From positions 1 to 26,731 of the IMG/VR virus record IMGVR_UViG_3300024259_000136: a DNA stretch of 26,731 nucleotides; one strand, 5' to 3'. Below are positions 1-26,731 of the stretch, piece after piece. This DNA comes from a virus. Both the position numbers and the translations under genes were made by a program. The notes beneath the pieces were generated by a model, which was not told the origin of the DNA, did no database searches, and worked only from the letters and a program-made list of their open reading frames with translations. Positions within the stretch are counted from its first letter, which is position 1, and every line of letters starts with the position of its first letter.

Positions 1-209
1 AAGTCGTAATCATCAGCGTCAGTCCAGAGTTTGTAACACTCTGAATAAGTCAGTAGTGCCAGCCCTGCATCATCTGTCTTGGGGAACAGGGCGGCGAGTC
101 TTGGGATAACTTTACTGAGTCCAAGTTCTGTAAATCCAGCGATAACCCTGTCATCAACTTGTTCTGATTCCAATATCAGTATCTCCCTAATCTGTTCTTC
201 CTTAGTCAT
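1..209 (-). CDS. Hypothetical protein, C-terminus cut by window edge
   Basis: Reading leftwards from an ATG at 207-209, an open frame of 69 codons runs off the left edge of the window. The protein starts MTKEEQIREILILESEQVDD and later reads TDDAGLALLTYSECYKLWTD. It is acidic and looks helical at its N-terminus. A GAGGTG motif lies five bases before the start, and the gene begins 23 bases after the stop of the HNH gene, so it is probably co-transcribed with it. Codon use is visibly more AT-rich (ATA, TTA, AAA, GTT, ACT) than in the genes to its right. I do not recognise a family. The start is well supported; the function is unknown. Confidence 0.65.
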   Translation of the reverse strand, partial: MTKEEQIREILILESEQVDDRVIAGFTELGLSKVIPRLAALFPKTDDAGLALLTYSECYKLWTDADDYD

Positions 210-232
210 TCTTCACCTCACTGATCTGTTCT

Positions 233-598
233 TCATTCATCACCCAACTCCTTGATCGCTTCCTTCAGGTATAGCGTGATCGCGTTCTCGTCCGGCTTCT
301 GGGGGGTCCGCGCCCGGATCATCAGGTGCTGGTAGGCCACCACCCCCAGGAGCTTCTTGAAGAACTGAACCTTCTCCTCGGCCTGGGAGTCCAGATACAT
401 GTGGCAGCCTCCGCACAAGCCGGCAGCATTGTCCGGATCCCACCGGGTGGACTTCTTGGCGCGTCCGAACATGTGGGCGCACTGGAGATCCTTGTAGGAT
501 ACCTTCCAGTGACCACAGCGTTCACATCCATGGCCCCGGCTGATTGCCCGGCGCCGGATGTACTCGGAGAAGAGCTTGTCCAGTGGTGAGATCTTCAT
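233..598 (-). CDS. HNH/NinG-like recombination nuclease
   Basis: This 121-residue protein has Cys pairs at residues 25/28 (CERCG) and 62/65 (CGGCH), with C40-A-H42 between them and FGRAKKSTRWDPDNAA in the middle. That arrangement is typical of the zinc-bound HNH-like fold of phage NinG/Ref-type proteins, which act in phage recombination or on branched DNA. The C-terminal helix carries the IRARTPQKPDE segment that I recall from this family. I chose the ATG at 596-598 because it overlaps the preceding stop as ATGA; an in-frame ATG ten codons upstream (626-628) lies inside the previous gene and has less support. It is the distal part of the replication operon. Fold assignment is fairly secure; the exact substrate (Holliday junction, ssDNA or other) is inferred from the family. 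Confidence 0.8.
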   Translation of the reverse strand: MKISPLDKLFSEYIRRRAISRGHGCERCGHWKVSYKDLQCAHMFGRAKKSTRWDPDNAAGLCGGCHMYLDSQAEEKVQFFKKLLGVVAYQHLMIRARTPQKPDENAITLYLKEAIKELGDE

Positions 599-753
599 GG
601 CGCGTTGTACTCCGCTTTGGTTGGCCACGGTGCGTAGGAGTCACACATCAATGCGCCCTCGCCACACGCCGAAAGGTCGAGTTCATCCACAAGGCAATCC
701 TCGCCGTTCTTGTTGTGGCAGCACTCTTCGTTGGTGCAGTTGATCGTCGCCAT
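595..753 (-). CDS. Small Cys-rich protein, 52 aa
   Basis: The 52-residue product contains seven cysteines arranged around CTNEECCHNKNG, DCLVDELDL, SACGEG and MCDSYAP. It looks like a small disulfide or metal-binding phage protein; similar Cys-rich mini-proteins with a C-x4-C pattern followed by a C-terminal C-x-S-Y occur in phages of Gram-positive bacteria, as far as I recall. Its ATG (751-753) overlaps the stop of the gene before it (TGATG) and its TGA overlaps the start of the HNH gene (ATGA), so it is translationally coupled on both sides. The GGAGGGGAG just before the start is a strong ribosome binding site. Function unknown. Confidence 0.7.
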   Translation of the reverse strand: MATINCTNEECCHNKNGEDCLVDELDLSACGEGALMCDSYAPWPTKAEYNAP

Positions 754-917
754 CACTCCCCTCCCTTCAGGTGGACGCCGTTCACCCAGCGGAAGAACAA
801 TCGGAGGTCAATCTGCTGGGCTTCATTGTATGTCCGCATCGGCCAGGCTTCCTTCATGGCTGCGGAGAACGCCGGGTAGATTTTATCCAGATCCCGTTCC
901 AGTTCCTCGGTGTTCAT
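753..917 (-). CDS. Hypothetical protein, 54 aa
   Basis: A 54-residue protein starting MNTEELERDLDKIYPAFSAA and ending FFRWVNGVHLKGGE. Its ATG overlaps the stop of the DnaC-like gene (TGATG) and its own TGA overlaps the next ATG, which supports it as a real gene in a tightly coupled operon. The sequence is amphipathic and probably helical. Lying directly after the helicase loader, it may be a replication accessory factor, but that is only context. No recognised family. Confidence 0.65.
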   Translation of the reverse strand: MNTEELERDLDKIYPAFSAAMKEAWPMRTYNEAQQIDLRLFFRWVNGVHLKGGE

Positions 918-1831
918 CACTTACCCTCCCCGAAGCGGAAGGACTTACCCTTCATCTCGATGATGTTCCCCCGCGTCATCTCCATGATCCGTTCCGCGGT
1001 GGCCTGACCCAGTAGCCGGGACACCCCGTCCAGATTGTAGTTCGCGCTGATCACGATCGGGAGATCCGCCTGGTATCGGGCGTCAATCAGGTTCCAGTAG
1101 ACGCGCTGGACGAAGTCCATGTTCGTCACCTTCTCCTTCCCGAGGTCGTCCAGGAGGAGGAGGGGTGCCGTGGTGAGGCGCCGGTAGATCATCTCCTCGG
1201 TGACCACCGGACGGCCACCGTCCGGGTTCTGGTTGTAGGACGCCCGGATGTTCCTGAACAACTCCCTCTCGGCGATGAACCGGATCGGGATGGTTGAATG
1301 TTCAGGGTCTCCCACCCACCTGTCCAGTATCCGGTGGCCCATCGCTGCCATCAGGTGGGTCTTCCCCACCCCGTAGAGAGGGGCCTCGCTGTAGAGGAAT
1401 ATACTCGGCATCCCCTTCGCGTACCCGTCATAGTTCTCGGCGTATTCCTTGATCAGGTCATAGGCCTGGGGCTGGCGGTCTCGGACGAAAGTCTCGAATA
1501 CCGTGAGCTGGTACTTCGCCGGGATCCCAGACCATTCTTCCCGCCACTTCCGCCGGACGCCGGCACGAGCCATGTCCAGCGAGGCCTTCCGCCGGTGCTC
1601 ATCAGTGGAGTTCATTTCGATGTGGCACTTCTGGCACCACTGATCCGTCATGTCGTGTTCCACCCCGGAGATCACGACCACCCGTTCAGGTGTCATGAAC
1701 TTATCGGCGCACTTATGGCAGATCCGCTCCACCTGAGTGGATCCGTCCGACGTCACTGAAAACGCTCCCGCCAGGTTTGTCCACCTGTTGGTTGACGTCC
1801 GTGGTTCGGTTTTGTGTTCTTCCTGACTCAT
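917..1831 (-). CDS. DnaC/IstB-like helicase loader ATPase
   Basis: 304 residues. The N-terminus carries two CxxC pairs (residues 38/41 CHKC and 66/69 CQKC) that probably form a zinc ribbon. The C-terminal two thirds is an AAA+ ATPase: Walker A APLYGVGKTHL with K157, Walker B LLLLDDLG with D228/D229, sensor I at ISANYN (261-266) and a likely arginine finger near R281. This is the DnaC/IstB/phage helicase-loader layout; in phages such proteins load the host or phage replicative helicase at the origin. It follows the initiator-like gene, as expected. A strong AAGGAGG lies seven bases before the ATG at 1831, which fixes the start inside the 3' end of the initiator gene: the two overlap out of frame by 119 bases. 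The Walker A lead-in is less canonical than GPPGTGKT but keeps the essential G-x-GKT. Confidence 0.9.
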   Translation of the reverse strand: MSQEEHKTEPRTSTNRWTNLAGAFSVTSDGSTQVERICHKCADKFMTPERVVVISGVEHDMTDQWCQKCHIEMNSTDEHRRKASLDMARAGVRRKWREEWSGIPAKYQLTVFETFVRDRQPQAYDLIKEYAENYDGYAKGMPSIFLYSEAPLYGVGKTHLMAAMGHRILDRWVGDPEHSTIPIRFIAERELFRNIRASYNQNPDGGRPVVTEEMIYRRLTTAPLLLLDDLGKEKVTNMDFVQRVYWNLIDARYQADLPIVISANYNLDGVSRLLGQATAERIMEMTRGNIIEMKGKSFRFGEGK

Positions 1832-2543
1832 CGGCTTCCTCCTTGAACTTCTTCGCGTTGGCCATCCAGTTGTATATCTGGCTGGACGGGTTGCTGTTGG
1901 CCATCAGGGGTTTCCCGATCTTGTAGGCTACCCACTGCCGGCTGACCTCTTCCAGATTGAGATACGGGAACTCCTCCCGCAGTTTGGCCAGTAGCTCCTG
2001 TGCTTTGGGCATGGTGATCTTGGCCTTGAAGCCCGGTACACTGAGCCATATAGTCAATATCTGTTTATCAGTCGGCGTTACCTTTCCTTCTATTAACTTC
2101 TCTTCTATTACCTTAACCTTAACTTCCTTTGTGCCCGGAGTACTCCCGGAGTCCTCCGGCGGGACATCTGCGGGAGCACTCCCGGAGTCCTCCGGCGGTG
2201 GTAGGTCGGAGGGACTTTCACGGTCAGGCCGCAGCGTTTGGTTGTCCGCGAATCCTGGGAAGTAGCAGTACCGGGTACCGCGGAAGTGATAGAAGTGTAC
2301 CAGTGGGACGTTGTCGGAATCCTTGGCGGCCGCCAGTTCGTCCATGGCGGCGCTGATATCCTCCGCGGTGATGTCGTCCCACGGTAAAAGCTGGGAGCGC
2401 CAGATGATGGACTCCCCATAGTACCTGCCGTCAATGTCGGCATGGACCATCCCGTAGATGAAGAGGAGGCGAGCCAGGACGGAACACGATGCCAGTTCCC
2501 GGCTCTGGACGATCTTCCGCTTGAGCATGCGTCCTTGTGCCAT
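1713..2543 (-). CDS. Phage replication initiator-like protein (DnaD/replisome-organiser type)
   Basis: About 276 residues. The N-terminal 90 residues (LKRKIVQSRELASCSVLARL, LLFIYGMVHADIDGRYYG, LVHFYHFRGTRYCYFPGF) match the winged-helix start common to phage replisome organisers. It is followed by a Pro/Ser/Asp-rich linker containing two copies of PPEDSGS, then a helical C-terminal region with WLSVPGFKAKI and NPSSQIYNWMANAKKFKEE that resembles DnaD-like tails. The expected role is binding the phage origin and recruiting the downstream DnaC-like loader. Two ATGs are adjacent (2541-2543 and 2544-2546); I prefer the inner one because GGAGG is then five bases away. The upstream gene's TAG sits just before the ribosome binding site. 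The 3' end overlaps the loader gene by 119 bases. Family level is fairly sure; the origin is not located. Confidence 0.8.
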   Translation of the reverse strand: MAQGRMLKRKIVQSRELASCSVLARLLFIYGMVHADIDGRYYGESIIWRSQLLPWDDITAEDISAAMDELAAAKDSDNVPLVHFYHFRGTRYCYFPGFADNQTLRPDRESPSDLPPPEDSGSAPADVPPEDSGSTPGTKEVKVKVIEEKLIEGKVTPTDKQILTIWLSVPGFKAKITMPKAQELLAKLREEFPYLNLEEVSRQWVAYKIGKPLMANSNPSSQIYNWMANAKKFKEEADESGRTQNRTTDVNQQVDKPGGSVFSDVGRIHSGGADLP

Positions 2544-2552
2544 CATCCCCTC

Positions 2553-3458
2553 CTATCTGACCGTCACGTCAGGTTCTTCCCAGATCCGGACGCCGGCGAT
2601 GTTGACGATGCCGTTCTTGACGGCCGCCCGGATAGCCTTCTCATCGGGGCAGCAGTACTCACGGGGAACCATGTCGGGGTTGAGGACTTCGAACATCGGC
2701 TTCATCCTCAGTCCTGTGGATCCCACTTGCCCCCGCGTCAGGTGGCTGGCCTTGTCCGGTAGTGGTGCCTGTGGCGTCTCGGGCTCGGTGACCTCACCGG
2801 TGTCCTCGTCCACCTTGATCTCGGCGAGGCGCTGGGCTTCGGCCAGGGCGGCCGCCCTCCGCGCCTCATCAGCCACCCGCATCTTCTCGGCGGTGTAGGT
2901 GGCGACCTTCTGGCGGAGGCGTTTGTCGGATTCCAGAAGGGGATTCACGATGTCCTTGAAGTCCTGGTCTATGGCGTCCTTGGCGTCCCGGAGGGGGCCG
3001 ACGTACTCGGTGCGCTTCCCCTCCAGCGCCTTCTTCAGCTTGGCCACCATGGAGAGGTTGTCCGAGGCATGCTTGGCGCTGGCGTCATCAGTGACCTCCG
3101 CCGTGTCAAGGTAGTGGATCAGGGTCCCCACCTCTTCCTTCATGCGCTGGACTTCTAGGTCTTGGAGTGGGGCGATGCTGAACAACAGTGTAGTGACGGG
3201 GAGTGGCTCCCAGACCATAGCGGCGACATCTTCTTCCGTAGCCTCCTGGACGAAGGGGTTATCCTTCTCGTCCGGCGTCTGCTTCAGCGGCGAGAGCGTC
3301 CCATCCATCGTCGTCAGGTTCGTCACCGGCAACGATTCTGTCGGCTGCTGCTGTGACGGGGTCGACTCCGTCGGGCTCGGCTTCTGGTCCTCCGCCGTCA
3401 ACGTCGATGCCTCCGGATTGAGATTGCTTTGGTTCAGTCCCTGATCCTTTATTGCCAT
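2553..3458 (-). CDS. Coiled-coil phage protein associated with recombination/replication genes
   Basis: 301 residues. Residues 1-95 are low-complexity (Ser/Thr/Pro/Gln-rich); the middle is a long charged helix (KKALEGKRTEYVGPLRDAKD onward to about residue 215); the C-terminus (MKPMFEVLNPDMVPREYCCP, KNGIVNIAGVRIWEEPD) is a compact domain. This helix-plus-FEVLNPDMVPREY layout is common in phage proteins next to single-strand annealing or gp3-like genes, but its biochemical function is not known to me. The start is supported by AGAGGAGG six bases before the ATG, which lies inside the upstream gene, giving a 200-base out-of-frame overlap. The low-complexity N-terminus coincides almost exactly with that overlap, as expected for overprinted sequence. 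Confidence 0.75.
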   Translation of the reverse strand: MAIKDQGLNQSNLNPEASTLTAEDQKPSPTESTPSQQQPTESLPVTNLTTMDGTLSPLKQTPDEKDNPFVQEATEEDVAAMVWEPLPVTTLLFSIAPLQDLEVQRMKEEVGTLIHYLDTAEVTDDASAKHASDNLSMVAKLKKALEGKRTEYVGPLRDAKDAIDQDFKDIVNPLLESDKRLRQKVATYTAEKMRVADEARRAAALAEAQRLAEIKVDEDTGEVTEPETPQAPLPDKASHLTRGQVGSTGLRMKPMFEVLNPDMVPREYCCPDEKAIRAAVKNGIVNIAGVRIWEEPDVTVR

Positions 3459-4521
3459 TCGTGGCCTCCTCTACGATCTTCTCCGCGGCCCACCGGATCT
3501 GCTTCTTGGACATGGCCGCCCAGTCAGCGCCGGTGAATCCTTTGGCCTGCGCCATCTTCATGATGACCAGTGGGTCAACCCCGCAGGTCTTGGCGAACTT
3601 TATCAGGGCTGATATGTCGGTGGTGGTACATAGACCCGCGGCATCCTTCGCCGGGATGTTGTCCGGGATCACGAACTCAGTCTTGGTCTCCGGTTCCTGG
3701 CGGGCGATCGCCGCATCTGGGATCTCGTCGTCCCCGGCCGGGAGCGCGAGGAGATCATCCGGCGCGTCCCCGTCGGCCACCGGCGGCATCAGTGCCTCGT
3801 TGGCGGGGCGGGCAGCCAGTTCCAGTACCTGCCGGAGCTTCGTCTCGCACCGGAGGTTCAGGACGTGTACCTTCTTCTTTTTATGGTCATCGGGGTTGAC
3901 GACATCGATCGGTTCCAGGGTGAGCTGGAGCGGAATCATGTGAACCCGCCCCGCGACCGACTTGATCATGGCCGCGCAGCTATTGATGTTGATGATGGAG
4001 TTGATGGAGCCGGTGTCGATCTGCCAGATGCCCAGACCGGGCGCGTCGGGTAACATGAACTGGAGGTTCATGGTCTCCCTGCACTGGCGCTTCTTGTCCT
4101 TGTAATCGGGGCACTCGCGGCCGGCGCAGGGCTGACCCTTCTGCCAGACCGAGTCCTTCGTGTCCCTCCCGGCGATATCACCGGTGTCCACGTCGACCAG
4201 GCGGTCGCATGTCTCACCGTCACCCCGGCAGACGAGGCCGCGTGTCCTGGAGTAGCACCTGTAGAACTGGCTAGCCCAGACGTCCGGGTCGGCCACGGGG
4301 ATGATGATGTCCAGCGACTTGGGGTTCTCCCCGAAGATGGCCTCCAGTTCCTCGCGCCGGTCCTCGGTGAAGACGAAGTAGTCTGTGGCCTTGGGCCGGG
4401 TGACGGGCTCACCGTTCCGGATGACGGGCTTCCCATCCTTCATGACGGGCACTTGGAGCCCGAGGTGGATCTTGCCCAGACGGGGCAGGCGTTGGCGTTC
4501 TGATACTCCTTTGATCGGCAT
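3259..4521 (-). CDS. phiC31 gp3-like (recombination directionality factor-like) protein
   Basis: 420 residues. It opens with PIKGVSERQRLPRLGKIHLG, continues with KATDYFVF, FGENPKSLDIIIPVADPD, LVCRGDGETCDRLVDVDTGD, a Cys cluster (CAGRECPDYKDKKRQC), and QIDTGSINSIININS. I recognise this as the phage family grouped with the recombination directionality factor gp3 of phiC31; many members sit in replication/recombination blocks without a known serine integrase nearby, so the RDF role is not proven. The C-terminal 150 residues differ: a helical segment (ALIKFAKTCGVDPLVIMKMA) and a Gly/Asp/Glu-rich acidic tail. The ATG at 4519-4521 has AGGAGGAG in front of it; an ATG 38 codons upstream overlaps a small gene and is unlikely. 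The last 200 bases overlap the next gene. No integrase is visible in this window. Confidence 0.72.
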   Translation of the reverse strand: MPIKGVSERQRLPRLGKIHLGLQVPVMKDGKPVIRNGEPVTRPKATDYFVFTEDRREELEAIFGENPKSLDIIIPVADPDVWASQFYRCYSRTRGLVCRGDGETCDRLVDVDTGDIAGRDTKDSVWQKGQPCAGRECPDYKDKKRQCRETMNLQFMLPDAPGLGIWQIDTGSINSIININSCAAMIKSVAGRVHMIPLQLTLEPIDVVNPDDHKKKKVHVLNLRCETKLRQVLELAARPANEALMPPVADGDAPDDLLALPAGDDEIPDAAIARQEPETKTEFVIPDNIPAKDAAGLCTTTDISALIKFAKTCGVDPLVIMKMAQAKGFTGADWAAMSKKQIRWAAEKIVEEATNGNKGSGTEPKQSQSGGIDVDGGGPEAEPDGVDPVTAAADRIVAGDEPDDDGWDALAAEADAGREG

Positions 4522-4531
4522 AACTCCTCCT

Positions 4532-4669
4532 TTATAGATACATGGCCAGTGCCTTCCGAATGGCACCGAACCGCTTTTCCCTGACTTTCGTGGCCTTGAC
4601 CTCCACGGCCTTGTTGTGGGCGCGGCAACCCTCACGCTGCCGTTCCATCTGAATACTGCGCTTGGCCAT
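4532..4669 (-). CDS. Small basic protein, 45 aa
   Basis: A 45-residue, Lys/Arg-rich protein, MAKRSIQMERQREGCRAHNK to the C-terminal ALAMYL. It has a clear GGAGGCAG ribosome binding site; two ATGs are adjacent and I take the second because its spacing is better. It ends 10 bases before the gp3-like start, with the TAA immediately followed by that gene's AGGAGGAG site. The charge suggests nucleic-acid contact, but I recognise no family. Confidence 0.6.
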   Translation of the reverse strand: MAKRSIQMERQREGCRAHNKAVEVKATKVREKRFGAIRKALAMYL

Positions 4670-4693
4670 CATCTGCCTCCTTCGTTGTTCCTG

Positions 4694-5860
4694 TCAGATA
4701 ATAGGGCTTCTATCGAGATATGTCAACTCATGCTCGGCGATCCCCCGGAACACCTCGTAGATCTGCTGTGGGACTACGGCATTCCCTAGGCACTTAAGTC
4801 TGTCCACCCGCTTGGGAACCCCATTAGCCACTCTACCCACGTCGGGTTCAACGAGCCACCAACTGTTGAACTCAGTGTCTCGTCCCCGCGGCTTCCCCTC
4901 TGATTCGCCCCCCCATGCGCCCCGTCCGATGCCCTGATTGTTGGGAACATCTTGACCGCCAGCGTCAGCGGTGGAGTTGACACGTCCCCTTTGTCCCGCC
5001 TTATTGTCCAGGTCTCCTCGCACTCGTCCGTTGTCTTGCCTGCTCTGGGCGTTGGCCAGAGTTCTGCTGCCCCGACCTGTTCCTCCAGATTTCCCTTCCC
5101 CCTGTCGTACCAACAAGCTGGGGAGCGTTCCATCCCTACTCGCGGCGTACCCCACAATAAAGACTCGGTTTCTTCGGTGTAAGGCTCCGACATCGACAGC
5201 GCCGTAACTACACCAGCCGACAGAGTACCCCATTTCGGCCAGGTCATTGACCACTTCTCCAAAGACCCGTCCAGCATCAATTGTGAATAGTCCTGGTACA
5301 TTTTCAGCCACGACCCATCTGGGTCTCGCTTCGCCAATGAGTCTCCTGAACTCAGGCCAGAGGTTACGGCTGTCAAGAGTGCCTTGACGTTTACCCGCAG
5401 TGCTGAAAGGTTGGCAGGGGAAGCCGCCGGAGAGAACTGTGAGTCTTTGGCCATCGCCGTCGCCAGATCGTCCCCGCCGCTCTCCTCCCTGTTCACCCTC
5501 GCAAAGTCTGGACCCGATGGGCTGCCCTTCGGCGTCGGCCACAAAACTTGATTCCGGAGTCTCTGTGCCGAAGTCCTCGGGCGCCTCCCTTCCTGTGCCG
5601 CATCTATCCCCGCTTGAACGGTCTTGGGGCCGTCGCTCTTGTGATCCTCTACGGTTGGCGTGAGCCACAAGTTCGTTGATGGTTTCTCCTGTGACTCCCC
5701 TGACATCTCCAAACAGGGCAACATCTGGCCAGTGTTTTTCGAGGACTTTGATCGCATACGCATCAATCTCCACCTGTCCTATCGTTTCGAATCCCGCCCA
5801 TTCAGCGGCGAGGTCTATCCCCCCGATCCCGGTGAAGAGGCTCATGTGGGTCAACGTCAT
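4694..5860 (-). CDS. C5-cytosine DNA methyltransferase
   Basis: 388 residues. Motif I is SLFTGIGGIDLAAEWAGF (7-24); motif IV is GGFPCQPFSTAG with catalytic Cys149; motif VI is AENVPG (185-190); motif VIII is RRNRVFIVG (229-237); motifs IX/X are near RVDRLKCLGNAVVPQ (351-365). The enzyme transfers a methyl group from S-adenosylmethionine to cytosine C5, probably protecting phage DNA from host restriction. No cognate nuclease is seen, so it looks like an orphan enzyme. Between motif III and motif IV (about residues 65-140), and again before motif IX (about 240-335), the chain is Gly/Arg/Asp-rich and low in complexity, about 65 residues longer than usual in the first case. Those stretches are where a second, out-of-frame ORF is most protein-like. 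The ATG at 5858-5860 has GGAGGAG before it; upstream in-frame codons run back into the preceding gene. Confidence 0.93.
   Translation of the reverse strand: MTLTHMSLFTGIGGIDLAAEWAGFETIGQVEIDAYAIKVLEKHWPDVALFGDVRGVTGETINELVAHANRRGSQERRPQDRSSGDRCGTGREAPEDFGTETPESSFVADAEGQPIGSRLCEGEQGGERRGRSGDGDGQRLTVLSGGFPCQPFSTAGKRQGTLDSRNLWPEFRRLIGEARPRWVVAENVPGLFTIDAGRVFGEVVNDLAEMGYSVGWCSYGAVDVGALHRRNRVFIVGYAASRDGTLPSLLVRQGEGKSGGTGRGSRTLANAQSRQDNGRVRGDLDNKAGQRGRVNSTADAGGQDVPNNQGIGRGAWGGESEGKPRGRDTEFNSWWLVEPDVGRVANGVPKRVDRLKCLGNAVVPQQIYEVFRGIAEHELTYLDRSPII
4786..5763 (-). CDS. Out-of-frame ORF nested inside the methyltransferase gene (possible overprinted protein)
   Basis: A 325-codon ORF on the same strand, in the +1 frame, lies wholly within the methyltransferase gene. 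It repeats a W-P-T-P-like motif five times: LWLTPTVEDHKS, LWPTPKGSPSG, LWGTPRVGMERS, LWPTPRAGKTTD and MFPTIRASDGAHGG. It ends with SLNPTWVEWLMGFPSGWT. From memory (not checked), proteins with WPTP repeats and a terminal NPxWVEWLMGFPxGWT are common in phage annotations near C5-methyltransferases. The segment SPAASPANLSA is the shifted reading of methyltransferase motif IV. A GGTGGAG motif lies four bases before the ATG at 5761-5763. It may be a real second product or a conserved shadow produced by constraints on the enzyme; I cannot decide from one sequence. Confidence 0.45.
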   Translation of the reverse strand: MRMRSKSSKNTGQMLPCLEMSGESQEKPSTNLWLTPTVEDHKSDGPKTVQAGIDAAQEGRRPRTSAQRLRNQVLWPTPKGSPSGPDFARVNREESGGDDLATAMAKDSQFSPAASPANLSALRVNVKALLTAVTSGLSSGDSLAKRDPDGSWLKMYQDYSQLMLDGSLEKWSMTWPKWGTLSAGVVTALSMSEPYTEETESLLWGTPRVGMERSPACWYDRGKGNLEEQVGAAELWPTPRAGKTTDECEETWTIRRDKGDVSTPPLTLAVKMFPTIRASDGAHGGANQRGSRGDETLSSTVGGSLNPTWVEWLMGFPSGWTDLSA

Positions 5861-5880
5861 CCTGACTCCTCCTGGATGTA

Positions 5881-6051
5881 TCAAACCTTGGTCTGGTGGT
5901 CTATGAACACGGTGGACGGGTGTGCCCCTTTCGTGTCCTTGTAGATCGACGCCATCACGCATCCGTTACACTCCGGGCAGACACGGTAGCTGAGTAGCAC
6001 CCCCGTCATCTCGAAGTTCCTCTTGCAGGCTTCAGCGCATTCGTTTACCAT
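5881..6051 (-). CDS. Small zinc-binding-like protein, 56 aa
   Basis: 56 residues, MVNECAEACKRNFEMTGVLL, then YRVCPECNGC and a C-terminus HPSTVFIDHQTKV. The CxxCxxC cluster together with the N-terminal C-x3-C suggests a small metal-binding fold. An AAGGAGG precedes the ATG, and the stop lies 20 bases before the methyltransferase start, so it is probably co-translated with it. No family recognised. Confidence 0.65.
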   Translation of the reverse strand: MVNECAEACKRNFEMTGVLLSYRVCPECNGCVMASIYKDTKGAHPSTVFIDHQTKV

Positions 6052-6053
6052 CG

Positions 6054-6275
6054 CTAGACCTCCTTGGCCGCTTCCTTCAGCAGCCGAGCCACGTTGATCT
6101 TGGGGAACGCCAGCAGCGTCCCCGCCACGATCTTGGGTCCCGGTTGCCGGATCCCCCGGCTGACCAGAGACCAGGCCGCCCCAGAAACCCCCAGCATGCG
6201 AGCCATCAGCGGCCCCGACATCTCCTTCTCCGTCTGTTCTTCTACGAGGGCTTGGGCGAGTGGGTGTAGTTTCAC
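6054..6275 (-). CDS. Cro/XRE-like helix-turn-helix regulator
   Basis: 73 residues starting with GTG, placed directly after the preceding gene's TAA, with AAGGAGG in front. The segment SGPLMARMLGVSGAAWSLVS (20-39) reads as helix, turn and recognition helix of a lambda Cro/XRE-type DNA-binding domain, followed by GIRQPGPKIVAGTLLAFPKI, where helix four normally gives the hydrophobic core. It lies inside the leftward early operon, a common position for a phage Cro-like or replication-control regulator, and the near-palindrome at 7639-7655 is a plausible target. Both the regulator role and the target are inferred. Confidence 0.7.
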   Translation of the reverse strand: MKLHPLAQALVEEQTEKEMSGPLMARMLGVSGAAWSLVSRGIRQPGPKIVAGTLLAFPKINVARLLKEAAKEV

Positions 6276-6458
6276 TTAATCCTCCTTGACCGGGACGCAC
6301 ATCCCGTATCCCTTAATACTACAGAAGCTGGATCTGTCGTGGCACTTGAAGAGGTGGTGCTCGTCGCAGACCTCAACTGGCGAATGTGGGGTGATGTGGG
6401 TGCAATCCTTGTCCGGGCAATCACCGGCGTGTTCACAGAGATAGGTTTCCTTACTCAT
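6276..6458 (-). CDS. Cys-rich small protein, 60 aa
   Basis: 60 residues with seven cysteines and several histidines: YLCEHAGDCPDKDCTHITPH, VCDEHHLFKCHDRSSFC, and GMCVPVKED at the end. The spacing suggests a structural zinc or iron site rather than a catalytic domain. The ATG overlaps the preceding stop (TAATG) and the TAA is directly followed by the regulator's GTG. No family recognised. Confidence 0.65.
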   Translation of the reverse strand: MSKETYLCEHAGDCPDKDCTHITPHSPVEVCDEHHLFKCHDRSSFCSIKGYGMCVPVKED

Positions 6459-6955
6459 TATTTGCCGCCTTTCTGTTCTTCCATGAGTCTTATAACAGTC
6501 TTCACGAAGTCAATGTAGAATGGTCTGTAATGGTCTTTCAACCCTTCGCGGCGGCAGTTGTCACGGGTCATGTATTTCAACCATTCTTCTGGGGTTTTGG
6601 TGTGACAGCCTGATGTGATAACGTCACCCGATACAGTCATCGGGTAGAAGGTCATCTGGAATGTCAAACCGTTAAGACCATCGGGTACATTGACCCCGTC
6701 TCCCAGGCTGACCCCGGCTCCCAGGCTGACCCAGTCTCCCAGTCTGACCCCGGCTCCCAGGCTGACCCCGGCTCCCAGGCTGACCCCGGCTCCCAGGCTG
6801 ACATCGTCTCCCAGGCTGACCCCGTCTCCCAGGCTGACCCAGTCTCCCAGTCTGACCCAGTCTCCCAGGCTGACCCCGGCTCCCAGTCTGACCCCGGCTC
6901 CCCGCCAAACTTGTAATTCACTCCCGTCCGGGTTGATGTGCTTTGTCAGTTTCAT
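6458..6955 (-). CDS. Hexapeptide-repeat protein (probable left-handed beta-helix)
   Basis: 165 residues. After a short head (MKLTKHINPDGSELQVWRG) come about eleven near-perfect six-residue repeats of the form V-(S/R)-L-G-(A/D)-(G/W/D). This periodicity matches the left-handed parallel beta-helix seen in hexapeptide transferases, here in unusually regular form. A C-terminal domain follows, with YPMTVSGDVITSGCHTKTPE and EEWLKYMTRDNCRREGL. I recall this tail following similar repeats in other phage hypothetical proteins, but no activity is known and I see no acyltransferase catalytic pocket. I chose the ATG at 6953-6955 because GAGGAGGAT precedes it; the frame remains open upstream only as a shadow of the previous gene. 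The repeats are also an 18-bp DNA repeat. Confidence 0.8.
   Translation of the reverse strand: MKLTKHINPDGSELQVWRGAGVRLGAGVSLGDWVRLGDWVSLGDGVSLGDDVSLGAGVSLGAGVSLGAGVRLGDWVSLGAGVSLGDGVNVPDGLNGLTFQMTFYPMTVSGDVITSGCHTKTPEEWLKYMTRDNCRREGLKDHYRPFYIDFVKTVIRLMEEQKGGK
6691..6906. repeat. 18-bp tandem repeat, 12 units, in coding sequence
   Basis: Twelve consecutive 18-bp units run from 6691 to 6906 on the plus strand, consensus TGACCCCGGCTCCCAGGC. Variation is concentrated at a few positions (CCGGCT, CAGTCT, CCGTCT; GGC or GTC at the end). Each unit encodes one complete six-residue turn pair shifted in phase, so gain or loss of units keeps the reading frame of the hexapeptide-repeat gene. Units 2, 4, 5 and 6 are identical, which suggests recent slippage or unequal recombination. 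Confidence 0.95.
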
Positions 6956-6965
6956 ACAATCCTCC

Positions 6966-7103
6966 TCAGTTAACGCTGAATAGTTCGTGGTCGGTGGCGT
7001 CCATCTCCCACCGTTCGCCAATTCCCCGGAGCGCGAAGAGTAACTCCCGGTAAGTGTAGCGGCCTGCGGCGACCAGCATCTTGAGTTCCTCATACGGTGT
7101 CAT
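6966..7103 (-). CDS. Hypothetical protein, 45 aa
   Basis: 45 residues, MTPYEELKMLVAAGRYTYRE then LLFALRGIGERWEMDATDHE. Its ATG overlaps the previous stop (TAATG), and its own TGA precedes the GAGGAGGAT ribosome binding site of the hexapeptide-repeat gene. It is predicted helical by eye. No family recognised; its place in the chain of coupled genes is the main support. Confidence 0.6.
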   Translation of the reverse strand: MTPYEELKMLVAAGRYTYRELLFALRGIGERWEMDATDHELFSVN

Positions 7104-7354
7104 TATATCTCTCCTTCATAGTCCAGCATGGTACGGTCAATCATGGACATCAGATCGGTGGGCATTTCCGCCACCAAGGTGTCGGCGTACTTGGCGTAGG
7201 GCTGGTGGAACCGCATCACCCCATCATCGGGGTCAGCGGTCTGCCTAAATCCCATGCAGGCGAAGTCAATGTTCGGGCTGGCCATGTAGCTTGGTAGGTG
7301 TCCACTGGCATCGCTGTTGTTTTGGAAGAAGGCATAATCGTGTTCGTAGTCCAT
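7103..7354 (-). CDS. Hypothetical protein, 83 aa
   Basis: 83 residues, MDYEHDYAFFQNNSDASGHL to a C-terminus DLMSMIDRTMLDYEGEI. The start overlaps the previous gene's stop as TAATG, which decides against a longer in-frame extension that would cover the neighbouring gene. The protein is acidic and contains no clear motif. It is the second gene after the early promoter. Confidence 0.6.
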   Translation of the reverse strand: MDYEHDYAFFQNNSDASGHLPSYMASPNIDFACMGFRQTADPDDGVMRFHQPYAKYADTLVAEMPTDLMSMIDRTMLDYEGEI

Positions 7355-7590
7355 TATGCCACCGTCCCTGCATAGGCCATGGCGGGGAGCTTGGTGATGA
7401 TGCGCGCCATGGTGTGGATGTCTGTGGGAGGAGCTTCCGGGGTTCCCTTCCCCTCCAGGTAGACGACGCCGCAGGTGCAGACCGCCTTGGGGAATCCAAC
7501 CTGGCGGAGAAGTTCCTGCATCTGGGTGGCATCGGTCTCGTTGCTGGTGTGGGCTGCTGCTGTTCGGTGGAGCCATTCCCTGATCGTCAT
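7354..7590 (-). CDS. First gene of the early operon, hypothetical 78 aa
   Basis: 78 residues, MTIREWLHRTAAAHTSNETD, with a short CTCGVVYLEGKG segment. The ATG at 7588-7590 lies about 30 bases downstream of the TATAAT box and has GGAGGCGG before it. A longer in-frame start at 7716 would lie upstream of the promoter and is rejected. As the first product of a consensus promoter it should be among the earliest and most abundant proteins, a position often held by host-takeover or regulatory factors in phages; that role is only inferred. No family recognised. Confidence 0.65.
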   Translation of the reverse strand: MTIREWLHRTAAAHTSNETDATQMQELLRQVGFPKAVCTCGVVYLEGKGTPEAPPTDIHTMARIITKLPAMAYAGTVA

Positions 7591-7620
7591 CTCGTTTCCG
7601 CCTCCGTTTGATCTACCAGC

Positions 7621-7650
7621 ATTATAGGGCATGCGCTTAACATTTGTCAA
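7621..7650 (-). promoter_or_regulatory. Consensus sigma70-type promoter for the leftward early block
   Basis: On the minus strand, a perfect -35 box TTGACA (7645-7650) is separated by 18 bases from a perfect -10 box TATAAT (7621-7626). Transcription would start near 7614 and run leftwards into the gene at 7590. It is the only full-consensus promoter I found in the window, and it follows the terminator that closes the structural block. Confidence 0.9.
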
Positions 7651-7655
7651 GTGTT
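7639..7655. promoter_or_regulatory. Near-palindromic operator candidate over the -35 box
   Basis: The plus-strand 17-mer AACATTTGTCAAGTGTT consists of two 8-base arms (AACATTTG and the complement AACACTTG) that match at 7 of 8 positions around a central T. It covers the whole -35 hexamer, so a dimeric repressor bound here would block RNA polymerase. The size and symmetry suit a Cro/CI-like protein. Binding is inferred. Confidence 0.5.
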
Positions 7656-7984
7656 TTGGGAAAGTATTTTCAGGGCGGTGATCTGCCCCGGGAGCTGGTA
7701 AACCAACCAAAGGCACCCGCCACAGCGCCCACCTCGCCCCACCAGACGGCCACCACAGGCCGATAGTCCCAAGTGGTGGTAAAGGGACGGGAAACCACTA
7801 TCGCGCCGTGTCGTGGGCGGTTTTCAAAGCCATCCAAATCTGGGCGATTAACTAGAGTTAAGCGATAGATAGTCCGCGAATCGGATTCCATCGGCCTCTA
7901 TGGCGGCCGCGTCGACGGGGCTGTGGGGCGACCAGGTGGCCAACAGGCGGCCTTACTGATATATCCGCCCTATTCCGCGTCCAC
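7656..7984. other. Regulatory gap without a convincing gene
   Basis: This stretch separates the structural block from the early promoter. A 73-codon minus-strand ORF (7670-7891) begins with ATG after a poorly spaced GAGG, has no recognisable family and shows no clear coding bias; I do not call it. The stretch holds an imperfect palindrome at 7845-7864 (arms TTAACT and AGTTAA around AG), a nested inverted repeat around 7760-7806 (CGATAGT ... ACTATCG with inner AGTGGT ... ACCACT), and the motif GGACTATC twice on the minus strand. Such a cluster could be operators, an origin or an attachment region; nothing decides between these. Confidence 0.45.
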
Positions 7985-8035
7985 AAAAAGACCCGCCGGG
8001 TTGCGCGTGACTATCAAGCAGAGGCTCGGCGGGTC
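7985..8035 (-). terminator. Rho-independent terminator closing the structural block
   Basis: Read leftwards, a perfect 9-bp stem (GACCCGCCG at 8027-8035 pairing with CGGCGGGTC at 7990-7998) encloses a 28-base loop and is directly followed by five Ts (7985-7989). It lies 25 bases after the last gene of the structural block. The loop is longer than usual, which lowers certainty a little, but stem composition and T-run fit an intrinsic terminator. Confidence 0.75.
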
Positions 8036-8060
8036 ATTAAAGGGGAATGCTATCGTTTTA

Positions 8061-8372
8061 TCACATCAGAGCCTGCGCTCCCAGTGTGATCCCGGCGGCC
8101 ATCCCCCCAGTGACGAGGGCAATGATCAGCCCGTGGCGGAGTTTCAACCCCGCCTTCCCGGCGTCGGCGAGCTTCTCATCGTGCTCGTCTTGCCACTCCT
8201 TCAGGAGGCGATTCTGTTCCGCGTGGTGGTTGCATGGTAGGTCGGCGACGGCCAGCGCCATCTCGTTAAGCGACTTCGTGTGGGCAATCATCGTCTTATC
8301 GCCCTGGTCCAGCCGGGTGATGATCTGCCCGAACATATACTCCGGGGAACTTTTATCGATTGATCCAGCCAT
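8061..8372 (-). CDS. XhlA/holin-like protein with one C-terminal membrane segment
   Basis: 103 residues. The N-terminal 75 residues are charged and helical (GQIITRLDQGDKTMIAHTKS, NRLLKEWQDEHDEKL); a single hydrophobic segment, GLIIALVTGGMAAGITLGA, lies at the C-terminus. This layout matches the XhlA/haemolysin-like family that sits between tail fibre genes and endolysins and helps permeabilise the membrane in lysis. GGAGGG precedes the ATG at 8372. It is the last gene before the terminator, and no endolysin follows, which is unusual; the lysis role is therefore tentative. It could instead be a tail-anchored superinfection or membrane protein. Confidence 0.6.
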   Translation of the reverse strand: MAGSIDKSSPEYMFGQIITRLDQGDKTMIAHTKSLNEMALAVADLPCNHHAEQNRLLKEWQDEHDEKLADAGKAGLKLRHGLIIALVTGGMAAGITLGAQALM

Positions 8373-8384
8373 TTGGTCCCTCCA

Positions 8385-9527
8385 TTATGTGTAGCGGAAT
8401 TTTAACCCGACGACGTTCACCGAGGTCGTAGTATCTAGTGCGTCAAGTACGAAGGACCACCCCACCCAATCAAGTGCGGCGACGCCAGTGAAGGCAGCGC
8501 TAACGTCTATATAATCCATTTGGGTATCCGTTGCCACCCTTGTGTCCTCCGTGGCCGAATCTGTATGGGTATTATAAGCCTCGCCATTAGTGGCGAATTG
8601 CGTATTGAGCGTCCAGTCGAAAGTACCAGTGACGCCAGTCATAACTACCAACTCGGCGCTAACCAATGTATTGTAATCCCAAGGCATTACAAAAGCCCCG
8701 TCCGCTTTTTGTGCCGCGACTGTAAGTTGTGCGACGGCACCTGGGGATAGCGGAACGATAGCACCGCTAGTATATGTAGGGACTGAAAAGAACCTCCTCG
8801 TACTACTTACTAGATTCCAGTCCGCCCCCGCGTCGTCGGTGAACATCGGGACACAGGGCGCGTCGTTCCTGACCCAGAACTCGCCGCGAGTAGCAACCGA
8901 ACCACCCGACGCGGCCTGTTCGGTCATATAAAGTTGGGCTGTAGTAGTAATGCCACCGCATCCAATAGTCCCGACGCTTGTGAAGTTTTGGCTATTAGCA
9001 TCCAGCGCACCACTCAGCACGATTCCGGTGTGCGTGATGTTAGACCACGCAGCGACGGCGGTAACAGCCCCGCCTGTAATCTGTACCCTGGTAGTATCGG
9101 CAAAGCCGGGAGTAACCCCCGTCGTGGATAGCAGGAGGTCGCCAGCCGCAACTTGGCGCTTCCCCCTTATCTTGAGCTCATGAGCGGTGTGGCCCATCAA
9201 TTCCTTAACGCTTGTGATATTTTGCTGGTTTGCGTCCAGCGTCCCACCCAACGTGATCCCGCCGTTGGCAGTTATTAAGCCGGAAGCAGTAATCGCCGCA
9301 GTCGTTAAAAGACCGGAAAACGAACCCGTGGTCGCCCCGGCCAGCGCCCCCGCCATCGTCAGTGAAGTAACACCTGTTAGCGCACCCGTGATGGCAAGCG
9401 CGTCCCCAATCGTAACCGCCCCGTCCAACCCCTTCAGGTAGCGGGTGTTGTCTCTGACTTGCTCGTTGAGTTGGGCTGCTGTGACCACCTCGCCCGTGAC
9501 CCAGGTTCGCGGTGCTGTCCATGCCAT
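8385..9527 (-). CDS. Tail fibre/appendage protein
   Basis: 380 residues. The N-terminus MAWTAPRTWVTGEVVTAAQL followed by NEQVRDNTRYLKG is a familiar start of phage tail appendage proteins. Next comes a repetitive Gly/Ala/Thr/Ile-rich stretch (ITGALTGV, LTMAGALAG, LSGALDANSQNFTSVGTIG), typical of trimeric fibre shafts, with two copies of a LDANxQNxTSV motif. The C-terminal 150 residues form a beta-rich head (WVRNDAPCVPMFTDDAGADW onward) likely to contact the host surface or close the fibre. It follows the tail hub and zinc-ribbon genes, as expected for the distal tail. The receptor is unknown. Confidence 0.75.
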   Translation of the reverse strand: MAWTAPRTWVTGEVVTAAQLNEQVRDNTRYLKGLDGAVTIGDALAITGALTGVTSLTMAGALAGATTGSFSGLLTTAAITASGLITANGGITLGGTLDANQQNITSVKELMGHTAHELKIRGKRQVAAGDLLLSTTGVTPGFADTTRVQITGGAVTAVAAWSNITHTGIVLSGALDANSQNFTSVGTIGCGGITTTAQLYMTEQAASGGSVATRGEFWVRNDAPCVPMFTDDAGADWNLVSSTRRFFSVPTYTSGAIVPLSPGAVAQLTVAAQKADGAFVMPWDYNTLVSAELVVMTGVTGTFDWTLNTQFATNGEAYNTHTDSATEDTRVATDTQMDYIDVSAAFTGVAALDWVGWSFVLDALDTTTSVNVVGLKFRYT

Positions 9528-9529
9528 GA

Positions 9530-9943
9530 TTACACCCCCGCCTCTTTGTTCTCTCGCCGTAGTTGTGCCACGCTCTCATTCGTCCAGTTCCGGTTCCCTA
9601 CCGGCCTGACCTCCAGCGCCTTCTCGATCGCCTTCCGGTTCTTCGGGAGATCCACGTCGTAGAGCTCCCCACCGACCGCCCGGTTATCACACTGGGAGCA
9701 TCGGTGCTTCTGATCCTCGAAGAGGAACTCCGCGCCGGTACACTTCGGATCCGGGCAGTCAATAACCCACCGGCCGTGGTTAACGTAGGCCTTAACCGTT
9801 AGATCCGAGGTCGGCCGTCCGACCTCCCCCTTCCGATCCCGGAGGCGCCGCTTCGTAGATCCGTGCGGAATCCGGGCGAGATAGGTCTCGGCGGTTTCGA
9901 CTGCCGGCGCCTTCCCGGGGACGTTTAAGAGTTTCATTACCAT
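9530..9943 (-). CDS. Zinc-ribbon phage protein of unknown role
   Basis: 137 residues with a clear four-cysteine ribbon: CPDPKCTGAEFLFEDQKHRC followed by SQCDN. It also contains IPHGSTKRRLRDRKG, which is strongly basic. The ATG follows directly after the TAA of the tail hub gene; ATG-GTA-ATG gives two possible starts two codons apart. I recall similar CPDxxCxG...CxxC proteins in siphovirus tail blocks with no assigned role. It may bind nucleic acid or act as a small structural clamp; the sequence does not say which. Confidence 0.7.
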   Translation of the reverse strand: MVMKLLNVPGKAPAVETAETYLARIPHGSTKRRLRDRKGEVGRPTSDLTVKAYVNHGRWVIDCPDPKCTGAEFLFEDQKHRCSQCDNRAVGGELYDVDLPKNRKAIEKALEVRPVGNRNWTNESVAQLRRENKEAGV

Positions 9944-12718
9944 TTAGTACCCCAACTTCGTACTCGTATCGAGCACTGAGTAATCTAGGATCCAGAAATC
10001 GTCGTTGGTAGCGTCGGCGAGGGTATAGCGAACCGTATGAAGGAGACCCCGCTGACTGATCGTGTGCTGCATGGCGTTGATGAAGAAGTCGGAGTTCAGC
10101 CCGAGGTCTGTGTTCACCACCGTCACCCGGTCGGATATCTCCCTGACGATAACCTGCTTCAATGTAGCCGCCGCCTTGTTCCCCTTGATGACTATTTGGG
10201 GGAGAGCCTGCGGGTCTTTGTACTTGGCTATCCCGTAGTCGCAGGCGTTCTGGGCCTGGTCGGAGTCCGACATAAACTTCCCGCCCAGCGTCAGCGTCCT
10301 TTTCTGATACGCCCGGATGCTGTCCTCGTCAGTGGACTTCCGGACGATTGTGGAGTCCTGGGAGTAGTAGGTACCGCGCACCTTCAGGGCAGTTAGATAT
10401 GCCTTGACCGCCCCGCCGTTGGTGATGACCATCTTGATGGTCTGTGAGAATACAGTGTTGACGAAGGAGAGGTCGCCGGTCATGTCCGCGCCCGCGCCCC
10501 CGGCCTCCGCGTTGGCGGTGTAGTCGGTGGTCGCCACCGGCTCCGTGACGGCGTTCCCCCAGACGGTCTGGTCGCTCACATTGAACGGCCCCCAGATCGT
10601 GATTGATCCCCCGGCGGGTATCCCCGGAGTCTCTCCGGACATCTCCCAGAGGGTTGCGATGGCGTTGGAAGTCCACGGAGTCACGCCCGCCTCGACCTCG
10701 TTGAAGAGAATCTTCACGCCGTAGTCGTAGACTATCTCGTTCATGGTGTCGTTGATTGTCCACCTTGAGGTCTGGTGCTCTGGGGTGTATCGGTGGTGCC
10801 TGTCCTCGTAGCACAACCGTCCCAACCCGTCCACCTTGACGAACGAGAGTTCGGAGTCCTCTAGTTGGCCGAGGGCGTTCCGGGCCTGCATGCTGTCGAA
10901 ATACCCGAATGGCGGGGAGTCCTGTCCGGTATCTATTTCGCGGCGGCATTTCAGATTCTTGAACAGGGTGATTTCGGTCGGTGTTAGCGCCCTATTATAG
11001 AGAGCCACGAACTCTATAAACCCGCCCCAGACAGGGCTATTGCCAAGTTGGAACTCGGTAGCTGGTGCGCTATCTATATCACCAGGGGAGTTTGTGGTTG
11101 CCTTGAGGTCAGCTTCAAGATACACCTTGATGTCTGTCCCGTCAAATGTACCCGCTACATTCTGCCATTTATCTGACACGACAGTAGCCAAGGCGGTCTG
11201 GGCGTTAGCACCAACACCCCCGCCTTGTTCTATTTGGAACCGATACCGTGTACCTTCTTTCCAAAGGGCATATTCCTCACCGCCCTTACGGGCGATTCGT
11301 GGGAAGTTCTGAGTACCTGTCCACATAACCCGTGACACGACACTGACCGCTTTGGTTATATCTAAAGAAGCCGACGCAGGAACAATAACCTGTGATGTGC
11401 TTTCGTCGAATTGCATAGACCGTGACTGGCAATATCCTTGCTCTACCCCACCCTCCACATAGCCCGTCATCACCCCGTCGTTCCCCCGCTCCGACAGGTC
11501 GTAAACCGTAGTCCCGTCAATACTCCACGGGTCAAACGACCACCAGCCCACCAGCCCGTCAAGCGGAACCCCGTCCCACTCAGTCGGCACCAGCACCCGG
11601 TTCGCCAGATAGCCCGTGGTTTCGTCGTTATATATAGCCGTCTGTGTCTCGGCCCGAGCCAGGAAGTCCAGCCCGTCCACACAGAATATCTGGGCTGACT
11701 GTGCGGTCGGGTGCGGGTTGGGCGTGATGTGCTCAATGTACCCGGTGAAGAGGCGCTTATCTAGGGGAACCTTCCCGTCCGTCCAAGTCCCGCCGGTGAT
11801 CGTCCCGTTGTTCTTATAGGGCGACCAGTCGTAGACGGTCGTCAGCACGTCCTCGTTAAGCGGGAACCACAGCACCAGGCCGGTCTTGTCGCTCGGCTCG
11901 GAGAGGCCGGTGCCGGAGTTGTAGTTCGTTGCGCGTTCGGCTCCACCCGCTGTCCGGTTGTACCATTCCGCAGAATCAAACTTCCCGTCGAAGGTGTTGG
12001 AGTCGGCGCTGTTATTGCCGATATAGAGGTCACTCCCAACGTCTGTCACGCGGGTGCCTACGGGCGTGGTGTCCTCGGTCAGTCCCGCCCCCACCGTCTT
12101 GTCCACGTCGTTGATGGCGATGGTGGGATTATTCGCCGTAGCGTCCGAGTCGTACATGACATCAATCTTCGTCCACGATGCCAGCGTAATCTCCGTGGCG
12201 GTGGTAGTCCACTGACCGTTCGCCACCCCGTCGAAGTCTACCCAGAGCGTAACCTTGACTTTACTGGCCGCCTCGCTGTTGACGTTCAGATACCATGCCG
12301 TTTTGTCGAAGATGCGCCCGACGTTGGCCTCGCCGTCACTGTCAACGTAGACCCATGTGGAGACAGTACCCCCACCGTCCCAGATGTTCTGAATACTTGC
12401 GGCGTCCGTAACCTTGATGTCACCAGAAGCCCCGTCGAACTCGACCCCGTACCCCTCGATGCTCGTCTCTGTAATCTTGACCCGCCGGTATGGTTCCAAG
12501 TCACCATACAGCGCACCAGCCCCAAGCGTGGGCGAGAATAGCCCGTCGGTGTTGCTCACCTTAATGGTGGCGCGTCCGACAGCCGCCTTCCCCAACTCCT
12601 CGTTCTTGCCGCGCCCATACGACAACTCCATCACGCGAGATGTGATGTCCGTGTTCGCGTTGTCCCACGACAGGTCGCCGTCCCAATCCACTTCTATCTT
12701 GTAAGTTGCATCGGCCAT
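9944..12718 (-). CDS. Tail hub/receptor-binding protein with two lectin-like insertions
   Basis: 924 residues. The N-terminal 85 residues (YKIEVDWDGDLSWDNANTDI, KVSNTDGLFSPT, LEPYRRVKIT) and LFTGYIEHITPNP at 323-335 form a typical siphovirus tail-hub core. Between those two segments, residues 88-312 form one concanavalin-A/laminin-G-like domain; residues 386-590 form a second (GLVGWWSF, TTVYDLSERGNDGVMTG, KWQNVAGTFDGT, FIEFVALYNRALTPTEI). The core resumes near SMQARNALGQLEDSELSFVK and ends with SDRVTVVNTDLGL and TVRYTLADATNDDFWILDYS. LamG-like domains in tail tips usually bind glycans, so this is the best receptor-binding candidate. The start overlaps the tape measure stop (TAATG). In the first lectin domain the strand that normally begins the fold (GLVLWFPLNEDVLTTVYDWS) comes last. 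Confidence 0.85.
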   Translation of the reverse strand: MADATYKIEVDWDGDLSWDNANTDITSRVMELSYGRGKNEELGKAAVGRATIKVSNTDGLFSPTLGAGALYGDLEPYRRVKITETSIEGYGVEFDGASGDIKVTDAASIQNIWDGGGTVSTWVYVDSDGEANVGRIFDKTAWYLNVNSEAASKVKVTLWVDFDGVANGQWTTTATEITLASWTKIDVMYDSDATANNPTIAINDVDKTVGAGLTEDTTPVGTRVTDVGSDLYIGNNSADSNTFDGKFDSAEWYNRTAGGAERATNYNSGTGLSEPSDKTGLVLWFPLNEDVLTTVYDWSPYKNNGTITGGTWTDGKVPLDKRLFTGYIEHITPNPHPTAQSAQIFCVDGLDFLARAETQTAIYNDETTGYLANRVLVPTEWDGVPLDGLVGWWSFDPWSIDGTTVYDLSERGNDGVMTGYVEGGVEQGYCQSRSMQFDESTSQVIVPASASLDITKAVSVVSRVMWTGTQNFPRIARKGGEEYALWKEGTRYRFQIEQGGGVGANAQTALATVVSDKWQNVAGTFDGTDIKVYLEADLKATTNSPGDIDSAPATEFQLGNSPVWGGFIEFVALYNRALTPTEITLFKNLKCRREIDTGQDSPPFGYFDSMQARNALGQLEDSELSFVKVDGLGRLCYEDRHHRYTPEHQTSRWTINDTMNEIVYDYGVKILFNEVEAGVTPWTSNAIATLWEMSGETPGIPAGGSITIWGPFNVSDQTVWGNAVTEPVATTDYTANAEAGGAGADMTGDLSFVNTVFSQTIKMVITNGGAVKAYLTALKVRGTYYSQDSTIVRKSTDEDSIRAYQKRTLTLGGKFMSDSDQAQNACDYGIAKYKDPQALPQIVIKGNKAAATLKQVIVREISDRVTVVNTDLGLNSDFFINAMQHTISQRGLLHTVRYTLADATNDDFWILDYSVLDTSTKLGY

Positions 12719-14550
12719 TAGGTCAAAGCCCCCCCGAACTGGAACCGCTGCTCTCTCTCTGAGAGTTCATATATCTTCCGGGCGAGCCGGTTAATCGACT
12801 CCTCGTTATCCAGGACGACGAGATCTGTGAAGTTGACTGTCACACCACCCATCGCGCCAGCCCTGTCCAGTGGGATCACGGCCTCGGGACCCTTCTCCCC
12901 GATGATCGCCGCCATGGGGCTGGTCACGATGCCGCCGGCGCCAAGCTCTCCTAGCCCTGCGAGTTCGTCCAGGATGTGCGCCCACTCGTCCATCAGCGCG
13001 GAGGGGATCCCGATCTTCCCGGACTCGATCCCCTTCTTGAATACCTCAAAGTCTCCAACGCCGCCCCAGATCTCCTCGAAGAGCCACTCAATAAAGCCAT
13101 AATCGCCGGTCAGATCCCCACCACCACCGCCACCGCCACCTGTACTGGCCTTCGGCGCGGTCTCCTCCGGAGCCTTGGCAGATACGGCGTCCATCTTCTT
13201 CTGGATTGCGAGTAGGGCGTCACCGAATATGGTAGCGGCATCTGCGGACCCTGTGAGCCCCTTCACCACTACCGGGGCAACATCCTCGGCGTATGTCACA
13301 GCCACCTCGTTGTAGCCCTCAGTTGCCTTGGTGAGCTTCCGGATGGCTTGCTCGGCCTTCAGCGCGTCCTTCTCCACCTTGTTTCCGTCGATCATATCCC
13401 TGAGATTCTCACGCGCCTCGGTGATCTTGGCATTGAATCCGGGGAGGAACGTGGTGAACTTCTCCAGCACCTTGAGCACGAAGTCCACGCCCTCCAGGAA
13501 GAAGTTTTTAATACTGATCCATGCCCTCTGGCAGAAGTTGACCACCGAGTCCCAGTTCTTGTAGAGGGCAATCCCGGCCGCTATGAGTCCCGCTATGGCA
13601 GCGACTATCAGGGTGATCGGCCAGATCGCAGTATTCAGGGCGACACCGAACGCACTGATCCCTGAGATAAGCGCCGGCAGAATCATCAGTAGTGGCCCCA
13701 GAACGGCCATCACAGCACCGAGGGCGCCGGCCACGATCAGCAATGTCTTGGACAGTTTCGGGTGTGCCTCAGTCCAGTCGGTGATCTTGGTGGCTATGGC
13801 GGCCACCTTCTCCACCATGACTGTGAGCTTGGGGACCAGCGACTCGGCTATGGTGTTCCCCACCCCGGCCAGTGACCCCTTCAGCCTGGTCATGGAGTCC
13901 TTCAGGGCAGCCGCGGCATCCGCTGCATCCCTGTCAAACACGATGCCCATGTCGCGGGCTTCCTGTTTCATGGCCTCTATGCCCTCGGCGCCCTGCGCCA
14001 GCATCGGGAGGAGCTGGGTGCCGGCACGTCCGAAGACCTCCTGGGCGGTGGCGGCGCGGAGGGTTGGATCCTCCATGTCTGCCAGTGCCTTGGTGATCGT
14101 GTCGAACTGCTGCTCCGGGGACAGCGCCATCAGGTCCTCAACGCTCAGACCCAGACGGTCGAACGATCTGACATAAGTCTCCAGCCCAGTATCAGCGTCG
14201 ACAAGGGTCTTCTGCATCTTCTTGATGCCCTTCTCAACGGAGTCCAGGGACGTTCCGGAGAGCTCTGCGGCATGCCTAAGTTCAGATAGCGTCTCGGTGG
14301 CGAACCCTGTCCGGTCTGCCATCTTCTGGACCTGATCGCCCATGTCGGCATAGGACTTCACTATCATGGCGCCCATGCCCAGGATAGCCGCACCCATAGC
14401 CGTCATGGAAGCACCGATCGCCTTGTTGTGCTTCATCACGGAGTTGCCGAAGCCCTGCATCTTGGTGTCGGCCTGCTTGAGGCCGGTCTGTAGGCCCTTG
14501 GTATCGGTCTTGATCTCGGCAACGAGTTCGGCTATCTTCTGTCCAAACAT
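12718..14550 (-). CDS. Tail tape measure protein
   Basis: 610 residues. The N-terminus AELVAEIKTDTKGLQTGLKQ and following helices are typical of tape measure proteins; a long hydrophobic block (about residues 269-331, including LLIVAGALGAVMAVLGPLLM) is the part expected to enter the host membrane. An eight-glycine run (471-478) acts as a linker. The C-terminus GGIVTSPMAAIIGEKGPEAV is the standard tape measure end. Using about 1.5 angstroms per residue, the tail would be roughly 90 nm. AGGAGC precedes the ATG at 14550, two bases after the stop of the chaperone-like gene. Confidence 0.93.
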   Translation of the reverse strand: MFGQKIAELVAEIKTDTKGLQTGLKQADTKMQGFGNSVMKHNKAIGASMTAMGAAILGMGAMIVKSYADMGDQVQKMADRTGFATETLSELRHAAELSGTSLDSVEKGIKKMQKTLVDADTGLETYVRSFDRLGLSVEDLMALSPEQQFDTITKALADMEDPTLRAATAQEVFGRAGTQLLPMLAQGAEGIEAMKQEARDMGIVFDRDAADAAAALKDSMTRLKGSLAGVGNTIAESLVPKLTVMVEKVAAIATKITDWTEAHPKLSKTLLIVAGALGAVMAVLGPLLMILPALISGISAFGVALNTAIWPITLIVAAIAGLIAAGIALYKNWDSVVNFCQRAWISIKNFFLEGVDFVLKVLEKFTTFLPGFNAKITEARENLRDMIDGNKVEKDALKAEQAIRKLTKATEGYNEVAVTYAEDVAPVVVKGLTGSADAATIFGDALLAIQKKMDAVSAKAPEETAPKASTGGGGGGGGDLTGDYGFIEWLFEEIWGGVGDFEVFKKGIESGKIGIPSALMDEWAHILDELAGLGELGAGGIVTSPMAAIIGEKGPEAVIPLDRAGAMGGVTVNFTDLVVLDNEESINRLARKIYELSEREQRFQFGGALT

Positions 14551-14551
14551 G

Positions 14552-14863
14552 TCAGGCTCCTAATACGGCCTTGAGTTCATCCATCACGGAGTCCATGATG
14601 TCCGTGGTCACCAGCTCCCCAACCTGTTCGATGGTCATCTGGGGCTGGTGCTTCTGGAGTAATACCCACAGCATCTTCCGCATGTTCCCGGCCATCCTCT
14701 CCTCGAACTTTGAGAGGAGGCTGGTCAGGCCGCAATCAAACGTGTCCTCCATTAGCGCCAGGGTGTTCAGATCCAGTGCCGACAGCTTGTAGGCTTTCCC
14801 GTCTGCCAGCGTCACAGTTCCCCCGGTTGGCGTCCCCAGTATGTTCGTCTTCTTACCTGTCAT
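14552..14863 (-). CDS. Tail assembly chaperone (gpG-like)
   Basis: 103 residues: GGTVTLADGKAYKLSALDLN, then helices including TLALMEDTFDCGLTSLLSKF, MRKMLWVLLQKHQPQMTIEQ and VGELVTTDIMDSVMDEL. This beta-hairpin-then-helices layout with a LTxEEVGELV-like segment matches the N-terminal tail assembly chaperone that coats the tape measure before tube polymerisation. It lies directly before the tape measure, the usual place of the second chaperone; the other candidate precedes it. No slippery heptamer at its 3' end stands out. It overlaps the previous gene by 11 bases. Confidence 0.7.
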   Translation of the reverse strand: MTGKKTNILGTPTGGTVTLADGKAYKLSALDLNTLALMEDTFDCGLTSLLSKFEERMAGNMRKMLWVLLQKHQPQMTIEQVGELVTTDIMDSVMDELKAVLGA

Positions 14864-15191
14864 CTGATCCTCCCTCTCCTGGCACTCTGAGCCCCTTGCT
14901 CTTGGCCAGCTCTATCGGCGTTTGCTTCCTTGGTTCGTCACACTGTGATTCCCTCTCTTTCAGGAAGTCACTCGCGCTGAATGACTTGGATCCCTTTCTC
15001 CGGGGGATGGTGTTAGCGACCACCGCCATCAATGACGCGAAGTGGTGGGCCATCAAATATGCCTCTTCAGCCTCTTGCTTGGCGACCTCCTTGATTAGAG
15101 CATTGAACTGGGCATTCCCCATCTCCCCGAGTGTCTCGCGGGTCTCGTTGGTTTTCCGCATCAGGTAGACTATCCCTGGTGTGCGATCCAT
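14853..15191 (-). CDS. Possible second tail assembly chaperone (T-like)
   Basis: 112 residues. A helical core (FNALIKEVAKQEAEEAYLMA, HHFASLMAVVANTIPRRKGS) precedes FSASDFLKERES and a basic tail. This resembles the C-terminal, frameshift-derived chaperone (gpT part) in other siphoviruses: two helices, an N-x-x-R-like segment and a DFL motif. It is encoded before the gpG-like protein, not after it, and is a separate ORF. The start with GGAGGGTGG before the ATG lies inside the previous gene, giving a 22-base overlap. Assignment is tentative. Confidence 0.5.
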   Translation of the reverse strand: MDRTPGIVYLMRKTNETRETLGEMGNAQFNALIKEVAKQEAEEAYLMAHHFASLMAVVANTIPRRKGSKSFSASDFLKERESQCDEPRKQTPIELAKSKGLRVPGEGGSDDR

Positions 15192-15457
15192 CCACCCTCC
15201 CCCGTGATGATCAGTTCGTCCTTAACCATTCCCTCCGTAGGGTCCATGTAAGGGACGGTTATCGTGTGGCTGTAATACCGATCACCGACATCAAGGTATA
15301 GTCGCGCCTCTGCCTCCGGCTCGTACCGCTCTATCCAGTGGTACCGAAACTTCACCCGCCACTTCTCGCCCGAGGCGTCCGTGACCTTGAGGTCCCAGTA
15401 TAAGAGCAGCCCGATCTGCTCGCCACCGAAGAACAGAGCCGCGACCATTCCTTCCAT
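15170..15457 (-). CDS. Hypothetical tail-module protein, 95 aa
   Basis: 95 residues, probably all beta: MVAALFFGGEQIGLLLYWDL, EKWRVKFRYHWIERYEPEAE, and ITVPYMDPTEGMVKDELI. The ATG lies just after the stop of the large tube paralogue. It could be a minor tail component or a small tube-tip adaptor, judging only from position and strand-rich character. I do not recognise a family. Confidence 0.55.
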   Translation of the reverse strand: MEGMVAALFFGGEQIGLLLYWDLKVTDASGEKWRVKFRYHWIERYEPEAEARLYLDVGDRYYSHTITVPYMDPTEGMVKDELIITGEGGWIAHQG

Positions 15458-15458
15458 G

Positions 15459-16271
15459 TTACGCTGTAGGCACCGTCAGGGCATTCGTGCCCTGGTAGGT
15501 GTAGGAGTAGTCCACTGACCCGTCAAAGGCCACTGACGGGCTGACACCGGTGATGACAACCATCCCCGTCCATGCCTCGGTGTAGGTGACGGTCTCCAGG
15601 AGTTGGATGGAATACTGTGACCCGATGGTCAGAGGTACGCCGTCCTTGAGCCCGGCAAATGTCCCACCCCACCTGGAGATCGTGGGCAGATACGATGCTG
15701 TCCCCGCGTCCGCGAAGTCAGTAGTCTCCACGGTGTCCACTGTGTAGTCCAGCGTCCAGTTCCTGATCCCCGCAATCACCCGCGCCGCCCGGATATCATC
15801 CAGGTAGAGCGTGAAGGCGCCGGGATCGTTGGCCGTCAGCTTCGAGCCGAGGCTGATCACCGCCGACAGGCCAGTGATGGCCGCAACGACCGAACAATGC
15901 TTCCAGGTGCTGGCAACCAGTACCGGGATGTTGACCGCCAGGGGTGACGCGCACATTGCATGCTCGTCAATCAGGAGTTGGAGATCACCAACGCCCGTGA
16001 TGTTCACTGAGGAGTACGCCCAGAACTGAATCCTGGAGTAGCCGGTACAATCGGCGGATACCACATCGGAGGCGATGATGTCACCGTCCGCGAGCCCGGC
16101 CGCGCAGACCGACTTCTGGGAGCCCTCTCCCTGCTTATACAGGGTGGAGTCCGTTGATTCCGTAGACTGGGTAACGTCAGCGTCTACCTGCTCGTCCCAT
16201 GTGTCGTCGCAGTTCGAGAGTACGAGATCCCCGACAGCGACGTTACCAGTACGCCCTGCGTAATGTGCCAT
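15459..16271 (-). CDS. Tail tube protein paralogue with inserted jelly-roll-like domain
   Basis: 270 residues. Residues 1-9 (MAHYAGRTG) and 168-270 (GIRNWTLDYTVDTVETTDFA onward, ISRWGGTFAGLKDGVP, SVAFDGSVDYSYTYQGTNAL) align almost residue for residue with the 124-residue protein encoded just before it. Between them lies an insert of about 157 residues (DTWDEQVDADVTQS, YSRIQFWAYSSVNIT, AFTLYLDDIRAARV) whose ending resembles galactose-binding/CBM-type jelly rolls. The tube part is a major tail tube-like fold; the insert would project from the tail surface. GGAGGCGAG precedes the ATG. It may decorate some tube rings or be the main tube protein, with the shorter one at the end. Confidence 0.8.
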   Translation of the reverse strand: MAHYAGRTGNVAVGDLVLSNCDDTWDEQVDADVTQSTESTDSTLYKQGEGSQKSVCAAGLADGDIIASDVVSADCTGYSRIQFWAYSSVNITGVGDLQLLIDEHAMCASPLAVNIPVLVASTWKHCSVVAAITGLSAVISLGSKLTANDPGAFTLYLDDIRAARVIAGIRNWTLDYTVDTVETTDFADAGTASYLPTISRWGGTFAGLKDGVPLTIGSQYSIQLLETVTYTEAWTGMVVITGVSPSVAFDGSVDYSYTYQGTNALTVPTA

Positions 16272-16283
16272 GTCTCGCCTCCC

Positions 16284-16658
16284 TTATGCCGCCGCTACGG
16301 TCAGAGCCCCGGTGCCCTGGAACGTGTAGCTGTATTCCACCGCGCCATCAAAGGCAACGCTGGAGCTAACGCCCGTGATGAAGCAGGATCCCGTCCAGAA
16401 CTCGCTGGCCTCCTGGGTCTCGTAGAGCTTGATCGTGATCGCCGTGGAGCTCGTCCCGAGCGTCTGTGGCACTCCGTCCTTCAAGCCTGCGAATGTACCG
16501 GACCAGCGCGAGATCGTCGGGGTGTAGGTTGCGGTACCGGCGTCTGCAAAGTCAGTTGTATCGACCGTGTCTACCGTGTAATCCAGTGTCCAGTTGCGGA
16601 TACCTGTGACAGCTGCCGGACTATCCACCTGCCCGACTCGCCCTGCTCTGTGCGCCAT
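16284..16658 (-). CDS. Tail tube protein (short paralogue)
   Basis: 124 residues, MAHRAGRVGQVDSPAAVTGI, then NWTLDYTVDTVDTTDFADAG, ISRWSGTFAGLKDGVPQTLG and SVAFDGAVEYSYTFQGTGAL. The pattern of a tube beta-sandwich with TDFADAGxxxYxPTIxRWxGTFxG is typical of compact siphovirus tube subunits. The gene follows the tail terminator gene and precedes a longer paralogue carrying an insertion. GGGAGGTG precedes the ATG at 16658. High expression is expected for a major tube protein, but no separate promoter is seen. Confidence 0.8.
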   Translation of the reverse strand: MAHRAGRVGQVDSPAAVTGIRNWTLDYTVDTVDTTDFADAGTATYTPTISRWSGTFAGLKDGVPQTLGTSSTAITIKLYETQEASEFWTGSCFITGVSSSVAFDGAVEYSYTFQGTGALTVAAA

Positions 16659-16670
16659 TTCGGCACCTCC

Positions 16671-17102
16671 CTAGTTTTTGTCGACCCAGATGCGATACCG
16701 CAGCGGGATCTGGAATGTCTCCGTGTCTTGGTCCACTATGATATTCCCCACGAACTCCCTCACCGTGGTCAGGTTGGTGTAGCCGGTGACCGTCAAGGTG
16801 GAGTTGTCCAGTACGTCAGTCAGCGCGTCCAGGATGTCGCCCACGTCCTTTGACCCTGTGTTGCTGAAGATGTTCAGCCACCAGGTCTCGTTCTCGATAG
16901 CCGTCGGGCTGGCGAACGTCCCGATCGGGAAGTTGGTTATCTGCCCGAACGTGATATATGGGGGCGAGGCGTCCTGGGGGGCGACGACATGATAGCACTT
17001 GTATCCGTTGCCGGCGTTCCCGCCGAGAGCGGTCATTAGGGTCCCATCAGCCTTCAGCTTGTTCCAGAGCCCCTTCGCCACTTGGTTCAGCATGTCGCTC
17101 AT
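16671..17102 (-). CDS. Tail terminator-like protein (DUF3168 type)
   Basis: 143 residues: MLNQVAKGLWNKLKADGTLM, then YHVVAPQDASPPYITFGQIT, WWLNIFSNTGSKDVGDILDA, and the C-terminal QIPLRYRIWVDKN. These match the DUF3168/gpU-like tail terminators that cap the tube and bind the head-side connector. Its ATG overlaps the tail-completion stop (ATGA), and it sits between that gene and the tube genes, the standard order. Confidence 0.85.
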   Translation of the reverse strand: MSDMLNQVAKGLWNKLKADGTLMTALGGNAGNGYKCYHVVAPQDASPPYITFGQITNFPIGTFASPTAIENETWWLNIFSNTGSKDVGDILDALTDVLDNSTLTVTGYTNLTTVREFVGNIIVDQDTETFQIPLRYRIWVDKN

Positions 17103-17470
17103 TTGAAGAAGTCCTTTATCCGGGCCCTATGAGACTCCACCGCCGGGAATAGGAACGGATAGGGCGGGTGGTGCTGAGCCCCGAACTCTATATCCGCGGC
17201 GTACTCCAGAGCCTTGGCCCCTTTCTTCTTGCCGCTCATTATCCCGACCTTGGCCTCTATGTCCTTCCCTTTTCGCTTCACGTCGAACGTGATAGACCTG
17301 CGCATGGTTCCCGTCTTAACCTGCGGGTGCTGGTCAGACCCCTTGGGCTGGTTGGCGTTCCGCTTAGCCTCCTTGGTAATCGACATTGCTATATCAACCA
17401 TCCCGTCGTATGACTGTTGAAGGATACTGCCCAAGGCTTTGTCGCCGTACCACTTATAATTAGCTGTCAC
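17099..17470 (-). CDS. HK97 gp10-like tail completion protein
   Basis: About 123 residues from a GTG at 17468-17470. VKTGTMRRSITFDVKRKGKD, ALEYAADIEFGAQHHPPYPF and LFPAVESHRARIKDFFK match the HK97 gp10-like family (neck protein joining terminator and connector; typical G-T-x-R-S-I and H-P-P-x-P-F motifs). The longer reading from ATG 17497 would need nine extra residues overlapping the previous gene (RLRCWRWT) that do not fit the family, so I prefer the GTG, with an 11-base overlap. Order connector, closure, completion, terminator is standard. Confidence 0.85.
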   Translation of the reverse strand: MTANYKWYGDKALGSILQQSYDGMVDIAMSITKEAKRNANQPKGSDQHPQVKTGTMRRSITFDVKRKGKDIEAKVGIMSGKKKGAKALEYAADIEFGAQHHPPYPFLFPAVESHRARIKDFFK

Positions 17471-17843
17471 CGTCCACCTCCAGCAGCGTAATCTCAAGAT
17501 GCGCCCCGGTCAGTGTGTCCGTGTTGGAGGGCTTCTGCACGCCGGTGATCTTAAACGTCCGGGACCCGAGCGTGATCTGATCCTCTTCCGTCACCGTAAC
17601 GTCCGTAAGCGCGAAGAGCCGGTGCGTGGCGATCACCGTCATCTTGTCCTCGGCCAGCCTCTCATCTATACCCAGCATGGAGAGCCGCCCCTCGAACGTA
17701 CTGCCGGCAGTCCATGACTTCGTGAAGCCGCCCTGGCTGTCGCTGGTAGTCGTCAGTGACTGAGGCGTGAACGTCTCAATGAGATGACGTTTCAGCGTCT
17801 TGTCACCAACCATACTGAACCCACCTGAAGGGAAGAGTCCCAT
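17460..17843 (-). CDS. Head closure/head-tail joining protein
   Basis: 127 residues: LKRHLIETFTPQSLTTTSDS, FTKSWTAGSTFEGRLSMLGI, TVIATHRLFALTDVTVTEED, and a C-terminal AHLEITLLEVDGDS. The small beta-barrel with a motif for DNA-gate closure resembles the phage_H_T_join family (SPP1 gp16/HK97 gp7 class). The ATG overlaps the connector stop as TAATG. It should bind beneath the portal-connector ring and stop DNA leakage before tail attachment. Confidence 0.8.
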   Translation of the reverse strand: MGLFPSGGFSMVGDKTLKRHLIETFTPQSLTTTSDSQGGFTKSWTAGSTFEGRLSMLGIDERLAEDKMTVIATHRLFALTDVTVTEEDQITLGSRTFKITGVQKPSNTDTLTGAHLEITLLEVDGDS

Positions 17844-18241
17844 TACTCACTCCTTAAGTAGCTATTGTAAATTATATCACGAGCGGCGAAATCGGTCACG
17901 GCCTGCTCCGCGGCGTCACCAGCCGGCGTCATGTTATTGAGATCTACCAGTGCCTTTGCTTGAGCCCTCAAGGAGTCGGCGACCGTCTTCAGGTCCTGAC
18001 TGTAGTCCCCGATCTTGACCATCTTGGCGAGGAGCGCCCTGGAAGATGCGATCGCCAGGAGCGCGTAGACTGACGCCAGCATAACGTCCGAGCTGGCCCT
18101 GTCCAGGAAGATCTGGATCTCCTCGTCGGTGAACAGAATCGTCCAGTCCGACCGCGCCCCCGTGGTGGTCGTGGTATCGATGTCCGAGATGTTCAGCCGT
18201 ACCTGGCCGATAGCGTTGGTGATATCATAAGTGACTGTCAT
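17843..18241 (-). CDS. Head-tail connector (gp6-like adaptor)
   Basis: About 132 residues. After QVRLNISDIDTTTT comes FTDEEIQIFLDRASSDVMLA, ASVYALLAIASSRALLAKMV and KIGDYSQDLKTVADSLRAQA, a helical pattern common to gp6-like connectors that bind the portal. I choose the ATG at 18239-18241 (TAATG overlap with the previous stop and GGAGGG at good spacing) over the ATG two codons upstream. It begins the neck gene group. Confidence 0.82.
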   Translation of the reverse strand: MTVTYDITNAIGQVRLNISDIDTTTTTGARSDWTILFTDEEIQIFLDRASSDVMLASVYALLAIASSRALLAKMVKIGDYSQDLKTVADSLRAQAKALVDLNNMTPAGDAAEQAVTDFAARDIIYNSYLRSE

Positions 18242-19998
18242 TACCATTCCCTCCAGATCGTGACAAGACTGGCCTCTGTGTCTAGGTCGTCTGAGCCGTT
18301 TATCATTCTTACGACCAGCCCGTCGTTGGCCGACATCCTGCGGGGTTCAGTCCAGTGTAGACACATGAAATCCTTAGAACTACCGGCGGCATAGTCGAAT
18401 TGTGATGGCTCGAACTGCTTCTCTGTACTGGCCGCCAGATACATGACCTCGTTACCGGGGTCGTTCGTCGTGTAGTTCCAGTGGAGACCTGTCCGCCCTG
18501 AGTTCTCCGTATTCCGGGCGATGGTAATGACGGCGGCGGTCACGTCCGTCACCTTGACCAGTTCCCCCGATGGATGATACCCCGGTGACCGAACCCAAAC
18601 CGTATCGCCAACCGTAAACTGTGCGGCCTCAGTGGCATCCTGGACGGTCAGGACGGTAGCCCCTGCGTTCCAAGCGTTCCCGCCATTCCGTGTAGCGGAG
18701 TACCTATGTACCACGCGGTATGCCTCGAACCTCTGATCGTCGGCGGTTGTTTTGGCCGATATGTTCACGCCGAGATATAACCAGTCCACCGTTACCGCTG
18801 CCGGAGCCATCAGGAGGGACACGTCGCCCCAGTAGTCCCTTGTGGAATCAGCCCCGGTCTCGTCGTTGATCTCGCTGTGAGTGTAGACCGGAGTGCCCGC
18901 AGTCCCCTCGCCGTCAGGGCGTGGTGAGCAGTGTTCGTGCCTGACGATAAGGTCTCCCACTTTGATGTCCATGAGGTTGCCTGTGCCGGCATCAATCGGG
19001 GAGCCGTCAGCGTTCCCGACGTTGCAGTAGACAAAGACGTTAGCGTCGGCCCCTGTCACCGTCTCGAAACTAGAGACGGTATTGCCGTTGGACAGGCATT
19101 GATAGAGCATGTTCAGGTGGGCGTCATCGTGCGACAGGTAGAAGCCCCGGCTCGTCCCGCCGGAGGCCAAAGAGTTGCACATGAAAAGGGTGTTAGACGC
19201 GCCAGCGATATCGTAGCCCGTCACCGTGGCGGCCTGATCCCTGCACCTTGTTAGAGTGCATCTTGAACCGTCAAGGTCGAACCCGACGGCGTTCACGGCG
19301 GATACGCAATCCTGTAGAAAAGCACCGTCGCCGTCAAGGTCGAAACCTACCTGTCCGGCCTGTGATGTGACTATCCCACTGAGCAGGCAGTAATCACCCG
19401 TCACCTGAAGACACGTTCCGGGGGTGGTGTTGATTATCGAGCCCCCAATCTCGAACCACAGTTCAGTCCCATCGAGGGACATAACCAGCCCGTCTTCGTT
19501 ATATACACCGGCCTTTACCACCGTCCTGTCACCGGCAGACCACGCAGCAAACGCCTCGGTGATTGTCTTGAAGGCCTGTATTGGAGTAGTGCCGTCCCCA
19601 CTGGAAGCCACATCCCCGTCCACGTACCATATATCACCGGTGAATTGAGGGATGTGTACCTGATTCGTGATGATAGTATCGATGTCAGCGGGTATATTCG
19701 TGGGGCCGAGTTCGTCGAGATAGCCAGCCCTCAACGCCGTCAGTCTGGATAAGAGTGTGTCTATATCGGCGGGGATGTTAGCCGCCGCCAGTTCGTCTAA
19801 ATACCCGGCGCGGGCCGCCGTCCACACAGCCGTTGAGAGGGCAGTCGCTGCCAGCGCGGCGTTGTCCGTCCCGCGCATGGCGTCGCCGTCAAGGCCCGCC
19901 ACCTCGCCATAGATGTATATGCAATACGCGAATATCGCGTCTAAATAAGTATCAAGCTCTGATATATCTGATGGATTGTGTATCCCTTCGCCGCCCAT
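18241..19998 (-). CDS. Right-handed parallel beta-helix protein in the head module
   Basis: 585 residues. Residues 1-60 are a small helical head; about 60-113 hold two copies of a 26-residue unit around RAGYLDELAAANIPADIDTL and RAGYLDELGPTNIPADIDTI. Residues 120-340 (DIWYVDGDVASSGDGTTPIQ, FKTITEAFAAWSAGDRTVVK and repeated GFDLDGDG/GFDLDGSR turns) form a pectate-lyase-like parallel beta-helix. The C-terminal 240 residues are beta-rich (YLGVNISAKTTADDQRFEAY, VWVRSPGYHPSGELVKVTD). It lies between mini-genes and the head-tail connector, where head fibres or decoration proteins occur, rather than with tail fibres. Enzyme activity against polysaccharide is possible, but no catalytic residues are identified. 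Its ATG overlaps the preceding stop (TAATG). Confidence 0.75.
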   Translation of the reverse strand: MGGEGIHNPSDISELDTYLDAIFAYCIYIYGEVAGLDGDAMRGTDNAALAATALSTAVWTAARAGYLDELAAANIPADIDTLLSRLTALRAGYLDELGPTNIPADIDTIITNQVHIPQFTGDIWYVDGDVASSGDGTTPIQAFKTITEAFAAWSAGDRTVVKAGVYNEDGLVMSLDGTELWFEIGGSIINTTPGTCLQVTGDYCLLSGIVTSQAGQVGFDLDGDGAFLQDCVSAVNAVGFDLDGSRCTLTRCRDQAATVTGYDIAGASNTLFMCNSLASGGTSRGFYLSHDDAHLNMLYQCLSNGNTVSSFETVTGADANVFVYCNVGNADGSPIDAGTGNLMDIKVGDLIVRHEHCSPRPDGEGTAGTPVYTHSEINDETGADSTRDYWGDVSLLMAPAAVTVDWLYLGVNISAKTTADDQRFEAYRVVHRYSATRNGGNAWNAGATVLTVQDATEAAQFTVGDTVWVRSPGYHPSGELVKVTDVTAAVITIARNTENSGRTGLHWNYTTNDPGNEVMYLAASTEKQFEPSQFDYAAGSSKDFMCLHWTEPRRMSANDGLVVRMINGSDDLDTEASLVTIWREW

Positions 19999-20174
19999 TA
20001 TCTTGGCCTGCTCCCCTCAATCATTGTCAAATTACATTTCACCTGGCTGTTAGTGATGGCGTACACCTCGCCCTCCCAGAGGTTGTTCGTCCCGATATGG
20101 TATGAACCACCATTAGGATTCAGCCTTATCCCCGACGCGACAACTGCCGCCTCCCCCCTTGCGAGGTAGACCAC
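19998..20174 (-). CDS. Hypothetical protein, 58 aa
   Basis: 58 residues from GTG at 20172-20174, one base after the previous stop. The sequence runs YLARGEAAVVASGIRLNPNG, GSYHIGTNNLWEGEVYAITN, then NLTMIEGSRPR. Small beta-proteins with a GGSxxIxxxxWxGxVYAI pattern occur in phage structural blocks as far as I recall; role unknown. Its TAA overlaps the ATG of the beta-helix gene (TAATG), arguing for coupled translation and perhaps a chaperone or attachment role. Confidence 0.6.
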   Translation of the reverse strand: MVYLARGEAAVVASGIRLNPNGGSYHIGTNNLWEGEVYAITNSQVKCNLTMIEGSRPR

Positions 20175-20306
20175 TCAGTCGTCGTCGACAATGAAGTCCG
20201 CGTCAGCCCGTTTGGTGTTGGCCGCCATGACCAGTGTGCTCACAGCACCAACCAACTCCTGACTGATTACCGAACTGGCTATCGGCCATATTCTCGGGTC
20301 AGGCAT
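20175..20306 (-). CDS. Hypothetical protein, 43 aa
   Basis: 43 residues, MPDPRIWPIASSVISQELVG then AVSTLVMAANTKRADADFIV and an acidic end. The ATG follows directly after the previous TAA, and the TGA is directly followed by the next gene's GTG. It fills an otherwise unassigned stretch and fits the coupled pattern. No family recognised. Confidence 0.55.
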   Translation of the reverse strand: MPDPRIWPIASSVISQELVGAVSTLVMAANTKRADADFIVDDD

Positions 20307-20468
20307 TTAACTCTCCTCTCCCGGCAGTTTCCCGTTCTCCGTCCAGTAGACGGCCCACTTCTGACCGCCCGGGGCTTCGCAGTGGTCAACGGCACACTTG
20401 TTCCCGTGACGATGTTCACACTTGATAGCCCGGCAATAGGCCTTGTTAAACGGTGTTCGATCAGCCAT
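20307..20468 (-). CDS. Small Cys/His-rich protein, 53 aa
   Basis: 53 residues, MADRTPFNKAYCRAIKCEHR, then HGNKCAVDHCEAPGGQKWAV and YWTENGKLPGEES. The arrangement C-x4-C-x-H ... C-x4-C suggests a small metal-bound knuckle. The ATG at 20466-20468 is placed two bases before the previous stop codon's end region, and the TAA is directly followed by another ATG. No family recognised; unusual for a structural block, where Cys-rich small proteins are rarer than in early regions. Confidence 0.6.
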   Translation of the reverse strand: MADRTPFNKAYCRAIKCEHRHGNKCAVDHCEAPGGQKWAVYWTENGKLPGEES

Positions 20469-20470
20469 GA

Positions 20471-20767
20471 CTAGCCCCACATGACGGTCAGGTTACCGGC
20501 GAAGGCCGTGAATGTAACGAAGATACCTGTCTCCATCTTGCAGTCGTAGAGGAACGTGAGCCCCTGGAACGATACCGATACGGCGCTCCTGACGTTCAGC
20601 GTGGCGATCAGCGTCCCACCTGCGTCTGTGCCGTCGTAGATCAGAACGTCACCGACCGTAGTCACGCCGTTCAGGACGACCGAGTGCATGATGCAGGCGC
20701 CTGTCCGAACGATGGCCTCTGCGGTTACATTGACCGGGTTCCATCCAAATTCGATATTGGGTCCCAT
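20471..20767 (-). CDS. Small beta-rich structural protein, 98 aa
   Basis: 98 residues: MGPNIEFGWNPVNVTAEAIV, then MHSVVLNGVTTVGDVLIYDG, TDAGGTLIATLNVRSAVSVS and LYDCKMETGIFVTF. I recall small phage proteins with the HSVVLNGxTTVGDVxxYDG pattern in head modules; the compact beta-sandwich suggests a decoration or vertex role, but none has been demonstrated to my knowledge. GGAGGGTCAG precedes the ATG. It follows a short gap with a hairpin downstream of the capsid gene. Confidence 0.7.
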   Translation of the reverse strand: MGPNIEFGWNPVNVTAEAIVRTGACIMHSVVLNGVTTVGDVLIYDGTDAGGTLIATLNVRSAVSVSFQGLTFLYDCKMETGIFVTFTAFAGNLTVMWG

Positions 20768-20791
20768 CTGACCCTCCTTGTTGTGGGCTTT

Positions 20792-20817
20792 GCCGGAGGA
20801 GCCGTAGCCCCCCCGGC
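20792..20817 (-). other. GC-rich hairpin between capsid and small structural genes
   Basis: GCCGGAGG (20792-20799) and CCCCCGGC (20810-20817) can form a stem with one mismatch around a ten-base loop. No T-run follows on the minus strand, so it is unlikely to be a strong intrinsic terminator; it may slow transcription, protect the capsid mRNA 3' end, or mark an RNase site. Confidence 0.4.
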
Positions 20818-20828
20818 GCCCATTTTAT

Positions 20829-20963
20829 TCAGTTACCGGGACTTGTCCTGGATACGGTGGAATCCAGTACCCCGAAGGCATCTGTCTCCACCCGCCTCTG
20901 GCCGCCCAGTCCAGGCTTCACGGCGGTTATTCTGGGTGAGTCGGCTGACACCTCAATCCCCAC
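20829..20963 (-). CDS. Possible mini-gene after the capsid gene, 44 aa
   Basis: A GTG-initiated frame of 44 codons, VGIEVSADSPRITAVKPGLG, then QRRVETDAFGVLDSTVSRTS and PGN. Composition and codon third positions look coding, but there is no clear ribosome binding site and no ATG; an internal GTG four codons later is an alternative. It lies in the 250-base gap between the major capsid protein and the 98-residue protein. It may be a real small gene or chance. Confidence 0.35.
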   Translation of the reverse strand: MGIEVSADSPRITAVKPGLGGQRRVETDAFGVLDSTVSRTSPGN

Positions 20964-21018
20964 CCGTTGCGGCCACGTTTTGCCATGTCAGTAGCCGTCC
21001 CGGTCTATTCGCTTGTGC

Positions 21019-22140
21019 TTAAGCGCCGTCTGACGCCCAGCCTGCCCTTCCGCTCAGTGTGCAGCCGCCGAAGACGTACCGCACCTTGTAGAAGATGTTG
21101 TCCGTGGCGAAGTCGCCGTCCATCGGCGAAGCCAAGCCACCACCGACACGGGCCTGATCGGATGCCTTCATAAAGATTTCAGGCTCCTCTCGGCCAGTCA
21201 GCGTTCCGAACTCCCCGGCAGGGATATCGTTCGGGTCACTGAAAAGCGCCCAGGTCGTGGCACCGTGGTCTGTGCAGATGATCGGAAGCCACGGGTTGAT
21301 GATGAGTTGCAGACCGTACTGCGCGATCACGTTGGTGGTCGGGTACGCGGTCGCGGCCACATCGGTGTCACCAGTCATCAGGTACATCTTATTCGCGCTG
21401 GTGAGGATCTGGCGCGCCGTGAACTCAAGAGCCGGGCCGATGACCAGGAACTTGGGCCGATTCGTGAGGGGATTGCCCGCCGGGTCTGTATATGCGGCCA
21501 TGGCCTCAACACCGGTCTCCAGGTTCGCAATCGTCAGGGGAGTGGTCGCAACTGCCGCGGCACCACCGTTCCCGGCGAAGTAGGCATCGAGCGGGCCGCT
21601 AGCGTCCCAGTACAGCGCCGTCTGGAAGTAGGACTTGGCGGCCACCGCGGCCTGGGCCATCCTCATTGGGGTGTCCTTCAGCCCACCGAGGTCGTCGTTG
21701 ATGATGGCTTCCCAGCTAATGTCAAACTGTTTGCCGTACTTTTTCGGGGTGTACGTCCAGCGAACCTCGTCCCTGTCGGATGCAAGGTACTCGCCCTTCT
21801 CGGCCACTTCGCGCAGACGTTCGTTGCCGCCTGTGATCTGGTAGCGGTGGACTGTTCGGAAGTCGTTAAACCTGCCCTGCTTGAAGATCGGGTCCATGAC
21901 GGCAGGGGCGTTCTTGAAGGCGGCAATCATGCCGCGGTTCAGTATCTCACCGAACAGGTACGGGAAGTCGGATGTCGTCATCGCCTCCCGGATCAGGTAG
22001 GCCCTCTGGTGTGACGGCATCCCGCCGCCGGTGAGCAGGTTTACCGTTTCGGTCAGGCGCTGCTCATGCTCTACGCTGGAGGTTCCCTTGACAGGTAGGT
22101 AGCCTTCCCATCCCTCCAGAAGCTCTTTCATCGTTTCCAT
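21019..22140 (-). CDS. Major capsid protein (HK97 fold, Mu gpT-like)
   Basis: 373 residues. QRAYLIREAMTTSDFPYLFG, EILNRGMIAAFKNAPAVMDP, FRTVHRYQITGGNERLREVA, WTYTPKKYGKQFDISWEAII and NIFYKVRYVFGGCTLSGRAG match the Mu gpT-like branch of HK97-fold capsid proteins. It lacks a long N-terminal delta-like domain, in line with the separate scaffold segment fused to the protease gene upstream. AAGGAGTT precedes the ATG at 22140. The gene should be the most highly expressed late gene; hairpins lie on both sides. Confidence 0.9.
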   Translation of the reverse strand: METMKELLEGWEGYLPVKGTSSVEHEQRLTETVNLLTGGGMPSHQRAYLIREAMTTSDFPYLFGEILNRGMIAAFKNAPAVMDPIFKQGRFNDFRTVHRYQITGGNERLREVAEKGEYLASDRDEVRWTYTPKKYGKQFDISWEAIINDDLGGLKDTPMRMAQAAVAAKSYFQTALYWDASGPLDAYFAGNGGAAAVATTPLTIANLETGVEAMAAYTDPAGNPLTNRPKFLVIGPALEFTARQILTSANKMYLMTGDTDVAATAYPTTNVIAQYGLQLIINPWLPIICTDHGATTWALFSDPNDIPAGEFGTLTGREEPEIFMKASDQARVGGGLASPMDGDFATDNIFYKVRYVFGGCTLSGRAGWASDGA

Positions 22141-22235
22141 GATGAACTCCTTGTCTATTTTGTTACTAGCGCCTTCTTCACGTCTCTTTGGCCTTCCTTC
22201 AGCGTTGCGTCCAGTCAGCTCCTGATCCGTTCGGA

Positions 22236-22265
22236 CCCCGGCCGGGGGATGATGCCCGACCGGGG
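22236..22265 (-). other. Strong hairpin upstream of the capsid gene
   Basis: An 11-bp stem (CCCCGGCCGGG at 22236-22246 with CCCGACCGGGG at 22255-22265, one G-T pair) encloses an 8-base loop in the 144-base gap between the small acidic protein and the capsid gene. No T-run follows on the minus strand. It is a candidate mRNA-processing or stability element giving separate capsid mRNA levels. Confidence 0.55.
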
Positions 22266-22284
22266 CGAAGGAGGAGTCCGGCCC

Positions 22285-22653
22285 TTACGGACCAGCCTCT
22301 ACGGTTACGAGTTTCTCAATCGCCATTAAATCGGCTGGCGATATCTCAACGGTTGCAGGCAGGGCGACGATCTCAACGTCAACCTCTACCTCTTGGGCCA
22401 CGAGCTCCGCGTAATCGGCCATGAACTTCGGCCAGTTCTCATCCCCCGGCCCGATGCCCATCTTGCCGTTCCCCTGGTCTGTTCCGTACTCCCCGACCAG
22501 CCTGTCCTTGATCTCCTCGGCTGGCACCAGATGTTCGTTGAACTTCTGGACTAGCTTCATCAGAGCGAGGCTGGTCTTGATCGGGAGTTTGAGTTTGACC
22601 AGTTCTTGCAGTGGCTCCTTTGAGTTCATAATCTCGGCGTTGGTAAGTTTCAA
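22285..22653 (-). CDS. Small acidic head-module protein, 122 aa
   Basis: 122 residues from TTG at 22651-22653, with GGAGGAG before it. The sequence is KLTNAEIMNSKEPLQELVKL, then KLPIKTSLALMKLVQKFNEH and ELVAQEVEVDVEIVALPATV. I recall this pattern (E-PLQ-L-x-K-LP-K-S-xAL-KL-xK-N, then QEVE-D-E) in phage hypothetical proteins of the head/tail region; some databases group similar proteins as DUF1617-like, which I cannot confirm. A coiled-coil helix followed by a beta-hairpin suggests a small assembly chaperone or accessory. It lies between the DUF2190-like gene and the capsid gene. Confidence 0.65.
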   Translation of the reverse strand: MKLTNAEIMNSKEPLQELVKLKLPIKTSLALMKLVQKFNEHLVPAEEIKDRLVGEYGTDQGNGKMGIGPGDENWPKFMADYAELVAQEVEVDVEIVALPATVEISPADLMAIEKLVTVEAGP

Positions 22654-22672
22654 AGCACTCCTCCTTTCTTAC

Positions 22673-22698
22673 GCCGGGGAATATCAAGCCTCCCCGGC
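22673..22698 (-). other. Hairpin between DUF2190-like and acidic protein genes
   Basis: A perfect 8-bp stem (GCCGGGGA at 22673-22680 with TCCCCGGC at 22691-22698) encloses a ten-base loop, just before the GGAGGAG site of the next gene. It lacks a T-run. Together with the hairpins at 22236 and 20792 it makes three GC-rich stems around the capsid gene. Confidence 0.5.
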
Positions 22699-22710
22699 AG
22701 GGCTGATTTT

Positions 22711-24060
22711 CTAGATCGGATACAGGTAGATGTAGCGAACAGTCGCGTCGCCAACGCACCTGACGCGCAGGCGCATGTCGGCAGTCTCGCCGCACGTCGC
22801 GGTATCGAACGGGATCGCGGAGTCCTCAACGCCAGCGGCGGCGGTCAGTTGAAGGAAGTAGCCGTTCGCGTTCACACCGTCGTAGCGGATCAGGGAAGTG
22901 TAGTAGAATCCGCCGCTGTCCTCGATGTCGATGCCGTAGCCGCCATTGACGGCGAGCTGTTCCAGCCGGATCCCCGCCAGCGCGTTGGCCGACTCGCACC
23001 TGATACGCAGACCGTAGTCCGGATACGAAGTGCCGCCGCCGCCCTGGTCGACCTGGATACCGATGGAGTCGCCTTCGTTGTCGTGGAGCAGGCCATTCAT
23101 GTAGACCGACACGCCGATGAACTTACCATTGACTCCGGCTTCCGAGGGTGTGATGGCGCTCGTGGCGTCCTGGTCCATCGTCGCCCTGATGCAGGCGATC
23201 TGATCGGTCAGGGTGATGGTCTTGCCGGGGTTCAGAAGGTAGCACTGACCACTGATACCCAGGATCTGGTTGATCGTCTCGTCGGCCGCGGTGGCCGGGT
23301 GGAAGTATTCCAGCGCGTGGACGCCGATCATGTTCTGGATACCGTGCTGGATATCCTGGCGGGTGTAGTAATTGTACACGCCGCCCGCGGTGATATCCCC
23401 CGTGGTGAGCATCTGCTGCCTCATGCCATTGATGTAGTCGGTCAGGATGCCGACGGTGAAGACAGTGGACTCCAGGTGGTTACCGGTGGTACCCCAGGCG
23501 ATGGGGTCGGTGGTCGTGCCCTTGACGTGATCCAGCCCCTTGTTGGCGATGTTGGCCATCAGTTCGTCGCCAAAGTGAACCTTGACAGCGATGACACCGG
23601 ATCCACCGGCCACAACGCTACCCAGCGCGTAGCCGAACGGGATCTGGACGACGGTGTTGGAAATCTTACTGATCTCCGCGTCGCCGGTACCGTCCGCATC
23701 AGCCGCGCCCGCAAGCGCGCCGCAGCGGATGTAGAGCCGGTCACCGATCTCGATGGCGCGGTCGCCATCATCGTCCTCGGCGTAGACGGTCAGGTTCCAG
23801 ATCCCCTCGGTGTCAAGGGCGATCAGGTCGGTCGCTGCGGCGGCGCTGTTAAACGCCACACCAACGGCCAGCCCGTAGGTGGTGGGTACCCCCGAATCAC
23901 ACAGGACAACGGGTTCGCCCTTGTCGACGAAACCATCGGCATGGTACGGGTGGATCAGTTCGGCCTCGTAGACCGTCAGGTGACGGCCCTCGTAGGTGCT
24001 TGATACTTCAGTACCGGCATCAAGCGAACCGGTATAGACTCCTGCTGTTACTCCAGGCAT
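22711..24060 (-). CDS. DUF2190-like head decoration protein with long C-terminal extension
   Basis: 449 residues. Residues 27-162 (GLAVGVAFNSAAAATDLIAL, GIWNLTVYAEDDDGDRAIEI, GDRLYIRCGALAG, FGYALGSVVAGGSGVIAVKV) match DUF2190, a small phage head decoration family usually about 110 residues long. The rest, almost 290 residues (GLDHVKGTTTDPIAWGTTGN, NGMRQQMLTTGDITAGGVYN, DYGLRIRCESANALAGIRLE), is a beta-rich domain I cannot place. Such extensions occur on head fibres and may contact the environment or host surface. GGAGGCATAATC precedes the ATG. It follows the protease gene, the usual decoration-gene position. Confidence 0.7.
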   Translation of the reverse strand: MPGVTAGVYTGSLDAGTEVSSTYEGRHLTVYEAELIHPYHADGFVDKGEPVVLCDSGVPTTYGLAVGVAFNSAAAATDLIALDTEGIWNLTVYAEDDDGDRAIEIGDRLYIRCGALAGAADADGTGDAEISKISNTVVQIPFGYALGSVVAGGSGVIAVKVHFGDELMANIANKGLDHVKGTTTDPIAWGTTGNHLESTVFTVGILTDYINGMRQQMLTTGDITAGGVYNYYTRQDIQHGIQNMIGVHALEYFHPATAADETINQILGISGQCYLLNPGKTITLTDQIACIRATMDQDATSAITPSEAGVNGKFIGVSVYMNGLLHDNEGDSIGIQVDQGGGGTSYPDYGLRIRCESANALAGIRLEQLAVNGGYGIDIEDSGGFYYTSLIRYDGVNANGYFLQLTAAAGVEDSAIPFDTATCGETADMRLRVRCVGDATVRYIYLYPI

Positions 24061-24077
24061 GATTATGCCTCCTTAGT

Positions 24078-25817
24078 TTATTCCTTGGTCAGGCCCATAG
24101 CCTTATCGGTGGCGGCTCTCGCCTCTTCCAGGGTTGTGGTGTCCTCTTCCTTGGGACCGAGGTTGGTGACCTTGCCCTTGTCGGTCAGGGTGGCGATGTA
24201 GGTGGCCTCCGCGGTGATGATCTCGGCGATCCCCTCCGCACTGGTGGCCTCCTTCTGGCTCTCAATGAGCCGGGTCTTCGCGGCATCCGGCAGGTCGGAG
24301 GCGTTGACGGCTTCAGCGATCGCGGTCTGCGCCGCGGTCTTTACCTTCTCGGCCTCGGCCACGCGGGCCGCTTCCTGGAGCGCATCACGCTCGGTGGTGA
24401 CGGTTTCAAGCTGGCCTTCCAGCTCTGTGACTCTCGCTTCCAATTCCATGGCAGCTTTCTCCTTTGCCTGAATTTCAGACTTGATATCTGCTTCAATCGC
24501 CTCGATCAAATCAGGCCTTGCTTCCCGGAGCGTCGCCACGTCCATCAGTTCAGCGTTCACGAACGAATCGCCCACGCTCTCTGTCAAACCAGCTTGCCCC
24601 CCGGCTCCAGCCTCAGTCACGAAGTCGACGGATTGCATTCTCGTCTTGATCAGACCCTCGACATACTGGGTCTTAGTCCCCTCTATGGTCTGCTTCACGG
24701 CCCTCCCGACCGCATTGATTGATGTCCCCAGGTGCTTCAGGTCGCCCGCCTGGTACAGGTTGCCGACCATCTCCTTCAGCCAGCCGGCGTGGATGTGGGC
24801 GACGCCCACTGCGTTCCCGCTCTCACTGACGCGGGTATTGTGCAGCGTGGCTACCCAGTCCCTGACTGACCTCTCGGGCCGGTCTCCCTCGGCCGGGTGG
24901 TCGGCGTACATCTTGGCGCCGTCAAATATAGTGGCGGCATCGGTGACAGACGCCTCCGAGTAATACCGCTGCTTGGATGAATTGAACCCGGGCTGAATGA
25001 TCCGGACAGGAAGGACGCCCTTCGCTATGTCTGCATCGGTAGCCTCGCTGATGTCAATCTCACAGGATTCCATGATTTGCTCGCGCATTTCGCCAGCCTC
25101 CTTGACCCATCTGGGTACATCATTCGGATCCACGCCGAGTTTCGCGTAGGCCGCCCGGATCGTTCTCTTCACACCCGGTAGCGACTCTGCCGCGATCACT
25201 ACCTTCTGGCCCCTGAATCCACCAGGGGAGAGGGCTGCGGATGCCTTCCCGAGCTGTGTCTTGGTCACCTTCTTGGTGGGATCCTCCCACATTCTCAGCA
25301 TCCACCCTTGGGGTGTAGAGGTGTCCGGGGCATAGGCGAACGCTGCGGCCGGATAGGTCATGCCATCCTCTATCTTGGAGGCCGGTGCTTCCTTCAGTTT
25401 GGCGATGATAACGGCGGCCGCTTCCATGATAGGCTTCGCATGCTCCTCGGTCAGATCCTCGCTGTCGGACAGTTCCAGGAGGGCGTCCAGTGAGGCGCGG
25501 GCCTCGGTGACGTCCTCTCGCTCCCCGGCCAGGGTGGTCATCTCATCGATTATAACACCGATTGCCTCTACGGTGGTGTAGACGGTGTGGGGGGTGACCC
25601 GATCCGCCTCGCCGAAGACGACCTTGCCCTTCTGGTCGATGACGTAGGCGATGCGGAACATCTTCCGGCCCACCTCGTAGACAAGGTAATCGGGATAGAC
25701 CTCCTTGATGAACGGCCCCTGTGATGTATTCCCGACGGCCAGTGAGTCTGTCACGGCGGCCTGGAGCACTTCGCGCCGATCTTGATCACTCATTACTTCC
25801 TTAATCTTGGTGGCCAT
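24078..25817 (-). CDS. Prohead protease fused to scaffold-like coiled coil
   Basis: 579 residues. Residues 150-235 (YPAAAFAYAPDTSTPQGWML, KVTKTQLGKASAALSPGGFR) form a domain seen in many phage proteases and structural proteins. Residues 265-415 look like a T4 gp21/herpes-type assembly protease: GFNSSKQRYYSEASV, DHPAEGDRPERSVRDW with likely catalytic His307, LGTSINAVGRA with likely Ser366, and SVDFVTEAGAGG. Residues 440-490 are a coiled coil (KEKAAMELEARVTELEGQLE, TVTTERDALQEAARVAEAEK), a scaffold expected to be cut away during maturation. The gene order minor head protein, protease, decoration, capsid supports this. GGAGGGCG precedes the ATG. The catalytic assignment is by pattern only. Confidence 0.82.
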   Translation of the reverse strand: MATKIKEVMSDQDRREVLQAAVTDSLAVGNTSQGPFIKEVYPDYLVYEVGRKMFRIAYVIDQKGKVVFGEADRVTPHTVYTTVEAIGVIIDEMTTLAGEREDVTEARASLDALLELSDSEDLTEEHAKPIMEAAAVIIAKLKEAPASKIEDGMTYPAAAFAYAPDTSTPQGWMLRMWEDPTKKVTKTQLGKASAALSPGGFRGQKVVIAAESLPGVKRTIRAAYAKLGVDPNDVPRWVKEAGEMREQIMESCEIDISEATDADIAKGVLPVRIIQPGFNSSKQRYYSEASVTDAATIFDGAKMYADHPAEGDRPERSVRDWVATLHNTRVSESGNAVGVAHIHAGWLKEMVGNLYQAGDLKHLGTSINAVGRAVKQTIEGTKTQYVEGLIKTRMQSVDFVTEAGAGGQAGLTESVGDSFVNAELMDVATLREARPDLIEAIEADIKSEIQAKEKAAMELEARVTELEGQLETVTTERDALQEAARVAEAEKVKTAAQTAIAEAVNASDLPDAAKTRLIESQKEATSAEGIAEIITAEATYIATLTDKGKVTNLGPKEEDTTTLEEARAATDKAMGLTKE

Positions 25818-25830
25818 TATCGCCCTCCCT

Positions 25831-26634
25831 TCATTTCGGCAGCCTCGCCGGGCTTAGTGTGCATTCACAGTTCGGGTGTGCCGGCGGTGCCATGTCCCCA
25901 CTGGCGAAGGCCTCGCCGACCGGGATCACTCCCTGCCCCTCGTTATCGTGACATATATCGCAGTCAGACGCGCTCGCTGTCAGCCACTCCTTCCCGTTGA
26001 TACCCATCTCCTGGTAGGTATTCAGGGATGCGTTGCTGACCGAGCTCGCCAACTCCGTCCGGGCGATCATCATGGCCCGCCCCTTTGTGGCATCAGCCAT
26101 CTGTCCCATCCTGTCGCGGACCATCTTGGCCAGCGTCTGGGGTGACGCGCCCTGGTTGAATCCAGTCTCTATCGTGTTCGCCAGTATCTTCCGGGTCTCC
26201 TCATTGATCCACCTGGAGCTCTGGGAGGTATAATCCCTTACCCACCGGGCCCCGTTCTTCTTGATCCCATCGGCTACAGTGGCATCAGGGACACCGAATC
26301 GTGGTTTGACCTGGCCGAGTGCCTGAGTGGTCCCGAGCTGGAACCCCTTGTCAGTATAGTTCCCGATGATGAAGTCCATGTCCGACACAGTGGGATCCAC
26401 GGCCTTCTTGGCTATCCGGCGGGCGTCGCTGCCCTTGGTCTCCTTGACATACTTACTGGCGGCCCTCAGATCCTCGTAGGGGAAGGAGCGCTGGAGCTTC
26501 TTGAAGTAGCGGGACAGGGCGACAGAGAACTTCCTCTGGAGCGCCCTCGCCTTGGGGGTATGGACACCCCCGTTCCGGCGGTTGACCGCTTCCAGTATCT
26601 CGTCGATCTCGGTTATGATTGCGCCGATCGTCAC
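25831..26634 (-). CDS. Minor head protein (Mu F/SPP1 gp7-like)
   Basis: 267 residues from GTG at 26632-26634. The C-terminal half contains ARTELASSVSNASLNTYQEM, WLTASASDCDICHDNEGQG and PPAHPNCECTLSPARL: the standard phage head morphogenesis (PF04233) pattern with C-x2-C and HPNCxC. In Mu and SPP1 relatives this protein binds the portal and enters the head, sometimes being ejected with DNA. The start overlaps the stop of the upstream gene (GTGA), which suggests coupling. An alternative start would be internal and would lose the family N-terminus. Confidence 0.88.
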   Translation of the reverse strand: MTIGAIITEIDEILEAVNRRNGGVHTPKARALQRKFSVALSRYFKKLQRSFPYEDLRAASKYVKETKGSDARRIAKKAVDPTVSDMDFIIGNYTDKGFQLGTTQALGQVKPRFGVPDATVADGIKKNGARWVRDYTSQSSRWINEETRKILANTIETGFNQGASPQTLAKMVRDRMGQMADATKGRAMMIARTELASSVSNASLNTYQEMGINGKEWLTASASDCDICHDNEGQGVIPVGEAFASGDMAPPAHPNCECTLSPARLPK

Positions 26635-26731
26635 GCCGCTACCGCCTTCTTCGCCCGGTTGGCCTTCCTGGTGGCCGCCGCCTTGATGGCACTGGCGGAA
26701 CGTATAGCGTGGAGATCCATCTCCCCGTCCG
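26631..26731 (-). CDS. C-terminal end of an upstream gene (possibly portal)
   Basis: The window's right edge opens inside a frame ending at TGA (26631-26633). The visible 32 residues read DGEMDLHAIRSASAIKAAAT then RKANRAKKAVAA, a basic, Ala-rich tail. The gene before a Mu F-like minor head protein is normally the portal, so portal is the first guess; the fragment itself carries no diagnostic motif. Confidence 0.5.
   Translation of the reverse strand, partial: DGEMDLHAIRSASAIKAAATRKANRAKKAVAA

Follow-up and report, generated by a model that had tools for sequence, protein, structure and literature searches.

A nested reading frame in a phage C5-cytosine methyltransferase gene most likely encodes the missing half of the enzyme and recurs, mostly unannotated, in hundreds of unrelated phages and prophages

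Two-polypeptide C5-cytosine DNA methyltransferases have been described. M.EcoHK31I (and M.EaeI), a restriction-modification enzyme that recognizes YGGCCR, has motifs I-VIII and X in a large subunit and motif IX in a smaller one, and its predicted TRD is placed in the large subunit (PMC3404938). The small polypeptide is probably encoded within the large gene in another frame (Lee, Kam and Shaw, 1995). In M.AquI (CYCGRG), one subunit carries motifs I-VIII, and the second carries the distal variable region together with motifs IX and X (PMC3404938). Splitting C5 methyltransferases between motif VIII and the TRD gives complementing halves (PMC3404938; PMC5944983). The multispecific enzymes of the Bacillus phages SPbeta, phi3T and rho11s appear to carry several recognition modules between motifs VIII and IX in a single chain and a single frame (domain-swapping work cited in PMC2413257). 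Among phage annotations, the nested or split ORF has been met case by case, as the "g50 internal gene" (gp51) of Redbud and as paired "DNA methylase" genes in SEA-PHAGES records, without a stated function or generality. The PHROG family phrog_1008 contains such proteins under the label "DNA methyltransferase," which does not say that its members are nested or lack the catalytic motifs. No report of the general phenomenon was found in literature searches that did not extend to subscription papers.

The window analyzed here was a stretch of 26,731 nucleotides from a virus (IMG/VR record IMGVR_UViG_3300024259_000136), with a phage gene order of helicase loader, replication initiator and exonuclease on one side and tail and head genes on the other. 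A C5-cytosine methyltransferase gene on the minus strand (alpha) contained a second ORF (beta) in its +1 frame (Table 1). The preliminary description, which had noted this ORF, its five W-P-T-P-like repeats and their dual readings in the two frames, was correct on these points. However, it had also claimed all core motifs for the methyltransferase frame, whereas no canonical motif IX was present there and this motif lay in the +1 frame. The approximately 65 extra residues before motif IV were explained by two extra beta cassettes located in that insert (5670-5545 and 5544 to about 5450). Motif IX in beta was identified by pattern and position, and it gave no significant match on its own in Pfam or PDB profile searches. 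Searches of Pfam and NCBIfam with beta returned no family, and none of 14 control genomes matched the phrog_1008 profile.

Table 1. Coordinates of the alpha and beta genes and their motifs and cassettes in the window.
Position	Strand	Feature	Support
4694..5860	-	alpha gene, C5-cytosine DNA methyltransferase, 388 aa, ATG at 5860, AGGAGG upstream; motifs I, IV, VI, VIII and X, no canonical motif IX	PF00145, E 2.6e-41; phrog_363, E 4.8e-75; HhaI/HaeIII in PDB
4786..5763	-	beta gene nested in the +1 frame of alpha, 325 aa from ATG 5763 (326 from TTG 5766); starts TTG 5766, ATG 5763 or ATG 5757	phrog_1008, E 2.1e-34; family-wide stop depletion, codon-position pattern and internal RBS
5768..5775	-	AGGTGGAG, possible Shine-Dalgarno sequence for beta	inference; weak on its own, lies in conserved alpha motif II codons
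5810..5842	-	alpha motif I (SLFTGIGGIDL)	
5402..5428	-	alpha motif IV, catalytic Cys (GGFPCQPFS)	
5288..5305	-	alpha motif VI (ENVPGL)	
5153..5182	-	alpha motif VIII (LHRRNRVFIV)	
5545..5670	-	beta cassette 1, repeat LWLTP at 5670, LWLTPTVEDHKS...	inside the pre-motif-IV insert of alpha
5449..5544	-	beta cassette 2, repeat LWPTP at 5544, LWPTPKGSPSGPDFARVNREESGGDDLATAM...	24-27 of 31 residues shared with loci L060, L161, L232, L159 and L145, changes mostly at beta codon position 3
5062..5157	-	beta cassette 3, repeat LWGTP at 5157, LWGTPRVGMERSPACW...	
4951..5061	-	beta cassette 4, repeat LWPTP at 5061, LWPTPRAGKTTDECEETW...	22 of 32 residues shared with locus L286
4852..4950	-	beta cassette 5, repeat MFPTI at 4950, MFPTIRASDGAHGGANQRGSRGDETL...	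shared with actinophage LPTPRASDGxKGGPNQRGS cassettes
4795..4851	-	motif IX, in beta (LNPTWVEWLMGFPSGWTDL)	pattern, position and alignment; E. coli Dcm reads LTPRECARLMGF at that place
4796..4840	-	alpha pre-X segment VGRVANGVPKRVDRL, read over motif IX of beta in the other frame	both frames conserved here
4766..4789	-	alpha motif X (LGNAVVPQ); beta stops just before it	

To test whether the open +1 frame exceeded chance, 80 IMG/VR loci were collected with the alpha protein only, and all 80 had an open +1 ORF matching a profile of beta. The same was true of 80 of 80 loci found with beta and of 76 of 77 bacterial-genome loci in which both reading frames were found, giving 236 of 237 informative viral and bacterial loci of the three searches. 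Synonymous codons were then shuffled, which keeps the alpha protein and its codon use. For the window alone, motif IV to IX held 0 stops in the +1 frame against 4.0 expected. In the 64 mappable alpha-selected loci, 73.7, 131.4 and 96.1 stops were expected in IV-VI, VI-VIII and the variable region, and 0, 0 and 2 were observed (obs/exp 0.00, 0.00, and 0.02), which amounted to 2 against about 301 from motif IV to just before X (IV..X-20). Upstream of IV-20 and downstream of X the ratio was near or above 1, and the +2 frame, used as control, stayed near 1 almost everywhere. The borders of depletion matched the borders of the ORF. Two phages intended as negative controls, Xanthomonas phage phiXaf18 and Klebsiella phage S9a, turned out to carry beta too, and so did the Methanomethylovorans plasmid pMETHO01; their open +1 ORFs ended GGQLNPAHSRWLMGYP... 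or GTLNPVWTEWLMGLP... and were unannotated, so the nested gene reaches further than our searches showed, including an archaeal plasmid. E. coli dcm, which has motif IX in its own frame, served as the negative control instead, with 9 +1 stops against 11.4 expected. One otherwise typical beta ORF, that of locus L161 (722-1843), was interrupted by one in-frame stop (SGIWP*SGTMRNG), and loci L154 and L164 had one +1 stop each, possibly as a result of decay, error or readthrough.

The frame under selection was examined in 80 independent close pairs, using blastn-alignable stretches. Amino-acid identity in the alpha against the beta frame was 0.884/0.539 before IV-20, 0.807/0.651 in IV-VIII, 0.638/0.855 in the variable region, 0.805/0.862 just before X and 0.839/0.560 from X on. 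In the variable region, frame-0 position-1 changes exceeded position-3 changes in 56 pairs against 1 (P 8e-16), and the opposite held in 69 against 2 after X. Thus, the gene switches its main coding frame in mid-course and back, and just before X both frames are conserved. Conversely, when the beta protein was kept and its synonymous codons were shuffled, about 779 stops were predicted in the alpha frame across the variable region of loci with motif IX in beta and X in alpha, and 2 were observed, although membership in this class partly presupposes an open alpha frame. This indicated that alpha must stay open to reach motif X. The preliminary description had named frequent +1 stops in relatives as its refutation and had asked for a selection test; the former was not found, and the latter showed purifying selection in the +1 frame, stronger than in the enzyme frame over the variable region. 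The window has no close relatives, so its own beta was judged through the behavior of its family.

An ATG with a Shine-Dalgarno match of four or more bases was found in the +1 frame upstream of motif IV in 131 of 218 loci, against 7.5% of shuffled sequences. In Clostridia, the pattern AAGGAG-N6-ATG recurred 13 codons before motif IV, with N-termini like MSEQDYEQLTLFPxDSPAS. This favored internal initiation over frameshifting. The start in the window is further upstream because two extra cassettes sit in the insert before motif IV.

Natural REARRANGEMENTS of the gene pair fell into three classes, the definitions of which partly presuppose which frame is open. In class (a), to which the window belongs, motif IX was in beta and motif X in alpha (78/80, 78/80, and 68/80 loci of the three sets, the last from genomes). 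In class (b), motifs IX and X were both in beta and alpha stopped soon after motif VIII, for example in loci L242, L274, and L281 and in actinophages such as Murai (gp5/gp6) and Stasia (gp75/gp76). There, alpha-frame stops returned to chance (269 observed, 288 expected). Adjacent overlapping "DNA methylase" genes in SEA-PHAGES records of Mycobacterium, Arthrobacter, Gordonia and Streptomyces phages (loci L167-L172) are alpha and beta of this enzyme, and the beta start is annotated short of the conserved upstream part in several. In class (c), which comprised actinobacterial prophages, LPTP cassettes, IX and X were in one chain with the catalytic core (loci L354 and L367-L382; Gordonia phage Gudmit and prophage prophi91-4). 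In loci L238, L272, L355, and L365, IX and X were in alpha but cassettes remained in the +1 frame. A tree of the catalytic core, based on few columns and with rough support, required about 9 changes for class (b) and 3 for class (c), so the architectures interconvert. The fusions are Rosetta-stone evidence that alpha and beta make one enzyme. The AF2 model of a natural fusion (L377) had a confident MTase core, motif IX helix and X, and its best Foldseek hits were the HhaI and HaeIII methyltransferases. However, its cassettes were not modeled (pLDDT about 30), and the AF2 model of the window beta alone was poor (pLDDT 55).

A total of 1111 cassettes were cut from 369 proteins, with a median of 39 aa and usually 2-4 per protein. 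Single-linkage clustering placed them in one group, and they were therefore compared directly in pairs. Relatives of window cassette 2 were read in the alpha frame in the fusions L354 and Gudmit. Of the pairs of cassettes, 199 were at least 65% identical although their catalytic cores were under 50% identical, and 162 of these sat at different places in the array, although the pairs are not independent. Exchangeable modules in the place of the variable region suggested target recognition, but this remains an inference, as the strict TL consensus of known TRDs (PMC2413257) was found in only 16 of the 1111 cassettes and was otherwise only loosely resembled. In the chromosome of a Roseovarius genome (loci L255 and L256), five places had identical scores for the beta profile, suggesting several near-identical prophages or an assembly artifact.

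Taken together, the +1 ORF is conserved coding sequence, and its best explanation, with a probability of roughly 0.85 in the absence of protein-level evidence, is a nested gene for the second subunit of a two-polypeptide C5-cytosine methyltransferase. Alpha would supply the SAM-binding and catalytic large domain (motifs I-VIII, then X), and beta, starting at its own internal ribosome-binding site just upstream of motif IV in most relatives, would supply motif IX and an array of about 39-residue cassettes that take the place of the variable, target-recognizing region. Between motifs VIII and X, the alpha frame is mainly an open linker, read so that the ribosome can reach motif X. It is inferred that alpha and beta bind each other, that both are needed for activity and that the cassettes set the target sequence(s), probably to protect phage DNA from host restriction. 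The motif layout is that of M.EcoHK31I, with motif IX only in the small chain, and the nesting probably is as well. However, selection and cassettes here put the variable region in beta, the gene is a phage gene with no restriction gene seen beside it, and it was found in hundreds of loci, with multi-cassette arrays. The layout of M.AquI is that of class (b) relatives, whereas in the window motif X is in alpha and beta is wholly nested. In contrast to the Bacillus phage enzymes, the array is in a nested gene, and recognition by its cassettes is unproven. We speculated further that phage methyltransferases of this superfamily keep their DNA-recognition half in an overprinted gene, that the array of swappable cassettes lets one catalytic subunit methylate several target sites, and that cassette shuffling in the nested frame, while keeping alpha open, is how phages change the sites they protect. 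This is about as likely as not.

Three other explanations were considered. The first is that beta is an independent protein, such as an inhibitor, regulator or anti-restriction factor, that merely shares the locus. Nested genes often encode accessory factors, and beta has no assigned enzymatic domain. However, alpha has no motif IX without beta, the same cassettes, IX and X appear in one chain with the catalytic core in fusions, and alpha is truncated after VIII when X moves to beta. This explanation is very unlikely; of the roles proposed in the preliminary description, a partner of the enzyme fits best and a regulator has no support. The second, about equally improbable, is programmed frameshifting, in which ribosomes start in alpha and shift +1 after motif VIII to make a fused enzyme with the cassettes and motif IX. 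The natural in-frame fusions show that such a chain is viable, but stop depletion and the internal Shine-Dalgarno plus ATG begin upstream of motif IV, far before any useful shift site, and in class (a) motif X would need a second shift back, although slippery sites were not systematically sought. The conserved shadow, which was the other alternative in the preliminary description, was rejected, barring a common error in the alignments, by the shuffles, by the conservation of beta rather than alpha in the variable region and by the normal +1 stop density of dcm, even though parts of beta lie over strongly conserved alpha motifs and alpha is still the more conserved frame in IV-VIII (80.7% against 65.1%).

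New here, as far as the searches show, are the generality of the arrangement, the selection in both frames with its borders, the internal RBS, the interconverting architectures and the cassette array in beta. It would be one of the most widespread nested same-strand gene pairs, seen in named phages of Klebsiella, Xanthomonas, Mycobacterium, Arthrobacter, Paenibacillus, Lacticaseibacillus, Microcystis, and Synechococcus. Many records annotate only alpha and call it a complete enzyme, which could explain failures to get activity from cloned alpha. The selection signature is clear, in that one frame is the enzyme at both ends and the other frame in the middle, with natural gene fusions and splits as controls, and the arrangement makes the old question of how phages change methylation specificity directly testable.

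Two other regions of the window were notable. An ORF at 6458-7093 on the minus strand had many hexapeptide-like repeats of the type GVSLGDWVSLGDG / GAGVSLGA and matched phrog_5353, which is of unknown function. In addition, a 384-codon open frame (22849-24003, plus strand) was antisense to a 449-codon ORF (22711-24060, minus strand), and neither matched a PHROG.
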